Shown: positions 1-64,000 of the stretch, piece by piece
Position numbering within the stretch: the stretch's first letter is position 1
How the letters are laid out: every line of letters starts with the position of its first letter
Assembly (NCBI RefSeq): GCF_012913485.1
Contig: NZ_CP051774.1
Location: 4,588,001-4,652,000, forward strand
Reading direction: 5' to 3'
Origin: Luteolibacter luteus
Lineage (GTDB): Bacteria > Verrucomicrobiota > Verrucomicrobiia > Verrucomicrobiales > Akkermansiaceae
Length of the DNA: 64,000 nt
Notes under the pieces: model-generated
What the model was told of the DNA's origin: nothing
The model's database searches: none
Seen by the model: only the letters and a program-made list of their open reading frames with translations
Program-made: the position numbers and the translations under genes

Positions 1-1
1 T

Positions 2-352
2 GCGGTATTCAGGCAGGGTGAGGGCTACGACCAATGGCCCTTGTTCCAAGTTTTGAAGGCCCTTTCCGATTGGCGTCAGATGAAGTTCGCCGAGGCGGCC
101 GCCCTAGCCGGAAAAGTGGATCATTCGAATCCGCATGCAAAAGTGGCGGCGTTGGCGATTCAGGCAATGGCCGCATTTCGCCAGAACGAAGGAGCAAGGG
201 CCCGCGCCTATCTCGCGGAGGGCGACGCGCTATTCGAAGCCAAGCTTCCGAAACTTGCGAGCGCAGACCTGGGGCAGGACTGGCGAGACTGGATCATCGC
301 GCGGGAACTGCTCTCTGAAGCCCGTGCTCTTGCCGAGGCAGGTCGGGAATAA
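2..352 (+). CDS. C-terminal end of a probable Ser/Thr protein kinase with TPR-like tail (partial)
   Basis: The reading frame is open from the left window edge to a TAA stop, so only about 116 C-terminal residues are present. They are alpha-helical and TPR-like (Ala-rich helices, a WRQMKFAEAAALA-type pair, then a DLGQDWRDWIIARELL motif near the end). From memory, this ending is typical of the long TPR tail of verrucomicrobial and planctomycete serine/threonine kinases that sit next to Sig-70_X6 ECF sigma factors. Such a sigma factor follows 54 bp downstream, which supports the assignment. The kinase domain itself lies outside the window, so the function is inferred from the tail and the neighbour only. 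Confidence 0.55.
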   Translation, partial: AVFRQGEGYDQWPLFQVLKALSDWRQMKFAEAAALAGKVDHSNPHAKVAALAIQAMAAFRQNEGARARAYLAEGDALFEAKLPKLASADLGQDWRDWIIARELLSEARALAEAGRE

Positions 353-406
353 GAGCTGGCCAGCATGCTTCCAAGCAACCGAAGATTCCGATTCTAACAG
401 TCCCCC

Positions 407-961
407 ATGAGCGAATTTACCGTAATGCTGACTGCCGTCCATGAGGGACAACCGAAAGCGGCGGAGGAATTGCTCAAGCTGGTCTATGAAGAGCTGAGGC
501 GGCTGGCAGCCTTCAAGATGTCACAGCAGCCGCCGGGACAGACCTTGCAGCCGACGGCGCTGGTTCATGAGGCATGGATGAAGCTGGTGGGATCGGAGAC
601 GACGAGTTTTGAGAATCGAGCGCATTTCTTCGCGGCATCGGCTGAAGCGATGAGGCATATCCTGATCGACCGCGCGCGCCGAAAGATGACGGAGAAGCAC
701 GGCGGGGGATTGGAGAGGGTGGTGCTGGAGGACTATGAGCTGATCTCGCCGATCTCCGACCAGCAATTGCTGGATGTGAACGAGGCGCTGGATCTCTTTG
801 CGCGGGAGTATCCGATTCAGGCTGAAGTGGTTAAGTTGCGCTTCTTCGTCGGGATGACCCATGAAGAGATCGCGGACTTGCTGGCGGTGTCCGTTTCGAC
901 GGTGAAGAACTACTGGAATTTCTCGCGTGCATGGCTCTTCCAGGAGATGGAGGGGAGCTAG
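407..961 (+). CDS. ECF-type RNA polymerase sigma factor (Sig-70_X6/PF07638 type)
   Basis: A 184-residue sigma factor that would direct RNA polymerase to a specific promoter set. Region 2 is visible around residues 20-95, including an LQPTALVHEAWMKL segment and the RAHFFAASAEAMRHILID helix characteristic of the Sig-70_X6 subfamily. Region 4 lies around residues 125-180, with EVVKLRFFVGMTHEEIADLL and a helix-turn-helix ending SVSTVKNYW. In Planctomycetes and Verrucomicrobia this subfamily is usually paired with a membrane Ser/Thr kinase rather than a classical anti-sigma factor, which fits the gene tail just upstream. It converges on the minus-strand gene at 987. The subfamily assignment is firm; the regulon is unknown. 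Confidence 0.9.
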   Translation: MSEFTVMLTAVHEGQPKAAEELLKLVYEELRRLAAFKMSQQPPGQTLQPTALVHEAWMKLVGSETTSFENRAHFFAASAEAMRHILIDRARRKMTEKHGGGLERVVLEDYELISPISDQQLLDVNEALDLFAREYPIQAEVVKLRFFVGMTHEEIADLLAVSVSTVKNYWNFSRAWLFQEMEGS

Positions 962-980
962 CGTTTCCGCCAGCTCCCCT
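951..980. terminator. Inverted repeat between convergent genes, possible bidirectional terminator
   Basis: A perfect 9-bp inverted repeat (AGGGGAGCT / AGCTCCCCT) with a 12-base loop. The left arm overlaps the sigma-factor stop codon, and the repeat sits in the 25-bp gap between two convergent genes. There is no strong T-run on either side, so this is a plausible but not a classical intrinsic terminator. Confidence 0.35.
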
Positions 981-986
981 AGGGTG

Positions 987-1478
987 TTACTTTGTCACGG
1001 GCACCCGCTTCCACAGATCGTCGAAGGCGAGGGAATCGTAGAAGGCGGTGACCTTGATCATCTTGCCATCCCGCATCTGCATGAACCATGCGTAGGTATT
1101 GCGGTAAGGCTTGCCGTCCTTCGCCATGGTCTCGGCGTCGAAGAGCGCGATGACGGTGTCGCCATCGGCGTAGAGGTTGCGCATGGTCGGGACCAGCGGC
1201 TTGCTCACACGGGCGGCGAAGGGGCGGATGACGGCCTCCATGAAGGCTTCCTTCGTCTCGTATGTTTTCGAGGCGGCGGAGTTTCCGGTGATGGTCCAGG
1301 TGGCATCATCGGCGAGGAGTTCGAAGGGGTTTCCTGTGCCGGCGCGCCAGCGATCGAAGGCGGCTTGGACCGACCGTTTGTTGGCTTCCGTGTTGTTGCT
1401 GGTTTCGGCGTGGCTCATGAGGGGGGATCCTGCCGCGATGATGGCAGCAGCGGTGAGGTGCTTCGCATGGGAGTGCAT
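987..1478 (-). CDS. Secreted SnoaL/NTF2-like protein
   Basis: A 163-residue protein with an N-terminal signal peptide (hydrophobic stretch about residues 8-22, cleavage probably near SHAETS). The mature part reads as an NTF2-like alpha+beta cone. It has an N-terminal helix with AAFDRWRAG, then FELLADDATWTITG, and a C-terminal YAWFMQMRDGKMIKVTAFYDS strand pair that is typical of ketosteroid isomerase/SnoaL-like proteins. Such folds bind small hydrophobic ligands or act as isomerases, but nothing here identifies a substrate. The stop of the adh gene lies 20 bp upstream of its start, so the two may be co-transcribed. The periplasmic location is inferred from the signal peptide. Confidence 0.75.
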   Translation of the reverse strand: MHSHAKHLTAAAIIAAGSPLMSHAETSNNTEANKRSVQAAFDRWRAGTGNPFELLADDATWTITGNSAASKTYETKEAFMEAVIRPFAARVSKPLVPTMRNLYADGDTVIALFDAETMAKDGKPYRNTYAWFMQMRDGKMIKVTAFYDSLAFDDLWKRVPVTK

Positions 1479-1498
1479 GGCGATCTTTTGAGAGAGGT

Positions 1499-2554
1499 TT
1501 AGAAGCGGATCACGGCGCGGCCGATGACATCGCCGGCCCTGAGAAGATCGAGGTTCTCATTCACGTCCTGGAGGGTGATGGGCTTCACCGTGTGGCGGAT
1601 CTTGCCTGCGGCGGCGAGGGCGAGGATCTCGGTGAGGTCGTTGTAGTTTCCCCAGAAGGATCCATGGTACGTGTATTCCCGTGCGACAAAGGGGAAGAGC
1701 GGGATATTGATCTGATCTCCGACAAGGCCCACCGATGAGTAGTGGGCACCGACGGCCAGTAGTTCGAAACCGGTGCGGATCATCTCCGGGGCTCCGGCGC
1801 AATCGATCACGGCATCGAGTTCGCCCTTGCCGACGGCGCTGTTGAGCTCCTTGCGAAGATCGGCGGTGGACTTGCCCTTGGTGCTGATCACGTGGTCGGC
1901 ACCGTATTCCTTTGCGATCGCGATTTTATCGGGATGGCGGGCGAAGGCGACGACGGTGGCTCCGCCTCCCAAGAGCTTGGCGTATTGGACACCATAGGCA
2001 CCGAGTCCGCCGACACCAAAGACGCCGAGCACGCGATCCGGCCCGAGGGCACCGGCATCGCGCAGTTTCTTGATCCCGCGGTAGGGGGTGAGGCCGGCAT
2101 CGGTGAGGGGGGCGAGTTCCTCTGCCTTCAGGCTTTTGTCGACCTTGATGAGGTAGCGGTAGGGAACGGGGACATACTCCGAGTAGCCTCCGTAGGGACC
2201 GAAGCCCGGCCAGCGGCCGTGGCTGCAGATCTGGGTGTTTCCTTCCTGGCAATGGCGGCAGGTGCCATCTCCCCAGCCGCCGACCACGACGACTTGATCG
2301 CCCTCTTGGAAGCCTGAGGACTCGGGGACGAGAGTGCCGACCTTTTGGACGAGTCCGGCGATTTCATGGCCCGGAGTGAGCGGGAAGGTGGCGTGGGCGT
2401 AGTTGCTGAAATAGCCATCGAGCAGCTGCACATCGGTGCGGCACATCCCGGCGGCGGTGACTTTGACGAGAATCTCGTCGGCTTTCACATCCGGCTCGGG
2501 GACATCTTCGAGGACGAGCGGCTTGTGGAATTCATGCATGCGTGCGGCTAACAT
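1499..2554 (-). CDS. Zinc-dependent medium-chain alcohol dehydrogenase
   Basis: A 351-residue NAD(P)-dependent medium-chain dehydrogenase. The catalytic zinc ligands are visible as C38 (GMCRTD) and the GHE motif near residue 62; the Rossmann motif is GVFGVGGLGAYG. The start chosen is the ATG with AAAGGA six bases upstream; an in-frame start 19 codons earlier has no such site. The structural zinc lobe reads GWGDGTCRHCQEGNTQIC, so the first of the four usual Cys is replaced by Asp. Some archaeal ADHs carry Glu in this set, so metal binding may persist. Its place beside a ketose epimerase and opposite a sugar operon suggests a role in sugar or polyol oxidation, but the substrate is not determinable here. 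Confidence 0.88.
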   Translation of the reverse strand: MLAARMHEFHKPLVLEDVPEPDVKADEILVKVTAAGMCRTDVQLLDGYFSNYAHATFPLTPGHEIAGLVQKVGTLVPESSGFQEGDQVVVVGGWGDGTCRHCQEGNTQICSHGRWPGFGPYGGYSEYVPVPYRYLIKVDKSLKAEELAPLTDAGLTPYRGIKKLRDAGALGPDRVLGVFGVGGLGAYGVQYAKLLGGGATVVAFARHPDKIAIAKEYGADHVISTKGKSTADLRKELNSAVGKGELDAVIDCAGAPEMIRTGFELLAVGAHYSSVGLVGDQINIPLFPFVAREYTYHGSFWGNYNDLTEILALAAAGKIRHTVKPITLQDVNENLDLLRAGDVIGRAVIRF

Positions 2555-2674
2555 GGGCGATCCTTTCGTTTGGTTTGGTGGATGGCGGCTCCAGTGCCGC
2601 CAAAGAGCCAAACGAGATTCCGGAGAGAATCGGCCAAGCGGCCGTGAAGATTTTTTCGGAGCCTCTCAAAAGCG

Positions 2675-2704
2675 AAAGGCACGCATCGGGTGATGCGTGC
2701 CTTT
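2675..2704 (-). terminator. Intrinsic terminator of the ketose 3-epimerase gene
   Basis: A perfect 13-bp stem (AAAGGCACGCATC / GATGCGTGCCTTT) with a 4-base loop, 30 bp beyond the stop of the minus-strand epimerase gene. On that strand it is followed by a short T-rich stretch (CGCTTTTGAG). It separates the epimerase from the adh gene, so the two are probably not one simple transcript. Confidence 0.75.
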
Positions 2705-2734
2705 CTTGAAGCGGAATGGATTGCCGGACCGGTT

Positions 2735-3577
2735 TTATCCGAGGCACTCGCGGATGTAGGCGATGCCCTTCGTGTAAACTTCCTCCGGGGCCGGGAAAAG
2801 ATCGCGCCAGACACGGGTTGCGGCGGCGAGTTCCGGGAGGGAGCGGCCGAAGGCTTCGATGGTGAGCCAGCCCTTGTAGTCGAGTTCCTTCAGGACGGCG
2901 ATGCTCTGGCGGATCTCGGCATTGCCGGTGCCGGGAGTGCCGCGGTCGTTCTCGGAGATATGGACGTGGCCGACGCTCTTGATGTATTTGCGGAGGGATT
3001 CGGCGGGGTGCTTCTCCTCGATGTTCGCGTGGAAGGTGTCGAACATCGTGGTGAAGTTCGGGTGATTCACCAATGCAGCGTATTCAGCTCCCTGCTGCAT
3101 GGTGGTGATGAAGTAGCACTCGAAGCGGTTCAGCCACTCGATGACGATTTTCACCCCCGCCTGTTGGGCATACTCAGCGACCTGGCGGTGGACTTCGGCG
3201 GCGTGGTTCCACTCGGTTTCGGTCGGGCCGTTTCCGGAGAAGACGCCGAGCGGCTGGTGGAAAGGGCCCATGAGGATCTCCGTGCCCGCGGCATGGCAAG
3301 AGTCGACGATGCTCTTCAGGTAATCGACGGAAGCGGCGCGGTGGGATGCTTCCGGGCTGCAAGGGCTGTGGGCCTCATCCGGGATGACGGTGACGGCGGT
3401 GGAGCGGAGGCCGTTGTCGCGGAGGGCCTCGCCCACTTTCTTGTAGTGCTCCACGTCCGCGGAGAAAATCGGCAGCTCCACGCCATCATAGCCAGCGCCC
3501 TTGAGATCGGTGAGCAGTTGGAATTGGTCTTCCTGAAGCTGGGGCGTCCAGAGGAGCAGATTGAAGCCGATTTTCAT
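2735..3577 (-). CDS. Ketose 3-epimerase / hydroxypyruvate-isomerase-like TIM barrel
   Basis: A 280-residue TIM-barrel protein of the AP-endonuclease-2 superfamily. The metal and substrate residues E147, D180, H183, H206, R212 and E241 (in IEWLNRFE, MFDTFH, HVHISENDRG and IEAFG) are spaced exactly as E152, D185, H188, H211, R217 and E246 that I recall for Pseudomonas cichorii D-tagatose 3-epimerase. The enzyme should therefore epimerise C3 of a free ketose, or a close analogue, with a divalent metal. The start is the ATG opposite the divergent sugar operon, 109 bp away, so both arms probably share a regulatory region. Hydroxypyruvate isomerase is the main alternative name in this family; the substrate is not resolved. 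Confidence 0.85.
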   Translation of the reverse strand: MKIGFNLLLWTPQLQEDQFQLLTDLKGAGYDGVELPIFSADVEHYKKVGEALRDNGLRSTAVTVIPDEAHSPCSPEASHRAASVDYLKSIVDSCHAAGTEILMGPFHQPLGVFSGNGPTETEWNHAAEVHRQVAEYAQQAGVKIVIEWLNRFECYFITTMQQGAEYAALVNHPNFTTMFDTFHANIEEKHPAESLRKYIKSVGHVHISENDRGTPGTGNAEIRQSIAVLKELDYKGWLTIEAFGRSLPELAAATRVWRDLFPAPEEVYTKGIAYIRECLG

Positions 3578-3629
3578 GGTGCCGCTTTCCCTATCGGGCG
3601 GGAATCAGGGCTGCCATTCCAATTTTCGT

Positions 3630-3644
3630 CAAAATGTGATTTTG
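3630..3644. promoter_or_regulatory. Palindrome in divergent sugar-locus promoter region, possible operator
   Basis: A perfect CAAAAT-GTG-ATTTTG palindrome (6-bp arms, 3-bp centre) in the 109-bp gap between the divergent epimerase gene and the mutarotase-like operon. The whole gap is AT-rich compared with its surroundings. Position and symmetry suggest a binding site for a regulator of both arms, but no regulator gene is adjacent. Confidence 0.35.
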
Positions 3645-3686
3645 CTTCCGTTTTTGTGAGATTTTTTCTGAATCGCCCCGCTCCTT

Positions 3687-4790
3687 ATGAACGACGTGAT
3701 CCACGGCGAACCAAGCTGGTGTCTATCCCACGACCGGGTTAGGCTTCAAGTCACATCGCGCGGGGGGCATCTTGCGCCGGTGGAATTCACGCTCGGTGAA
3801 CGGGTTGTGTTGCCCTATGCGCTGGCTCCGTGGGAGCCGGGAGAGGTCGATGAAAACCTGCCGGTGCTGCTGAAAGTGCTGCGCGGTGACTTCCTCTGTT
3901 TCCCTTTCGGCGGGCAGAAAGTAGGCCCGCCGCACGGTGCCTCGGCGAATGGCGAGTGGAAGATCGTGGCGGGTGGCGAAGAGATGCTGCATCTGGGTCT
4001 GGATGACCCGGAGTCCGGCGCGTGGATCGAGAAGATCCTGACGCTGAAGGACGGCGAGACCGCGATCTACTGCGAGCATCGTATTTCCGGGGCAGAGGGG
4101 GATTATAGCTACGGCAACCACCCGGTGATTGATTTTTCGAATCTGACGGAAGGCGAGGGCAGGGTAAGTGTTTCTCCTTTCCGCTGGGGCTCGGTGTATC
4201 ACGGGCTGTTCTCGAATCCGCTGAACCGCGAATACGGTGCGCTGAAGCCTCACGGTGCCTTCACAGATCTACGCGAGGTGCCGCTGGCGAATGGCGGGAC
4301 GACCGACCTGACCCGCTATCCCTCACGCCAAGGCTATGAGGATCTGGCGATGGTGATGGCAGAGCCAGCGAGCGCGGAGCAGCCCTTCGCGTGGTCGGCA
4401 GCGGTGCTGGAGGGCTATGTTTGGTTTTCTTTGAAGAACCCTGCCGATTTTCCCTGCACGATTTTCTGGATTTCCAATGGTGGCCGCCATGGCGAGCCGT
4501 GGCATGGGCGCCACCTCGGCCGTCTCGGCATTGAGGAAGTTTGCTCGTTCTTCGCGGATGGCGTGGATGTTTCGCGGAAGGATCCGCTTGCCGCGGACGG
4601 CGTGCCGACCACCCGCGAGTTCCGCAAGGACGAGACCGTCTCGCTTCGCACGGTGCAGGCCGTCGCCGCCGTGCCGGAGGATTTCGGCACCGTGGTCTCA
4701 ATCGTTCCGGCAGGGCCGGGCAAGGTGAAGATCACCGGCGACTCCGGCAAAAGCGTCGAAACCAGTATCGATTGGAATTTTGTTCTCTAA
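3687..4790 (+). CDS. Aldose-1-epimerase-like (galactose mutarotase fold) hypothetical protein
   Basis: A 367-residue, beta-rich cytoplasmic protein with no signal peptide. The opening VRLQVTSRGGHLAPVEF is the usual first strand pair of galactose-mutarotase-like folds. Histidines in GNHPVIDF and GRHGEPWHGRHLG are candidate active-site or sugar-binding residues. It is the first gene of a four-gene plus-strand run ending in a Gfo/Idh/MocA dehydrogenase, with gaps of 66, 43 and 50 bp, so it is probably co-expressed with sugar-modifying enzymes. It may interconvert anomers of, or simply bind, the substrate of this pathway. It does not match classical GalM closely enough to use that name. Confidence 0.55.
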   Translation: MNDVIHGEPSWCLSHDRVRLQVTSRGGHLAPVEFTLGERVVLPYALAPWEPGEVDENLPVLLKVLRGDFLCFPFGGQKVGPPHGASANGEWKIVAGGEEMLHLGLDDPESGAWIEKILTLKDGETAIYCEHRISGAEGDYSYGNHPVIDFSNLTEGEGRVSVSPFRWGSVYHGLFSNPLNREYGALKPHGAFTDLREVPLANGGTTDLTRYPSRQGYEDLAMVMAEPASAEQPFAWSAAVLEGYVWFSLKNPADFPCTIFWISNGGRHGEPWHGRHLGRLGIEEVCSFFADGVDVSRKDPLAADGVPTTREFRKDETVSLRTVQAVAAVPEDFGTVVSIVPAGPGKVKITGDSGKSVETSIDWNFVL

Positions 4791-4856
4791 CCTATCGAGG
4801 CATCCGCAAACGGGACTCTGAGATCACCTACCACCCAACATCTACAACCCAAGATC

Positions 4857-5858
4857 ATGAAACTTCACAATGCCATGTGGCCCGGCCTGGTCGGGAAGGA
4901 ACCCGGCACCGACCATCCGCCGATCTCGCTCGAGCGCATGCTCGAAATGACTGCCGCCGCCTCCGTCAATGGCCGCAAATACGACGGTGTGGACCTGTTC
5001 CTGTTTCACCCGCACACCGACCCCGACGCTTCCGACGACGCGATCAAGGCGATGGCCGACCAGATCGCGGCGCACGGCCTGAAGGTCGGCTCGCTGGTGG
5101 CCCCGGTCTGGCCGGGCACGGTCGGTGGTTCCGCTTTCGGATCGGCCGATGACCGGAAGAACTTCGTCCTCGCCGTCGAGAAGGCCTGCCGCATCGCCGA
5201 CATCCTCAAGGCACATGGCGTGCGTGAATACGGACTGATCCGCATCGACTCCTCCGGGGGCGTGCACGATTGGGCGGAAGATCCGGCCGGCAATACCAAG
5301 AAGATCGCCGAGACTTGGCGTGAAGCCGGCAAGGTCGCTGCCCAACACGGCGAGCGCCTCGCTGCGGAAGGTGAGATCTGCTGGGGTGGCATGCACTCGT
5401 GGAAGGCGATGATCGACACGCTGGAAGCGACCGGCATGCCGGAGACCGTCGGCTTCCAGGCTGACCTCGCCCACACCTACCTCTACCTCATGGGCTACAA
5501 TGCTCCCGAGGCGGCCCTCCTCAAGGAAGGCTACACCGACGAGGAGTTCTGGCCTGCCTACAAGACGCTGACCGATGCGTTGCGCCCGTGGACCATCGAC
5601 TTCCACGTCGCACAGAACGATGGCTCGGTCCACGGAACCGGCAGCCACGACAAGACCGGCCGCCACTGCCGTGCCGATGACCCGAATGGTAAGCTGGACA
5701 TCGTCAAGTGCTCCACCTTCTGGCTGCAAGGCGCTGCCGATCGCGGCATGAAGCACATCTGCTGGGACGGTTGCATGTTCCCCAACGAGATCCTCGAGGA
5801 CGCCCGCACCTGGGAGACCATCCTCGGCAAGATGATCGAAGTCGACGAGGCGCTCTGA
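4857..5858 (+). CDS. Sugar phosphate isomerase/epimerase-type TIM barrel
   Basis: A 333-residue xylose-isomerase-like TIM barrel. Beta-strand ends with likely metal ligands are visible: [34 protein letters not shown] (Glu), [10 protein letters not shown] (Asp and His), [10 protein letters not shown] (His, Asp) and HICWDGCMF. The order E-D-H-(D/E) is that of the AP-endonuclease-2 superfamily. It lies in the middle of the sugar operon, between a mutarotase-like gene and a cupin. The family carries out isomerisation or epimerisation of sugars and sugar acids, and sometimes dehydration of keto-sugars. Its own substrate cannot be read from the sequence. It is longer than, and not a close paralogue of, the epimerase on the opposite arm. 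Confidence 0.75.
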
Positions 5859-5901
5859 AGCGGCGGCCACTCCATTCACCATTATTCAGGATCTATCTAC
5901 C

Positions 5902-7212
5902 ATGGCTGCCCCGACTTCAATTCTTGCGGAGAAACTGCACGAGTATCCTCATCACGATGTCATCGACGGAGGATCGGATTCGATTCTCGATGACTGCCTC
6001 AATCAGAACGATGGGGTGCTGCAGCTTCTGCACCGCTACGCCGGCCGGACATTCTGCTCGCCGGGCAAACGCCTTCGACTGGATGAGAAATCCTACTATC
6101 CGGACTACATGGGCGGAACCGGCCTCGATGAAGTCTGGATGTGCTGCACCGTGCCCATTGTAACCGGCGTCATCGATACCCGCACGGGGAAGGCGCCGTT
6201 CCGTGAAGGAGAAGCCCACGTTCTCACTCCGGGCGGGCAAGTCATCTCGCTTCAGGATCTGATCGAGACCAATCCTGAAGCCGTCATGGGAGAAAAGCTC
6301 GTGGCGGTTTCCCAATCCCTGTTCGGCAGGGTCACCTGGCCGATCGTGTCCAAGAAGTTCGACAACCTGAACCCCATTCCCCATCACCTTCACTGGTCGA
6401 AGTGGGAGGTTTACGACATCAATTCCTTCGACAACCCCGGAGTCAGCCCGTCGCACTACCACACCACGGCCATGGGTCTGTATCCGTTCGTCACCAAGGA
6501 CCAGTTCCTTGCCTGCATGCAGCGTTGGGGTCAGGGCGAATACAACGGGGTGCGGCACTTGTCGCCGCACACGATGATGAAACTGGATGACGGCTTCGTG
6601 ATGCCGAATGGCGTGCTGCACTCGCCGACGGACCTTTGCACGCACGAGCTTCACGTCACTATGGACGAGCATTTCCTGGCCGAGGACCTGACGCTTGACG
6701 GAAGGATCGGAGCGGCCGACGCGTTCTACGCCTGCCGGGAAGAGGACTATCCGAAAGACCGGCACGAAGACTGGGAATACCTGGTGGACAAGTTCGACTT
6801 CGAGGCGAACCAGGATCCCGACTTCGTTCAGAAGAATTCGCGTCCGGCGATCACCGCCAAGGAGTTCTCCGGCGAGGGAGTGGACGCACAGTGGATTGTT
6901 TACGGTGATTTCCTCGGCGACCAGAAGTGCTCCATTCTCCGACTGACCCTTGCACCCGGAGCCAAGACGAGTTTCCGCCCGGAAAGCCCCGCGCTGTTCC
7001 ACACGAACGGCGGACGCGGCCGGGTCGGAAAACTCGAAGTGCGCTATCACCAGGACATGAAACTCGGCGAAATCTATCCCGAGATCGGATTCATCACCCA
7101 GGCCGCGCTGAATCGCGGTGGTGTGGAAATCGAGAACACGGGAGATGAACCGCTCGTGCTGACCTTCGACTTCCCGCAACACGCGCATTCCCAAACACCC
7201 GGCGCCGCATGA
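5902..7212 (+). CDS. Cupin-fold protein, possibly a sugar isomerase
   Basis: A 436-residue soluble protein. It has cupin-type metal motifs: HHLHWSKWE, then SHYHTTAMGLYPF with paired histidines, and VMPNGVLHSPTDLCTHELH, where a Pro-x-Gly-x-x-His strand resembles cupin motif 2. A C-terminal beta-rich half (about residues 310-430) ends in ENTGDEPLVLTFDFP and may be a second cupin-like barrel. A mannose-6-phosphate-isomerase or lyxose-isomerase-like role would suit the neighbouring TIM-barrel isomerase and Gfo/Idh/MocA dehydrogenase, but I do not recognise a named family. It is third in the four-gene operon. Confidence 0.55.
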   Translation: MAAPTSILAEKLHEYPHHDVIDGGSDSILDDCLNQNDGVLQLLHRYAGRTFCSPGKRLRLDEKSYYPDYMGGTGLDEVWMCCTVPIVTGVIDTRTGKAPFREGEAHVLTPGGQVISLQDLIETNPEAVMGEKLVAVSQSLFGRVTWPIVSKKFDNLNPIPHHLHWSKWEVYDINSFDNPGVSPSHYHTTAMGLYPFVTKDQFLACMQRWGQGEYNGVRHLSPHTMMKLDDGFVMPNGVLHSPTDLCTHELHVTMDEHFLAEDLTLDGRIGAADAFYACREEDYPKDRHEDWEYLVDKFDFEANQDPDFVQKNSRPAITAKEFSGEGVDAQWIVYGDFLGDQKCSILRLTLAPGAKTSFRPESPALFHTNGGRGRVGKLEVRYHQDMKLGEIYPEIGFITQAALNRGGVEIENTGDEPLVLTFDFPQHAHSQTPGAA

Positions 7213-7262
7213 CGCCGTTTTGAATCAAACATCAACCCAGCAGACGCACCCTCTTCCCCATC

Positions 7263-8411
7263 ATGAAAAAGGAAATCCGCATCGGTCTCATCGGCTATGG
7301 CTTCATGGGCCGGACCCACTCGAATGCCTACTCCCAGCTTTCGCACTTCTTCGACACCACGCATGTGCCTGTCCGTCAGGCGGTCTGCGGTCGTGACGAG
7401 CAGAAGGTGAAGGCTTTCGCGGAGAAGTGGGGCTACGCCTCCTACGAGACCGACTGGCGCAAGCTGGTCGCCCGCGAGGACATCGACGCGGTGGACATCT
7501 GCACGCCGAACGACTCCCACGCGGAAATCGCGCTGGAGTGCATCAAGCACGGCAAGATGATCCTCTGTGAGAAGCCGCTCGCGCTGAATGGCGAGCAGGG
7601 TGAGGCGATGGTGAAGGCGGTGGAGGCTTCCGGCCTGCCCAACCTGGTGTGGTACAACTACCGCTTCCTGCCTGCCGTTACCCTCGCGAAGAACATTGTG
7701 GATGCGGGCGAACTCGGCCGCGTCTTCCATTACCGCGCGAACTTCCTGCAAGACTGGACGATCTCCGAGGAGCTTCCCCAAGGCGGTGCCGGCCTCTGGC
7801 GCCTCGATGCCGCGGCCGCCGGCTCCGGTGTGACTGGTGATCTTCTGGCTCACTGCATCGATACCGCCCGCTGGATCAACGGCGACATCGTCTCCGTCTC
7901 CGCGATGACGGAGACCTTCATCAAGGAGCGCGTGCACACCGCCACCGGTGAGAAGCAGGCTGTCACTATCGACGATGCCTGTGCCTTCCTCGCCCGTTTC
8001 GAGAACGGCTCGCTGGCCATCTTCGAGAGCACCCGCTACGCCCGTGGCCACAAGGCGCTCTACACCTTCGAGATCAACGGTGAGAAGAAGTCCTTGGCTT
8101 GGGATCTTCACGATCTCAACTATCTGTCCTACTTCGATCACGGGGTTCCTGGTGATCGCCGCGGCTGGACCAATATCCACACCACGGACGGGGATCATCC
8201 CTACTCCGGTAACTGGTGGGTGCCGGGCCTCTGCCTCGGTTACGAGCACTCCTTCACCCACGAGCTGGCCGAGTTCTTCAAGGATCTCGACAGCCCGCAG
8301 AAGGAGAAGCGCTACCCCGACTTCCGCCACGCCCTTGGCACACAGTATGTCTGTGATGCGGTGCTTGAGTCCGCGCGGACCAAGCAGTGGGTGGATGTGA
8401 AGAAGGCCTGA
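7263..8411 (+). CDS. Gfo/Idh/MocA-family NAD(P)-dependent sugar oxidoreductase
   Basis: A 382-residue dehydrogenase. The Rossmann N-terminus is [16 protein letters not shown], and the family CEKPLA motif (catalytic Lys) follows around residue 103. The C-terminal alpha/beta substrate domain contains [13 protein letters not shown], which supplies the family's usual Asp/His residues. These enzymes oxidise or reduce a hydroxyl/keto pair of cyclic sugars, inositols or their derivatives. As the last gene of the sugar operon it probably produces or consumes a keto-sugar handled by the two TIM-barrel isomerases. A strong terminator follows within 20 bp, which marks the operon end. Confidence 0.88.
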
Positions 8412-8427
8412 TCTCCGCTTTTTAGTG

Positions 8428-8466
8428 AAGGGCCATCTGCTTGCGGGCAGGTGGCCCTTTTCTTTT
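8428..8466 (+). terminator. Intrinsic terminator of the sugar operon
   Basis: A 13-bp stem with one G-T wobble (AAGGGCCATCTGC / GCAGGTGGCCCTT) and a 6-base loop, followed by TTCTTTT. It lies 17 bp after the Gfo/Idh/MocA stop codon and insulates the STING-like gene from the sugar operon. Confidence 0.88.
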
Positions 8467-8555
8467 CCGCGGGCGAGCCTCCATCTTGAAGCTGGATGAG
8501 ACGTCCTGCGCATGCTGATCTGGGACGGCTCCACAAGCTGCCGACCCATTAAGCC

Positions 8556-9656
8556 ATGCTCCACCCCCAAGCTTGGTCAAGCGACCGCCGTCTCGATATC
8601 CTGATCCTCGGGCCCATGAGCGAGGATGAGACCATCTCGGCCTCCTGTGTTCCCGTTCAGAAGGCGGTCGAGTGCCTGCTGGATGAACCTGAATTTGCAT
8701 CGCTTCTGGCGGAGGCTGGCGTCAGTCCAGAGCATCGGACGGTCCATGTTCCCGAGCGTATCTTCGGGCTGAACATCACCGACGGGGTCTTGTCCCGCAT
8801 CGACATTGCGGATCTGATCATCTTCAATTTAACGCCGAAGGATGGCCGCGAGGAGGCGAGCGGGAATGTTTTCTATGAGCTGGGAATCGTCCATGCGCTC
8901 GGGATTCCGACCATCTTGGTCATGGAGGAGGGAAAGGGGGGCGTGCCGTTCTATGCCCGGGAGATGCTGCAGCACAAGGTGCCGGATTTTTCCGAGGAGT
9001 CGCTGAAGAACGGCCTTCGCGGAACCTTGCTGAACTTTCTTCGGAAGGGAGATCCGAGCAGTAACTACGGAAACAACCGGCTGACCCTTTTCTACGGGCT
9101 GCCAATCGTGGATATCTCGGCAGCCATGGGCTTGGCGACGGGCTATTACTACAATTTCATCTCCCGCTTGATTACGGAGGGTGGCTTTCTTGCCGATGAG
9201 GAGAATGGGATCGGAGAAGTGGTGATGGTCCGGCCGAGGTCGATTCAAGGAAGCTACCAGGCGGACATCGCGGCCTTCAAGAAGGCTCTAAGCAAGGAGG
9301 GACTCCAACTGGAAACCAAGAAGCTTGATCCACCGCCTGGAGATACCTTGGGGCCTTTGTGGTTCGATCATGTGGGTGACGTGATCATCGATCTGCCTCG
9401 CACGATTTACCCGCTGCAGCGGGCTCCCCGTTTGCTGGCGTACCGCAATCGCAAGGTTCGCGGTCTTTCGCGGGAGGCGGAGCAGGCATATCAGCAGCGG
9501 CTGGCGCAGTCCGGTGAGGCCCTGTTGGACCGCTTCTTCGAAGGGATCCGCTATCAGATAGAGATGGACGGCCTGAGGGTCAGGCAAGAGATTGTGCATG
9601 TGGCCTCCTTCGAAGAGGCACCTGCGTTGATTTCCCGCTTGTTGTCGCGAGTCTAG
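8556..9656 (+). CDS. NDT/TIR-like domain fused to a prokaryotic STING-like domain (candidate cyclic-dinucleotide-responsive effector)
   Basis: A 366-residue soluble protein. Residues about 12-165 form a Rossmann-like domain with ADLIIFNLT (85-93) and NVFYELGIVHALGIPTILV (104-122), the pattern of nucleoside 2-deoxyribosyltransferase/TIR-like folds; E108 lines up with the catalytic Glu of NDTs. Residues about 175-366 look like STING. GLATGYYYNF (192-201) aligns without gaps to human GLAWSYYIGY, putting F201 at ligand-stacking Y167. DLPRT (279-283) keeps the Asp and Thr four apart that I recall as D169/T173 in bacterial FsSTING, and the F-to-D distance (78) is near its 77. No Arg lies just upstream of D279, where FsSTING has R153. 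Known bacterial STINGs belong to CBASS operons; no cyclase is present here. The gene is monocistronic; the start lacks a clear RBS. Confidence 0.72.
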   Translation: MLHPQAWSSDRRLDILILGPMSEDETISASCVPVQKAVECLLDEPEFASLLAEAGVSPEHRTVHVPERIFGLNITDGVLSRIDIADLIIFNLTPKDGREEASGNVFYELGIVHALGIPTILVMEEGKGGVPFYAREMLQHKVPDFSEESLKNGLRGTLLNFLRKGDPSSNYGNNRLTLFYGLPIVDISAAMGLATGYYYNFISRLITEGGFLADEENGIGEVVMVRPRSIQGSYQADIAAFKKALSKEGLQLETKKLDPPPGDTLGPLWFDHVGDVIIDLPRTIYPLQRAPRLLAYRNRKVRGLSREAEQAYQQRLAQSGEALLDRFFEGIRYQIEMDGLRVRQEIVHVASFEEAPALISRLLSRV

Positions 9657-9675
9657 GCCATGTCCGGAGTCGTCG

Positions 9676-10605
9676 TCAGTCTCTCTTGGCGTGGGCGGCT
9701 TTTCTCTCCGAAGTGGTTGGAATGTATTGTTTCACGAAGTTCTTCAGCTCGCTGACGAACCATGCGACAACGGGCTTCGGATCCCGGCGATAGACCGCTA
9801 CCACCCTGACGGGAGGGAAGTCCTTGATCGGGATTTGCCTGAGTCCGGGCGGAGGATTCACCCCGGGTATCACCACGGAGATCCCTACTCCGAAGCCATG
9901 CTTCACGTAGTCCCGGATTACATCGAAATTGCCCACCTCCACCTCCGTCTCCCAAGCAAGGCCGGACAGGGTGAGGCCTTCATGAAAGCGCCGCGTGATG
10001 ACGCTTTGTGGAGGCGGCGCGATCAAGGGGAGGTCCATGCTGCCATCCTTCTGCTTGTGCCGGGTGAGGACCTGTTTCCATGTCTGGAGAGGGAAATCCT
10101 CTTGCACGAGCAAGGCCAAGGGCACCTTGATGAGTTCGTCGACACGGAGCGATTGAGGAAAGGAGCCGAGCACCGCTCCCACGGAGATGTCCGCGATTTG
10201 CTTCACGAGATGGTCCGCGATCTCATCCATCTGGATTTCCCTGAGGCTGATACGAAGGCCGGGTTTCTTAGCCTTCATGGCCAGCATCAGGGCCGGCAGG
10301 TGGTTCCGCAGCACGGAAGGACAGGCTCCCATCTTCAGGTGGAGCGCGCCTTCCTGCCGGATCTCATCGGCCAAGTCAGGAAGCTGTGTGAAGAAGGGGC
10401 GGATCCTCTCATAGAGAAGCACGCCTTCCGGAGTCAGTTCGAAGGGCCTGCGGCTGAACAAGATCACCCCGAGCTCCTTTTCCAAGCGGCCGATCTGGGC
10501 GCTCACCGAAGGTTGCTGGATGCCATATGGCATATTGCGCACCGCTGCGGTGATGCCTCCGAATCTCGCCACATAGTAGAAGAGTTCGAGGTGATGAACA
10601 TTCAT
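9676..10605 (-). CDS. LysR-family transcriptional regulator
   Basis: A 309-residue LysR-type regulator from the ATG beginning MNVHHLELFYYVARFGG. The N-terminal winged helix-turn-helix (about residues 3-62) contains QQPSVSAQIGRLEKELG and LFSRRPFELTPEG. The rest is a periplasmic-binding-like effector domain with KMGACPSVLRNHLPALM and DYVKHGFGVGISVVIPG. An upstream in-frame extension of 50 codons overlaps the preceding gene and is rejected. LysR proteins often regulate a divergent neighbour, but here both flanking arrangements are same-strand (FG-GAP gene 38 bp upstream) or convergent (STING-like gene), so its target is not evident. It is unlikely to control the STING-like gene, which ends 20 bp away facing it. 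Confidence 0.88.
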   Translation of the reverse strand: MNVHHLELFYYVARFGGITAAVRNMPYGIQQPSVSAQIGRLEKELGVILFSRRPFELTPEGVLLYERIRPFFTQLPDLADEIRQEGALHLKMGACPSVLRNHLPALMLAMKAKKPGLRISLREIQMDEIADHLVKQIADISVGAVLGSFPQSLRVDELIKVPLALLVQEDFPLQTWKQVLTRHKQKDGSMDLPLIAPPPQSVITRRFHEGLTLSGLAWETEVEVGNFDVIRDYVKHGFGVGISVVIPGVNPPPGLRQIPIKDFPPVRVVAVYRRDPKPVVAWFVSELKNFVKQYIPTTSERKAAHAKRD

Positions 10606-10643
10606 GAGCCTCTCGCTACATGGAGTGGTGGTGGTGGACAAGC

Positions 10644-12185
10644 TCACCTGCTTTCGACTCGGAAGAATCGTCGCTGGGACCCGCCGGCGGCACCCGTTTC
10701 CACGCTCACCGGAACTCCAGGTGATCCGGAGAAGCTTGCTCCATGGTCGATCCAAGTTTGGAGATCGGTGCTGGATCGGAGTTGGTAGCTACCCGCTGCG
10801 GCGGGCAAAAAGGTCACGCGCCCCTGCTGGGTATAGGTGATGCTGCCGAGACCTCCGCCGGCCGGAGGGAACCCGGTGAGACGGATGTCCGTGACGACCC
10901 GTCCCAAGGAGGAAACGCGGGACCAGAAGAGGAGACGCTGCTCGTCCATGAAAAGTTCTGAATCGAAACCGGTATTCACCATGGTGATCCCGGGCACGAC
11001 ATCGATGGAGAACTTGCCGCCGCTCACTGCCTGCCATTGGTTCGCCAGGCTCTTCTCGAAAAGGTAGATCGACCCCGCATCGTTGACCCCGGCCACGTCA
11101 TCATCGTTGGCACAGACCGCGAGAGCATCCCCCCGGAGAGTCACTACGGCACCGAATTCATCCCCGCCCGCCGCGTCCGGAGCGGTGATCCTTGCCGGGG
11201 TGAATCCCCACGCGCCGGGTCCGCCCTGATTCCTTGCGAGGGTGTAGACCATACCCGCATCCTGCTGTGCTGCGGAGAGATCCCGGCCCGGTGCCCCCAC
11301 GGCCATGAGATCTCCAGAGATGGAGATGGTCCGCCCGAAGTAGTCGGTTGCCGCGCCGTCCGGCGTGTATCTTTTTCCATTGGGGAGAAGTCCCCATCGG
11401 TCTGTGCCACCTTGGTTCCGGGCGTAGAAGAAGACTGCTCCCCGGGCTGAAACAACGGGTGACGAAGGGGTTTCCTGATAACCTTCGAAGGGAGATCCCA
11501 CGACGATCAGGTCTCCTGCCATGGCAACGGTATAGCCGAAGTTCAGAATGCTCTGGCTGGTCCCTTCCAGTTTCACCCCCGGGACTTGGCCCCACTGGTT
11601 CAGCCCTCCGCGGTCCTTCTCGAAGACGTAGAGGAACTTTGCAGTGGAGGTGCCGGTCGAGGCGGAGATGACCATGCGGCCCTCCGAATAAGCCATCACG
11701 TCGCCGAGGCGTTTCGACAAGGCTGCATTGGGGAGTTGGTGATCGGTGGCGGTGATTTGCTTGATGAGGCCCCAGTTGTTGTCTCCACCGACATCCCGGC
11801 CGAAGACGTAAACGGCTCCTTGATCATTGTTGGTGCCGCCTGAGGGAGTCAGAGCGTTGAAGAGCGGATCGGAAACGATGATGGTATTCCGGTCCGGCAT
11901 CAGGACGCGGTGACCGAATTCATCCGAGTTGCTGCCCGGAGACGTGATCATATTCTTGCGGGCGAAGATGTCCCAGGTTCCGCCGTTGCGCTCGTAGAGA
12001 TAGACGCGGTTGTCCTCGGAGACCGCCATGAAGTTTCCCACGGCGACGATGTTGTCGCCGAAGGAACTGTGGGTGCGCGGTCCGGAGACGTTCTGGTCGA
12101 AGGCCGCGGTGAGAGATGCTCGTGCGCCGGGGAGGAGTGCCAAGGTGGAGGCTGCCAAGGCGATGCTTCTAACAGTAGTGATCAT
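10644..12185 (-). CDS. Secreted FG-GAP (integrin-alpha-like) beta-propeller protein
   Basis: A 513-residue exported protein with a signal peptide (about residues 1-24, ending GARAS). It contains about seven repeats of the FG-GAP type: FGDNIVAVGNFMAV, FGHRVLMPDRNTIIVSD, FGYTVAMAGDLIVVGSP, FGRTISISGDLMAVGAP and FGAVVTLRGDALAV, each followed by a G-x-VYxF/Y-x-R strand. This indicates a seven-bladed propeller. The C-terminal 70 residues (GSYQLRSSTDLQTW) resemble the carbohydrate- or matrix-binding tail found on many verrucomicrobial secreted proteins. The start used is the Met directly before the hydrophobic core; an 8-residue longer start is possible. Its role is probably adhesion or surface binding; no enzymatic motif is visible. 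Confidence 0.8.
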   Translation of the reverse strand: MITTVRSIALAASTLALLPGARASLTAAFDQNVSGPRTHSSFGDNIVAVGNFMAVSEDNRVYLYERNGGTWDIFARKNMITSPGSNSDEFGHRVLMPDRNTIIVSDPLFNALTPSGGTNNDQGAVYVFGRDVGGDNNWGLIKQITATDHQLPNAALSKRLGDVMAYSEGRMVISASTGTSTAKFLYVFEKDRGGLNQWGQVPGVKLEGTSQSILNFGYTVAMAGDLIVVGSPFEGYQETPSSPVVSARGAVFFYARNQGGTDRWGLLPNGKRYTPDGAATDYFGRTISISGDLMAVGAPGRDLSAAQQDAGMVYTLARNQGGPGAWGFTPARITAPDAAGGDEFGAVVTLRGDALAVCANDDDVAGVNDAGSIYLFEKSLANQWQAVSGGKFSIDVVPGITMVNTGFDSELFMDEQRLLFWSRVSSLGRVVTDIRLTGFPPAGGGLGSITYTQQGRVTFLPAAAGSYQLRSSTDLQTWIDHGASFSGSPGVPVSVETGAAGGSQRRFFRVESR

Positions 12186-12240
12186 CACCCCGAGCCTAGG
12201 CGCGGGCAATTCATCCGGGGTAATCGAAAGAAATCCGCGC

Positions 12241-12263
12241 GATCATAGACGCAGTCTATGATC
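12241..12263. promoter_or_regulatory. Perfect 10-bp palindrome, operator-like
   Basis: GATCATAGAC, a 3-base GCA centre, then GTCTATGATC: a perfect 23-bp inverted repeat in the 84-bp gap between the PhyH gene and the FG-GAP gene (both minus strand). It lacks a following T-run on the minus strand, so an operator for the FG-GAP gene is more likely than a terminator. Confidence 0.45.
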
Positions 12264-12269
12264 CGGCGG

Positions 12270-12944
12270 CTATCCGATACTGCGGTGCCATGCTTCCCTG
12301 ACCGGCTCCCCGCTGTGATAGACGAGATGCAAGACGCGGCGATATGCTGGTACGGTTGCCTGCGAGGATGCGTGGAGAAGCAGTGGGCGCATGAGGATGG
12401 CTTCGCCTTCTGCTGCGAGGGCGAGCTTCTCCTGCCGGGCAGTCACCCATCCGGTGCAATCCGGAGAGGGAATGAAGCCATGGCGATGACTCCCCGGGCA
12501 AATTCTCAGCGGACCATTCGTGGTGCCGCAGACATCAAGATGGAGCCGGACAGCCAACAAGTCTTCGACAACCTGAAGGGGAGGGCGGGCGTAGTGGATG
12601 CCAGCTTTCTTCACGGGCAAATCATAGCCGGAAGCCGTCGCTGCTTCGGCCGTGGGAAACATCAGATCTTGATGCCAAGCCACCTTCCAGTTGGTGTCCG
12701 GGGTCTTGTCAAAGGCGATGGCTTGGATGGCGATCGCGCCCGAAGAGAGGAGCTTTGCAGCTGCCAATTCGTTCTTCAATTGGCAGGCGACCTCGCGAAC
12801 CGCGGGGACATCCAGGAGGCAGCGGGTGCCCGCCTTCTCTTGGATGAAGATCGAGTCGCGGAGTTCTGCCCGTATTTCAGGAGAAACACCGGTCGAGACC
12901 AGTGCCCAGCCTTCTTCTTCGAGCTGCTCTCCAGGACTCACCAC
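12270..12944 (-). CDS. Phytanoyl-CoA dioxygenase (PhyH) family protein
   Basis: A 224-residue member of the Fe(II)/2-oxoglutarate oxygenase superfamily. The iron-binding facial triad is visible as H91-Q92-D93 (AWHQDLMF) and H191 (LLLHASSQ), with R202/R203 downstream as candidates for binding the 2-oxoglutarate carboxylate. A GPLRICPGSH segment around residues 144-153 is typical of the PhyH family. Its start overlaps the end of the quinone-reductase-like gene by 7 bp, so the two are translationally coupled. Members hydroxylate varied small molecules, so the substrate is unknown here. Confidence 0.85.
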   Translation of the reverse strand: MVSPGEQLEEEGWALVSTGVSPEIRAELRDSIFIQEKAGTRCLLDVPAVREVACQLKNELAAAKLLSSGAIAIQAIAFDKTPDTNWKVAWHQDLMFPTAEAATASGYDLPVKKAGIHYARPPLQVVEDLLAVRLHLDVCGTTNGPLRICPGSHRHGFIPSPDCTGWVTARQEKLALAAEGEAILMRPLLLHASSQATVPAYRRVLHLVYHSGEPVREAWHRSIG

Positions 12945-13963
12945 GCAACTTCCAGCACTTGCTTCCCGATCATCTTGCCGGCCTCCTGCTCTTGATGCGC
13001 AGCGGTGAGGGTCTGTGGAGAAAGCGTCCCTCCGTTCTTGGTCATGGTCGTGCGAATGCGCCCTGCATCGACCAGCGTGGCCACTTCCTTGAGCATGTCA
13101 TGCTGGGCGACCATGTCCGGAGTCTGGAACATCGACCGGGTGAACATGAATTCCCAGATGAAGGCGACGGACTTGCTCTTCAGCAGGCCGATGTCCGGGA
13201 CTTCGGCAGATTCCACAATGGCGGTGATTTTTCCTTGGGGCACGATTGCCTGGGCCATCGCCTTCCAGTGAGCGGTGGTGTCGGCGAAGCAGGCGATGTA
13301 ATCCACGGTCTTGAAGCCGAGCTTCTCCAGTTCGGCGGGCCAATCGCCCGAGTGGTCGATCACATGATGGGCACCCATCTTATAGCACCACTGGACGGTT
13401 TCCGGGCGGGAAGCCGTGGCGATCACGGTGAAGCCGGTAAGGACCGCGGCAAGCTGGATGCCGATGGACCCCACGCCCCCGGCGCCGCTGAGAATGAGCA
13501 GGGTCTTGTCCTTGCCTTCCTGGAGATCACCCGGAGTGAGGCCGAGGCGATCGAACAGGGACTCCCATGCGGTAACGGCGGTGAGGGGCAAGGCTGCGGC
13601 CTCCGGGAAACCGAGGGAATCCGGTTTCTTCGCGGCGATCCGCCTGTCCACCAATTGCAGCTCCGCATTTGAGCCGGGGCGCGTGACATCGCCGGCGTAG
13701 TAGACTTCGTCACCCGGCCGGAAGGAGGTCACTTCGCTGCCGACCGCTTCGACGATGCCGGCGGCATCCCAACCGAGGATCCGTGGCGCGGTCTCATCTT
13801 CCTTGCGGGCGTTCCGCTGCTTGTAGTCCACCGGGTTGATGCCCACTGCCTTTACTCGTACCAGCAGGTCCTGAGGGCCCGGCACAGGATCGGGGAGATC
13901 TATGGTGACGAAGCATCCGGGATGATCGAGCGGGAGTTTCTGCGTGATGGCTACGGCTTTCAT
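12938..13963 (-). CDS. Zinc-binding-alcohol-dehydrogenase-family / NADPH:quinone-reductase-like protein
   Basis: A 341-residue medium-chain dehydrogenase of the quinone oxidoreductase branch (resembling TIGR02817). The N-terminal GroES-like fold holds VGINPVDYKQRN and GWDAAGIVEAVG. The nucleotide-binding motif is SGAGGVGSIGIQLA around residues 160-173. There are no catalytic-zinc Cys/His pairs of the ADH type, as expected for this branch. The start chosen is the Met of MKAVAITQKLPL; a 24-residue longer frame would overlap the sulfatase gene. It lies 11 bp after the sulfatase-SGNH stop and overlaps the PhyH start, so the three form one probable operon. It likely reduces enones or quinones with NADPH. 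Confidence 0.85.
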   Translation of the reverse strand: MKAVAITQKLPLDHPGCFVTIDLPDPVPGPQDLLVRVKAVGINPVDYKQRNARKEDETAPRILGWDAAGIVEAVGSEVTSFRPGDEVYYAGDVTRPGSNAELQLVDRRIAAKKPDSLGFPEAAALPLTAVTAWESLFDRLGLTPGDLQEGKDKTLLILSGAGGVGSIGIQLAAVLTGFTVIATASRPETVQWCYKMGAHHVIDHSGDWPAELEKLGFKTVDYIACFADTTAHWKAMAQAIVPQGKITAIVESAEVPDIGLLKSKSVAFIWEFMFTRSMFQTPDMVAQHDMLKEVATLVDAGRIRTTMTKNGGTLSPQTLTAAHQEQEAGKMIGKQVLEVAW

Positions 13964-13974
13964 CGGGAGTAGGA

Positions 13975-16155
13975 TTACTGCACTTCGGCGGTGGCTGTCA
14001 GCGCTGCGATTCTGCTTTCGATTGCTTTCGCCCACATTTCGTATCCTTCAAGGCGCGGATGCAGGAAATCGGGCATCGTTGCCGCGGGCAAGCTACCGTC
14101 TGGAGCCAGGAAGATGCTGCTCAGGTCCAGCCACTGGACCCGCTTGCCATCGGCGAAGTCCTTGATCTGTTCGTTGATGGCGTTGTTGAGAAGTCGCTTC
14201 GGGCCGTCCGGCTTCTCATCGCGAGGGAAGATCGAGAGGAGCAGGATTTTCGCGTCGGGCTTGCGGTCTTGCAGCAGTTCGATGATCTGCCTGACCCCAT
14301 CGGCGGTTTGGTCGGCAGGATCCATGCGGTGGCCGGTGTTATTCGTGCCGATCAACAGGACGAAGAGCTTGGGATCCACGTTTTCCAGTTCGCCATTCAG
14401 CAGACGCCACAGCACGTGCTCCGTGTGGTCTCCGGAGAAGCCGAGATTCAGCGCCTTGCGGTGGGCGTAGTACTTTTCCCAGACGGGCTTGCCGAAGCTT
14501 TCCCAATTCTGGGTGATCGAGTCGCCGATGAAGACGAGATCGTAGCCCCCCTTTTTCGCCAGTTCGCTTTTGTTTGCATGGCGCTGCTTCCACTTGGGTT
14601 CAGGATTGCGGTGGATCGGAACCGTGGCCGGGCTCATGTGGTATTCCTTCCGCACTTCCTCATAGCGCTTCTTCAGATCGGCGAGGATCGTGGCGTAGGC
14701 TGGATCGCCATGGGCGGACTTCATTTCCTGCGGGTCCTTCTCCATGTCGAAAAGGTTCCATTCCTTGGTCTTGGGAAAGAACATCAGCTTGTATTTCTCC
14801 GTGCGGATCCCGTCGTGGGCGGCCACGGCGTGGGTGGCCTCGCCACTGTAGAAATAGTAGATGTCCTTCCGCCAATCCGCCGGTGTCTGGCCTTTCAGCA
14901 CGGGCATGAGGCTTTTGCCCTGGATGGTTTTCGGGATCGCGACGCCTGCGGCTTCGAGGAAGGTGGGGGCGTAGTCGATGTTTTGAATCAACGTCTCGTT
15001 CCGCGTTCCCGGTGTCACCACTCCGGGCCAGCGGACGAGGAAGGGCATGGCGAGGCTCTGCTCGAACATCCAGCGCTTGTCGTACCATCCGTGCTCGCCG
15101 AGGTAGAAGCCTTGGTCTGAGGAGTAGATCACCAGCGTGTTCTTCGCGAGGCCGCTCTTGTCGAGGTAGTCGAGCATCCGGCCCACGTTTTCATCCACCG
15201 CCTTCACGCAGCGCAGGTAGTCCTTCAGGTAGCGCTGGTATTTCCAGCGGGTCAGGTCCCTGCCACTGATCTTGCCCGCCTGCATGTCGGCAATGAAGGC
15301 GGCATTCTCCGGTTCATAGGCGGCATCCCATGCCTCGCGCTGGGCCGGGGTCATGCGCTGGTACTCGCCATTCCGGCCTTCATCGGTGAAGCTTTCGGGA
15401 AAGAGGTTGTCGCCCTTGAACTTCATGTCGTGGCCCCAGGAGATATTCCTGGCGATGCTCATTTGCTGCTGCTTCAGGGTCTCGCTACGATTTGCGTAGT
15501 CGTCGAAGAGTGTCGCGGGTTCGGGGAGGGTGATATCTTTGAAGAGGCCATAGTGCCGGGGAGCGGGGGACCAGTTCCGGTGCGGCGCCTTGTGCTGGCA
15601 CATGAGCACGAAGGGCTTCGACTTGTCGCGGCCATTTTCCAGCCACGCGATGGCTTTGTCGGTGATGAGATCGGTGCAGTAGCCCTCGCTCCGGCTTCTG
15701 CCCGTGGCACTGATGAAGTCGGGATTGTAGTAGCTGCCCTGATCCGGGAGGATTTCCCAGTGGTTGAAGCCGGTGGGCTGGGTAACCAAATGCCACTTGC
15801 CGATCAGGGAAGTCTGGTAGCCGGCCTTCTGCAGCAGTTTCGGGAAGGTGGTCTGGCTACCATCGAAGCGGGCATTGTTATTGTCGAGGAAGCCGTTGAT
15901 GTGGCTGTGCTTGCCGGTGAGGATCGCGGCCCGGGAAGGGCCGCAGATGGAATTCGAGCAATAGGAGCGGGTGAAGATCGCGCCCTCCTTGGCGATTCGG
16001 TCGATATTCGGCGTGGGGGCCACATCTTTCAGCGGGCCGCCGTAGGCGGAGATGGCGTCGAGCGCATGGTCATCCGAGAAGAGGAAGAGGATATTCGGGC
16101 GCTCCTGCGCGTGGAGCACGGAGGCGAGCAGGGTGAAGAGTGCCAGAAGACGCAT
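13975..16155 (-). CDS. Secreted sulfatase fused to an SGNH/GDSL hydrolase domain
   Basis: A 726-residue exported protein with a signal peptide (residues 1-16, ending LHAQ). Residues about 20-500 are a type I sulfatase: metal-binding FSDDH, the C71-G-P-S-R formylglycine signature, GKWH, and late YSSDQGFYLGEHGWYDKRW. Maturation would need a formylglycine-generating enzyme, not found in this window. After a linker rich in Lys and Pro, residues about 545-715 form an SGNH hydrolase: FIGDSITQNW (nucleophile Ser), LNLGFSGDHTEH, LIGTNNTGH and a C-terminal DFLHP with the Asp-His pair. The combination suggests removal of both sulfate and acyl groups from one polysaccharide. It heads the operon with the dehydrogenase and PhyH genes. 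Confidence 0.9.
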   Translation of the reverse strand: MRLLALFTLLASVLHAQERPNILFLFSDDHALDAISAYGGPLKDVAPTPNIDRIAKEGAIFTRSYCSNSICGPSRAAILTGKHSHINGFLDNNNARFDGSQTTFPKLLQKAGYQTSLIGKWHLVTQPTGFNHWEILPDQGSYYNPDFISATGRSRSEGYCTDLITDKAIAWLENGRDKSKPFVLMCQHKAPHRNWSPAPRHYGLFKDITLPEPATLFDDYANRSETLKQQQMSIARNISWGHDMKFKGDNLFPESFTDEGRNGEYQRMTPAQREAWDAAYEPENAAFIADMQAGKISGRDLTRWKYQRYLKDYLRCVKAVDENVGRMLDYLDKSGLAKNTLVIYSSDQGFYLGEHGWYDKRWMFEQSLAMPFLVRWPGVVTPGTRNETLIQNIDYAPTFLEAAGVAIPKTIQGKSLMPVLKGQTPADWRKDIYYFYSGEATHAVAAHDGIRTEKYKLMFFPKTKEWNLFDMEKDPQEMKSAHGDPAYATILADLKKRYEEVRKEYHMSPATVPIHRNPEPKWKQRHANKSELAKKGGYDLVFIGDSITQNWESFGKPVWEKYYAHRKALNLGFSGDHTEHVLWRLLNGELENVDPKLFVLLIGTNNTGHRMDPADQTADGVRQIIELLQDRKPDAKILLLSIFPRDEKPDGPKRLLNNAINEQIKDFADGKRVQWLDLSSIFLAPDGSLPAATMPDFLHPRLEGYEMWAKAIESRIAALTATAEVQ

Positions 16156-16310
16156 GGGCCCAAGCATACGCGAGCCGGACCGCAGCTTTGCAAGAAGAAG
16201 CTGGTCGGGTGAAGCTACCGGCGGCGCCCTGCCTGCGGGCCTGCAAATTTCCCCATTGGGCGAAACCGCCATTTGACGCTGCTGCCGGAACCGTCTTTGC
16301 TAACAAGGCT

Positions 16311-16751
16311 ATGAAAATCGTGCCTCTCATCAGTTCCGGCGTGACCGGTCCGCTCGGCGTGCTCCACCTGCCTCGTCTTTGGCTGAAGGTTTCCCTCGAG
16401 GCTCGCGGCCTCTTGGCCGACGGCTATCCGGGTGCCGGCCAAGGCTATGACCAGATGGTCATCGATGGTCTCGGCTTGGATCGTGAAGCGGTAATCGCCC
16501 ACATCGCGGACACCCGCCCGACCTATCCTCAATTCGAGACGTGGGTGAAGGGCCAGCCGTCCGTCAAGCTGGATGCCGCCTCGATCAAGGCTCTCAATGA
16601 TGCGATCACGGGTTACATCCATGCCGACGAGGTCCGGAAGGCTGTGCTCGGCGCAGACGGTATCCCCGACGACTCGAATGCGCCGAAGGATGCGATCAAC
16701 CTGAATAACCTGGACGACTGGCATGAGTTCCATGCCGCCCTCCTGAAATAA
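16311..16751 (+). CDS. DUF5069 domain-containing protein
   Basis: A 146-residue soluble protein starting MKIVPLISSGVTGPLGVLHLPRLWLK, after an AAGG ribosome-binding site. An LPRLWLKVSLEARG segment followed by YPGAGQGYDQMVID matches my memory of DUF5069, a small helical family common in Verrucomicrobia and Planctomycetes and often encoded singly. Its FETWVKGQP and DDWHEFHA motifs are also typical. No enzymatic residues or partner genes are known to me. It is divergent from the sulfatase operon and is followed by a terminator, so it appears monocistronic. A longer upstream in-frame extension runs through the sulfatase signal-peptide region and is not used. Confidence 0.8.
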   Translation: MKIVPLISSGVTGPLGVLHLPRLWLKVSLEARGLLADGYPGAGQGYDQMVIDGLGLDREAVIAHIADTRPTYPQFETWVKGQPSVKLDAASIKALNDAITGYIHADEVRKAVLGADGIPDDSNAPKDAINLNNLDDWHEFHAALLK

Positions 16752-16764
16752 GTTCTCCTTTCCC

Positions 16765-16798
16765 GGCCCCGCCTTTACCGGCGGGGCCTTCTTCTTCT
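16765..16798 (+). terminator. Intrinsic terminator after the DUF5069 gene
   Basis: A perfect 9-bp GC-rich stem (GGCCCCGCC / GGCGGGGCC), a 6-base loop and a TTCTTCTTC tail, 13 bp after the stop codon. Confidence 0.88.
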
Positions 16799-16802
16799 CG
16801 CC

Positions 16803-17321
16803 ATGGAAGAGCCCGTCATCAGCCAGAAGACGGTAGAGGCGGATATCCGCAGGATGCCGCTGGGGATTCGATGGACGACAATGTTCCTCGATTTTTTTGT
16901 CTTCCTCAGCCTCTTGCCCTTGCTCGGGGCACTGTTGGCCTGTCTGAGCTGTTTGGCCATGGCCGTGCATGAGCCGGAACGTCTGGCTCATGTTCTCGGT
17001 TATTCTCTTCTCTCTTTGGGCGCTTTCCTTGTTTTCCTCCTGATGGGGCAGGGGGCTGCCTGGCTAGCGCATATGATGCGGATGAATGCTTGTGGAGGAG
17101 TGGATCCACTGAGTTCGCCGTGGCCCCGGCACCCTTTGAGAGGGTTTGTGAGCCCGCTGCTTTTGAGCACGGAGATTTTTTCGATCCTGTATATGCTTGC
17201 GTGGGTTGTGGTGAAAACGATGGGGCTTGCGACGACTTGGGCGTGGCTCGTCTCCTGGGCCTTGCTGTGGGTTTGTTGCCTGACGCTCCGCCTCTCGCTC
17301 GCGAGGAAGTTTCCCGGCTGA
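16803..17321 (+). CDS. Membrane protein of a tandem paralogous trio, first copy
   Basis: A 172-residue protein with about four transmembrane segments (roughly residues 25-53, 65-90, 117-138 and 142-162). The C-terminal pair is separated by TTWAWLVSWALLW. The same layout and a related W-x-WL-x-SW motif recur in the next two genes, which points to tandem duplication. I do not recognise the family and see no catalytic motif. It starts right behind the DUF5069 terminator. A small integral membrane protein of unknown role is all that can be claimed. Confidence 0.7.
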   Translation: MEEPVISQKTVEADIRRMPLGIRWTTMFLDFFVFLSLLPLLGALLACLSCLAMAVHEPERLAHVLGYSLLSLGAFLVFLLMGQGAAWLAHMMRMNACGGVDPLSSPWPRHPLRGFVSPLLLSTEIFSILYMLAWVVVKTMGLATTWAWLVSWALLWVCCLTLRLSLARKFPG

Positions 17322-17384
17322 GAAAAGGATCGTCACCCTGCGCTGGCTGACGGATTCTTCAGGGCATCCTTTTCCTCTTCGAGC

Positions 17385-17906
17385 ATGGCTCCGGTTCCCA
17401 TATCTCCTGTGCGCGGGCCGGCGATGCCGATGGGTGTCGGGATGACGGTGGTCTTTCTGAGAGTGATGCTGATTGCCCTGATCGTTCCGATCATGTCAGG
17501 CGCTCTTTCCAGCCTGATTCATTTGGGGATCATTTTCGGACGCCATGTCAGTCCGCTGAATTCCCTTCTTCTTGCGGGCCTGAACTTTGGCGTCTTCCTG
17601 GCGTTTTTGGCGACTGCAATTGCTTGTGAATGGATGGTGAGGTTTCTCCGGGCGCGTCATTCTCCGCCGGATCTCCTGCCGCGACCGATCATGCCTGCTC
17701 ACCCTGCCATCCAGATCGGCCTGCCGCTTCTCAGGGGCTTGGGCATCTATTCGATCCTTGCTTTGTTGGCTTGGCTCGTGGCGGTCATCGGAGGCTTCGC
17801 TCCGATCAACTGGGCCTGGCTGGTCTCCTGGCTGATTGCCGGATGCGGAAGCTTCATCCTCTGCCAGACACTTAAGAAGCGCGGGGAAAGGAAGGCCGAT
17901 GGATAA
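17385..17906 (+). CDS. Membrane protein of a tandem paralogous trio, second copy
   Basis: A 173-residue protein with four predicted membrane spans (about residues 24-50, 60-86, 116-138 and 142-160) and the motif INWAWLVSWLIAG near the end. This parallels TTWAWLVSWALLW of the preceding gene. The second span is followed by CEWMVRFLRARH, the same place where the third copy has FWMVCLLRSRY. Its last 8 bp overlap the start of the third copy, so these two are translationally coupled. Function unknown. Confidence 0.7.
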   Translation: MAPVPISPVRGPAMPMGVGMTVVFLRVMLIALIVPIMSGALSSLIHLGIIFGRHVSPLNSLLLAGLNFGVFLAFLATAIACEWMVRFLRARHSPPDLLPRPIMPAHPAIQIGLPLLRGLGIYSILALLAWLVAVIGGFAPINWAWLVSWLIAGCGSFILCQTLKKRGERKADG

Positions 17907-18435
17907 GCGAATCATGGAAATGGAGGAACGCGCGGAGCCGCGACCACATGAGGAAGCGATGCCGTTCGGGGCTCGTATCGCCAAAGCGTTTCTCGATCTG
18001 ATGACCCTGATCCTGATCCTGCCGATGATCTGGCTCGCGCCATCTTGTTTGTTTAGCCTCGGAATTGTGGTTAGGGAGGAAGGACGATCCGCTCGACACG
18101 TCCTCACGGCCGCGGCCATGTTCTTGGGCTTCGAGGCTTTTCTCGGGATGTCCTTTGCCTCCTTCTGGATGGTCTGCTTGCTCCGGTCGCGTTATCGCCT
18201 GACCTTTCCTGAAAGTGTACCGCCAAACGGGCCACTGCTCGACATCGTGCAGCCGATGGCCCTCACGTCCATGCTTCAGGCCAGCTTGGCAATCTTGATG
18301 TGGCTAGGTGCCAGATCGTTCGGGCATTCGCCTTCTTGGGTTTGGCTGAGTTTCTGGTTGCCGACCGGCCTCGCGGCATGGGCGGTAAACCGGTGGGTCA
18401 GCCGGGCGGGGGAAGATGGAGAGTCCGCTTCCTAG
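17899..18435 (+). CDS. Membrane protein of a tandem paralogous trio, third copy
   Basis: A 178-residue protein beginning MDKRIMEMEER after a GGAAAGGAAGG ribosome-binding region that lies inside the end of the previous gene. A charged N-terminus of about 25 residues precedes four predicted membrane spans. FWMVCLLRSRYRLTFPES and PSWVWLSFWLPTG correspond to segments of the second copy. An earlier in-frame start 21 codons upstream is possible but lies deeper in the neighbour. Its stop overlaps the stop of the convergent thymidine phosphorylase gene by 4 bp. Function unknown. Confidence 0.68.
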   Translation: MDKRIMEMEERAEPRPHEEAMPFGARIAKAFLDLMTLILILPMIWLAPSCLFSLGIVVREEGRSARHVLTAAAMFLGFEAFLGMSFASFWMVCLLRSRYRLTFPESVPPNGPLLDIVQPMALTSMLQASLAILMWLGARSFGHSPSWVWLSFWLPTGLAAWAVNRWVSRAGEDGESAS

Positions 18436-19673
18436 GGTTTGATCCGGATGGCCTTCTCCAGCATGGCTTCCGCGATCTCAAAATCGACCGGTGTGCGGGC
18501 GTGGATGCGGCAGATCGGATGCCCTTGGTGGATATGCTCGCCAACCTTTACCAAGCGGTCGAAGCCGACGGCGTGATCCACGCCATCGTGCGAACGGGCG
18601 CGTCCCGCGCCGAGTTGCAAGGCGGCTTGCCCCACCATGCCGGCATCGACCTTCATGATCGTGCCGGTGTCTGGTGCAGGGAATTCGCGGATGAGCGGAG
18701 CGTGATGGGTCTTCGCGAGATTCGGGAGATCCGCAGGATTTCCACCATGGGCTGCCACGATCTCATCGAACTTCTTCCTGGCGCTTCCGTCATCCAGCAG
18801 CTTTTCAAGTTCTTCCCTTGAAACGGGGCTAATTTTCTCGGCCAGATCCAGCACGAGTTTCCGGAGATCCCCCGGGCCACTGCCTTCCATGCACTCGATG
18901 GATTCGATGACTTCAAGTGCATTGCCCACTGAGCGGCCCAGTGGCTCGCTCATTGGATTCAGGATGGCGTGGACTTCCACCCCCATCTCCTTGCCCACGG
19001 CAATCATGGAGTCGGCGAGGACTTGAGCATCGGCCTGCGTTTTCATGAAGGCACCGCTGCCGAACTTCACGTCCAAGACCAGCTTGTCGAGCGACTCGGC
19101 GAGCTTCTTTGACATGATGGAAGCCGTGATCAGCGGGATGGATGGCACCGTGCCGGTGACGTCTCGCAGGGCGTAGAGTTTCTTGTCAGCAGGGCAGAAG
19201 CGATCGGTCTGTCCCATCATGACCACGCCAATCTTCTCCAAGAGTTCCTGGGCCTCGGGAATCGTGATGCCGACCTTGAAGCCGGGGATCGACTCCAGCT
19301 TGTCCAAGGTCCCGCCGGTGATGCCAAGGCCGCGGCCGGAAACCATGGGCACCCAGACGCCGGTGCAGGCGACCAGCGGAGCGAGGATGAGCGAAACCTT
19401 GTCGCCGATGCCGCCGGTGGAATGCTTGTCCACAACCGCCGGATGACCGGCGCGATGATGAAAAACATCGCCGCTCTCCAGCATCGCCTTGGTGAGTGCG
19501 GCGGTTTCCACCGCGTCCATTCCCTTGAAATAGACGGCCATCGCAAAGGCGGACATCTGGTAGTCCGGGATTTCGCCGGATGTGTAGCCCCCGATCAGCA
19601 GGCGGATCTCCGCCGGATCGAGCGTCTCGCCCTCGCGCTTGCGGGAGATCAGGGTGGGAACGTGGAGTTTCAT
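18432..19673 (-). CDS. deoA: Thymidine phosphorylase / pyrimidine-nucleoside phosphorylase
   Basis: A 413-residue enzyme that splits thymidine or related pyrimidine nucleosides with phosphate to give the base and (deoxy)ribose 1-phosphate. The N-terminal glycosyltransferase-family helical domain is followed by KHSTGGIGDK (phosphate binding) and the family signature SGRGLGITGGTLDKLES around residues 112-128. DVKFGSGAFMK and a C-terminal pyrimidine-phosphorylase domain with GVDHAVGFDRLVKVGEHI complete the usual layout. It is somewhat shorter than the about 435 residues common for this family. Its ATG overlaps the stop of the Doc-like toxin gene (ATGA), so it is coupled to the toxin-antitoxin pair upstream. 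Phosphopentomutase, the next pathway step, is encoded just beyond that pair. Confidence 0.93.
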   Translation of the reverse strand: MKLHVPTLISRKREGETLDPAEIRLLIGGYTSGEIPDYQMSAFAMAVYFKGMDAVETAALTKAMLESGDVFHHRAGHPAVVDKHSTGGIGDKVSLILAPLVACTGVWVPMVSGRGLGITGGTLDKLESIPGFKVGITIPEAQELLEKIGVVMMGQTDRFCPADKKLYALRDVTGTVPSIPLITASIMSKKLAESLDKLVLDVKFGSGAFMKTQADAQVLADSMIAVGKEMGVEVHAILNPMSEPLGRSVGNALEVIESIECMEGSGPGDLRKLVLDLAEKISPVSREELEKLLDDGSARKKFDEIVAAHGGNPADLPNLAKTHHAPLIREFPAPDTGTIMKVDAGMVGQAALQLGAGRARSHDGVDHAVGFDRLVKVGEHIHQGHPICRIHARTPVDFEIAEAMLEKAIRIKP

Positions 19674-20062
19674 GAAATCGATGCGGTATTGCGGCGAAGC
19701 CAGGTGGCGAAGGCTTCTTCCTCCATATCACCAGCGGCCAGGTCCAAGGCGGTCGAGTAGCGGTCGCCCTGAGGAGCGGTAGCCGTGATGCCATTGCGCA
19801 ACAGAAAGAGTCGGTAGACTACAAAGGCCGTGCGCTTGTTGCCGTCGATGAACGGGTGATTCTTTGCCAAGCCTTTAGCATAGGAAGCGGCAAGGGCGTA
19901 GATGTCTGCGGAGGAATCGTAGGTGTAGCGCTGTTGCGGTCTCGCGATGGCGGACTCCAGCAGTGATTCATCGCGGATGCCGGCGTCACCGCCGTGTTCG
20001 TTCACCTGCCGCTGATGAAGGGCTAGAACAATCTCCTTGGGAATCCAGACTGGTTCGTCCAT
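19670..20062 (-). CDS. doc: Doc/Fic-type toxin (death-on-curing family)
   Basis: A 130-residue Fic-fold protein. The active-site loop H69-PFIDGNKR-T (HPFIDGNKRTA) is complete and canonical for Doc proteins, which phosphorylate elongation factor Tu. The N-terminal RDESLLESAIARPQQRY and the YALAASYAKGLAKNHPF helix are also typical Doc features. It follows an AbrB-type antitoxin gene with a 2-bp gap, and its stop overlaps the deoA start by 4 bp. Nothing suggests inactivation. The family call is firm; whether it is an active toxin is inferred. Confidence 0.9.
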   Translation of the reverse strand: MDEPVWIPKEIVLALHQRQVNEHGGDAGIRDESLLESAIARPQQRYTYDSSADIYALAASYAKGLAKNHPFIDGNKRTAFVVYRLFLLRNGITATAPQGDRYSTALDLAAGDMEEEAFATWLRRNTASIS

Positions 20063-20064
20063 GG

Positions 20065-20292
20065 CTATTGGGCAAGAAGGTGAAGTACGTCGCGATCCTC
20101 GCGCATGATCTCCTCCGCCAATCGCATCTGCCGTGAGAATTCATCTTCTGCGGCCTTGAGAACGAAGCCTTGCTCGGTTGGGGTAAGAACGAGGTGATTT
20201 TCTGCCGTGACTCCAAGCTTCTCCATGACCGGGGACGGTAGGGTGATTCCCAGTTCATCGCCGATGCGAATGATTTTCAGCTCAATGCTCAC
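20065..20292 (-). CDS. AbrB/MazE-type antitoxin
   Basis: A 75-residue protein with an N-terminal swapped-hairpin AbrB-like DNA-binding domain (LKIIRIGDELGITLPSPVMEKLGV, then DHLVLTP-like strands). The acidic helical tail (EDEFSRQMRLAEEIMRED) could wrap the toxin. It lies directly before the doc-type gene, the usual order for this pair in many genomes. It probably represses its own promoter and neutralises the toxin. The 24-bp gap to phosphopentomutase upstream leaves little room for a separate promoter. Confidence 0.85.
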   Translation of the reverse strand: MSIELKIIRIGDELGITLPSPVMEKLGVTAENHLVLTPTEQGFVLKAAEDEFSRQMRLAEEIMREDRDVLHLLAQ

Positions 20293-20315
20293 GACGCTAC
20301 GCTATGCCGAAAGCC

Positions 20316-21416
20316 CTACTCGTCCAATCCGAAGTGCCTTGCGACGATCCGGGCGACTTGGATGAAATCCGCGGAGTCTTCAACCTCCAGCGGTGAATTT
20401 ATCGTCAGCAGCGGCACCTGTTCACGGGTGTGATCGGTCCCGTGGTGGTAGGGATCATTTCCATGGTCGGCGGTGATGATGAGAAGGTCTTCTCCGATCT
20501 CCGGCAGAAATCCGCCGAGCCACGCGTCAAACTCCCGGAGGCATTTGGCATAGCCCTCGGGATCGCGGCGGTGGCCGTAGAGCGAGTCGAAGTCGACGAG
20601 GTTCGCGAAGATGAAGTGTGGAAGCTCGCGGGACTCCGACCAGAGTCTTTCGATCGCGGCCATGCCTTCGGCGTTTGATCTCGTGGGATGTGACTCGGAG
20701 ATGCCGGAGCCAGCGAAGATGTCCGAGATTTTTCCAACGCCGATTGTCTCGATGCCTTCGGACCGCAGGCGATTGAGTATGGTGCCGGGCGGCTTCAGCG
20801 AGTAGTCGTGGCGATTGCCGGTTCGCTTGAAGCGATCCGCAGGGTCTCCGGTGAACGGGCGGGCGATCACCCGGCCGATGCGGATGCCGCGGCGGTTCAA
20901 GACCTGTCGTGCGCGTTCGCAGAGAGCATGGAGCTTTTCCAAGCCATAGGCGTCCTCATGGGCCGCAATCTGCAGAACGGAATCGGCACTGGTATAGACG
21001 ATGGGCTTTCCGGTTCTCAGGTGCATCTCGCCGAGTTGCTCCAGGATCTCCGTTCCTGATGCAGCGACATTGCCGAGGAAGGGACCGCCGATCTCGTCGA
21101 GAAGATCCTGCGGAAAGCGGGTGAAGGTATCGAAAGGTTCACGAAGGATGCAGCCGGCGATTTCCCAGTGACCGGTAGTGGTGTCCTTCCCGGCGGAAGC
21201 TTCGCTCATCCGCGCTGCTTCCGAGGCTGGGAATATCCGGGGTTCCTCACGCCCTAACAAACGGTTCAATCCCAGCGAGGCCAGATGCGGAAGCTCGAGG
21301 TCGTGGCGCTCGAAGAGATGGCCGAGGGTGTTTGCGCCTTCATCTCCATAAGCTGCGGCATCCTTTGCCCCGCCACAGCCGACGGAGTCCAAGACGATCA
21401 ACAGTGCGCGCTTCAC
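20316..21416 (-). CDS. deoB: Phosphopentomutase
   Basis: A 366-residue alkaline-phosphatase-superfamily mutase that interconverts (deoxy)ribose 1-phosphate and 5-phosphate. It opens with VLDSVGCGGAKDAAAYGDEGANTLGH, where Asp is a metal ligand and Thr the phosphorylated residue. It has GKDTTTGHWE, and ends with the second metal site ITADHGNDPYHHGTDHTREQVPLL, all classic DeoB signatures. It is slightly shorter than the about 390-400 residues usual in the family. It works directly after thymidine phosphorylase in deoxyribonucleoside breakdown; deoxyribose-phosphate aldolase is not in the window. It precedes the toxin-antitoxin genes on the same strand. Confidence 0.94.
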   Translation of the reverse strand: MKRALLIVLDSVGCGGAKDAAAYGDEGANTLGHLFERHDLELPHLASLGLNRLLGREEPRIFPASEAARMSEASAGKDTTTGHWEIAGCILREPFDTFTRFPQDLLDEIGGPFLGNVAASGTEILEQLGEMHLRTGKPIVYTSADSVLQIAAHEDAYGLEKLHALCERARQVLNRRGIRIGRVIARPFTGDPADRFKRTGNRHDYSLKPPGTILNRLRSEGIETIGVGKISDIFAGSGISESHPTRSNAEGMAAIERLWSESRELPHFIFANLVDFDSLYGHRRDPEGYAKCLREFDAWLGGFLPEIGEDLLIITADHGNDPYHHGTDHTREQVPLLTINSPLEVEDSADFIQVARIVARHFGLDE

Positions 21417-21459
21417 CGGGGTATTGTCCGCGATGGTCCTGCGATGCCCAATCTAAAAC

Positions 21460-23709
21460 CTACTTTAGTCCGAAAGGATTCTCGCCGGTATTTCCCACGG
21501 GTTCGACGATGACGGTGGTCCCATCGAAGAGTTCCAAGCGTCCTCCTGGCTGGCAGCGCAGCTTGAGGCTGTCCTTGCCGTCCTCTTCAACGGTGATCGC
21601 TTCCGCTTCGCGCTTCAAAGTGGCGATGCCCTTTGCGCGAAGCGTGACTTCGCCACCGAAGGGCGCGATGAAGATGATCCAGCGGGTTTTGCCTTGGCCC
21701 GCGGCGGCGCTTATGCGGAAACCTCCCTCCGCGGTGAAGTCGCGGAAGATCGTCCGATGCCACTTCGGCGAGAGAGCCGGGAAAAGTTGGATCACTCCAT
21801 TCTGGCTACGCATGGCCATTTCCTGGAGGACGGTTGCGCAGTGGAGCGGGGTCTCCATCACGGGCGCGGATCCCGCTTCGAGGTAGAGCGTGTTCGGCTT
21901 CAGGAAGGGACGGAAGCCATCCAATAGCTTCTGCGCCCGCTCGCCATCGCCCAGGATTGCGGACATAGCGATTCCTCCGGTGAAGGAGTAGCCTTGGAGG
22001 GCCGCGGGCTTCGAGTGCCAGTGATCGAGGTTACTCTTGATCCAATCCGCGCCGTCCTTCTCAGGCATCACAAGTCCCAAGGGATAGATCATCAGCAGGT
22101 GTGACCAGTGGCGATGGCTCTTCTCATAGGGCATGTCCGCGCCGATGAGGTAAGATTCCTTGTCGCGCGGGAACGGGACGAGTTTCTCGAGAATGCGCTG
22201 CCACTCTGGAGCCAGCGGGTCCTTGGTGGCGAAGGTCTGGTTGAGCTCCAGCAGGGTCTTGCAGCCCCATGTCAGCAGGGCGAGATCGTAGTTCGCATCT
22301 TCCTCCTCGCCATATTCCGGGCTGTGGGTCTTCGGGAGATGAAGGCGTCCGTCTTGTCCTTCTCTGAGGAAATGCCGGTGGTAGTTCACCGCGCGCTTGA
22401 GAAGTGGAAAGAGGAGTTCCTTACCGAGCTCCTCATCCATCGAGCAGCGGTAGTGGCGGTAGAGATTGTGACAGGTCCACAACAGGTTCCCGCACTCCAT
22501 TCCGATGTCTTCGCGTTCGCGGACCGTCCGCCCGCCCGGTTGGCCGGACCAGCCGAGCAGGTCGGGCCCGGTATTCCGCGCGAGTCCTGCCGAGTCCTCG
22601 CGATACTTCTCATCCACGGAGGCGATGAGGTTCGCCATGCCTTTTTTCAGGTGGGCGGGTAGGGCGCCCGCTTCATGAAAGCGGTTCGATCCATAGAAGG
22701 GGGAATAGCTGAGCTGGACGTTGAGATTCCACCATGTGGCCGACCAACCGGAAGGCTGAAACCACGGGCCGGAGTTGTCGATGAGCCCGCGGCCCGAACG
22801 AGTGGCGGAAGCCATTTTGTAGATTTGGATCCAGTAGAAGGACTCCCAATAGGGATCGCTGAAGCTGAAGAAACTCTTCCCGTACCATTGGTGCCACCAC
22901 GCGCGGTGAGAGGCCTGCCAATCCTCGAAAGGGGTGTCCGCGGCCTTCGCGACGCGTGCGGAAGCGAGGGGAGCAGCATCCTTGTCGGGAAAACGATGTT
23001 CCACGGTCCAGAAGAGGCGATGGCCATTGCGGCGCCAAGTGCTGACGGTCTGGCCGCCCGATGCGAGATCCCAGACCACGCCGCCGCGGCTGGCGCTGCC
23101 GGCTCGGTAGGGCTTCGGGTTCGGCTTGCGAGCTTCCCGGAGATCGGCGGGCAGCTTGCTCTCGCGGGGGCTGATCGCCTCTTCGGAGGCGAAATCGAGG
23201 CCCTGACCCGTTTCGCCGCCGCTCGGTTCGAGCTCGATCACGCCGACCCGGTCCGTCGCGTGGGCAAAGATCCGCCATTTGACGGAGCCCTTGTTGGTCA
23301 CCAGTTCACCCCGGGCCTCCGCGTTCCAGAGGTCGATCCGGGCGGTGGATTTCGCCGGATCGATGACTCCTTCCGTCGTCAATTCGAAGCGCCCGATCGG
23401 CAGGCGTCCGCGGTTCTGAACCTCGATCGCGTCCGGGACCTTGCCCTTCCAGATGTCATCCGTCCGGTGATCGTGGACGCGGTTGCTACCAACATCGAAC
23501 CGTAGGGTCTTCTCGCCAGCCAGCCGCACCATCATGCCCAGCTCCCCGTCGCCGATGAAGGGGGCTTCCCACCAATCCGTCCCCATTCGGGTCCAAACCG
23601 GGTCATGTCCGGCAAGGAACTTCTCCCAGTCCACGGCGTCTTGAAGCGCATTTGCGGGGCCCGAAGAGGCCAGCGTGAGGAGCAGGGAAAGCAGGTGCCA
23701 CAGCTTCAT
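21460..23709 (-). CDS. Secreted GH95-like glycoside hydrolase (six-hairpin fold)
   Basis: A 749-residue exported protein with a signal peptide (residues 1-21, ending ANA). An N-terminal beta-sandwich begins FIGDGELGMMVR and holds GSNRVHDHRTDDIW, comparable to the opening of GH95 alpha-L-fucosidases. The middle is an (alpha/alpha)6 barrel with MECGNLLWTCHNLYRHYR, then LPKTHSPEYGEEEDANYDLALLTWG, whose Glu is the candidate acid. The C-terminus has GNGVIQLFPA-like and ETPLHCATVLQEMAMRSQNGVI segments, which are normal in GH95. It probably removes fucose or galactose from polysaccharides in the periplasm. The exact family and sugar need a profile search. It sits 43 bp upstream of phosphopentomutase on the same strand. 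Confidence 0.68.
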   Translation of the reverse strand: MKLWHLLSLLLTLASSGPANALQDAVDWEKFLAGHDPVWTRMGTDWWEAPFIGDGELGMMVRLAGEKTLRFDVGSNRVHDHRTDDIWKGKVPDAIEVQNRGRLPIGRFELTTEGVIDPAKSTARIDLWNAEARGELVTNKGSVKWRIFAHATDRVGVIELEPSGGETGQGLDFASEEAISPRESKLPADLREARKPNPKPYRAGSASRGGVVWDLASGGQTVSTWRRNGHRLFWTVEHRFPDKDAAPLASARVAKAADTPFEDWQASHRAWWHQWYGKSFFSFSDPYWESFYWIQIYKMASATRSGRGLIDNSGPWFQPSGWSATWWNLNVQLSYSPFYGSNRFHEAGALPAHLKKGMANLIASVDEKYREDSAGLARNTGPDLLGWSGQPGGRTVREREDIGMECGNLLWTCHNLYRHYRCSMDEELGKELLFPLLKRAVNYHRHFLREGQDGRLHLPKTHSPEYGEEEDANYDLALLTWGCKTLLELNQTFATKDPLAPEWQRILEKLVPFPRDKESYLIGADMPYEKSHRHWSHLLMIYPLGLVMPEKDGADWIKSNLDHWHSKPAALQGYSFTGGIAMSAILGDGERAQKLLDGFRPFLKPNTLYLEAGSAPVMETPLHCATVLQEMAMRSQNGVIQLFPALSPKWHRTIFRDFTAEGGFRISAAAGQGKTRWIIFIAPFGGEVTLRAKGIATLKREAEAITVEEDGKDSLKLRCQPGGRLELFDGTTVIVEPVGNTGENPFGLK

Positions 23710-23799
23710 GATGAAACAGCTTGAGGGAGCCTTGATGACCCGGGCAAGAGCTCGATTCAGGCCGGTAAGGGAATTGTTTGGAAGGATCGTATCGAACCT

Positions 23800-23905
23800 T
23801 CGATTTAAGCTAAATTTTTAACAAGTTATTCACATTGAATGATGAAGTTTTAGCGGGAAAGAAGTCGAATGTGAATAAAGTTATCCACATCCCAAATGTG
23901 AATAA
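23800..23905. other. Cluster of four perfect DnaA boxes beside AT-rich DNA, candidate replication origin or DnaA-binding site
   Basis: Four sites match TTATNCACA at all nine positions: 23826-23834 (forward), 23870-23878 (reverse), 23881-23889 (forward, the strong TTATCCACA form) and 23897-23905 (reverse). The last three are separated by only 2 and 7 bp. A stretch from about 23800 to 23860 is AT-rich in otherwise GC-rich DNA and could unwind. The cluster lies in the 279-bp gap between divergent genes (glycosidase on the left, NAD(P)-binding protein on the right). No dnaA, dnaN or gidA gene is nearby, so an origin is possible but not proven; a DnaA-titration or DnaA-regulated site is the alternative. 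Confidence 0.6.
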
Positions 23906-23988
23906 CCTGGAGGCTTTGAGGTGAGTTTTAAAGATACTCTCAGCTTCGTGTTTGCCCCTTTTCAAATGCCTGCTTTCTTGCCCGGATC

Positions 23989-24618
23989 ATGGCAACGGTG
24001 TTGGTGGCAGGTGCGACGGGTTTGGTCGGAAGCGAGGTACTCCGGCTAGCTCTCGCGGACAAGCAGGTGGAGCGCGTGGTAGCGCCCACTCGCCGCGCCC
24101 TGCCGGCCCATCCCCGGCTGGAGAATCCGGTGGTGGAGTATCAGTCGTTGAGCGGGGAGGAGCCGTGGTGGGACGTGGATGCCGTGATCTGTGCGCTGGG
24201 TAGCACGATCAGGAAGGCTGGGTCGCAGGAAGCCTTTAAACAGATCGACCATGGTTTCCCGTTGAAAGTCGCGGTGCATGCGCTGGAGAATGGCGCACGC
24301 AGCTACGCTCTGAACTCCTCGGTGGGCGCGGATCCGGGGTCGCGGAATTTTTACCTGCGGACCAAGGGGGAGGTGGAACGCGACTTGGACCAACTGGGTT
24401 ACTGCTCGATCACGATCGTGCGGCCCTCGGTGATCTGGGGGGCTCGGAAGGAGACACGGCTGGGTGAGAGCCTCGCGGTTTTCGCGCTCACTGCGATGCG
24501 GCCGGTGGTGCCGCGGCGCTATCGGGTGGTCCCCGCAGCGCGGATCGCGAAGGCTCTGCTGCGCGGTGCGATCGCCGGAATTCCCGGAAAGCGTGTGCTG
24601 GAGTCGGAGGAGATCTAG
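23989..24618 (+). CDS. NAD(P)H-binding epimerase/oxidoreductase-like protein
   Basis: A 209-residue Rossmann-fold protein of the atypical short-chain dehydrogenase/NmrA-like group. The dinucleotide motif is VLVAGATGLVGSEV at residues 4-17. Later it shows DVDAVICALGSTIRKAGSQEAF and SYALNSSVGADPGSRNFYLRTKGEVE, where Tyr and Lys sit in the place of the SDR pair, and TIVRPSVIWGARKETRLGE. This pattern resembles HTATIP2/YwnB-type oxidoreductases. The reaction and substrate are unknown. It is the first plus-strand gene to the right of the DnaA-box cluster, which may overlap its promoter. Confidence 0.8.
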   Translation: MATVLVAGATGLVGSEVLRLALADKQVERVVAPTRRALPAHPRLENPVVEYQSLSGEEPWWDVDAVICALGSTIRKAGSQEAFKQIDHGFPLKVAVHALENGARSYALNSSVGADPGSRNFYLRTKGEVERDLDQLGYCSITIVRPSVIWGARKETRLGESLAVFALTAMRPVVPRRYRVVPAARIAKALLRGAIAGIPGKRVLESEEI

Positions 24619-24701
24619 CCGGCGGATCTGCGGTTGTGAGCAAGTTCGGGCTTCATCGGTCGTAACAGAAGCGGACTCGACCTGATCTGCTCCTCTTTCC
24701 C

Positions 24702-27074
24702 ATGATGCCTTGGATGCGTTTCACCCGCTTGCTCGCCATGTTTCTTCTTTCGGCCGCTGCTGCCCTTGCTGGGCCCGGCTTTCACGTGGACCGGCTGGCC
24801 GCCATTGATGATGCGATTTCGCAAGCGATCACCGACGCGCGCACGCCAGGCGCGGTCTTCCGCATGGAACACAACGGTGACGTCTATCAGAAGGCTTACG
24901 GATCTCGCTCGCTGGTGCCCGCGGTGGAGGCGATGACCGAGGACACCATTTTCGACGCGGCCTCGCTAACGAAGGTGGTGGCGACCACCACCGCAGTGAT
25001 GAAGCTGGTCGAGCAGGGCAAGATCGATACGGAAGTTCCGCTCAGCCGATATCTCCCGGAGTTCACGGGAAATGGCAAAGAAGCGATCACGGTTCGGCAG
25101 TTGCTGACTCATTCCTCCGGCTTGCGTGCGGGCTTGCCTCCATCGGGAGATTGGAAAGGGAAGGGTGCGGCGCTGAAGATGGCATGCGCTGAGCCGCTGC
25201 CGAATCCGCCCGGAACAGCGTATCGATATAGCGACATCAATTTCATCCTCTTGGGACTTCTCGTTGAAAGGGTGTCGGGGGCACCCCTGGATGAATTCTG
25301 CACCCGGGAAGTCTTCGGGCCGCTCGGGATGAAGGATACCGGCTACCGTCCTTTTGATCCGGAGACCTCGCCCATGCCGCAGGATACGGCCCGGATCGCT
25401 CCGACCGAAAAGCTTGCCGATGGTCGCGTGCTGCGTGGCGTGGTCCATGATCCCACGGCGCGCCGGATGGGTGGAGTGGCCGGCCATGCAGGTGTCTTCA
25501 CCACGATCAATGATCTGGGCCGCTTCGCCCGCTTTCTCCTCGGCCAGGGGAAGCTGGATGGTGTGAGAGTGCTACAGCCGGAGACCGTAGCCCGCATGAC
25601 CGCCGTGCAATCGCCGGCCGGGCTGGCGCGCCGTGGATTTGGCTGGGATATCGATTCGCCCTACGCGGGGCCGCGAGGCGAGATTTTCCCGATCGGTAGT
25701 TATGGTCACACCGGCTGGACCGGCACGCGGTTGTGGATCGATCCTTTTTCAAAGACGAGTGTCATCTTCCTCTCGAACCGCAATCATCCGGATGAGAAGG
25801 GAAACGTCATCAGCCTGCAGCGCCTGCTCGGCAATCTGGCCGCCCAAGCGATCCCGGACTTCAACTTCGCCTATGTCCCCGGCGCTCTTGCTCCGGATCT
25901 GGAGAATAACCCGCCGCCCGTCGCGACCAAGGCTGCCGGTGAAGTGCTGAATGGCATCGATGTTCTGAAGCGCGATGAGTTTCGCCAACTGCGGGGCAGG
26001 AAGGTGGGTCTGATCACGAATCACACGGGAATCGATCGGGATCGAAATTCCACGATCGACCTCCTGCGCGCTGCGCCCGGCATCGAGTTGGTCTGCCTGT
26101 TCTCGCCGGAGCATGGTATCCGTGGCGAAGAAGACCACGAGAAGATTGGCGATACCACGGATGATAAGACCGGCTTGCCTGTCTATAGTCTCTACGGGGA
26201 ACGTCGTAGTCCAGCGGAAGAGCAGCTGAAGGGAATCGATACACTGGTCTTCGACATCCAGGACATCGGCTGCCGCTTTTACACCTACGTTTCGACCATG
26301 ACCAATTGCATGGAAGCAGCTGGCAAAGCGAAGATCCGTTTCCTCGTCTTGGACCGTGTAAACCCGATCGGCCCGCGGGTGGAGGGGCCGGTTCTCACCG
26401 GCGAGCGAAGCTTTGTGGCTGCGCACGAGATCCCCCTGCGCCACGGTATGACGGTTGGGGAGCTCGCGCGGATGATCAATTCGGAGCAGAAATTCGGGGC
26501 CGATCTCGGCGTCATCCGTTGTGAGGGGGGCAAGCCCGTGCAGTGGTTCGACGGCACCGGGCTGCCCTGGCGGAACCCATCGCCCAATATGCGTGGGCCC
26601 ACGGCGGCGCTGCTCTACCCGGGCGTCGGGATGCTTGAGTTCTGCAAGCTTAGCGTAGGACGGGGGACGGACGCACCTTTCGAAGTACTGGGCGCACCGT
26701 ATCTGGATGATCGCCTGCTGGCAGCCGAGCTGAACAAGTCCGGGCTTCCAGGCATCCGCTTCGTTCCAGTCCGCTTCACGCCTTCGGCAAGCGTCTTTGC
26801 CAATGAAGAATGCCGGGGCGTCCGCTTCATCGTTACCGATCGCGAGAATTTCCGGCCCGTGGATCTGGGGATCACGCTTGCGTGTGTGCTTCAGAAAAAC
26901 CATGGCGACAAGCTGGAGCTGCGGAAGGCAAGCAAGCTGCTGGGTGATGCGAAATCCTTGGAGGCGATTGCGGCGGGGAGCACGCTGGAGCAGATCAAGG
27001 CTGCGTGGGAGGCTCCCTTGGAATCCTTCGAGAAAAGAAGGTCCTCCCATCTCCTTTATCCCAGGACCCCGTGA
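24702..27074 (+). CDS. Secreted serine hydrolase (beta-lactamase-like) fused to a NamZ/DUF1343 exo-N-acetylmuramidase domain
   Basis: A 790-residue exported protein with a signal peptide (about residues 1-23). Residues about 30-400 are a class-C-beta-lactamase/penicillin-binding-like serine hydrolase: S88-LT-K91, the Y176-S-D triad position and a late YGHTGWTG motif. Residues about 425-785 are DUF1343: VGLITNHTGIDRDRNSTIDLL, CLFSPEHGIRGEEDHE, DIQDIGCRFYTYVSTM, VLDRVNPIGP and NMRGPTAALLYPGVG. From family knowledge, DUF1343 proteins include NamZ, which removes N-acetylmuramic acid from peptidoglycan chain ends (GH171). One chain therefore combines peptide-side and glycan-side peptidoglycan hydrolysis, probably for wall turnover or scavenging in the periplasm. 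Confidence 0.9.
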   Translation: MMPWMRFTRLLAMFLLSAAAALAGPGFHVDRLAAIDDAISQAITDARTPGAVFRMEHNGDVYQKAYGSRSLVPAVEAMTEDTIFDAASLTKVVATTTAVMKLVEQGKIDTEVPLSRYLPEFTGNGKEAITVRQLLTHSSGLRAGLPPSGDWKGKGAALKMACAEPLPNPPGTAYRYSDINFILLGLLVERVSGAPLDEFCTREVFGPLGMKDTGYRPFDPETSPMPQDTARIAPTEKLADGRVLRGVVHDPTARRMGGVAGHAGVFTTINDLGRFARFLLGQGKLDGVRVLQPETVARMTAVQSPAGLARRGFGWDIDSPYAGPRGEIFPIGSYGHTGWTGTRLWIDPFSKTSVIFLSNRNHPDEKGNVISLQRLLGNLAAQAIPDFNFAYVPGALAPDLENNPPPVATKAAGEVLNGIDVLKRDEFRQLRGRKVGLITNHTGIDRDRNSTIDLLRAAPGIELVCLFSPEHGIRGEEDHEKIGDTTDDKTGLPVYSLYGERRSPAEEQLKGIDTLVFDIQDIGCRFYTYVSTMTNCMEAAGKAKIRFLVLDRVNPIGPRVEGPVLTGERSFVAAHEIPLRHGMTVGELARMINSEQKFGADLGVIRCEGGKPVQWFDGTGLPWRNPSPNMRGPTAALLYPGVGMLEFCKLSVGRGTDAPFEVLGAPYLDDRLLAAELNKSGLPGIRFVPVRFTPSASVFANEECRGVRFIVTDRENFRPVDLGITLACVLQKNHGDKLELRKASKLLGDAKSLEAIAAGSTLEQIKAAWEAPLESFEKRRSSHLLYPRTP

Positions 27075-27200
27075 ACTCCGCGGGTGTAAGGGGGATTTCA
27101 CGGATTCTTCACTCATCCGGGGAAGGCCTTTCTCGACAAATGTCAGCGGGACAGCGCAGAGATAAGCCATCCCTGCATTCATCCTTACAACTACACCCAC

Positions 27201-27872
27201 ATGCGTCTCGGCTGTCTTCTCCCGCTCATTTCCGTCGTCCTCGTCGTCGGCGGCGCCCAAGGTTTTTATACCGTCTTCTCGAACCGCAAACCGGTTGAGG
27301 TCTCGATCCAGGACTTCCTCAAGCAAGTTCCGGACGCGAAATGGATCAAGGTGACCGGCGGCCAACTGGACACGATCCACGCGGTCTATAATGCCGGGAT
27401 CACTCAAAAGTCCGAGGCGCGTGAAATCTACGTGCCGGTGGTGGCTCCCGGTTCCGACTCCAGCAGTGAGCCGATCAAGCTGCTGCTGCTCACCAAGGAT
27501 CCGCAACTGGTGAAGTTCATCAACGATGGGAACAAGCTGGACGAATCCCTCAGCGAGGAACAGGCCCTCGAGTTCATGTTAAAGAATGTGGACAAGCTGC
27601 GGCCCGCACGTGATGTCCAAGGTTTGGTCCAGTTTGGCATCGATTCCAATGACAAGAGGCGGCGGAAGATCGCGGATCTCTACAAGAACCTAGCGGATGA
27701 CGCGGTGATCCTGGAGGACGGCAAAAAGCCTGATATCGCTCAGGCCTCATTTTTCCTCTTCGGTGGCTTGGCCTTGGGCGGAGTCCTGGCCCTTCGCTCG
27801 TTCAAGAAGTCTTCGCCGCCGCCGCTGCCTCCTGCTGCGTCCCCGCAGACCGGGGGATCTAGCGGATCTTGA
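27201..27872 (+). CDS. Hypothetical protein with N- and C-terminal membrane segments
   Basis: A 223-residue protein with a hydrophobic N-terminus (residues 4-26) and a second membrane segment near residues 182-200 (SFFLFGGLALGGVLALRS), then a Ser/Pro/Gly-rich tail. The region between is a mixed alpha/beta domain starting VEVSIQDFLKQVPDAKWIKVTGG. A LLLLTKDPQLVKF strand suggests a folded extracytoplasmic domain. I do not recognise the family; similar two-anchor proteins occur as hypotheticals in Verrucomicrobia. Its stop at 27872 lies 32 bp before the start of the interrupted metallopeptidase gene, so they may be co-transcribed. Confidence 0.6.
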   Translation: MRLGCLLPLISVVLVVGGAQGFYTVFSNRKPVEVSIQDFLKQVPDAKWIKVTGGQLDTIHAVYNAGITQKSEAREIYVPVVAPGSDSSSEPIKLLLLTKDPQLVKFINDGNKLDESLSEEQALEFMLKNVDKLRPARDVQGLVQFGIDSNDKRRRKIADLYKNLADDAVILEDGKKPDIAQASFFLFGGLALGGVLALRSFKKSSPPPLPPAASPQTGGSSGS

Positions 27873-27904
27873 CCGGGGAAAGGCGGAGTCCATCTTTGAA
27901 GCCA

Positions 27905-29275
27905 ATGAAGCTCCGCCTTGCTGCGATTCTGGCCCTGCTGGCCTGTCCGTGCGTCCTTGGCGAAGGGGCGGGCAGCCAGCGGGAATGGACCAGTACGGAC
28001 GGAAAAAAGATCGCCGGTCTCATGCTGGGAACCGAAGGCGATTCCGTCGCGATCCGGCTCGCGGGAACCGGCAAGATTTCGAGGATTCCTCTTTCCCGTC
28101 TCTCGGAGGCCGATCGCGAGTTTGTTTCGAAGCAAGGATGGCCGCTACCTAAGCCGTGGAAAGGCTGGCCGACGGACATCAAGATCAACCTTGATGAGAT
28201 CCAGGTCAGCTCGCTTCCGGCGAATGGCAAGTTCATCTACAGGACGCAGCACTTCGAGATCGTGTCCGAAGCGGAGTTGGCTCCGGCGGTGGTCAAAGAT
28301 ATCGGCAGGATTTTCGAGGGCACCTACCGTCTGCTCGATGCATCGCCCTGGGGCATCTTGGCCCGCCCGAAGGACAATCATTTCCGGGCCGAGCTCTATC
28401 GCACGCGGGAGGCCTATATCCAGGCGGGTGCACCCGCGGCTAGTGCCGGCGTTTACATGACCCAGCGAAAGGTCTTCATGGTGCCCTTCGAGTCGCTTGG
28501 CCTGAAGGAAACTCCGAAGGGATGGCAGCGGACTTCAGATTATACGACGAAGACGCTGATCCACGAGCTCACTCACATGATGATGGATGATGCACTCCAG
28601 ACGATGCCAATCTGGCTGATCGAAGGTGCTGCGGAGTACATGGAGTTGATGCCGATGCGGATTGGTGCCTTTAGCCCTAACAGCCACTTCAACGCGCTGA
28701 AGGAGCACAACAAGCAGGAACCTGCCTACCCGCTTGGCGATGCCTTTTCGATGACCACCAGTGCCTAGCAGAATGGCGGGAAGGAGCCGGAGTCTGATCC
28801 TGCATCGGGGCCGGGAGGCCGGAGGACGAGAACGGCAGGCCTCTTTGGAATGCCGAACGAGAATATTCCGAAGCTTTATCACTCCGGGCTCTTGCTCACC
28901 TATTACTTCATGCATCTGGATGGCGATGCCGATGCCGCCCGCTTGCAGCGGTTCATCGCAGCCTCGGTAAAAAATGCCGACCGGATGCAGGCCTACGAGA
29001 AAGAAGGAGAAGCCTACAACAAGGCTGTGGAGGAGTTCGTCAAGCATCCCGACGTGAAAGACATGGGTGACGGGAACTACCGCTTTCCCTCGACGATGAA
29101 AGCTCCGGTGCCTCCTGAATTTCCCTTCGACTGCAAGCCCGAGGAACTTCCCTTCAAGGAACTGGAGATCCTCTTGGAAGGCCGAAGCAAGGATGCCCTG
29201 ATCAAAGCGGTTGAAGCAGCCCTGCAGAAAAAGAACCTGCTCGTTGTTGGAGGTGTCGCGGATTCCGACAGGTAG
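27905..29275 (+). pseudogene. SHD1-domain gluzincin metallopeptidase interrupted by an in-frame TAG
   Basis: Two open segments lie in the same reading frame, separated only by a TAG codon at 28766-28768. The first part has a signal peptide (ending CVLGEG), an SHD1-like domain (REWTSTDGKKIAGLML to LSEADREFV), a linker, and a zinc-peptidase domain with HELTH around residue 220 and WLIEGAAEYMEL downstream, the gluzincin Glu. The second part continues with LYHSGLLLTYYFMHLDGDAD, which is the normal C-terminal helix pair of this family. The sequence across the stop reads MTTSA-stop-QNGG, so a single G-to-A change in a TGG (Trp) codon would explain it. The zinc-ligand region lies before the stop, so a truncated but partly folded product remains possible. 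Confidence 0.72.
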
Positions 29276-29587
29276 TGGAAAGCATTACACGGCGGGAAAT
29301 CTCCGTCCGACAAGTCGTCGGGGCTTTGCATGGGCTACCCGAACGAGGGATTTACATGATTCAAGAAAAGTACCCATCCGCGCATTTTACAGGATTGGTT
29401 TCCAAGTGACAGGGAAACAGCGAGTTGCGTGATCGCGCAGCGGGGGTTGAGGTCGGTTTTTGTATTACAAGATGGCTTGAAACCCTTTGTAATCTTGACC
29501 AAAAATGAGATTTGTCAGACTGATTTATCGGGCTGGCCAAACCCATTTTAACCCGGCCGGTTCCCTACATTACCCGCTCGAAAACCC
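29276..29587. other. Intergenic region upstream of the beta-strand repeat protein
   Basis: A 312-bp gap without a convincing gene. It is more AT-rich toward its right half. An imperfectly centred inverted repeat, ATTACAA at 29464-29470 and TTGTAAT at 29487-29493 (16-bp spacer), lies in the likely promoter zone of the repeat-protein gene. A TTGACC hexamer follows at 29495-29500. I see no clear -10 element, riboswitch or tRNA. Confidence 0.35.
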
Positions 29588-32500
29588 ATGACCTCTCATC
29601 GATTGCATCAGCAGTTGCTTGCCCTGTCGTTGCCTGTTGGCTGGTTCCTGACCCCGATGGTCGCGAACGGCCAAGCCAATTGCACATGGAATGGCACTAC
29701 CAGCGTGAACTGGAATGCCACGGCCAATTGGAATCCCGCCGCGCTCCCTGCGGCCGGGGACAACATCATCATCAACGATACCACGACAAACGGGCTGACG
29801 TTGAATGACGCCAGTCATACCGTCGGCAGCGTTACCGTCGGAACGACCGGGACGCGGACCAGCGGCTTCACGCTTCAGACCAACGCAAACACGCTCACCA
29901 TCGGCAACGGGATCGTGGCCGACGGGGCATTTACAGGGGTAGGTCCCACCTTCCGGGGAAATTTCAGTTTCAGCCAGCCTGAGACCATCCGCGTGGCCGG
30001 CGATCTCGGCGATGTGATGACGGATCGAGGCTTGTTCCTGCGCAGCACCAACGATGATGCCTCCGCAACGCCCCGCGGGACATTGACCATGAATGGCAAT
30101 ATCACGAAGATGGGCTCCGGCCAGCTCGTCATTCTCGGTTTCAATCTCACCGGGTCGGGAGATTTCATCGTGGAGGAAGGCTCGCTTAAGTTCAACGCTG
30201 GTGGCAACCAAGGGTTCAGTGTCGGTGGCACCGGCAATATCACGGTGAACGGAAGCTCGACCCTGATGATCTCGCGGAACTCGGGAAGCTTCAGGGCTTT
30301 CACGCGTCCCGTCATCATGAACGGCAACTCCACGCTCCAACTCGGAGGCAACGTTGAGGACACCACTCTTGAGAACTCATGGACCTTCAATACCGAGGCG
30401 ATGGCGATGCCGGTAGGGCGGAATTTCACCCTTACCGGGCCGTTCTCGGGTGAAAGCGATATTACCAAGGGGTCATTCTTGAACGGAGCTACTACGTATG
30501 CGGGGAGCCTAACCTTGGCGGGCGATACTTCCGGCTACGTTGGGAAGTTCACGAACAATGCGGGAGGAATATTTCTCCGGAGCGCTTCCTTTGGCGGATC
30601 CCTCACTTCCGTCGCTGGCACAACCGTTGGCGGGGAGGCGGATGTCGCGGGTGAGATCGACCTCCAAGGGGTCAATCTTACAGTGCAAGCGGACACTCCA
30701 CAGTCCCTCAACACATCGTTGGATCTGAGTGTTTCCGGAACCAACACGGTCACCTTGATGGGTGCCTTGCAGGCAAACACTCCTGTAAAGGTGATCAGCT
30801 ATGATGGTTTCCTGCTTAGCGGGGATGAAACCAACTTCGCCCTTGCTGGAGGAAACACGGCCTACCGGGGATTTGCTTTCACCAACAACACCGCGGGCAA
30901 ATCGATCGATGTTTCCGTGGATGCGGGGGATGTCACCTGGACCGGTGCCACTCTTCTGGGGAATTGGGATATCAATACCACTGCTAACTGGACGGGAACC
31001 TCCGATAAGTTCTTCCAGTTCGATTCGGTCACCTTCCCGAACACGGCGTCTTTGAAAACCGTCGGCATCGTAACAAACGTTTCGCCGCGGAGCATCACCT
31101 TCCAGAATGATCTGGGAAGCGACTATACCATCAACGGCCCTGCCTTCATCACCGGAGGAGCCTCGATCACCAAGAATGGCACGGGTCTCACCACCCTGGG
31201 TGGCGGAAATGGCCAGAACTATACCGGTGCCATCGCCGTGAATTCGGGCGTTCTCCGGATGGGAAGTCGCGATGCTTTCGGCGCGACCTCCGGGATTACT
31301 GTCGCCAGCGGTGCCCAGGTCGATATTTCGGGACAGGCGCCGGGCACCATTGCCTCCGGCGCCTACACCTACACGATTGCAGGGACAGGGGTCGCCAATG
31401 CTGGCGCTCTTATCAACTCGTCGACGACAAGCGTCGATCAGGGAGCGGGGGTCAAGAACCTGATCCTCTCAGGAGATGCGACCCTCGGCGGGGTAGGTCG
31501 CTTTGACATCGGCCGTACCACGGCAGCCGGTAGCGGTGTGATCACCGGCAACGGCCATACCCTGACGGTGAAGAACACGGCCTTGATCGCCTTCCGGGGC
31601 GATGCCAGTGCCACGCCGATCCATATCATCGCCGATGCGGGCCGCATCTACTCGGAGGATACGGACAATGGCTTCGGCGGCGCCACCGGCACGGTGACGG
31701 TGAACTCGGGAGCTCGCGCGGGTTCCTACGGCGTTCGTACCATACCCACCCCGGTGACCTTGAACGCGGGTGGCATTCTCCATAACCAAGGCGGTGGAGT
31801 CGGCACATGGTCCGGTGCCATTACCCTTGCTGGCGCAGGTGCGACGATCGAGGCCGACGGCGGTCAGAATATCATCATCAGTGGCAGCGTGACCGAAAGT
31901 GGAGGTGCCAAGGATCTGATCAAGGCCGGAAACGCCCGCCTGATCTTCACCGGAAGCGCCCTCAACACCGGCAATACAGTGATCAACAACGGCTTCGTGC
32001 AGGTCGGTAACGGCGGCACGACAGGAGCAATCAACAGCAATCCCATCAACATCGGCTCTGCTACTTCCGGTTTCATCGTGAACCGGTCCGACGATCTCAC
32101 GATCAGCAATGTCATCTCGGGAACGGGGCCGGCGGCCAATGGTGCGGATCCTGGTGCCCTGACCAAGGCAGGCACCGGCACCCTGACTCTCACTGCGGCA
32201 AATACCTATACCGGCATAACCCGGTTTGGGGCAGGAACGATTGCGATCGGATCGAACGAGACCGTTTTCGGAGAAGGTGGGCTGCTTGATTTCCGGGGTG
32301 CGGGAGTCCGCTCGTCGGATGCGACCGATCGTGTAGTGGCAAACCCGATCTCCTACAGCTTTGACACCACCTTCGGTAGCGCGGGAACCGGCGACCTGCT
32401 GTTCACCGGCGCCGTCGCAACCGGTGGAGGCGCGAAGGGCTTCAACGTCCAGAATGCGATCACCGAATTCAGCGGTATTCTTTCGGGCTCCGCTTCCACG

Positions 32501-33502
32501 GCGACGCTTACGAAGAGCGGTCCAGGGACTCTGATTTTTAGCAACGACAACCTCTATCAGCAGACCACGACCATCAGCCAGGGCGTCCTGCAGATGGGAA
32601 ATGGGGGGGCGACCGGCAGCCTGAGCTCGACCAATGTGATCAACAATGCCTCGCTGGTCATCGACCGGACGGCACCCGAAGGTTTTGATACCTTCGACTT
32701 CAATAACGTCGTCTCTGGCACCGGCAGCCTGACGTACGCGGGTCCGGACACCATCAATGTGAATGGGAACAGCACCTACACGGGCGACACCATTCTCAAC
32801 GGTGGGATCTTCTCCGTGCAGTTTCCCTATCTGGCCGACACTTCCTCGCTGCGGATGACCACCGATGCCAAGATTGATTTGTTCCACCAACAGACGGATA
32901 CGGTGAACAAGTTCTTCATCAATGGCACTGCTCAGGCAGTCGGTACTTGGGGCCGTATTGGTTCTATCGCTGCCTTGGGGGCTGACTTCGAGTCAGCTTT
33001 GATCACGGGCGACGGCCTTCTGGAAGTTACGAGCACCGGCTCGGCTACACCCTATGACGACTGGGCGACGGCAGCCGGCCTGACGGGTGGTGACAGCGCG
33101 TCGACAGCGAATCCGGATGGCGACGGCTTCGTTAACCTGGCGGAGTTCGCCTTCAACGGCAATCCACTGTCCGGAGCCACGGGAGGCAAGATTGCTGTGA
33201 AGATCGCTTCCGTGGGCGGCCAACAGACGCTGACGCTGACCCTTCCGGTTCGCACTGCGGCTTCGTCCTTCAGCGGCACGACAGCCCTCACTGCGGTGGG
33301 TGATGGCATCACCTACACGATCGAGGCTGGCGACAATCTCGGAAGCTGGGGCCTGGATGTCGACCAGGTGACCGGCGCCGATGCCACCGCCATCCAAAGC
33401 GAACTGCCCGCATTGCAGACCGGATGGAGCTATCGGACCTTCCGTAGCCCGGGTACGGTGACCGGCGATCCGATCGAGTTCATCCGCGCTCGCGTCGAAT
33501 AA
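29588..33502 (+). CDS. Large secreted autotransporter-associated beta-strand repeat protein
   Basis: A 1304-residue exported protein with a signal peptide (about residues 1-30, ending ANGQA). Most of it is a right-handed beta-helix-like array of 'autotransporter-associated beta strand' repeats: GSGQLVILG, NGTGLTTLGGGNGQNYTG, AGTGTLTLTAANTYTG, SGPGTLIFSNDN and related copies. The N-terminus has the W-x-G-x-x-S-VNWNATANWNP motif common to such verrucomicrobial proteins, repeated later as GNWDINTTANWTG. The last 170 residues include PYDDWATAAGLTGGDSASTANPDGDGFVNLAEFAF, a calcium-loop-like segment shared by many secreted verrucomicrobial proteins. No C-terminal beta-barrel or PEP-CTERM anchor is visible, so how it leaves the cell is unclear. 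Likely a surface or matrix protein. Confidence 0.85.
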   Translation: MTSHRLHQQLLALSLPVGWFLTPMVANGQANCTWNGTTSVNWNATANWNPAALPAAGDNIIINDTTTNGLTLNDASHTVGSVTVGTTGTRTSGFTLQTNANTLTIGNGIVADGAFTGVGPTFRGNFSFSQPETIRVAGDLGDVMTDRGLFLRSTNDDASATPRGTLTMNGNITKMGSGQLVILGFNLTGSGDFIVEEGSLKFNAGGNQGFSVGGTGNITVNGSSTLMISRNSGSFRAFTRPVIMNGNSTLQLGGNVEDTTLENSWTFNTEAMAMPVGRNFTLTGPFSGESDITKGSFLNGATTYAGSLTLAGDTSGYVGKFTNNAGGIFLRSASFGGSLTSVAGTTVGGEADVAGEIDLQGVNLTVQADTPQSLNTSLDLSVSGTNTVTLMGALQANTPVKVISYDGFLLSGDETNFALAGGNTAYRGFAFTNNTAGKSIDVSVDAGDVTWTGATLLGNWDINTTANWTGTSDKFFQFDSVTFPNTASLKTVGIVTNVSPRSITFQNDLGSDYTINGPAFITGGASITKNGTGLTTLGGGNGQNYTGAIAVNSGVLRMGSRDAFGATSGITVASGAQVDISGQAPGTIASGAYTYTIAGTGVANAGALINSSTTSVDQGAGVKNLILSGDATLGGVGRFDIGRTTAAGSGVITGNGHTLTVKNTALIAFRGDASATPIHIIADAGRIYSEDTDNGFGGATGTVTVNSGARAGSYGVRTIPTPVTLNAGGILHNQGGGVGTWSGAITLAGAGATIEADGGQNIIISGSVTESGGAKDLIKAGNARLIFTGSALNTGNTVINNGFVQVGNGGTTGAINSNPINIGSATSGFIVNRSDDLTISNVISGTGPAANGADPGALTKAGTGTLTLTAANTYTGITRFGAGTIAIGSNETVFGEGGLLDFRGAGVRSSDATDRVVANPISYSFDTTFGSAGTGDLLFTGAVATGGGAKGFNVQNAITEFSGILSGSASTATLTKSGPGTLIFSNDNLYQQTTTISQGVLQMGNGGATGSLSSTNVINNASLVIDRTAPEGFDTFDFNNVVSGTGSLTYAGPDTINVNGNSTYTGDTILNGGIFSVQFPYLADTSSLRMTTDAKIDLFHQQTDTVNKFFINGTAQAVGTWGRIGSIAALGADFESALITGDGLLEVTSTGSATPYDDWATAAGLTGGDSASTANPDGDGFVNLAEFAFNGNPLSGATGGKIAVKIASVGGQQTLTLTLPVRTAASSFSGTTALTAVGDGITYTIEAGDNLGSWGLDVDQVTGADATAIQSELPALQTGWSYRTFRSPGTVTGDPIEFIRARVE

Positions 33503-33535
33503 TCGAACGAAAGATCATTCATCGGGTTAAGAAAA

Positions 33536-33575
33536 AGCACCCGGTCCGGATTTCCGGGCCGGGTGTTCCGTTTTC
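33536..33575. terminator. Bidirectional intrinsic terminator between the repeat protein and clpB
   Basis: A stem of about 14 bp with G-T wobbles (AGCACCCGGTCCGG / CCGGGCCGGGTGTT), a 4-base loop, TTCCGTTTT on the right and an A-rich run (AAGAAAA) on the left. It can therefore serve the plus-strand repeat-protein gene and the convergent minus-strand clpB gene. Confidence 0.82.
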
Positions 33576-33610
33576 AGAAGCGGGGTCGTGGCGGCTTTGA
33601 AGTGACCCTT

Positions 33611-36187
33611 TCAATCCACCTTGAAAGTCACCGTGCCGTGATCCACGTCCGCGGTGATGACGTCCCCGTCCTTGAATTTGCCATCGAGGATTTCCAGCGA
33701 GAGGGGATCGAGCAGGTGGTGCTGGATCGCCCGCTTGAGCGGCCGAGCGCCGTAGACTGGATCGTAACCTTGGTTGCCGATGTATTCCTTCGCCTTTTCC
33801 GAGAGGGCCAGGGCCAGTCCTTGCTTGGCCAAGCGCTTGCGCACCCGGTCGAGCTGGATGTCGACGATGGTCGTCAACTCCTCGCGCTGCAGGCGGTCGA
33901 AGATAATTGTTTCATCGATGCGATTCAGGAATTCCGGGCGGAAATACTGCCGCAGCGCTTCGAGTACCTTCGCTTCGCGTTGCTCGGCATTTGATTCGTC
34001 CAGGATGAACTGGCTGCCGATGTTCGAGGTCATGATCAGCACCGTATTCCGGAAGTCCACGGTCCGGCCTTGGCCGTCCGTGATTCGTCCGTCATCCAGC
34101 ACTTGCAGCAGCACGTTGAAGACATCCGGATGGGCTTTCTCGATCTCGTCGAAAAGGACTACCGAGTAGGGCTTCCGCCGCACGTGCTCGGAGAGCTGCC
34201 CGCCCTCGTCATAGCCGACGTAGCCGGGAGGCGCGCCAATCAAGCGTGAGACGCTGTGCTTCTCCATGTATTCGGACATGTCGATGCGCACCATCGCGTG
34301 CTCGTCGTCGAAGAGGAATTCGGCGAGTGCCTTTGACAGTTCCGTTTTCCCGACACCAGTCGGTCCAAGGAAGAGGAAGGAGCCGATCGGGCGATTCTCA
34401 TCTTGCAGGCCGGCGCGGGCGCGGCGCACCGCGTTGGAGACCGCCTTGATCGCCTTCTTCTGGCCGATCACGCGTTCCCCGAGGCGCGCTTCCATATGCA
34501 CCAGCTTCTCTTTCTCGCCCTCTTGCAGGCGGGAGACAGGGATGCCGGTCCATACCGAGACCACACGGGCGATGTCTTCTTCCGTGACTTCCTCCTTCAG
34601 GATCGCACCGGACTTTTGAAGCTCGGTCAGACGTTCCTTGGCTTCATCCAGATGGCGATGAGCTGCCGGTATGCTGCCATAGGTGAGTTCGGAAGCCCGG
34701 GTCAGGTCGCCGATCCGTTGGGCCTGTTCGGCTTCGGTCTTCAGCGCATCGATGCGTTCCTGGGCAGAGCGGACCTTGTCGATGACCTCCTTCTCATTCC
34801 GCCACTGTGCCATGAGCGCCGCGGATTGCTCCTTGAGGTTCGCCTGCTCCTCCTTGACCTTTTCAAGACGGGCCACGCTGGCCTTGTCGGACTCCTTCTC
34901 GAGCGCCTTCTTTTCCATTTCGAGCTGCAGGATCCCGCGCTCGATCTGGTCGATTTCCGTTGGCATGGAGTCCAGTTCGATCTTCAGCCGCGAGGCAGCT
35001 TCATCGACAAGATCCACGGCCTTGTCCGGCAGGAAACGATCGGAGATATAGCGGTCGGAAAGCATCGCGGCGGAAACCAGCGCGCCATCCTGGATGCGTA
35101 CCCCATGGTGCACCTCGTAGCGCTCCTTCAGGCCGCGCAGGATTGCGATGGTATCCTCCACCGAGGGCTCGCCGACCATCACGGGTTGGAAGCGACGCTC
35201 AAGCGCGGCGTCCTTCTCGATGTGCTTGCGATACTCGTCCAATGTGGTTGCGCCGATGGTGCGCAGCTCGCCACGGGCAAGCTGAGGCTTCAGCAGGTTC
35301 GCGGCATCCACCGCGCCCTCGCTGGCACCCGCGCCTACGATGGTGTGCAGCTCATCGATGAAGAGAATGATCTCTCCGGCGGACTCGGTGACCTCCTTGA
35401 GGAATGCTTTGAGACGCTCCTCGAACTCACCGCGATACTTCGCTCCGGCGAGCATGCCGCCGACGTCCATCACGATGATACGCTTGTCCTTCATCGAGTC
35501 CGGAACGTCACCGGAAACGATGCGGCGTGCGAGACCTTCCACGATGGCGGTCTTGCCGACACCGGGTTCGCCGATGAGCACGGGGTTGTTCTTCGTCCGA
35601 CGGGAGAGTACCTGCATGACGCGGCGGATCTCGTTGTCGCGACCGATCACGGGGTCGATCTTTCCTTCACGAGCGCGGGCGGTGAGATCGGTGCCGTATT
35701 TCTCAAGCGTCTGATATTTCCCTTCTGGATCCTGGTCGGTTACCTTTTGGGGACCGCGGATGCCTTCGATGGCCTTGCGGGCCTTCTTTTCATCCAGACC
35801 GGCTTCCTTGAGCAGCTTGCCTTCGGGCGAGTCCGCCTTCAGTGCGCCGAGCAAGACATGCTCCACGCTAAGGAAATCATCACCCATCGCCTCGCGGATC
35901 TCGTCCGCGGCGTCGAGAGTGGAACGCAGGCCATAGCTGATCTGCGGCTGGGTAGTGCCACCCTGCTGGCTTGGCTCGCGGGAGAGCGCCGAGGCTACGG
36001 AGGCTTTCAGTTTGGTAAGGTCCACACCCGCGCTTTGCAGGATAGGTGTGATTAGGCCGCCCTCTTGTTGGAGCAGGGCGAGCAGCAAATGGGTGCCCTT
36101 CAGTTCCGGGTGCGCTGACTTCGACGCCAGCCGCTGGGCGGCCTGGAGGGCTTCCTGGAGCTTGTTGGTAAGTTTATCGAGTCCCAT
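33611..36187 (-). CDS. clpB: ATP-dependent disaggregase chaperone ClpB
   Basis: An 858-residue hexameric AAA+ chaperone that, with DnaK, pulls proteins out of aggregates. Residues 1-145 are two Clp N repeats ([15 protein letters not shown] and [12 protein letters not shown]). The first AAA domain has Walker A G206-EPGVGKT and Walker [16 protein letters not shown] coiled-coil middle domain (about 400-525) contains [18 protein letters not shown]. The second AAA domain has GPTGVGKTE near residue 605 and [19 protein letters not shown]. It lacks the IGF/IGL loop of ClpA-type proteins, as expected for ClpB, and the length matches the family. It is preceded by a sigma-70-like promoter; I found no CIRCE element. 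Confidence 0.97.
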
Positions 36188-36263
36188 GGGGTCTGGAGGT
36201 TAGGAGGCAATCTAGAAGGGAGTGCAGCGCATCGCCACACTTCACCGACGTTTTGTTGATCAT

Positions 36264-36291
36264 TTAATACCATAGCAGCGGTTTTATTCAA
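36264..36291 (-). promoter_or_regulatory. Candidate sigma-70-like promoter of clpB
   Basis: Read on the minus strand, TTGAAT (-35-like) is followed after 16 bp by TATTAA (-10-like), about 75 bp upstream of the clpB start. The surroundings are distinctly AT-rich. A heat-shock-sigma or CIRCE signature is not evident. Confidence 0.42.
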
Positions 36292-36387
36292 AAAATTTGT
36301 CTCTTAATATTGCTATGAAGACCAAAATCAGACGCTCGGGTTTTTTCCTGTCACACTAGCGATGGGAGCGGGGGATAAAGGGTGAGA

Positions 36388-38412
36388 ATGAGCGCCCCAA
36401 GCGACGCATCACTGTTGAGAGATTGGACGATCGGAGAGTCGGAGGAGGCCTTTGCCATCCTCGCCCGGCGCTACGCCGGGCTCCTCTATCATGCCGCGCT
36501 GCGCCGCACCGGGCGCGAAGACCTGGCCTCGGAGGCGGCGCAAAATTCCCTGCTGATCCTCGCCCGGAAAGCGTCCCGTCTCACGGATCTTCCCAGCCTT
36601 TCCGGCTGGCTCCATCGCACCGCTTGTTATGAGGCGGCGAAGCTTCTCCGCCGCGAACGCCGCCACGAAGACCGCATGAAAAACCTGCCTGCTCCCGATG
36701 GCCCGGACGAAAGCGAGACCGCCTGGCAGGAAGCCGGGCCACTGCTCGACCAAGCACTCGACGGGCTCTCGGAGAAGGATCGGGAAGTCATCTTCCTGAG
36801 GTATTTCGACGGCCTGAGCTTCGAACAAATGGCGCGCCAATTTGGCGGTGAGTCCGCTGCGTGGCGCCAGCGGGGATCACGTGCCCTGGAACGATTGAGA
36901 GTCTCACTCACCAAGCGTGGTGTGGCGGTAAGCAGCGGTACGCTCGCCATGGGGCTCAGCACGACGCTTTCCCAAGCGGCTCCGGCTTCGGTTCTTGCCG
37001 CCGTTTCCGTTTCTCCAGCGGCGGGTGCTGCGGCCTTGTCCTCTTACTCCCTCGTAGGTCACTCGCTTCACTTCATGAAACTCCATCCCGCTACATGGAT
37101 TGTCGTGGCGCTGCTTCTCAGCGCGGTGCCTCTTTCGCTGCAAGCCGTGGCGAATGCTTCCGCTCGAAACCGGATCGCCTCTCTGGAGAGCTCCCTGAGT
37201 GAGGGAAGCGAGCGCGCTCTTGTTGGCACAACCCAAAGTAAGACTTCAGTGGTGGCGAGGTCTGCGCGGGCAAACCTTCTCATCCTGGCGGATCTCATCC
37301 GCGCGGATGAACTCGGGGCCACCCTGAAGGGCGCGGAGGCGAACCGCCGGCTAAAGAGCATGAGCGAGGAGGAGTTGGAGCAGCTGCTGACGGAAGCAGT
37401 GACCATCGATCTGCACCCCGATCGCCGGAACAAACTGATCAATCGCTTGTTCTTGGCCTACATCTCCGAAAGGACCCCGAAGGTCTCCCCGGAGCGCGTG
37501 GTGGCGACCGCCGGGATGCTGGCGGATCGGCTTGGGACAGAAGGCCAGGAAGGGCTGTGGGGCTGGGCGGTCAGGGTGGCTCCTGACTGGGCGAAGACCG
37601 ATCCGGAGAAGGCTCTTGCATGGTATCGTGAAGGGATTGAATCGGGCCGGCTGGCGTCTCTGAAGGTGGCCCCGATGATGGCCAGTGCGATTTACCGAGG
37701 TCTTTATTCGGAGCACAGGGAGCAGGCCGATGCTTTCTATCACAGCTTGTGCGAGGAAGAGCGGGTGGGGGTGATCCAGAGCCGGGGCGGGCTGGGCGAG
37801 GCAGAGGATTTCCTGGCGATGGCCTTCGAGATCCGGGATCCCGGCAAGCGGCGTGAGGCGCTTCTCCCGATGTTCCAATACGAGACCAAAGGCAAATCAA
37901 TCGCCGAGGTGATGGAGTGGGTCGAGCAGGCTGGCGGCAGGGCTAGCGCCCTCGAGCTTCTGGCAGCTGCAGCGGAAGGGGATCCCTACCGGGAGGATGG
38001 TGGGATACGGTTCTATCAGGGAATGAAATCCGATGATATCGCAGGGCGAATCGATTGGCTGCGGGAGCCGGGTTCGGGCGATCAATCGTCGGCGGCGATC
38101 GGTGCCTTCCTTGCGAGAACCATCAGTTCTTCTCCTGACGCAACGAAGGAGAATCTCGATGCCGAGTGGGAGAGGAATCCCGACGAAGCGATGCTGGCCG
38201 CTTACATCAGCCGTGCAGGCACCACCGCCGTGGGGGCAGCTGATGCCCTGCAGCGGATTAAGCTCCTCGGTGATCCTGATCTTCGTTCGGGCGTGCTTCA
38301 TGATTTGTTGGAGAGTCCGGGAGCCGGGGAGGCAATAGATCTGCTCCGCAAATCGGGCCTCACTTCGCGGGAGCTCGAGGAACTGCAACTTCCAACCGAG
38401 ATCTTCGAATGA
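36388..38412 (+). CDS. Sigma-70-family factor with transmembrane segment and C-terminal helical repeat domain
   Basis: A 674-residue fusion. Residues about 15-100 are sigma region 2 (AFAILARRYAGLLYHAALRRTG, LAREA-like QNSLLILARKA, LSGWLHRTACYEAAKLLRRE). Region 4 lies at 120-175 (LSEKDREVIFLRYFDGLSFEQMA, then SAAWRQRGSRALERLR). After an Ala/Ser-rich linker (about 185-225), a transmembrane helix spans residues 235-254 (ATWIVVALLLSAVPLSL). The remaining 420 residues are helical repeats with W-AKTDPEKALAWYREG-type units. The start used is ATG; a GTG two codons earlier is equally possible. A sigma factor anchored in the membrane, with an extracytoplasmic sensor-like domain, is the likely reading. 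Its ATGA end overlaps the next gene, which has similar repeats. Confidence 0.8.
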   Translation: MSAPSDASLLRDWTIGESEEAFAILARRYAGLLYHAALRRTGREDLASEAAQNSLLILARKASRLTDLPSLSGWLHRTACYEAAKLLRRERRHEDRMKNLPAPDGPDESETAWQEAGPLLDQALDGLSEKDREVIFLRYFDGLSFEQMARQFGGESAAWRQRGSRALERLRVSLTKRGVAVSSGTLAMGLSTTLSQAAPASVLAAVSVSPAAGAAALSSYSLVGHSLHFMKLHPATWIVVALLLSAVPLSLQAVANASARNRIASLESSLSEGSERALVGTTQSKTSVVARSARANLLILADLIRADELGATLKGAEANRRLKSMSEEELEQLLTEAVTIDLHPDRRNKLINRLFLAYISERTPKVSPERVVATAGMLADRLGTEGQEGLWGWAVRVAPDWAKTDPEKALAWYREGIESGRLASLKVAPMMASAIYRGLYSEHREQADAFYHSLCEEERVGVIQSRGGLGEAEDFLAMAFEIRDPGKRREALLPMFQYETKGKSIAEVMEWVEQAGGRASALELLAAAAEGDPYREDGGIRFYQGMKSDDIAGRIDWLREPGSGDQSSAAIGAFLARTISSSPDATKENLDAEWERNPDEAMLAAYISRAGTTAVGAADALQRIKLLGDPDLRSGVLHDLLESPGAGEAIDLLRKSGLTSRELEELQLPTEIFE

Positions 38413-39557
38413 AGCTGCTGTTTGTCTTTATCATCGCCTGCGCACTCGTGCTCGGCTTGAGGCAGCGGCAGGAGTCGGTCCGCTTGGCCGGGCTGGAAAA
38501 GGATCTGGTGGCACGGAACTCGGCCTTGGGGAGAGGCGAGGCCAAGATCAATTCTGAGATCGCGGACGGTTCTCCGGCTGCGACGAAGATCGCAAGAACC
38601 GAGCAACCCAAGTTCAGCGCCGCCAAGTATCTTGGGAAATACTACAAGATTTTCCTCACCTATGCTCTGACCCGGAAGGAGCCTGGCATCCGCGATGGGG
38701 ACTTTGTGAGGGACGATCTTCTGAATGCGACGCCGGAGGATCTGGCTCGTCTGCCGAAGGATATCCGTGACGCGATGCTTCCGGATGTCATCGCATCGGG
38801 CATCTATGAGGTGGCGGCATCGGGCTTGCTTGATAAGGACCCGAAGCTGGCGTGCGAGTTCGCCCTCAAGGGTGGAATCATCAATACCTTCCTCTACGTG
38901 GTGCGCTCCTGGATGGCGCGCGATCCCTTGGCGGCCTGTGCGTGGCTTGAAGAGCAGACGAAGACCAGCCCTCCTCTCGATGAGAAGACTTTTCAACCGA
39001 TCTACTGCCATCAAGAGCCGCTCGACCTTGCGAGCCTGAGGCTCGCTGCGGGAATCGCGGCTAGTCCGGCCGCGGGCGATTTGTCCGGCCTTATGGATTT
39101 GGAGGGCGCCAGGCTGAGAGCGACGCTGGATGACGTGCTGATGGTGCTGCCGTCGGATTGTCTTCCCGTGCTGCTGAAGCGGGTGAGTGAAAGCGGCCGC
39201 CCCGATCTCCTGGAGCAGATTTTGAAGCAACATCCGGAGCCGGCCATGGCGCGCGAGTATTTGAAGGATGCTTCGCTTCCGCCGGAGGAGTTCATGCGAG
39301 CCGCGACCGTGGTGGTGGCTTCGCTTGATCCCGTAAGCCTGCCGCGGGGTTTGGATTGGTATTTGCGTAGCACCGACCCGGAAGCGCGGGCAGAGGGGCT
39401 GCAAGAGATCGTGGCCCGCTGGGGTTCCGAGAATCCGGATACTGCCGCGCAGTGGTTGAAAAAGCTTCCAGAGGGGAAAGATCGTCAGCTGGCAGAGACG
39501 GCCTATGAGGCCGGTCTTCAGCAGGCAAGGGACAAACGGATTTCTCCGGCGAGGTGA
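38409..39557 (+). CDS. Membrane-anchored helical repeat protein coupled to the sigma factor
   Basis: A 382-residue protein with an N-terminal membrane anchor or signal sequence (residues 2-17), a charged coil (about 18-60), then helical repeats. The repeat units W-MARDPLAACAWLEEQ and SENPDTAAQWLKKLPEGKDRQLAETAYEAG match the DP/A-x-W pattern in the C-terminal half of the sigma-factor protein. The start codon overlaps the sigma-factor stop by 4 bp, so production of the two is coupled. It could be a partner or regulator of the sigma factor's extracytoplasmic domain; that is inference. I know no catalytic function for this repeat type. Confidence 0.68.
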   Translation: MKLLFVFIIACALVLGLRQRQESVRLAGLEKDLVARNSALGRGEAKINSEIADGSPAATKIARTEQPKFSAAKYLGKYYKIFLTYALTRKEPGIRDGDFVRDDLLNATPEDLARLPKDIRDAMLPDVIASGIYEVAASGLLDKDPKLACEFALKGGIINTFLYVVRSWMARDPLAACAWLEEQTKTSPPLDEKTFQPIYCHQEPLDLASLRLAAGIAASPAAGDLSGLMDLEGARLRATLDDVLMVLPSDCLPVLLKRVSESGRPDLLEQILKQHPEPAMAREYLKDASLPPEEFMRAATVVVASLDPVSLPRGLDWYLRSTDPEARAEGLQEIVARWGSENPDTAAQWLKKLPEGKDRQLAETAYEAGLQQARDKRISPAR

Positions 39558-39611
39558 TTCCCTCGAATCCGTGAGAGCGGGGAACACTCCTCGACCATGC
39601 CTGCGGGACCC

Positions 39612-39755
39612 TCAGAAAAGCCAGTTGATCAGCCGGATTGCCAAGCTGTCACATAGGGCGAGAAATGCGATCATCGCCAAGATCCCGACCTCTACCGAAG
39701 CGGCGGGTGTAATTCCCAGCCGAGGCTTTCGGGGTTGGGTGGATGCCTCCTTCAT
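39612..39755 (-). CDS. Small single-span membrane protein (candidate)
   Basis: A 47-residue open frame beginning MKEASTQPRKPRLG. It has a basic N-terminus, one hydrophobic span (about residues 23-45: VGILAMIAFLALCDSLA then IRLINWLF) and a TGA stop. The positive-inside layout argues for a real protein, but I see no strong ribosome-binding site, and nothing else confirms it. It lies in an otherwise gene-free stretch, downstream of purN on the same strand, with a 9-bp palindrome just upstream. Function unknown. Confidence 0.4.
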   Translation of the reverse strand: MKEASTQPRKPRLGITPAASVEVGILAMIAFLALCDSLAIRLINWLF

Positions 39756-39780
39756 GCAGCCCACGATGACAGCCTGTTCC

Positions 39781-39808
39781 GCCTGTTAAAACTGGAAAAT
39801 TAACAGGC
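39781..39808. promoter_or_regulatory. Perfect 9-bp inverted repeat upstream of the small membrane ORF
   Basis: GCCTGTTAA and TTAACAGGC separated by 10 bp. It lies 26 bp upstream of the small minus-strand ORF, in operator position. An A/T-rich spacer and the lack of a flanking T-run argue against a terminator. Confidence 0.4.
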
Positions 39809-40169
39809 GATCGGGATGGAAACGGTAGGAGAGAGCCGGTGGAAGACGAAGTGACATGAGCGGAGTCTGCCAGAGCGGCAACCCTCCCGGAACTTCTTCC
39901 AGTGGTCCCCATTCTCGGAATGGGTGTGGGGCTCTAGCGGCAGATGGGCGCAGGTGTCATCTCCATTCTTTGGCCGGGTTTCTGCGGCTTCACGTTTTCC
40001 AGTGAGACGCGGCGCTGTTGAAGTTACCCTGAGGCCAAGGAGTTTAGCGGTCTCGTAGAGGGGATAAGAAGACCCGCAACGATCGCGACATCGTCACTGA
40101 TTGCCATCGGAAACGCGGCTTGCAGCGTTTCGAGTGTTGTCGAAAAACTCGTCGTCCTTCCCCGCGCTT
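39809..40169. other. Intergenic region downstream of purN, no gene seen
   Basis: About 360 bp between the palindrome and the purN stop. I found no ORF with plausible composition, no tRNA and no strong terminator. Short open frames here look like chance in GC-rich sequence. It may contain the 3' untranslated end of the purN transcript. Confidence 0.4.
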
Positions 40170-40760
40170 CTACAGCTCCAGCTTCCCGCTCGCCACATCC
40201 TGCAGGGTCTTCGCGAAGAACTCGTGCTCTTTCTTCAGCACGCGGGCTGCCAGCGATTCCACGGTGTCCCCGGGCATCACCGGTACCTCGGCTTGGGCGA
40301 TGATCCGGCCTTCGTCATACTCGCTGTTCACGAGATGGATGGTTACGCCTGTCACCGTCTCACCGGCTTCGAGCACGGCCTTGTGGACATGCTGGCCGAA
40401 CATTCCGTGGCCGCCAAATTTTGGCAGCAGGGCAGGGTGAATGTTCAGGATCCGGTTGTCATAGGCCTCCAGAACTTTGGGGCCGATCATCTTCATGTAG
40501 CCAGCCAGAATGATGAGATCCACTTGGTGTTCCCGCAACGCGTCGAGCATCGCCTGGTCGAGCGCCTCGAAGTCGGGATGGGTCACCGAATTCATGACGA
40601 GGAAGGGCATGCCTTCCTGCTGGGCCCGGACAGTGGCTTGGGAATTGCGGTTGTTCGAGATCAGCAAGGCTGGCCGGGCTTCGAGTTCGCCACGCTTCGT
40701 GGCATCGATGAGGGCCTGCATGTTCGAGCCACCGTGAGAGGCGAAAAATCCGAGGTTCAT
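40170..40760 (-). CDS. purN: Phosphoribosylglycinamide formyltransferase
   Basis: A 196-residue enzyme of purine synthesis that transfers a formyl group from 10-formyltetrahydrofolate to GAR. It starts with the phosphate-binding HGGSNMQALID and has the SNNRNSQA substrate loop. The catalytic segment LAGYMKMIGPKVLEAYDNRILNIHPALLPKF supplies the Asn and His, and SEYDEGRIIAQAEVPV carries the Asp. The length is normal for the family. Its ATG overlaps the stop of the FlaR-like kinase gene by 4 bp, so the two are translated in tandem. No other purine genes are nearby. Confidence 0.92.
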   Translation of the reverse strand: MNLGFFASHGGSNMQALIDATKRGELEARPALLISNNRNSQATVRAQQEGMPFLVMNSVTHPDFEALDQAMLDALREHQVDLIILAGYMKMIGPKVLEAYDNRILNIHPALLPKFGGHGMFGQHVHKAVLEAGETVTGVTIHLVNSEYDEGRIIAQAEVPVMPGDTVESLAARVLKKEHEFFAKTLQDVASGKLEL

Positions 40761-41290
40761 GATTCGAGTTGAGAATGCTTCACGGAACGTGCGTCTCCGA
40801 GTGCCGGGAGAAGCCTCGCTAGATCCTCACCCGACGTCACGTGAAAGCTGCTCTGCGTCGGTTGGGCTTTCGCGATCCGCTCCAAAATTCCCGGCCGAAT
40901 CGCACCAGGGAAATTCCAGATGATCCGGCACAGAGTTGGGACGATCAGGATCTCCGGGCAATTGGGAGGAAGTTCGGGACGCGAATGGAAGGCATGCTTC
41001 CAGTTGCGTTTGAAAGCACGCCAGAAGCAGAGGCGGCGTGGCATATCAAGAAAGACCACCGTGTCCGCCACTTCTTGCACGGCATAGGAGACCCCATCGA
41101 TGACCCATTGGTCCTGATCCGTCAGCTCGCGAACTTGTCGGTCGCGCTCCTCCTTCGGGGTCTTCTTCCATCCCGGCTGCCACACCACGCGGTCCAAGCT
41201 ATGGTAAGGGAGGTCGAGTTCCGCCGCGATCTTCCGTGCGAGGGTCGATTTGCCTGAACCTGCGTTGCCGGTGACGAGGATTCTCTTCAT
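40757..41290 (-). CDS. Adenylate-kinase-like P-loop kinase (FlaR/topology-modulation type)
   Basis: A 177-residue P-loop NTPase. Walker A is G8-NAGSGKST16. PYHSLDRVVWQPGWKKTPKEE and WVIDGVSYAVQEVADTVVFLDMPRRLCFWRA follow the pattern of the small 'DNA topology modulation protein FlaR' / adenylate-kinase-related family. The biochemical substrate of this family is poorly defined. It lies 18 bp behind the HisJ-type gene and overlaps the purN start, so it belongs to a three-gene minus-strand unit. Confidence 0.8.
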   Translation of the reverse strand: MKRILVTGNAGSGKSTLARKIAAELDLPYHSLDRVVWQPGWKKTPKEERDRQVRELTDQDQWVIDGVSYAVQEVADTVVFLDMPRRLCFWRAFKRNWKHAFHSRPELPPNCPEILIVPTLCRIIWNFPGAIRPGILERIAKAQPTQSSFHVTSGEDLARLLPALGDARSVKHSQLES

Positions 41291-41308
41291 CCGGAGGAGA
41301 TCAAGGGC

Positions 41309-42103
41309 TCAAGGAATGATCTGGGTGCTTCGCTTCCGCCCCTCAAACAAAACCGTCTCACGATACCCCGCCGACTTCGCCCATTCGATCGCCTTCCCGA
41401 AATCCCGCGCGACCTCGCCGGGCGCGTGGGAGTCGGAGGAAATCACCAGCGGAATGCCTGCTTGGCGGGCTAGGCCGAGGAACTGGGGATGCGGATAGGC
41501 TTCTTCACAGGGCTTGTGCCAGCCCGCGGTGTTCAGCTCGATCACGCAGCCGGAGTCCGCGATGGCTTCGATGGCGGGCTCGTAGAAGCGAGCCAGATCT
41601 CCGGTGGGCCGATGTGAAAATTTCTTCACCAGATCGGGATGGCCCAGAATGTCGAAGAGGCCGCTGCGGGCCATTTCGGCGTAGGTCTTCCAATAGTGGG
41701 TCCAGACCTGGTCGATATCCTCGTCCTTCCAACGGCCCAGCCATTTCGGATTATCGAAATCCCAGGCTCCGAGGTAGTGGACGGAGCCGATGAGGTAGTC
41801 CCACGGGTAACGGCCCGAAAGCTCTTCGATCCAGCTTTCACAGCCTGTCAGCCAGTCGCACTCCATCCCGGCGCGGACGGGGAGGGGCCCGGCGGCGCTG
41901 CGGGCGCGCTCGATCCACTCGAAATAAGCGGGAAGTTCGCTCTCCAGCATCCGCCAATCGTCGAAAGGCTCAGGGCGGGCGGGGGCGTGATCCGAGATTC
42001 CATACTCTGTCAGCCCGGCGGCACGGGCGGCGGCGATGTATTCCTCGGGCTCACCGGTGGCGTGCCGGCAGAGGGGGGTGTGGGTGTGGTAGTCGGCCGG
42101 CAC
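41309..42103 (-). CDS. PHP-domain histidinol-phosphatase (HisJ/HisK family)
   Basis: A 264-residue PHP-family metallophosphatase that in histidine synthesis removes the phosphate of L-histidinol phosphate. Metal-binding motifs are DYHTHTPLCRHA at the very start, EYGISDHAP, RAGMECDW, IGSVHYLG, FDILGHPDL and VISSDSHAPG, the full HisJ pattern. No ATG is present close to DYHTH; the GTG three codons before it is used. Longer frames would run past the start of the divergent pta gene. The start is therefore the weak point. It leads the unit with the FlaR-like kinase and purN genes. Other PHP phosphoesterases are the main alternative. Confidence 0.82.
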   Translation of the reverse strand: MPADYHTHTPLCRHATGEPEEYIAAARAAGLTEYGISDHAPARPEPFDDWRMLESELPAYFEWIERARSAAGPLPVRAGMECDWLTGCESWIEELSGRYPWDYLIGSVHYLGAWDFDNPKWLGRWKDEDIDQVWTHYWKTYAEMARSGLFDILGHPDLVKKFSHRPTGDLARFYEPAIEAIADSGCVIELNTAGWHKPCEEAYPHPQFLGLARQAGIPLVISSDSHAPGEVARDFGKAIEWAKSAGYRETVLFEGRKRSTQIIP

Positions 42104-42186
42104 GAAACGGGCGGGGTTTCGGGTTGCTTGATTTTCGTTAGGAATACTAGAGTGCTGGCCACGCGCAAGTACCGCCGGGATTTCCG

Positions 42187-43263
42187 ATGTCGACCGATCT
42201 TTCCAGTCAGCTCCAAGGCAGCAATCCATTCACGGAATACCAAATCCAGAAGCTCCGGAGTCACCCGAAGCGTATCGTTTTCACCGAGGGCGAGGACCTG
42301 CGCGTGTTGCGAGCCGCCGAGCGCTTGGTGGCGGCGGAAGCCGCTGCGCCGGTGCTACTCGGGAATCGCGAGGCGATCCGGGGACTGGCTGCTGAAAACG
42401 GTGTCAGCCTGAAGTTCGTCAATGTGATCGAGCCGGCCAAGGCCTCGGACTTCGGCCTTTTCTGTCAACGCTTTGCGAAAGTGGAGCGCTACCGGAAGCT
42501 CTCTGCGGCGGACCCCGGCGACGTGGTCTCCCGGCCGCACTATTTCGGCGCAATGATGGTCCAGTATGGCCAGGCGGACGCCTTGGTGGGCGGAAACAAG
42601 AGCCTGCCCGCGACCCTTTTCCGTGCCCTGTTGCACACAATCCAGCCGCTGCCGAGCGTGCCGAAGATGTTTGGCATGATGGTGCTGGTGGCCCCGCACC
42701 TGCAGCATTTCGGCAGCGACGGCATCCTTTTCCTCGCCGACTGCGGCCTGATTCCGCAGCCGACGGTTGATCAACTCGCCGCGATCACGATCGAAACCGG
42801 CAAACTGGCGAAGCACTTCCTCGGCCGCGAGCCGCGGATCGCACTGCTCAGCCACTCCACGAAGGGCTCGGCTGGCACCGAAGAAGCCCGGAAAATGGCC
42901 GCCGCTGCCGCGCTGGCCATCGACAAGGCGAAGGAAGCCTACCTCGATTTCAAGATCACCGGTGAAGTCCAAGCGGACGTGGCGCTCGACCCGACCGCTT
43001 CGGAGATCAAGCTGCCGGACGCCGATCACCGCGATCCGGCGGACGTGCTGGTCTTCCCGAACCTGGACGCCGCGCACATTTCCCTGAAGCTGCTCCAGCA
43101 CTGCGCCGGGGCGATCAACTACGGCCAGATCCTCGCCGGTCTCGCCCGGCCCTGTGCCCAAGTGCCGCGGACCGCGACTGAGGAGACGATCTTCGGCACC
43201 GCCGCCGCCGTGGGCGTGGAGGCAATCAAGTACCACCAGCTCTACCCCGACGGGGAGGTTTGA
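42187..43263 (+). CDS. pta: Phosphate acetyltransferase (short form)
   Basis: A 358-residue enzyme that converts acetyl-CoA and phosphate to acetyl phosphate and CoA. The fold is seen from KRIVFTEGEDLRVLRAAERL, VGGNKSLPATLFRALLHTIQP, FLADCGLIPQPTVDQLAAI, ALLSHSTKGSAGTEEARKM and VFPNLDAAHISLKLLQHCAG, all PTA_PTB landmarks. It lacks the N-terminal DRTGG/BioD-like part of E. coli Pta, as in Gram-positive-type enzymes. No acetate kinase gene is adjacent. It is transcribed divergently from the HisJ-type gene with a short promoter gap. Confidence 0.93.
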   Translation: MSTDLSSQLQGSNPFTEYQIQKLRSHPKRIVFTEGEDLRVLRAAERLVAAEAAAPVLLGNREAIRGLAAENGVSLKFVNVIEPAKASDFGLFCQRFAKVERYRKLSAADPGDVVSRPHYFGAMMVQYGQADALVGGNKSLPATLFRALLHTIQPLPSVPKMFGMMVLVAPHLQHFGSDGILFLADCGLIPQPTVDQLAAITIETGKLAKHFLGREPRIALLSHSTKGSAGTEEARKMAAAAALAIDKAKEAYLDFKITGEVQADVALDPTASEIKLPDADHRDPADVLVFPNLDAAHISLKLLQHCAGAINYGQILAGLARPCAQVPRTATEETIFGTAAAVGVEAIKYHQLYPDGEV

Positions 43264-43529
43264 GCTGCGCTGCGGGCGGTCCCCTCTTCGGGGACGGTAC
43301 TTAGAAAAGCGGATTGAGAAGGGCTCCGGCGAGCCGCTGGGGCTCTATGTCCGGGGCTCATTGAGCCAAGCTGACACCTCACGTGTCCGGATTTTTCCAT
43401 GAGTCCGGCTCACATTGGCTCTCAATCAAACGAATCGTGCGGATCGCCCGGTGGCATGAAACGCGCTTGAACCCGCCCGCCGTCGGTATCATCTTCCGCC
43501 CCCCCGGCCCCGGGGGCCGCTCTGCATCA

Positions 43530-45269
43530 ATGTCCTCTTTCATCCAGATCCCCGAAGACGCACCCTTTTCCGCCGACCAGCGTGTCTGGCTCGGTCAATT
43601 TCTGTCCAATTTGCTGGCAGGGGCCGCCGCGGCCGCACCGCAAGCTTCCGGCCCGGCTGTTCCGGTGACGATCTTGTGGGGCTCGCAGACCGGTAACTCC
43701 GAAGGATTGGCCAAGAAACTGGTGAAGTCCCTGAAGAAGGGGAATTTCGAACCGGAAGTGTTCGACATGGGTGCCTATGATCGTGGGCGCCTGCCGCAGG
43801 AGAAGAATCTCCTGATCATCACCTCCACCTACGGTGATGGCGAGCCGCCGGACAATGCCGCGGAGCTCTACAATTTCCTGCTGAGCGACTCCGCCCCGCG
43901 CATGGAGGGCGTCCAGTTCTCCGTCCTCGCGCTGGGTGACACGAACTACCCGGACTTCTGCAAGTGCGGGATCGATTTCGACAATCGGCTCGAGCAGCTC
44001 GGTGCTTCCCGTTTCTTCCAGCGCATCGATAGCGATGTGGACTACGACGGTCCCTTCAAACAGTGGTCGGATGGCGTGCTCTCGGTGCTCGCTCCCGCGG
44101 GTGCGGCATCGGGCAATGGTGCCGCTGCCGTAGTCGAGCAGGCCGAAACGGGATACTCGAAGAAGAATCCGTTCCCGTCCGGCATCGTCGCGAACTACAA
44201 TCTCAATGGTGCCGGCGAGAAGCAGACGCACCACGTGTCCCTTTCGCTCGATGGTTCCGGCCTTGAGTATGAAGTGGGCGATGCACTCGGCGTTTATCCT
44301 CTGAATCCGGCGGATGTGGTGGATGAGCTGATGGCCGCGCTGCCCTTCAACACGAACACCTCCGTGCCGCTGCCTGACGGCGGCGAGGCCCCGCTGCGCG
44401 AGGCACTCATTTCTTCCTACGATATCGGCAACCTCAACAAGTCCCTCATCCAGAAGTGGCAGGCCCGCAGCGGTTCGCCCTTCCTGCGCTCCCTCGTGGA
44501 AGCGGATGACAAGAAGGCATGGGATGACTTCTGCTGGGGCCGCGATCTTATCGATCTCGTGATCGACCATCCGGCCGACTTCACCGATGCGGAAGACTTC
44601 GTGGGCACGCTGAAGAAGCTGCAGCCGCGCCTCTACTCGATCGCCTCCAGCCCGAAGGCACACCCGGGTGAAGTCCACCTCTGCGTGGGCATCGTCCGCT
44701 ACAACACCTACGGCCGGAAGCGCGGTGGTATCTGCTCGACCTTCCTCTCCGATCGTTCCAACGGTCTGAAGCCGGGTGTCTTCGTTCACTCCAACAAGGC
44801 CTTCCGCTTGCCGGAAAACGGCGAGACGCCCGTGATCATGGTGGGCCCTGGCACCGGCATCGCGCCGTTCCGCGCCTTCCTCGAAGAGCGCAAGATCAGC
44901 GGCGCGAAGGGTGGGAACTGGCTCTTCTTCGGTAACCCCTATCAGGCTACGGACTTCCTCTATTCCGAGGAACTCACGGCATTCCAGAAGGACGGCACGC
45001 TCCAGCGTCTGGATCTTGCCTGGTCCCGCGACCAGAAGGAGAAGATCTACGTGCAGAACCTGATGGTTCAGCAAGGCGCCGAGCTCTGGAAGTGGTTCCA
45101 AGATGGTGCCGCCTTTTACGTCTGCGGTGATGCCTCGCGCATGGCCAAGGATGTCGATGCCGCGCTCCACACCGTGGCCGAACAGCACGGTGGTCTTTCC
45201 AAGGAAGACGCCGCGGCGTGGGTGAACCAGCTCAAGAAGGACAAGCGCTACCTGCGCGACGTCTACTAA
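43530..45269 (+). CDS. cysJ: Sulfite-reductase-type NADPH flavoprotein (CysJ-like diflavin reductase)
   Basis: A 579-residue diflavin reductase that passes electrons from NADPH through FAD and FMN. An N-terminal segment APFSADQRVWLGQFLSNLLAG precedes a flavodoxin domain (FMN loop GSQTGNSEG at 51-59, TSTYGDGEPPDNA, LALGDTNYPDFCKCG). The FAD domain has RLYSIASSPKAHPGEVHLCVG and GICSTFLSDR. The NADP domain has MVGPGTGIAPFRAFLEER, LFFGNPYQATDFLY and a C-terminal RYLRDVY. The Met chosen directly precedes the conserved N-terminus; a 49-residue longer frame has unusual composition. No sulfite reductase hemoprotein (CysI) is adjacent, so the electron acceptor is inferred only from family resemblance. 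Confidence 0.88.
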   Translation: MSSFIQIPEDAPFSADQRVWLGQFLSNLLAGAAAAAPQASGPAVPVTILWGSQTGNSEGLAKKLVKSLKKGNFEPEVFDMGAYDRGRLPQEKNLLIITSTYGDGEPPDNAAELYNFLLSDSAPRMEGVQFSVLALGDTNYPDFCKCGIDFDNRLEQLGASRFFQRIDSDVDYDGPFKQWSDGVLSVLAPAGAASGNGAAAVVEQAETGYSKKNPFPSGIVANYNLNGAGEKQTHHVSLSLDGSGLEYEVGDALGVYPLNPADVVDELMAALPFNTNTSVPLPDGGEAPLREALISSYDIGNLNKSLIQKWQARSGSPFLRSLVEADDKKAWDDFCWGRDLIDLVIDHPADFTDAEDFVGTLKKLQPRLYSIASSPKAHPGEVHLCVGIVRYNTYGRKRGGICSTFLSDRSNGLKPGVFVHSNKAFRLPENGETPVIMVGPGTGIAPFRAFLEERKISGAKGGNWLFFGNPYQATDFLYSEELTAFQKDGTLQRLDLAWSRDQKEKIYVQNLMVQQGAELWKWFQDGAAFYVCGDASRMAKDVDAALHTVAEQHGGLSKEDAAAWVNQLKKDKRYLRDVY

Positions 45270-45293
45270 GGGCCGGCCAAGCCAAGTTTCTGC

Positions 45294-45325
45294 AAACCCG
45301 GCACGATGTGCCGGGTTTGTTGTTT
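45294..45325. terminator. Intrinsic terminator after cysJ, probably bidirectional
   Basis: A perfect 11-bp stem (AAACCCGGCAC / GTGCCGGGTTT) with a 3-base loop and GTTGTTT on the right. It lies 24 bp after the cysJ stop and abuts the stop of the convergent esterase gene. Confidence 0.88.
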
Positions 45326-46169
45326 AGCGGACGAACTTCCGGTCCTTCAGCCACTCGTCGAAGCGGAGGATCCATTGATCCACCGGAGCATTCTTTCCGG
45401 GCCGGATGCCGAAGCCGTGTCCGCCACCGGAATAGAGGTGCAGTTCCACCGGCACGCCGGCTTTCTTGAAATCGAGATACACCTTCGTCAGGCCTTCGGA
45501 AATGTCGGGGCGATCATTCGCGGATGCGGCGAGGAAGGCGGGTGGCGAGTCCTTGAAGGGCTCGATCCGTTGAGAGCGGCCTGGATAGATCAGGGCTTGG
45601 AAATCGGGGCGATCGCTGAGCTTGTCGAGAGGATCGGAGGCATCGGACTCTTTCGGCCCGAACTTCATGCTGGCGAGCGCACAGACTTCGCCACCGGCGG
45701 AGAAGCCCATGACGCCCACGGCATCGGGCCGGATGTTCCATTCGCTGGCCCGGCTGCGGACGAGGCGGATCGCACGCTGCATGTCTGCCACCGCATGATC
45801 GTCGACCGTGTAGGTGGAGCCGGGTTCCTTCGCGAGGCGATACTTGAGAACGAAGGCGGCGATCCCGTGATCCGCGAGCCATTCGGCGACATTGCTGCCT
45901 TCATGGGTCACGCAGAGGATGGAATGACCGCCACCCGGTGCCACGATCACCGCTGCTCCGGTGGCCTTCTCCTTCGCGGGAAGGTAAGGGGTGATGGTGG
46001 GCTTGTGGACATTGGTGACGGTGAGTTCGCCGTTCTCGGATTTCTTCACCACCTCCTCGCCGGTCTTGCCCTCGGAGCCGGGAGCACCGGCCGGCCAGAG
46101 CAGGATCCCCTCCGCATGAAGTGGAAGCAGGAGTGCCAATGCGGCGAGCAGCGTTTTCATGATGATCAA
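45324..46169 (-). CDS. Secreted alpha/beta-hydrolase esterase
   Basis: A 281-residue exported hydrolase with a short signal peptide (hydrophobic core about residues 5-18, ending LHAEG). VIVAPGGGHSI forms the oxyanion-hole strand, VGVMGFSAGGEVCAL holds the nucleophile Ser in G-F-S-A-G, and LYSGGGHGFGIRP supplies the catalytic His; the acid is probably the Asp in SANDRPDIS. This matches the BD-FAE/acetyl-xylan-esterase-like family. It probably deacylates plant or algal polysaccharides. Its ATG overlaps the DUF1552 stop; a second in-frame ATG three codons later is also possible. It is the last gene of a three-gene coupled operon. Confidence 0.85.
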   Translation of the reverse strand: MIIMKTLLAALALLLPLHAEGILLWPAGAPGSEGKTGEEVVKKSENGELTVTNVHKPTITPYLPAKEKATGAAVIVAPGGGHSILCVTHEGSNVAEWLADHGIAAFVLKYRLAKEPGSTYTVDDHAVADMQRAIRLVRSRASEWNIRPDAVGVMGFSAGGEVCALASMKFGPKESDASDPLDKLSDRPDFQALIYPGRSQRIEPFKDSPPAFLAASANDRPDISEGLTKVYLDFKKAGVPVELHLYSGGGHGFGIRPGKNAPVDQWILRFDEWLKDRKFVR

Positions 46170-47527
46170 ACGCCCGCCAGTCGTCCCGTGCTATCGCCGA
46201 AGCGGTCCAGGGAGGGAGTGCCCATGGCATCCAGCATGTTCAGGTAGAGGTTGCACATCGGCGTGGCTTGCGCGGTGAGATGCTGGCTCGGATTCAGGGC
46301 ACCGCCGCCATTGCCGGCTACCACGATGGGCAGGTTGGCGTGGGTGTGGCGGTTGCCATCCGAGTTGCCGCAACCGTAAACGATCATCGAATTGTGGAGG
46401 ATGGTTTGACCGTCGGCATCTTGCTTCGACTCGAGGAGTGCGAGGAACTCCGCAAGGCGCTGTGCGTAGAAGAGGTCGATCTGAGTGACCTTCTGGATCA
46501 TGTCCTTGTCCTCGCGATGATGGGAGAGCGAGTGGTGGCCTTCGGCGACATTGATCTCCGGGAAGGAGCGGTTGCTGCCATCGCGTGCGAGAAGCATCGT
46601 GGAGATGCGCGTGGCATCCGTCTCGAAGGCGAGCGCCATCATCTGGAACATCAGCTTGATGTATTCATCGTAGCGCTGCGGGATGCCATCGGGCGTGGCC
46701 ATGTCCGGATCCGGGATATTCTGGAAGCTTTCCGCGGTAACGATCTGCTGCTCGATCTCGCGCACGCCGGTAAGATACTCGTCCATCTTCGCCTTATCGC
46801 GGTTGGTGAGCTGTCCTTGGATCGCCTTCGCGTCTTCCATCACGAAGTCGAGGATCGAGCGCTGCTGCTCGCGACGGCGGGCCAAGCTGTCGCCCCTTTC
46901 CCCGTGGTTGCCTGCGCCGAAAAGCCGCTCGAAGACGAGACGGGGATTCGACTCCGGGGAAAGCGGCGAGGTTGGAGTGCGCCACGCGAGGTTCGACTCG
47001 TAGGCGCAGGAGTAGCCGGAATCGCAACCGCCAGACTTGCGGTGCGGATCGGCGGAAAGCTCGAGGGAGGCAAAGCGCGTACTCTTGCCAATCTGCTGCG
47101 CAGCGATCTGGTCCACGGAGATGCCGGCGTAGATGTCGCTGCCTGCGGTCTTCTTCACGCGAACGCCGGTAAGGAAAGTGCCGTTTGCCCGGGCGTGGTC
47201 GCCCGCCCCGTCATTGCCGGGGTCGGCATTGAGGTGCTCCAATCCCGAGATCACCTGCACGCGATGCTTGAGTGCTTCGAGAGGGGCGAGGGTGTTCTCC
47301 AGCCTGAAGTCCGCGCCCTTGCCGGAGGCGGTCCAGTGGCTTTGGATCGCACCGTTCGGGAAGTAGAGGAAGGCCATGCGCAGCGGTGCGCCGGTGGCCG
47401 TGGTGGCGAAGGCCCGGGCTCCGGCGGAGGCGGCCATGGCGCGTGGCATGAAGGCCTCGAAGGATGGCAGGGCCAGGCAGGCTCCGATGCCGCGGAGGAA
47501 GCGGCGGCGATTGGTGACGGCGTTCAT
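46166..47527 (-). CDS. DUF1552 domain-containing exported protein
   Basis: A 453-residue protein with a twin-arginine-type leader (TNRRRFLRGIGACLALPSFEAFMPRAMA). MAFLYFPNGAIQSHW, VQVISGLEHLNADPGNDGAGDHARANGTFLTG and GCDSGYSCAYESNLAW are the landmarks of DUF1552, and MIVYGCGNSDGNRHTHANLPIVVAGNGGG of its C-terminal part. Family members nearly always sit next to DUF1592 cytochrome-type proteins in Planctomycetes and Verrucomicrobia, as here, with ATGA overlaps on both sides. Function is not established; a periplasmic oxidoreductase partner or polysaccharide-related role is often assumed. Confidence 0.9.
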   Translation of the reverse strand: MNAVTNRRRFLRGIGACLALPSFEAFMPRAMAASAGARAFATTATGAPLRMAFLYFPNGAIQSHWTASGKGADFRLENTLAPLEALKHRVQVISGLEHLNADPGNDGAGDHARANGTFLTGVRVKKTAGSDIYAGISVDQIAAQQIGKSTRFASLELSADPHRKSGGCDSGYSCAYESNLAWRTPTSPLSPESNPRLVFERLFGAGNHGERGDSLARRREQQRSILDFVMEDAKAIQGQLTNRDKAKMDEYLTGVREIEQQIVTAESFQNIPDPDMATPDGIPQRYDEYIKLMFQMMALAFETDATRISTMLLARDGSNRSFPEINVAEGHHSLSHHREDKDMIQKVTQIDLFYAQRLAEFLALLESKQDADGQTILHNSMIVYGCGNSDGNRHTHANLPIVVAGNGGGALNPSQHLTAQATPMCNLYLNMLDAMGTPSLDRFGDSTGRLAGV

Positions 47528-50043
47528 GTCGAGGGTCGTTGGCGTTTTTGGAACGGGGCGGATTCGATGATGCCCGTGATCAGGGTCGAAAACTTGCCGC
47601 CGGATTGCTCCATCTTTTCGACGATGGCATCGACGGTGGTGATGTCGCAGGGCTGCGGGCCGCGTCCGATTGCGTAGGTGAGCAGCTTTTCGGTGAGGCA
47701 GCGATAGTAGTCCTCCCGGCGGGCGGTGACGAGCAAGTGCTTCAGCTCGCGGACGTCCTTGAACATCTCACCGGTGATGAGCTGGCCGGCGGGGGAGGCG
47801 AGCGGCTGGCCGCGCTCCTGGTCACGCCAGAGGCCCATCGCGTTGAAGTTCTCCAATGCCAGACCGAGAGGATCCATGCGATTGTGGCAGGAAGAACAGA
47901 GCGGCTTTTCGCGGTGCATCGCCAGCGCCTCGCGCAGGGTCAGCTCGCGGCCGTCCGCGGTTTTCTCGGAAGCTTCCAGGGAAGGGATGTTCGGCGGTGC
48001 GGGCGGCGGCGGGGTTCCCAGCACGTTGTCCAGGATGAAGAGTCCGCGCTTCACCGGCGAGGTGCGGGTGGGATTCGAGGTCACCGCAAGTACGGAGCCC
48101 ATCGTAATAATCCCGCCGCGGGGGCTGTCTTCCGGGAGCTTCACCATGCGCATGTCTCCGCCTTCGACACCCGGGATGCCGTAGTGGGCTGCGAGCTCGC
48201 CATTGAGGAAGGTCGAGTCCGTCTCGATCAGCTCCAGCACGCTGCGATCCTCGCGGAGGAGATGGCGGAAATACATCTCCGCTTCCCGGCGCATCGCGGT
48301 GCGGAGGGATCCGCTGAATTCCACCCGGCGCTGGCCGCGGAATTTCTTCCTGAGCTCTCCCAGTTCATCGCGGAGGGCCGCGACCTTGCTGGTGTTGCCA
48401 GCCTTTTCCGCTTCGTCGATCTCCGTGTTGAGCTGGCGGAATTTCTGGAAGCGCTCGGTGTTCTCCCTCTCCGTGCCGGCGTCGCGCGCGAGGACCACGC
48501 GGGCATCGATGCTCGCGCCCTCGACATCGCGGGTTTGCAGCCATTGGCCGGCGAAGTTTTCCACGAATTCATCCGAGCGCTCATCCTTCAGCATGCGCTC
48601 GATCTGGGCGGCGAGGTTCTTGCGCAGCTCACCTTTCCCGGCGAGCTGATAGAGCGTGTCGTCCGGGGTGGTGGACCAGAGGAAGTACGAAAGTCGCGAG
48701 GCCAGCGAATATTCGTCGAGCAGCGGATGCGCGGCGGGATCGCTTTCCGGCACGGTGGACTCCATGCGGAAAAGGAAGCGCGGGGAAGCGAGGATCGCAG
48801 CGATGGCGCGGCCGAGTCCCTTCTCGAAGGTGCCACCGGGAGCATCCATCGATTGCTTCGCGAAGCCGGTCAGCTTCTGCACAGTGATCTCATCCACCGG
48901 ACGGCGGTACGCGCGGGTGGCGAAGCGACGGATGAGCTCGGAGGCATATTGCTCGCGCTCCGCGGCATCTTCGGGCGCTTGGTCGCGGGTGAAGAAGCGT
49001 TCGTAGTTGGGTGGATGCACCTTGTGCTCCTCCTCCATCGGCCCGATCAGCGTGATGCCATTCAGGTGGAGATTCACACTCGGGGGGCCGTCGCCGAGGT
49101 CCGGCGGTTGCTGCGATTTGTCGACCAGCGGTTGAAGCGTGAGGTGCAGCGGATAGCTGCCCGCCTCCCACTTTACCTCGATGGATGACTCCATCTTCTG
49201 GGCCGGGCTCCACTTCAGTTCTTGGTCAAGCAGCTTGCGGCCTTCGACGGACCAGATGGCGTTGGCGCGACCGGGATCGTAGGAAAAGGAGCCGCGGGCG
49301 GTGGCATTCAGGACCACGCGGTAGGTACCGGATTTTTCGATCTTCACCTCGGCCGTGAGATCGGCGGGATCGTAGAGGGAGAGTCGGTATTCCCAATCGC
49401 CGGTGCGGCCTTCGCCTTGGCCGCGGAAGAGGCCTGCGGGGAGATTCCGCTGGGGCGTCACGCGATTTTCCATCGGCATGCCCTTGGCGATGATGGTTTC
49501 CGCCGCCTGCATGTATTTCTCCAGCAGGAGAGGGGAAGTGCTCAGGACGTCGCCGATGTTGTCGAAGCCGTAGCCGGTGTCGTCGGCGGGGAACTCTTCG
49601 TCGGTGCGAAAATCGTAGCCGGTGAGGTCCTTGATCGTGTTCCGGTATTCGACGCGGTTCAGGCGACGAAGGGTTACCCGGCCGGGATCGGGATTTTCGG
49701 GATCGAGCTTCAGCGGGCCGCGCTTGATCCATTCCTCGAGGGTGGCGAGGTCCTCCGTGGAAGGCTTCCTTTTCTTGGCCGGGGGCATCAAGCCGGCACG
49801 GATGTTCCGGAGGGCGTGGTCCCAGAGGGAAGTTTGCTTCATCAGCTCTTCCGTGGAGCCGAAGGTGTCAAAGCTGACCTTCCCCTTGTCCTCGCCCTCG
49901 CCGTGGCAGGAGAAGCAATGATCCTCGAGAATGGGCAGGATCTTGTCTTCATAAGTGGCCGCGAAGTCATCCGCCCGCGCCGCCGTGCAAACGCACAGCG
50001 TGAGGGCCGACCGCAGGAGGAAGAAGCGGGAAGGCACTGGCAT
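47524..50043 (-). CDS. DUF1587/1592/1588/1585 multidomain c-type-cytochrome-like protein
   Basis: An 839-residue exported protein with a signal peptide (about residues 1-24). The planctomycete-type cytochrome segment holds CFSCHG (haem motif, near residue 43) and LMPPAKKRKP. DUF1587 follows (RLNRVEYRNTIKDLTGYD), then a CBM-like beta domain, DUF1595 and DUF1592 (EYSLASRLSYFLWSTTPDD), and DUF1588 with RTSPVKRGLFILDNVLGTPPPPAP and a second haem motif CSSCHNRMDPLGLALENF. DUF1585 ends the chain. The order is the standard one. It heads the operon with the DUF1552 protein and the esterase. Redox chemistry in the periplasm is implied by the two CxxCH motifs; the substrate is unknown. Confidence 0.92.
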   Translation of the reverse strand: MPVPSRFFLLRSALTLCVCTAARADDFAATYEDKILPILEDHCFSCHGEGEDKGKVSFDTFGSTEELMKQTSLWDHALRNIRAGLMPPAKKRKPSTEDLATLEEWIKRGPLKLDPENPDPGRVTLRRLNRVEYRNTIKDLTGYDFRTDEEFPADDTGYGFDNIGDVLSTSPLLLEKYMQAAETIIAKGMPMENRVTPQRNLPAGLFRGQGEGRTGDWEYRLSLYDPADLTAEVKIEKSGTYRVVLNATARGSFSYDPGRANAIWSVEGRKLLDQELKWSPAQKMESSIEVKWEAGSYPLHLTLQPLVDKSQQPPDLGDGPPSVNLHLNGITLIGPMEEEHKVHPPNYERFFTRDQAPEDAAEREQYASELIRRFATRAYRRPVDEITVQKLTGFAKQSMDAPGGTFEKGLGRAIAAILASPRFLFRMESTVPESDPAAHPLLDEYSLASRLSYFLWSTTPDDTLYQLAGKGELRKNLAAQIERMLKDERSDEFVENFAGQWLQTRDVEGASIDARVVLARDAGTERENTERFQKFRQLNTEIDEAEKAGNTSKVAALRDELGELRKKFRGQRRVEFSGSLRTAMRREAEMYFRHLLREDRSVLELIETDSTFLNGELAAHYGIPGVEGGDMRMVKLPEDSPRGGIITMGSVLAVTSNPTRTSPVKRGLFILDNVLGTPPPPAPPNIPSLEASEKTADGRELTLREALAMHREKPLCSSCHNRMDPLGLALENFNAMGLWRDQERGQPLASPAGQLITGEMFKDVRELKHLLVTARREDYYRCLTEKLLTYAIGRGPQPCDITTVDAIVEKMEQSGGKFSTLITGIIESAPFQKRQRPST

Positions 50044-50338
50044 GGAACACTGAAGGACGGAAAGATCGCAGGTCCGGTTCAGGATGCGATCTTGTTCTAC
50101 GGGTGAAACGAGCTTTCCTCTTCAATTTCGAAAAGGATGACACGAGATGTATGAGAGCTTCTTTGGGGTCACTCATTCCCAACGTGTTTGAAGGAGAGCG
50201 CATTTTTTTCCGGCGACAGGAGCAGATCGCCGCGAAAAGGCCGGAAATCGTGAGTTCCTCGTCCGGCGTTCTTGGAAAAAGGAGAAACGCCGGACCACGG
50301 GACGGAGCCCATGATCCGGCGGATCGGGTTAAAGGGTG

Positions 50339-50401
50339 TTTTCAAGGCCCGCCCACGAAGCGGAACCAGCCATGGTAAGTTTCAGAACAAGGCCTTGAAA
50401 A
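50339..50401. repeat. Perfect 11-bp inverted repeat with 41-bp spacer
   Basis: TTTTCAAGGCC at 50339-50349 and GGCCTTGAAAA at 50391-50401. Folded, it would give a stem with a 41-base apical region that itself contains possible short pairings. It may be a small structured RNA or the ends of a short inverted-repeat element; no copies are seen elsewhere in the window by eye. Confidence 0.5.
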
Positions 50402-50405
50402 CTCG

Positions 50406-50426
50406 TCCGCGGCGTAAGTCCGCGGA
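50406..50426 (-). terminator. Hairpin downstream of the hypothetical gene, possible terminator
   Basis: A 7-bp stem (TCCGCGG / CCGCGGA) with a 7-base loop, 17 bp after the stop of the minus-strand gene. On that strand it is followed by CGAGTTTTC, a weak T-run. Confidence 0.4.
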
Positions 50427-50442
50427 GAAAACCGGTGCTGTC

Positions 50443-50958
50443 CTAGCGGGCTGCCGCCATCGTGGAATCGATGCCGGGGCTGAAATTGGAGAGGCGCTTC
50501 GCGTGGGCGCTCAGGGTGCCGTTGATCTCCTCGACGACGATCGAGGAAGGGAAGAAGCCGTAGCTGCTTTCCCGCCATTCCGACCACTCGACCATCGGTC
50601 CATCCCAGATGCGGTGGGCCTTGCAACGGATGAGGGCGATGTAGCGGCGCGAGATGCCCTTCTGACGGTCGGCTTCAGTGACGGGTGCCTTCATGATCCC
50701 ATCGATCCCGAGGCCCTTGAATTCGATGCGATTGGAGAAGCGTCCGATCTGGTGGGTGGTGCGGGCGGTGCCGTCTTCGCGGAGATCCACCGAGGTGGCG
50801 AGCAAGGCGGCGCTGGCGGCAATGACCTCCTTTTCCTCTGCGTGACGCATGGCGGGCGTTTCGGCAGCCGCTTCGACAGCGGTGGGCTTTTGGGCCTGCT
50901 GCGCGGAGAGCGGCAGGACCGTCGCGAGGAGTGCGAGGAAAAGCAGTGCGTGCTTCAT
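50443..50958 (-). CDS. Secreted hypothetical protein
   Basis: A 171-residue protein with a signal peptide (residues 1-20, LLFLALLATVLPLSAQQ). The start used is the Met of MKHALLF, 12 residues inside a longer frame. The mature part is short: an Ala/Glu-rich stretch, then a beta-rich segment with GRFSNRIEFKGLGIDGIMKAP and KAHRIWDGPMVEWSEWRESS. I do not recognise the family and see no catalytic motif. Its neighbours give no functional clue; it is followed by a hairpin and seems monocistronic. Confidence 0.6.
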   Translation of the reverse strand: MKHALLFLALLATVLPLSAQQAQKPTAVEAAAETPAMRHAEEKEVIAASAALLATSVDLREDGTARTTHQIGRFSNRIEFKGLGIDGIMKAPVTEADRQKGISRRYIALIRCKAHRIWDGPMVEWSEWRESSYGFFPSSIVVEEINGTLSAHAKRLSNFSPGIDSTMAAAR

Positions 50959-51082
50959 GCCCTGACCATGCCCTGCGCGATGAATAAGCCCCATTCCGGG
51001 ATCGCGGAGGGATGGCTTACGTGATCACGCTATTTGTTAGGGAAAGACGGGAAAATGCGAAGTTGAGGAGCATCCTGCCTTG

Positions 51083-53638
51083 TTAGACACCGCTGCGAAG
51101 GATCTCCAAGGGGGGGTGATTGCAAACCCCGCGGCTGAGCGCCAGTCCGCCGGCGATGGAGATGGTGGTGGACGTGGCGAAGGCACCTGCCAACAACCAC
51201 GGATCCGGCCAAGGGGATGCCTTGAAGAGCAGGATGGCGAGGGCGCTATTCGCGGCGACCGCGAGCAGCACGCCGGTGAGTGCCGAGAGCAGCCCGAGAG
51301 TGGCGTACTCGATGACGAGGATGGTGCGAACCTGTCTGGCGGAGGCGCCAAGGGTGCGGAGCAGCACGCTTTCCCGCAGCCGGACATCGCGGCCGTTCAG
51401 GAGGGTGCCGATCAAGATGGGGAGACCTGCTAGGACCGTGAAGCCAGCGAGCACGGAAACGACCGCCGAGATCTTCCCGAGGATGTCCTGCACCGTTTGA
51501 AGGATGAGGGTCAGGTCGATGGCAGAGACGTTGGCGTAGTCCTTCACCAATGCGCGCTGAAGCTCCCCGGATGCCGAGGCGGAAGGAGTCTTCGTGGTGA
51601 CGACGTGGAAGCCCGGGGCGTCCTCGAGGACACCGGGCGGGAAGACCATGAAGAAGTTCAGATTGAAGCGGCTCCAGTCGACCTTTCTCAGGCTGGTGAT
51701 CTTTGCCGGGATGGAGACTCCCTGGACATCCAGTGTCATTTCATCGCCGATACCAACGTTCATGTCCTTTGCGATCTGCTCTTCGAGCGAAAGGGGCACC
51801 GGCTTGCCGGGTTCGGCGGGCGACTTGTTCCATTCGCCAGCGATGAGGGTCTCGGTGGGGTTGAGGTAGTCGCGGTAAGTGGAGCGGAATTCGCGGCGCG
51901 CGACCCAGCGTGGGACATTCGGAGCGTCGCGGACGGGAATGCCGCGCACCGACTCGACGCGCATGGTCACCATCGGGGAACTCTCAAGCAGCGGGAGCTT
52001 TTGTTGGGCGAGGATTTCCTTCACGCCATCCACTTGATCCGGCTGTACATCGACCAGATAGAGATTGGGACTCTCGGCACCTTGGGTGATGTTGAGTCGC
52101 TGCTGGATGAGGTTTCCGGTCAGCAGGATGGTGACGAGGAGGAAGGTTCCGAGTCCTAGGGAAAGAAGGAAGAGGAGGGTTTGATTCCGTGGGCGATGGA
52201 GATTGGAGATGCCTTGGCGCAGAAGATAGGGCCAGCGCGGGTTGACGATGCGCCGGGTGATGAACATGAGCACGCGGGCGACGAGCGCGAGGATCGCGAA
52301 GGCTGCCGTGAGTCCGCCGATCATCGAAAGGGAACGTTTCCAATTCGGGTCATTGTGCAGGGCCAGCAAGACCAGCAAACCGCCCAACAAGAGGTAGACC
52401 GGTAATGCGCGCAGCGGGTGCCCTTCCAAGGTGGCTCCGCCGCGCAGGGTCGCCGCAGGGGAGACGCGGCGGATCTTCAGCAGCGGCAGCAGCGCGAAGC
52501 CGCAGCACACGGCAAAGCCCGAGGCAGTGGTTTCGGCGACCACCCTCCACTCCGGTCTTGGCGAAACGGATATGGGGATGCTGTCGTGGAAGTAGGCCAG
52601 CACTCCGGTCTGCAGGGCGATGCCCAAGCCCGCGCCTAACAGGGCACCCAGAAAACCGAGAACGCCTGCCTGCACGAAATAGATCCCGCAGGCGAGATGG
52701 CGTGGGCAGCCGAGGCAACGCAGGATCGCAATGGTAGGTATGCGGCGGGCGACATGGGCGTGCACGGCACCGGCCACGCCGATGGCACCCAGCACCAGGG
52801 ACGCGAGCGCGATGATGCCGAGGAACTGCTGGAAGTTATCGAGCGCGTCTCCCAAGCGTTCGCGGCGGTTCTCCGGAGTTTCGATCTGCCAGGGGTTGTT
52901 CGGGATCTCGCTGCGGATGCGCTCCTTGATCTGCTGGGAATTGGTGCCCGCGGGAAGTTCCACATGAAGGAGGTGCGAGCTCATGCTGGCGACGCCGAGC
53001 AGCTTGGTGCGAGCCAGGTCCTCGTGGCGCATGTAGGCTTCCGGTGCGAAGCCGCTGAAACGGCTGGCGCGAGGGGCGGGCTTGGTCACCACGCCGAGGA
53101 TGGGAAGCTCAAGCTCGCCGAGCTTTACCATATCGCCAGTCTTTGACTGGAACTGATCGAGCATGGCTGGTTCCAGAAGGATGCCGGGCTCGGACTGCAT
53201 GCGTTTCCATGCGTCGGCGGGCTGGGTCTCCACTGCGCCGTAGAAAGGATAGCCGCCATCGATCCCGCGGATCTGCACCAAGCGTGCGGCATCCGATTTC
53301 GGGAAAAAGAGCATGGAGGTGAAGCTGGTTTCCTGGCTCACCTGCTTTGCCATCGCCTTCACCTTCGCGATCTCCTCTTCGGTGATCACGCGGCGGGAGG
53401 ATATCTGGAGGTCCGAGCCTAACAGGGCCTTGGCCTGGGTCTCGATTCCAGTCTGCACGCTCTGCTTCAGCGAATGGATCGCCACAAGCGCGGCGATGCC
53501 GGACACGATCGCCAGCGAGAAGATCGCCAGACGTCCGCGCTGGGAACGGCTGTCGCGCCAAGCCATGCGCCAAGTCCAAGGGTGGAAAAGCGCGGCCAGC
53601 AGGTTCGAAGGCAGGGGCTTGGGATCAGGAGAGGGCAT
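51083..53638 (-). CDS. ABC transporter permease, FtsX/YbbP type
   Basis: An 851-residue inner-membrane protein with the architecture of the YbbP/LolE-like exporters. It has one N-terminal helix (about residues 36-54, FSLAIVSGIAALVAIHSL), a large periplasmic MacB-like domain, a three- to four-helix FtsX bundle (about 265-410), two further helices (about 415-470), a second periplasmic domain, and a C-terminal three-helix FtsX bundle (TVLAGLPILIGTLLNGRDVRLRESVLLRTLGASARQV, then LLSALTGVLLAVAANSALAILLF). The ATPase gene overlaps its start by 14 bp. In E. coli ybbA-ybbP lie next to tesA in the same divergent order as here. The transported substrate is unknown; lipid or lysophospholipid handling is conceivable from the TesA link. 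Confidence 0.88.
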   Translation of the reverse strand: MPSPDPKPLPSNLLAALFHPWTWRMAWRDSRSQRGRLAIFSLAIVSGIAALVAIHSLKQSVQTGIETQAKALLGSDLQISSRRVITEEEIAKVKAMAKQVSQETSFTSMLFFPKSDAARLVQIRGIDGGYPFYGAVETQPADAWKRMQSEPGILLEPAMLDQFQSKTGDMVKLGELELPILGVVTKPAPRASRFSGFAPEAYMRHEDLARTKLLGVASMSSHLLHVELPAGTNSQQIKERIRSEIPNNPWQIETPENRRERLGDALDNFQQFLGIIALASLVLGAIGVAGAVHAHVARRIPTIAILRCLGCPRHLACGIYFVQAGVLGFLGALLGAGLGIALQTGVLAYFHDSIPISVSPRPEWRVVAETTASGFAVCCGFALLPLLKIRRVSPAATLRGGATLEGHPLRALPVYLLLGGLLVLLALHNDPNWKRSLSMIGGLTAAFAILALVARVLMFITRRIVNPRWPYLLRQGISNLHRPRNQTLLFLLSLGLGTFLLVTILLTGNLIQQRLNITQGAESPNLYLVDVQPDQVDGVKEILAQQKLPLLESSPMVTMRVESVRGIPVRDAPNVPRWVARREFRSTYRDYLNPTETLIAGEWNKSPAEPGKPVPLSLEEQIAKDMNVGIGDEMTLDVQGVSIPAKITSLRKVDWSRFNLNFFMVFPPGVLEDAPGFHVVTTKTPSASASGELQRALVKDYANVSAIDLTLILQTVQDILGKISAVVSVLAGFTVLAGLPILIGTLLNGRDVRLRESVLLRTLGASARQVRTILVIEYATLGLLSALTGVLLAVAANSALAILLFKASPWPDPWLLAGAFATSTTISIAGGLALSRGVCNHPPLEILRSGV

Positions 53639-54362
53639 GTTCTTCCTCCGCGATGATTTTTCCGCCGCTCATCTTGATGACCCGGTGAGCCTTGGCCGCG
53701 AGACCGGGATCGTGGGTCACGAGCACCAGCGCCGTGCCTGCCTCGCGATTGAGACGAAAGAGCATTTCAACAATGGGCTCGCTGGTCTCGGCATCGAGAT
53801 TCCCGGTCGGCTCATCGGCGAACATGATCTTCGGACGATGAATGAAGGCCCGGGCAAGCGCGACGCGCTGCTGTTCCCCGCCGGAAAGCTGGAGCGGATA
53901 GTGATCAAGACGGTCACCGAGGCCGACCTGGGCGAGCAGATTTTCCGCGTCCTTCTGGCGACCGGTCTCGCCACGGAGTTCCAGCGGAACCAGTACGTTT
54001 TCGACCGCCGTGAGGGTCGGGATCAGCTGGAAGCTCTGGAAAACGAAGCCGACGAGGCGGTTCCGGAGCGCGGCCCGCTGGTCCTGGGTCATCGATTCCA
54101 TGGCCTGCCCGTCGAGCAAAACGGAGCCGCTGGTGGCGTCGTCCAGACCGGCGCAGAGTCCGAGCAGCGTGGTCTTGCCGCTGCCGGAGGGGCCGATGAT
54201 CGCGCAGGTGTCTCCTTCCTTCAGGCTGAAGTTGATGTCGCGCAGGACGGTCAGTTCATGGCTGGCGGTGCGGTGGACCTTCCGTAGGTCTCGGACCTCA
54301 AGGATGGGCGGTTTGACAGCGCTTGGCTCATGGTTCAGGCTGGAGGCGGAAGAAGATGACAT
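53625..54362 (-). CDS. ABC transporter ATP-binding protein, YbbA/LolD type
   Basis: A 245-residue ATPase. Walker A is IIGPSGSGKTTLLGLCAGLD, the Q-loop FVFQSFQLIPTLTAVENV, the signature LSGGEQQRVALARA, Walker B IMFADEPTGNLD and the H-loop VTHDPGLAA, all of the LolD/MacB/YbbA branch. The start chosen (MSSSSASSLNHE) directly faces the ATG of the TesA-like gene: the two divergent start codons overlap within 7 bp. It powers the FtsX-type permease encoded just downstream. A longer frame on the same strand would run into the TesA gene. Confidence 0.92.
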   Translation of the reverse strand: MSSSSASSLNHEPSAVKPPILEVRDLRKVHRTASHELTVLRDINFSLKEGDTCAIIGPSGSGKTTLLGLCAGLDDATSGSVLLDGQAMESMTQDQRAALRNRLVGFVFQSFQLIPTLTAVENVLVPLELRGETGRQKDAENLLAQVGLGDRLDHYPLQLSGGEQQRVALARAFIHRPKIMFADEPTGNLDAETSEPIVEMLFRLNREAGTALVLVTHDPGLAAKAHRVIKMSGGKIIAEEEHALS

Positions 54363-55015
54363 CTTGGAAGACCTTTGCGTTCTGGCTGATTTTACTAACC
54401 GTTTCCGCACTATTCCCCGCGACCGCGCAGAATGCAAACGGCGGGAAGAAGCGTGTCGTTGTTCTGGGAGATAGCATCACGGCGGGCTATGGGCTGGACC
54501 CGCAGGAGGCCTACCCGGCGCTGCTGCAGAAAAAAATCGATGCCGCGGGGCTGCCCTACACGGTGACGAATGCAGGCGTCAGCGGTGATACGACCGCGGG
54601 CGGACTGCGCCGGATCAATTGGGCGCTGGGGCAGGGGGCGGATGTCCTCGTCTTGGCGCTCGGCGGAAATGACGGCCTGCGCGGGATTTCTCCGAAGCAG
54701 ACCGAGACCAACTTGAGCGGCATCATCGACAAGGCGCGGGCGAAAAAGGCGGATATCAAGGTACTCGTTGCGGGCATGCAGATGCCGGAAAACATGGGCG
54801 CGCAGTACACCGGGGAGTTCAAAGAGGTCTTCCCGAAGGTCGCCAAAGAGAAGGACGCGGCGCTGGTGCCCTTCCTTCTGGAAGGGGTCGGCGGGATCGA
54901 ATCCCTGAACCAAGCCGACCGGATCCACCCGACCAAGGAAGGTCAGGAGAAGGTGGCGGAGAACATTTGGAAGGGTCTTCAGGGGCTGCTGGACGGGAAA
55001 GCGGCCGCGCCCTAA
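54356..55015 (+). CDS. tesA: TesA-like arylesterase/lysophospholipase (SGNH hydrolase)
   Basis: A 219-residue exported SGNH hydrolase with a signal peptide (hydrophobic residues about 7-21, ending ATAQ). Block I is VVVLGDSITAGYGLDPQEAYPALLQ with the nucleophile Ser, block II NAGVSGDTTAGGLRRINW, block III VLALGGNDGLRGI and block V the C-terminal DRIHPTKEGQ with Asp and His. This is the TesA (thioesterase I/protease I/lysophospholipase L1) pattern and length. Its neighbour relation to the YbbA/YbbP-type exporter reproduces the E. coli tesA-ybbA-ybbP locus, supporting true orthology. Confidence 0.92.
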   Translation: MTSWKTFAFWLILLTVSALFPATAQNANGGKKRVVVLGDSITAGYGLDPQEAYPALLQKKIDAAGLPYTVTNAGVSGDTTAGGLRRINWALGQGADVLVLALGGNDGLRGISPKQTETNLSGIIDKARAKKADIKVLVAGMQMPENMGAQYTGEFKEVFPKVAKEKDAALVPFLLEGVGGIESLNQADRIHPTKEGQEKVAENIWKGLQGLLDGKAAAP

Positions 55016-55045
55016 GCGGGGCGGGAGAAATTTCGGATTTCCGAA

Positions 55046-56242
55046 ATGATCGGGATGCGTTTGAATGTCGCCACCTTGATCCAGATTTTCCCTTCCCTTG
55101 CCCATCCCATCTGGTTCGTGCCCGCCTTCCTCATCGGGGCGTGCATCGGTTCCTTCCTGAACGTGGTGATCTACCGCGTGCCGCTTGGGCTTTCCGTGAA
55201 TGAACCGAAGCGCTCCTTTTGCCCGAAATGCAAGGCGGCGATTCCCATGAGCCTGAACATTCCGCTGCTCAGCTGGCTGTGGCTGCGCGGCAAGTGCTCG
55301 AACTGCAAGGCGCCGATTTCCTTCCGCTACTTCGCCGTGGAATTGCTCACGGCGCTGCTTTTTGCGGCGGTCTGGTGGTTCGTCCGGGATTCCCTGCATT
55401 TGGGGTCCATTCTGAGGCTGGAAATGGCGGTGATATTCCCGCTGTGGCTGATGATCGCACTCTTTGTCTCGATCACTTTCATCGATGCGGAGCACATGGT
55501 GATCCCGCTGTCCTTTACCACGGCCCTGTCGATCGCGGGCTTGGTGGCGGCCGCACTGTGGCCGAAGCTGCCGGACATGGCGGGCTGGGCGTCCGGTGAT
55601 CCCTTGATCGCGGACGGATTGAAGCAATCGGTGATCGGCTGGATCATCGGCTTCTGCGGATTGTGGGTGGTGGTGCGGTTGGGAAAGATGGCCTTCGGGA
55701 AAAAGAAGATGGAGTTTTCCAATCCGGTGGAGTGGCGCTTGATCGAACCGGACAATGAGGAAGATCCGATCTGGTTCGAGATGAACGGCGAACGCATCGG
55801 CTGGTGGGATATTTTCTATCGGAAGACGGACCGGCTGATCGTGGAGTGCAGCGAGCTGCGTCTGGACGGAGAAGAGGTGAAGGCCGGTGTGCTCACGATC
55901 CGCGAAACAGGCATCGAGCTTCCGGATGGCCGGACCATCGAGATCGAAAAGCTGAAGGCGCTGGATGGCAAAGCGGCGCGCGCCGTGATTCCCCGGGAGG
56001 CGATGGGTATGGGCGATGTCCACCTGCTCGGCACGATCGGTGCCTTCTTCGGCTGGATGGGGGTATTCTTCAGTCTCTTCGCCGCCTCCCTGCTGGCGAT
56101 CTTGGCTGCGGTGCTCGGCCGCATCGGCTTCGGCCGTCCCTTGCCTTTCGGGCCCTTCTTGATCCTCGGTTCCCTGATCTGGATGTTCGGAGGCTGGAAG
56201 CTCGCCCAATGGTATTTTGAAGGACTGATGATCGGAAGGTGA
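55046..56242 (+). CDS. Type IV prepilin peptidase (A24) with large cytoplasmic insert
   Basis: A 398-residue polytopic aspartic peptidase that cleaves and N-methylates type IV pilin-like precursors. The N-terminal methyltransferase part has GSFLNVVIYRVP and the double cysteine pair (FCPKCK and KCSNCK). The catalytic aspartates are D147 (TFIDAEH) and D324 (GMGDVHLLG). Between them the usual short loop is replaced by about 105 hydrophilic residues (roughly 212-318: PVEWRLIEPDNEED, VLTIRETGIELPDGRTIEI), so the protein is about 100 residues longer than typical PilD. It follows the tesA-like gene by 30 bp and precedes a GNAT gene by 22 bp; no pilin genes are in the window. Confidence 0.92.
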   Translation: MIGMRLNVATLIQIFPSLAHPIWFVPAFLIGACIGSFLNVVIYRVPLGLSVNEPKRSFCPKCKAAIPMSLNIPLLSWLWLRGKCSNCKAPISFRYFAVELLTALLFAAVWWFVRDSLHLGSILRLEMAVIFPLWLMIALFVSITFIDAEHMVIPLSFTTALSIAGLVAAALWPKLPDMAGWASGDPLIADGLKQSVIGWIIGFCGLWVVVRLGKMAFGKKKMEFSNPVEWRLIEPDNEEDPIWFEMNGERIGWWDIFYRKTDRLIVECSELRLDGEEVKAGVLTIRETGIELPDGRTIEIEKLKALDGKAARAVIPREAMGMGDVHLLGTIGAFFGWMGVFFSLFAASLLAILAAVLGRIGFGRPLPFGPFLILGSLIWMFGGWKLAQWYFEGLMIGR

Positions 56243-56264
56243 CGGCGGGTGGACCTCGCTCTTC

Positions 56265-56771
56265 GTGATGAAAACCCGCGTCTACATTCGGCCGCCCGTT
56301 TCATCGGACATGCAGGCCTTCACGGAGGCGGTGCGACGGAGCAAGGCGCTGCACAAGCCCTACATCGCCGCGCCGGATAGCGAGGCGAAGTTCACGGCCT
56401 ATCTGGAGAAGATGGTGGCTCCGGTTTACTATCCTTTCCTGGTGGTGCGCCGTGACACGGAAGAGCTGGTAGGGGTCTTCAACATCAGCAACGTGATCCG
56501 CGGGATGTTTCACTGTGGCTACCTAGGCTACTACGCCTTTGCCGGGCACGAGCGCAAAGGGCTGATGCGTGAGGGTCTTCAGCTTCTGCTGAAACATGCC
56601 TTCAAAACGATGAAGCTGCATCGTCTGGAAGCGAACATCCAACCGGGCAATGAGGGGTCGATCGCCCTGGCCGCTTCCTGTGGCTTCAGGAAAGAAGGAT
56701 TTTCACCGCGCTACCTGAAGGTGCGCGGCCGCTGGCGCGATCACGAGCGCTGGGCGATCACGGCTTCGTGA
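56265..56771 (+). CDS. GNAT-family N-acetyltransferase (RimJ/RimL-like)
   Basis: A 168-residue acetyltransferase. It begins VYIRPPVSSDMQAFTEAVRRS, as RimJ-like proteins do. The acetyl-CoA loop is YYAFAGHERKGLMREGLQLLLKHAF, a modified R/Q-x-x-G-x-G/A motif, and LHRLEANIQPGNEGSIALAASCGFRKEGFSPRYLKVRGRWRDHERWAI is the classic RimJ/RimL C-terminus. It probably acetylates a ribosomal or other protein N-terminus, or a small amine. It is probably co-transcribed with the prepilin peptidase gene. Confidence 0.9.
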   Translation: MMKTRVYIRPPVSSDMQAFTEAVRRSKALHKPYIAAPDSEAKFTAYLEKMVAPVYYPFLVVRRDTEELVGVFNISNVIRGMFHCGYLGYYAFAGHERKGLMREGLQLLLKHAFKTMKLHRLEANIQPGNEGSIALAASCGFRKEGFSPRYLKVRGRWRDHERWAITAS

Positions 56772-56777
56772 CGGAGC

Positions 56778-57755
<978 letters not shown>

Positions 57756-57850
57756 CGGGTGCTGGAACGATTCAAACCTTCGCGTGAGGGAATGACACGA
57801 ATTTTTCTTCGTGAAGCGTTTCCGGTGCCAAAGCGCCGCTCTTCCTGGCG

Positions 57851-60800
57851 CTACTCGTCCTCAGGGACCGTGAGCCGCAGGAAACCAGTAGGTTCACCTG
57901 GCTGGATCGGCTTTGTCAGGCGCAGGAGGCGGGTCGAGCCGTCGCCCTCGAGGTCCTGCTCGATGACGTGCGGGTAGATGACGTCGCTGATTCTCGTCCA
58001 AGTCATCAGGTCGGGAGACCACTCCACTTCGTAGTAGCTGGATTCCGAGGCCCGGAAGGTGATCGCGAGTCCTGATGTTTCCCCGGGGACGAGGGAGCCC
58101 GTCGGTCGCAGCGCCGGTTCTGCGGCGAGCGGATTGCTATTCAGGAAGCGCTCCATCCTGTTGGTCAGGCCGTCGTGGTCCGGATCGGCATAGGGGGAGA
58201 TGTCCTCCAAGCCTTTGCCCGCAGCCCAGGCCTGATAGTCCGTGTAGCCGAGTCCCTCGATGGCATGGATCACCGCGCGACTGTCCTGATGGCCGTGTCC
58301 GTTCGAGACGCGAACCCAATAGAGCAGAGGCATGCTGGAGGCTGGCGAAGTGAAGGTAGGGGAAGTTGCACCGGGGAGGGGCTGGCTAGTGTCACCGCTT
58401 TCACCGCGATACCACTGATAGCTGATCGGGCCATTTCCCAAGGCGGTCACCGAGAACTCCGCCGCGGTTCCGGCGGGGACGATGACGTCCTCGGGCGCTT
58501 CGCCGATCATCGCGCCGACCGTAACGAACAAGGAATGGGACCCGCTGCTGGCGGCAGAGACGATGCCGGTGGCAATCTTTTGCGGATAGCCGCGGCGATA
58601 CCATTGGTTGCGCAAGTCGTCATTCCATCCGAGCCCGAAGCCGATAAGCCAGAGGCTGCCATCCGTTTTCAGGAACAGGCTGTCGGAGGCGTTGGTCCAG
58701 ACTCGGGATACGTTGTCAGCCATCTTGACCGGTTCTCCGACCGAAGAATAGCCGAGGGAATCCGGCGCGATCTGATTGAGGAAATTGTTCCCCGCGACCC
58801 ACAGTTCGCCGCTGGTGTTCACGTAGAGGCTGTGGCTTCCGTGGGCGGCGACGTCGATGACATCAGTAGCGACCTGGCGAGGGATGTGGTCGCTTCCCGA
58901 AAGTGAGCTTTTGAAGCACTGTCCCTCCGAGTTCCTGCCGATGGCCCAGAGGGTGCCGTCGGTTTTGATGAAGAGGGTATGGCTGTCTCCTGCGGCCATG
59001 CGCTTCACCGAAGTGGCCAGCTGCTTGGGTGTGGCGACCAGGCCGCTGCTCGCCGCAAGCTGGCCGCCGTAGGTATCGCCCATGCCCCAGAGGCTGCCAT
59101 CGTCTTTCAGGAAGAGGCTGAATTCCCCGCCGGCCGTGGCGGCGATGACATTCGTGGCGACCTGAACCGGGGTGTTCCGATCGATGCGGGTTCCGTCTCC
59201 CAGTTGGCCCGCGTCATTGGCTCCGGTGGCCCAGAGCGTCTTGTCAGTTTTCAAGATCAAGGTATGGGAGCCGGAAGTGGAAAGGTCCGCTACTCCGCTG
59301 GCGATGGATACCGGGCTGAAGCGTGTTCCATTCGTCCCGTCTCCGAGTTGTCCGGTGATGTTCCGCCCCATGCCGAAGAGTTGCCCGTCCGACTTGATGA
59401 AGAAACTATGGTTCGGACCGACCGCGACCTTTGCCACCGCGTCCTGCTCGATGATCGTGGGAACCGCTTGGTAGGAGGAAACGCCGTTGCCGAACTCGCC
59501 TCTCGTGTTCGCTCCGGTTGCCCATACCGTGCCACCCGTCTTGATGAAATAGCTGCTCTCGCTGTCCGCGTCGGCGTGGACGACGTCTTGTGCGAGAACG
59601 ATAGGAGTGAGGCTGTTCTGGTAGCCGCCATTTCCAAGTTGGCCACTGGTGTTGCTTCCCATGGTCATCAGGGTGCCATCATTCTTGAGGTAGATGCTGT
59701 GATCGCCACCAGCCGAAGCGAGGGCGACACCGGTATCGATTTGAACAGGGGTATCCTGAGAACTCGTGTTGCCGAGGCCCAATTGCCCGTAGCTATTCGC
59801 TCCCATGCCCCACAGGGAGCCGTCTGTCTTGATCAGGAAGCTGTGGGCACGCCCGGTGTAAATCTTGCTCACCGCGCTGGTGACCAGCATCGGGGTTCCG
59901 TCAATGGTTTCGTCACTGCCGGTGCCGACTTGTCCAAAGGGATTCCAGCCCGTCCCCCACAGAGTGCCGTCTTGCTTGAGGAAGAGCGTGTGATTGCTGC
60001 CTGCCGCCACATCTGCCACGCCGGTCGCGATCATCACTGGTACCTCGCGATCAATTCGGCTGCCATCTCCCAACTGTCCCCAGAAGTTGTCGCCCGCGCC
60101 GTGGAGGGTGCCTTCGGCATCGATGTAGAAGAAGTGATTGTCACCGGCCGAGAACTTTACGACACCGCTGGCCACTTGGACCGGCACTTCACTGAGGATC
60201 ATGCCATTGACGGTCCAATCAAAGTAGCCCATGGCCCACAGCGTGCCATCGGTTTTCAGATACATGCTGTAGAGGGAACCGCTGTCAACCGAGTCCACAT
60301 GGCTGTCGATCTGGGAGAAGCTTGTGAGATCCTCTCCCGAAGGCGTTCCTAGCGCGTAGTAGCTATTCGAGCCGGCACCCCAGAGTGTTCCATCATTCTT
60401 GAGCAGGAGGGTCCGGGTATTCCCTCCGACGACCGAGCTCCCGCCCCCCGCAATCTGTAAGGGCGAGGTGTGTTCCGTGATGGATCCCGCGCCGAGTTGG
60501 CCATGGGCATTGCTACCGAAGGAGATCATCACCCCTGGAACCACGGTGACGGTGACCGCCTGGCTGTTGGTGGAGCCCGCGGCATTGCTCGCCTTGACCC
60601 AGAAGGTGGTGGTGGAAGCGAGCGGAGGTGTTTCGAGTGTCGCGGAGGTTCCTCCCGGCACGGGATTGGAAGTATCTCCCGGCAGGCCGTAGTACCACTG
60701 ATAAACGATCTCGCCGCCGCCGGCGTCCGCGCTGAGAATCGCGGTCAGGCCTGCGGCAGTGCTTCTCTCCTGCGGCTGCTTGAGAAATTCCGGAACTGTA

Positions 60801-63800
60801 AGCTCGAAGACGCGGATCGTCTGGCTGTTCACGCTGCCCGCAGGTCCGGTGACGCGGACCCAGTAGGACGCGGGTCCGGAGAAAGGAGGAGTAGTGTAGC
60901 TCGCGGCGTTTGCTCCGGAGATTAGCTGGGAAGTGTTTCCACTCTCACCCGCATACCAGCGGTAGCTCAGGTTGGGAAAGCCGGTTGCACTTACGGAGAG
61001 GGTTGCCGTTTGGCCTGATGCTGCGCCGACTAGAAGGCTCTGAGATTTGATCAGCGGTCTTCCGATCCCGATCAAAGTGTGTGTGTTCCCTGCCGCCACT
61101 TGCGTTACCGATGTGGCAATCTGTCCCGGGGTCGAGCGATTGCTGTTGATCTGGTTTCCGAATTGGCCCGAGCTACCGCGACCGGTTCCCATGAGGACTC
61201 CTTGGGATTGCAGGAAGAAGCTCTGTTCTCCGCCTGCGAAAACCGCGGCCACGGAGTTGAGGGAAATAGCTCCCCACGAGGTTCGGCTAGTGAGATTGCC
61301 CGTTCCCAATTGTCCCGAATTGTTGCGACCGGTCACCCATACGGTTCCCCCGTTGCTTGCTAGGAGCAGGCTGTGGGCCTCTCCTGCCGCCACGTCGCTC
61401 GCGAGGAGCGGGGTGTTCCCGTTCATCATTTGTATGGAAGAATTGGCGGTGAGTTGATTCGGTTGGCCGAGCTGTCCGTAGGTGTTCTCCCCCCGTCCCC
61501 AAGCAGTGCCGTCCGCCTTGATGTAGAGAAAATGTCGTGGCCCGGCTGAACAGCGCAGAACCCTGGTGTCGATGTTTGACTTGGTGCCGAAATTGCCAGG
61601 GAAGGAGCCCGGGTTCCCAGCCTGCCACAAGTTTCCGTTCGTGGTGATGTATAGGATGTAACCTTCCCCGGCCGATGCTTGAGCCACCCCAGTGGCGATT
61701 TGGACCGGGGCAGCTCCGTTGGAAAAATAGGAGAAAGGCATGGTCCAGAGGCTTCCGTCTTCCTTCAGGAAATGACTCGAATACCTGCCCGCGTAGGCTT
61801 GCACGACATTGTCCGCTAACTTTACCGGGGATGAACGGGGACTTGATGGATATCCGCCGAGTTGCTGATGGATGTTGGAACCCATGCCCCACAGCTCGCC
61901 GTGGTCAGTCACAAAGAGACTATGGGTTTCTGCCGCGGACATATGGACCACCCGTTGGGCGATGTCCGTGAAGGAAAATACGTTTGCCAAGGGCGTCCCG
62001 TTGCCGATCTGCCCGTAAGCGTCACTGCCGCTTGCAGCGAGGACGGATGGAATGATTTCCGGTGCGGTCGCCGTAGTTGCGATGCTATCCACGCTTCCCG
62101 CGGGGTTCTTGATCCGTACCCAGTAGGTCTGGCTGCCGTTCAGAGGCGGTGTGACAAAAAAGGAGCTCGTGGCACCGGCAACCGGAGCAGAGGTGTCACC
62201 CGGTTGCCCAAGATACCATTGGTAGGTCATCCCGAGGCCGCTGCCTACTACGGAGAAGGCTACATTGCGCCCGCTTGCCGCCGTTTGGTTGACCGGTTGA
62301 GTCAAGATCGTGGGCTCCACTACAGCGCTGATGGTCGCCGTATTGCTGTTCCAGGTGCCATGGGGGTTGCTCACCTGCACCCAGAAGTTGCTTACATTCG
62401 CGATGGGGAAAGTCGTGAAGCTGGGACCTGTTTCACCCGGATAGGGGTGAGCCGTTTCACCGCTCGCGCCGGCATACCACTGGTAAGAAAATGGTCCTTC
62501 ACCTGCGGCCGTGACGGACAGGGTCGTCGTCGTTCCCATGGAGATGAGAGCGCTTGCGGGCTGACTGCTGATGCCCGGCTTCCGGTCGGAGAAAAGGCTG
62601 TGGTCGTTCCCGGCGCCGACATCAAGCACATCACTTGCGATGAGGATAGGGTCAGGGCGCGGAGTGGGCGAACCACCATCGCCCAACTCACCATAGGTAT
62701 CGTCGCCTGAGCCCCAGAGCGTGCCATCCTCCTTCAGGAAAAGGCTGTGTCCGCCACCGGCAGCCATGCGGGTCACTCCGGACGCTGCGATCTTCTTGGG
62801 AAGAACTCCGCTCCCGGAGCCGCCCGTGGCCCACAGGCTTCCGTCATTTTTCAGATACAGCGTGTGGTTTTCACCACCAGCTAGGCGCTTCACGTCGCTG
62901 GCGATCTGGATGGGTAACAAGCGTTCCATGACGCTTGTGCCATCACCGAGTTGGGACTCCGCGTTGGAGCCGCTGGCCCAGAGCGTTCCATCGGTCTTCA
63001 GGAAATGAGCGTGGGACCTTCCGGCCACGACATCCGTCACCCCATGATTGATGAGCACTGGCACCCGGCTGGATTCATAGGAACCATTTCCAAATTGGCC
63101 CGTGCTGTTGATACCGCAGGCCCACAGGGTTCCGTCGGTCTTGATGAACAGGGTGAAATTTTCACCCGCCGCGATCCGGGCAACGCCGGTGGCGATCTGA
63201 ACGGCTGTGGATTGGGTAGTTGTGGTGCCATCTCCCAGCTGTCCTCCGCTGTTGCCTTGGATTCCCCAGAGGGTGAAATCCTGTTTCAGGAAGAGGCCGT
63301 GATTTCTTCCGGCGGAAGAATGGATGACCCCAGAGCCGATTTGAACCGGGCTGCTTCCCCTAGGATAGCCAGCCCACCAAAGACCATGATCGGGCTTGAG
63401 AAGAAGGCTGAAGTCCCAGCCGCCATCGAAGCCGATCACGGGATAAGACGAAAAGTCCGGAAAGTAACGGATGGAGGCGTCACCATTGGCAAGTCGGCCG
63501 CTGCTGTTCGATCCCATTCCCCTGAGCGAGGCAGCTGGAACTTGGATAACCGTGACCTCCGCGGAGGCGGTATCGGCGTTACCGGCAAGGTTGCTGGCGC
63601 GAACCCAGAAGCTGCGGCTTTCGAATAGCGGTGGCACCACCAGCACCGCTCCCGTGGCACCGGGGACAGGGGTGGTGGTGTTCCCGCTGCTGCCTTGGTA
63701 CCACTGGTAGGAAAGCGCGCCGCCGGTAGCATTCGCGGATAGCACTGCTCCCTCACCCGCGCGCGTGGCCGTGGCGACGGGCCCGGCTTGAATGACGGGA

Positions 63801-64000
63801 GTGCTGGCGATTTTTACCCAGACGGTTCTGCTGTCGGTCAGGCCTTCTGCATTCGCGATCCGGATCCAGTAGGGCGTATCGACCGTGAGTGATGGGGTCG
63901 TGAAGTCCGGGGTGGTGGCGAGAGGCGAGGAGGTGTCGCCCTGCTGGCCTTGATACCATTGGTAGGAAAGAGTCTCCGGATCTTCCGCGGTGACCGCGAG
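57851..64000 (-). CDS. Giant secreted RCC1/Ig-like repeat protein (C-terminal part; N-terminus outside window)
   Basis: The frame is open from its stop to the right window edge, so at least 2049 residues belong to it. It alternates two modules. Ig-like segments of about 85 residues carry YQWYxGxSGDTSxPxPGAT and YWVRVSNxxGxxxS; I count seven in the window. Blocks of RCC1 repeats between them (ASGSNAESQLGDG, FLKTDGTLWAxG, AAGxxHTLFLK) should form beta-propellers. The last 135 residues hold DYQAWAAGKGLEDISPYADPDHDGLTNRMERF, a calcium-loop-like tail common in verrucomicrobial exported proteins. No enzymatic motif is visible. A surface or matrix adhesin is the likely role. The start and signal peptide lie beyond position 64000. 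Confidence 0.9.
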   Translation of the reverse strand, partial: LAVTAEDPETLSYQWYQGQQGDTSSPLATTPDFTTPSLTVDTPYWIRIANAEGLTDSRTVWVKIASTPVIQAGPVATATRAGEGAVLSANATGGALSYQWYQGSSGNTTTPVPGATGAVLVVPPLFESRSFWVRASNLAGNADTASAEVTVIQVPAASLRGMGSNSSGRLANGDASIRYFPDFSSYPVIGFDGGWDFSLLLKPDHGLWWAGYPRGSSPVQIGSGVIHSSAGRNHGLFLKQDFTLWGIQGNSGGQLGDGTTTTQSTAVQIATGVARIAAGENFTLFIKTDGTLWACGINSTGQFGNGSYESSRVPVLINHGVTDVVAGRSHAHFLKTDGTLWASGSNAESQLGDGTSVMERLLPIQIASDVKRLAGGENHTLYLKNDGSLWATGGSGSGVLPKKIAASGVTRMAAGGGHSLFLKEDGTLWGSGDDTYGELGDGGSPTPRPDPILIASDVLDVGAGNDHSLFSDRKPGISSQPASALISMGTTTTLSVTAAGEGPFSYQWYAGASGETAHPYPGETGPSFTTFPIANVSNFWVQVSNPHGTWNSNTATISAVVEPTILTQPVNQTAASGRNVAFSVVGSGLGMTYQWYLGQPGDTSAPVAGATSSFFVTPPLNGSQTYWVRIKNPAGSVDSIATTATAPEIIPSVLAASGSDAYGQIGNGTPLANVFSFTDIAQRVVHMSAAETHSLFVTDHGELWGMGSNIHQQLGGYPSSPRSSPVKLADNVVQAYAGRYSSHFLKEDGSLWTMPFSYFSNGAAPVQIATGVAQASAGEGYILYITTNGNLWQAGNPGSFPGNFGTKSNIDTRVLRCSAGPRHFLYIKADGTAWGRGENTYGQLGQPNQLTANSSIQMMNGNTPLLASDVAAGEAHSLLLASNGGTVWVTGRNNSGQLGTGNLTSRTSWGAISLNSVAAVFAGGEQSFFLQSQGVLMGTGRGSSGQFGNQINSNRSTPGQIATSVTQVAAGNTHTLIGIGRPLIKSQSLLVGAASGQTATLSVSATGFPNLSYRWYAGESGNTSQLISGANAASYTTPPFSGPASYWVRVTGPAGSVNSQTIRVFELTVPEFLKQPQERSTAAGLTAILSADAGGGEIVYQWYYGLPGDTSNPVPGGTSATLETPPLASTTTFWVKASNAAGSTNSQAVTVTVVPGVMISFGSNAHGQLGAGSITEHTSPLQIAGGGSSVVGGNTRTLLLKNDGTLWGAGSNSYYALGTPSGEDLTSFSQIDSHVDSVDSGSLYSMYLKTDGTLWAMGYFDWTVNGMILSEVPVQVASGVVKFSAGDNHFFYIDAEGTLHGAGDNFWGQLGDGSRIDREVPVMIATGVADVAAGSNHTLFLKQDGTLWGTGWNPFGQVGTGSDETIDGTPMLVTSAVSKIYTGRAHSFLIKTDGSLWGMGANSYGQLGLGNTSSQDTPVQIDTGVALASAGGDHSIYLKNDGTLMTMGSNTSGQLGNGGYQNSLTPIVLAQDVVHADADSESSYFIKTGGTVWATGANTRGEFGNGVSSYQAVPTIIEQDAVAKVAVGPNHSFFIKSDGQLFGMGRNITGQLGDGTNGTRFSPVSIASGVADLSTSGSHTLILKTDKTLWATGANDAGQLGDGTRIDRNTPVQVATNVIAATAGGEFSLFLKDDGSLWGMGDTYGGQLAASSGLVATPKQLATSVKRMAAGDSHTLFIKTDGTLWAIGRNSEGQCFKSSLSGSDHIPRQVATDVIDVAAHGSHSLYVNTSGELWVAGNNFLNQIAPDSLGYSSVGEPVKMADNVSRVWTNASDSLFLKTDGSLWLIGFGLGWNDDLRNQWYRRGYPQKIATGIVSAASSGSHSLFVTVGAMIGEAPEDVIVPAGTAAEFSVTALGNGPISYQWYRGESGDTSQPLPGATSPTFTSPASSMPLLYWVRVSNGHGHQDSRAVIHAIEGLGYTDYQAWAAGKGLEDISPYADPDHDGLTNRMERFLNSNPLAAEPALRPTGSLVPGETSGLAITFRASESSYYEVEWSPDLMTWTRISDVIYPHVIEQDLEGDGSTRLLRLTKPIQPGEPTGFLRLTVPEDE

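Follow-up and report, generated by a model that had tools for sequence, protein, structure and literature searches.

Does a dense group of perfect DnaA boxes mark the site where a chromosome starts to replicate? The question is raised by a 64-kb stretch of DNA (the window, C1:4588001-4652000) on C1, the single 6,412,079-bp contig of the genome studied here (G000). An earlier note on this DNA reported four perfect DnaA boxes in 80 bp and proposed them as a candidate chromosomal origin, with a DnaA-titration or regulatory site as the fallback. The four boxes (W1 to W4, Table 1) were refound as exact matches to TTATNCACA, and three of them do nearly touch in alternating orientation, as the note had described, within 23870-23905. 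W2 and W3 form a near-perfect inverted repeat, TGTGAATAAAGTTATCCACA. W1 and the weak box in front of it form a tandem "double DnaA box" (TTTTTAACA-ag-TTATTCACA, 23815-23834, 2-bp spacing) upstream of a gene; none of the other three exact boxes has a tandem partner. The boxes, their spacing, and their intergenic place are seen directly in the sequence.

Table 1. Features of the window (window positions) and the second box group of the chromosome (C1 positions).
Feature	Position	Strand	Details
Weak DnaA box	23815-23823	+	TTTTTAACA; 2 mismatches; 2 bp before W1, same orientation
DnaA box W1	23826-23834	+	TTATTCACA; exact match to TTATNCACA
DnaA box W2	23870-23878	-	TTATTCACA; exact match; inverted pair with W3, 2-bp gap
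DnaA box W3	23881-23889	+	TTATCCACA; exact match
DnaA box W4	23897-23905	-	TTATTCACA; exact match
AT-rich intergenic stretch	23750-23950		39% GC overall; 31% at 23800-23899
GH95-family glycosidase gene	21460-23709	-	Pfam PF22124/PF21307; start 23709
DeoB-like gene	20316-21416	-	PF01676
Doc-like gene	19670-20062	-	HPFIDGNKRTA motif, read by eye
Pyrimidine nucleoside phosphorylase gene	18432-19673	-	PF00591/PF02885/PF07831
209-aa NAD(P)-binding (Rossmann) gene	23989-24618	+	PF13460, E 1.7e-5, just under the family cut-off
Cluster A, extragenic DnaA-box array	C1:5074075-5074413	+/-/+	Exact boxes with tandem partners

The window contains no exact TTATNCACA match besides these four. When it was shuffled, a mean of 0.37 exact matches was obtained, and four were reached in none of 100 shuffles. 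With one mismatch allowed, 13 matches are found versus 12.6 by chance; since this count is at background, the signal in the window consists of the W1-W4 cluster only. Across the 6,412,079 bp of the chromosome there are 34 exact sites, against 22 for the motif read backwards as a control; from the former count, 2.5e-10 groups of four in 80 bp are expected genome-wide. At the local base composition, the probability of at least four boxes in 200 bp is 1.2e-9. The cluster is thus far beyond chance, as the note had claimed. It is the tightest exact-box group on the 6.41-Mb chromosome, which has only one other tight group, cluster A; together, the two hold 8 of the 34 sites.

The setting of the cluster also matches the earlier description. 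Its AT-rich stretch is surrounded by DNA of 60-70% GC, and it lies between divergent genes for the GH95-family glycosidase and the 209-aa protein. Neither dnaA nor dnaN is nearby: the single dnaA gene lies at C1:1.041 Mb, 2.0 Mb from the likely oriC, with a dnaN-like gene directly downstream. An RNA gene at the cluster was rejected, as the window is without an Rfam or tRNA match.

Four exact boxes in AT-rich, intergenic DNA could mark the origin of the chromosome, or an additional active origin. Base-composition skew, named in the earlier note as a check, points elsewhere. Skew was sampled at 20 kb per 80 kb, with complete coverage of 2.48-3.56 Mb. Its sign changes at about 3.0 Mb and about 6.3/0 Mb, not at the cluster (4.612 Mb), and the AT skew peaks at 3.035 Mb. 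GC skew is locally noisy between 2.5 and 3.4 Mb, so that the best-fit origins from GC only (2.36 Mb) and from keto skew (3.32 Mb) flank the AT-skew peak. An origin fixed at 4.612 Mb is 14-25 log-likelihood units worse than the best fit, whereas one at 3.04 Mb is 0.4-6.3 units worse. Compared with either 3.04 Mb or the best fit, the 4.612-Mb origin is 7 to 25 units worse, depending on the skew used, and it lies outside the bootstrap 95% range of 2.16-3.84 Mb.

Other landmarks are found at the skew switch. Four parS-like sites with the core TTCCACGTGGAA lie at C1:3039741-3041423, three of them within an mnmG-like gene and the fourth ahead of it (parS/mnmG, 3.0397-3.0417 Mb). Each of the ten sister genomes searched also has GTTCCACGTGGAAC sites in a small group, in most cases four. 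Six kb from parS/mnmG is an oriC-like segment, C1:3033538-3033670, with imperfect DnaA boxes only (TTTTCCACA, TTGTTCACA, and TTACTCACA), of which TTGTTCACA is invariant in an alignment of oriC-like segments. The segment also holds AAAGATCTCTTATTAGAGCCTGTG. E. coli oriC, between mnmG and mioC, contains the same 13-mer as the segment, GATCTCTTATTAG, which occurs once only in the 2.4 Mb of G000 searched. A 24-mer of the segment (at most three mismatches) is found once each in seven genomes of the genus and in none of the rest of the 57 genomes. In six of the seven (G000 and five sisters), the 24-mer is 5.8-6.3 kb from the parS group; the seventh, G010, was outside the parS search. By its position, motif, and conservation, C1:3033538-3033670 is likely to be oriC. 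No described origin for this bacterial group was found in the literature searched.

The window cluster is therefore mid-arm, 1.58 Mb or 24.6 centisomes from the likely oriC, a placement that is itself seen in the sequence. Given the skew, the parS group and mnmG at 3.04 Mb, the oriC-like element conserved 6 kb from parS in G000 and five other genomes, and the lack of conservation of the cluster described below, there is next to no chance that the cluster is an origin of the chromosome, and that proposal of the note is abandoned. Plasmid and phage collections gave no DNA match to the cluster; a plasmid or phage origin in the window was also rejected on this ground. Two other loci were ruled out as the origin: the dnaA locus (1.04 Mb) by skew, and cluster A (5.074 Mb) by skew and by its distance of 2.0 Mb from parS in two complete genomes.

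If the cluster is not an origin, are its boxes DnaA sites at all? In the part that reads the box, domain IV of the G000 DnaA can be aligned with both E. coli 1J1V and B. subtilis DnaA (GGRDHGTVIHAC in G000 vs GGRDHTTVLHAC). One residue of the recognition motif is changed, from DHTTV in E. coli to DHGTV here. In E. coli, tandem boxes 2-3 bp apart are the geometry that best predicts DnaA binding in vivo, and nucleotide-synthesis genes are among the targets (PMC11317965). Of 57 Verrucomicrobiales genomes, 29 contain the 20-mer TTGTGAATAACTTGTGGATA, which consists of two tandem boxes, with at most two mismatches, and none contains its reversed control. A double box precedes nrdB/nrdA, encoding class I ribonucleotide reductase, at C1:2550074-2550093 and in several relatives across genera. 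Furthermore, exact-box clusters lie directly upstream of dnaB in G003 and G015 (L191:4644-4853 and L200:5053-5350). The reductase and dnaB at these sites were identified by sequence reading; taken at these predicted identities, the sites show that this clade uses double boxes or box clusters before genes. Because the domain IV match is joined by a geometry that recurs before nrd and dnaB, TTATNCACA sites in this genome very probably function as DnaA sites. Binding of DnaA at the window cluster itself is predicted with good confidence.

Conservation was another check named in the earlier note. No comparable cluster is found upstream of the 209-aa ortholog in G015, the closest relative sampled (77-78% identity), or in five more genomes (G008, G012, G010, G005, and G006). 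Two boxes, TTGTTCACA and TTATTCACA, stand shortly before the ortholog in G003, and the weak box TTGTTCGCA precedes TTGTTCACA at 2 bp; the next gene upstream differs from the GH95 arrangement here. The window cluster is, among the genomes sampled, therefore lineage-specific, with a partial counterpart in G003 at most. Orthologs of the 209-aa gene are present in the genus; a query of the protein against genome contigs gave no confirmed relative. The GH95 and deoB relatives elsewhere are far apart or on separate contigs, and the arrangement of genes at the cluster seems to be particular to G000. Among the genomes with listed sites, GH95 and DeoB relatives have no exact box nearby, and genus-wide DnaA control of deo or GH95 genes was rejected on this ground.

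Such a private gene junction, with relatives of its genes separated elsewhere, would also be expected if the boxes were a functionless relic at a rearrangement junction. Alternatively, they might be the operator of another DNA-binding protein with a TTATTCACA-like site, as the W2-W3 inverted repeat is of the kind a dimeric repressor would use. However, the motif in relatives is also non-palindromic, occurs in 11-bp tandem layouts, and stands before nrd and dnaB genes. As for the relic, the survival of four intact exact boxes would be unlikely. We regard these two explanations, even taken together, as improbable.

We lean, by a modest degree, to the view that the window cluster is an off-origin, lineage-specific DnaA cluster that serves as a DnaA-responsive regulatory region and to some extent titrates DnaA. 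With the likely origin elsewhere and the cluster beyond chance, the fallback of the earlier note is the best-supported reading. We infer DnaA binding and any effects on transcription and on free DnaA. DnaA would bind the W1 double box as well as W2, W3, and W4; the bound protein would assemble across the AT-rich spacer between the two divergent transcription units. It would then control one or both divergent promoters, probably by repression. Sequestration of DnaA would be an automatic by-product of binding at the cluster.

The genes on both sides bear on this regulatory reading. On the minus strand, the run away from the cluster begins with the GH95 gene, followed by the DeoB-like, Doc-like, and pyrimidine nucleoside phosphorylase genes; on the plus strand, the 209-aa gene is followed by a beta-lactamase/NamZ fusion. 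Support comes from the improbability of the cluster, from the W1 double box and the same geometry before nrdB/nrdA, from the nucleoside-salvage genes in the minus-strand run, given that E. coli DnaA targets nucleotide synthesis, and from the two boxes upstream of the 209-aa ortholog in G003. Several findings count against it: the cluster is missing in G015 and five relatives, a search for a sigma-70-like promoter found none, GH95/deoB relatives are not near exact boxes where sites were listed, there is a single tandem partner, and DHTTV is changed to DHGTV. Within the minus-strand run, the Doc-like gene and a small ORF just upstream of it (19670-20258, minus strand) lie between the DeoB-like and nucleoside phosphorylase genes. 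The two possibly encode a toxin-antitoxin pair within a salvage operon.

The window cluster resembles kinds of sites already known in other bacteria. In E. coli, the DnaA-regulated promoters of nrdA, purH, polA, and nrdD carry double boxes (PMC11317965). Like W1 and its partner, they have a weak box and, 2-3 bp away in the same orientation, a strong box upstream of a gene. Unlike them, the window cluster adds three exact boxes in mixed orientation, and its flanking genes are not a recognized DnaA regulon. For the DnaA-box clusters (DBC) of B. subtilis, DnaA titration was shown according to the account of Okumura 2012 given in PMC5010248. As far as that account goes, they are likewise intergenic box groups away from the origin; they are near oriC, whereas the window cluster is 1.58 Mb off. 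The datA, DARS1, and DARS2 sites of E. coli are non-coding box groups (3-6 boxes) distant from oriC, as is the window cluster, and their structure and relative position are conserved (PMC4585315).

These likenesses make pure titration the main rival of the regulatory reading. The cluster would then be a titration or nucleotide-state site of the DBC or datA/DARS type, with the main job of holding or recycling DnaA and so tuning initiation, and its neighboring genes would be incidental. A datA/DARS-type site works with IHF or Fis and alters the nucleotide state of DnaA. Dense, exact, extragenic boxes 24.6 centisomes from oriC fit this role, as do neighbors that are not an obvious DnaA regulon. 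In addition, the oriC-like segment has imperfect boxes only, so distant perfect boxes could compete for DnaA. However, the conserved architecture of datA/DARS is absent from the window cluster and is found, within the genus, in cluster A, which suits such a role much better. We consider pure titration at the window cluster unlikely, though worth serious consideration; if DnaA does bind there, a mainly gene-regulatory role has about double the probability of titration alone.

The layout of cluster A is shared in the genus, with outer spacings of about 98-110 and 230-244 bp, and alignable blocks are found in nine genus genomes, G008 being the weakest. G002 is without the usual flanking genes and has another context, shared with a box pair in G016. 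G026, from another genus, has a related double box in its icd-lpxI region. In G000, cluster A and oriC are 2.04 Mb apart; in the complete genome of G002, the array is 2.00 Mb from parS. These features make cluster A a better candidate than the window cluster for a putative datA/DARS-like site.

A further observation concerns the perfect box TTATTCACA. All 19 sites in G000 are at least 1.0 Mb from oriC, with none between 1.48 and 4.03 Mb, and the complete relative G002 has none within 1.6 Mb of parS. This avoidance is a post hoc and weak signal (about 0.01 for G000 and about 0.03 for G002, calculated by hand under a uniform null). It is a rather speculative idea that, in Luteolibacter-like Verrucomicrobiota, imperfect boxes at oriC, perfect TTATTCACA sites far away, array A, and species-specific clusters would together form a distal DnaA sink. 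In E. coli, DnaA boxes concentrate near oriC; if the sink exists, the layout here would be the opposite.

The densest cluster of perfect boxes on this chromosome thus does not appear to be its origin, and the likely oriC has imperfect boxes only, so box counting alone would mislead origin calls. For this little-studied group, the analysis supplies a specific candidate for oriC and a DnaA array that is conserved away from the origin; with these, DnaA control in the group can be tested directly.
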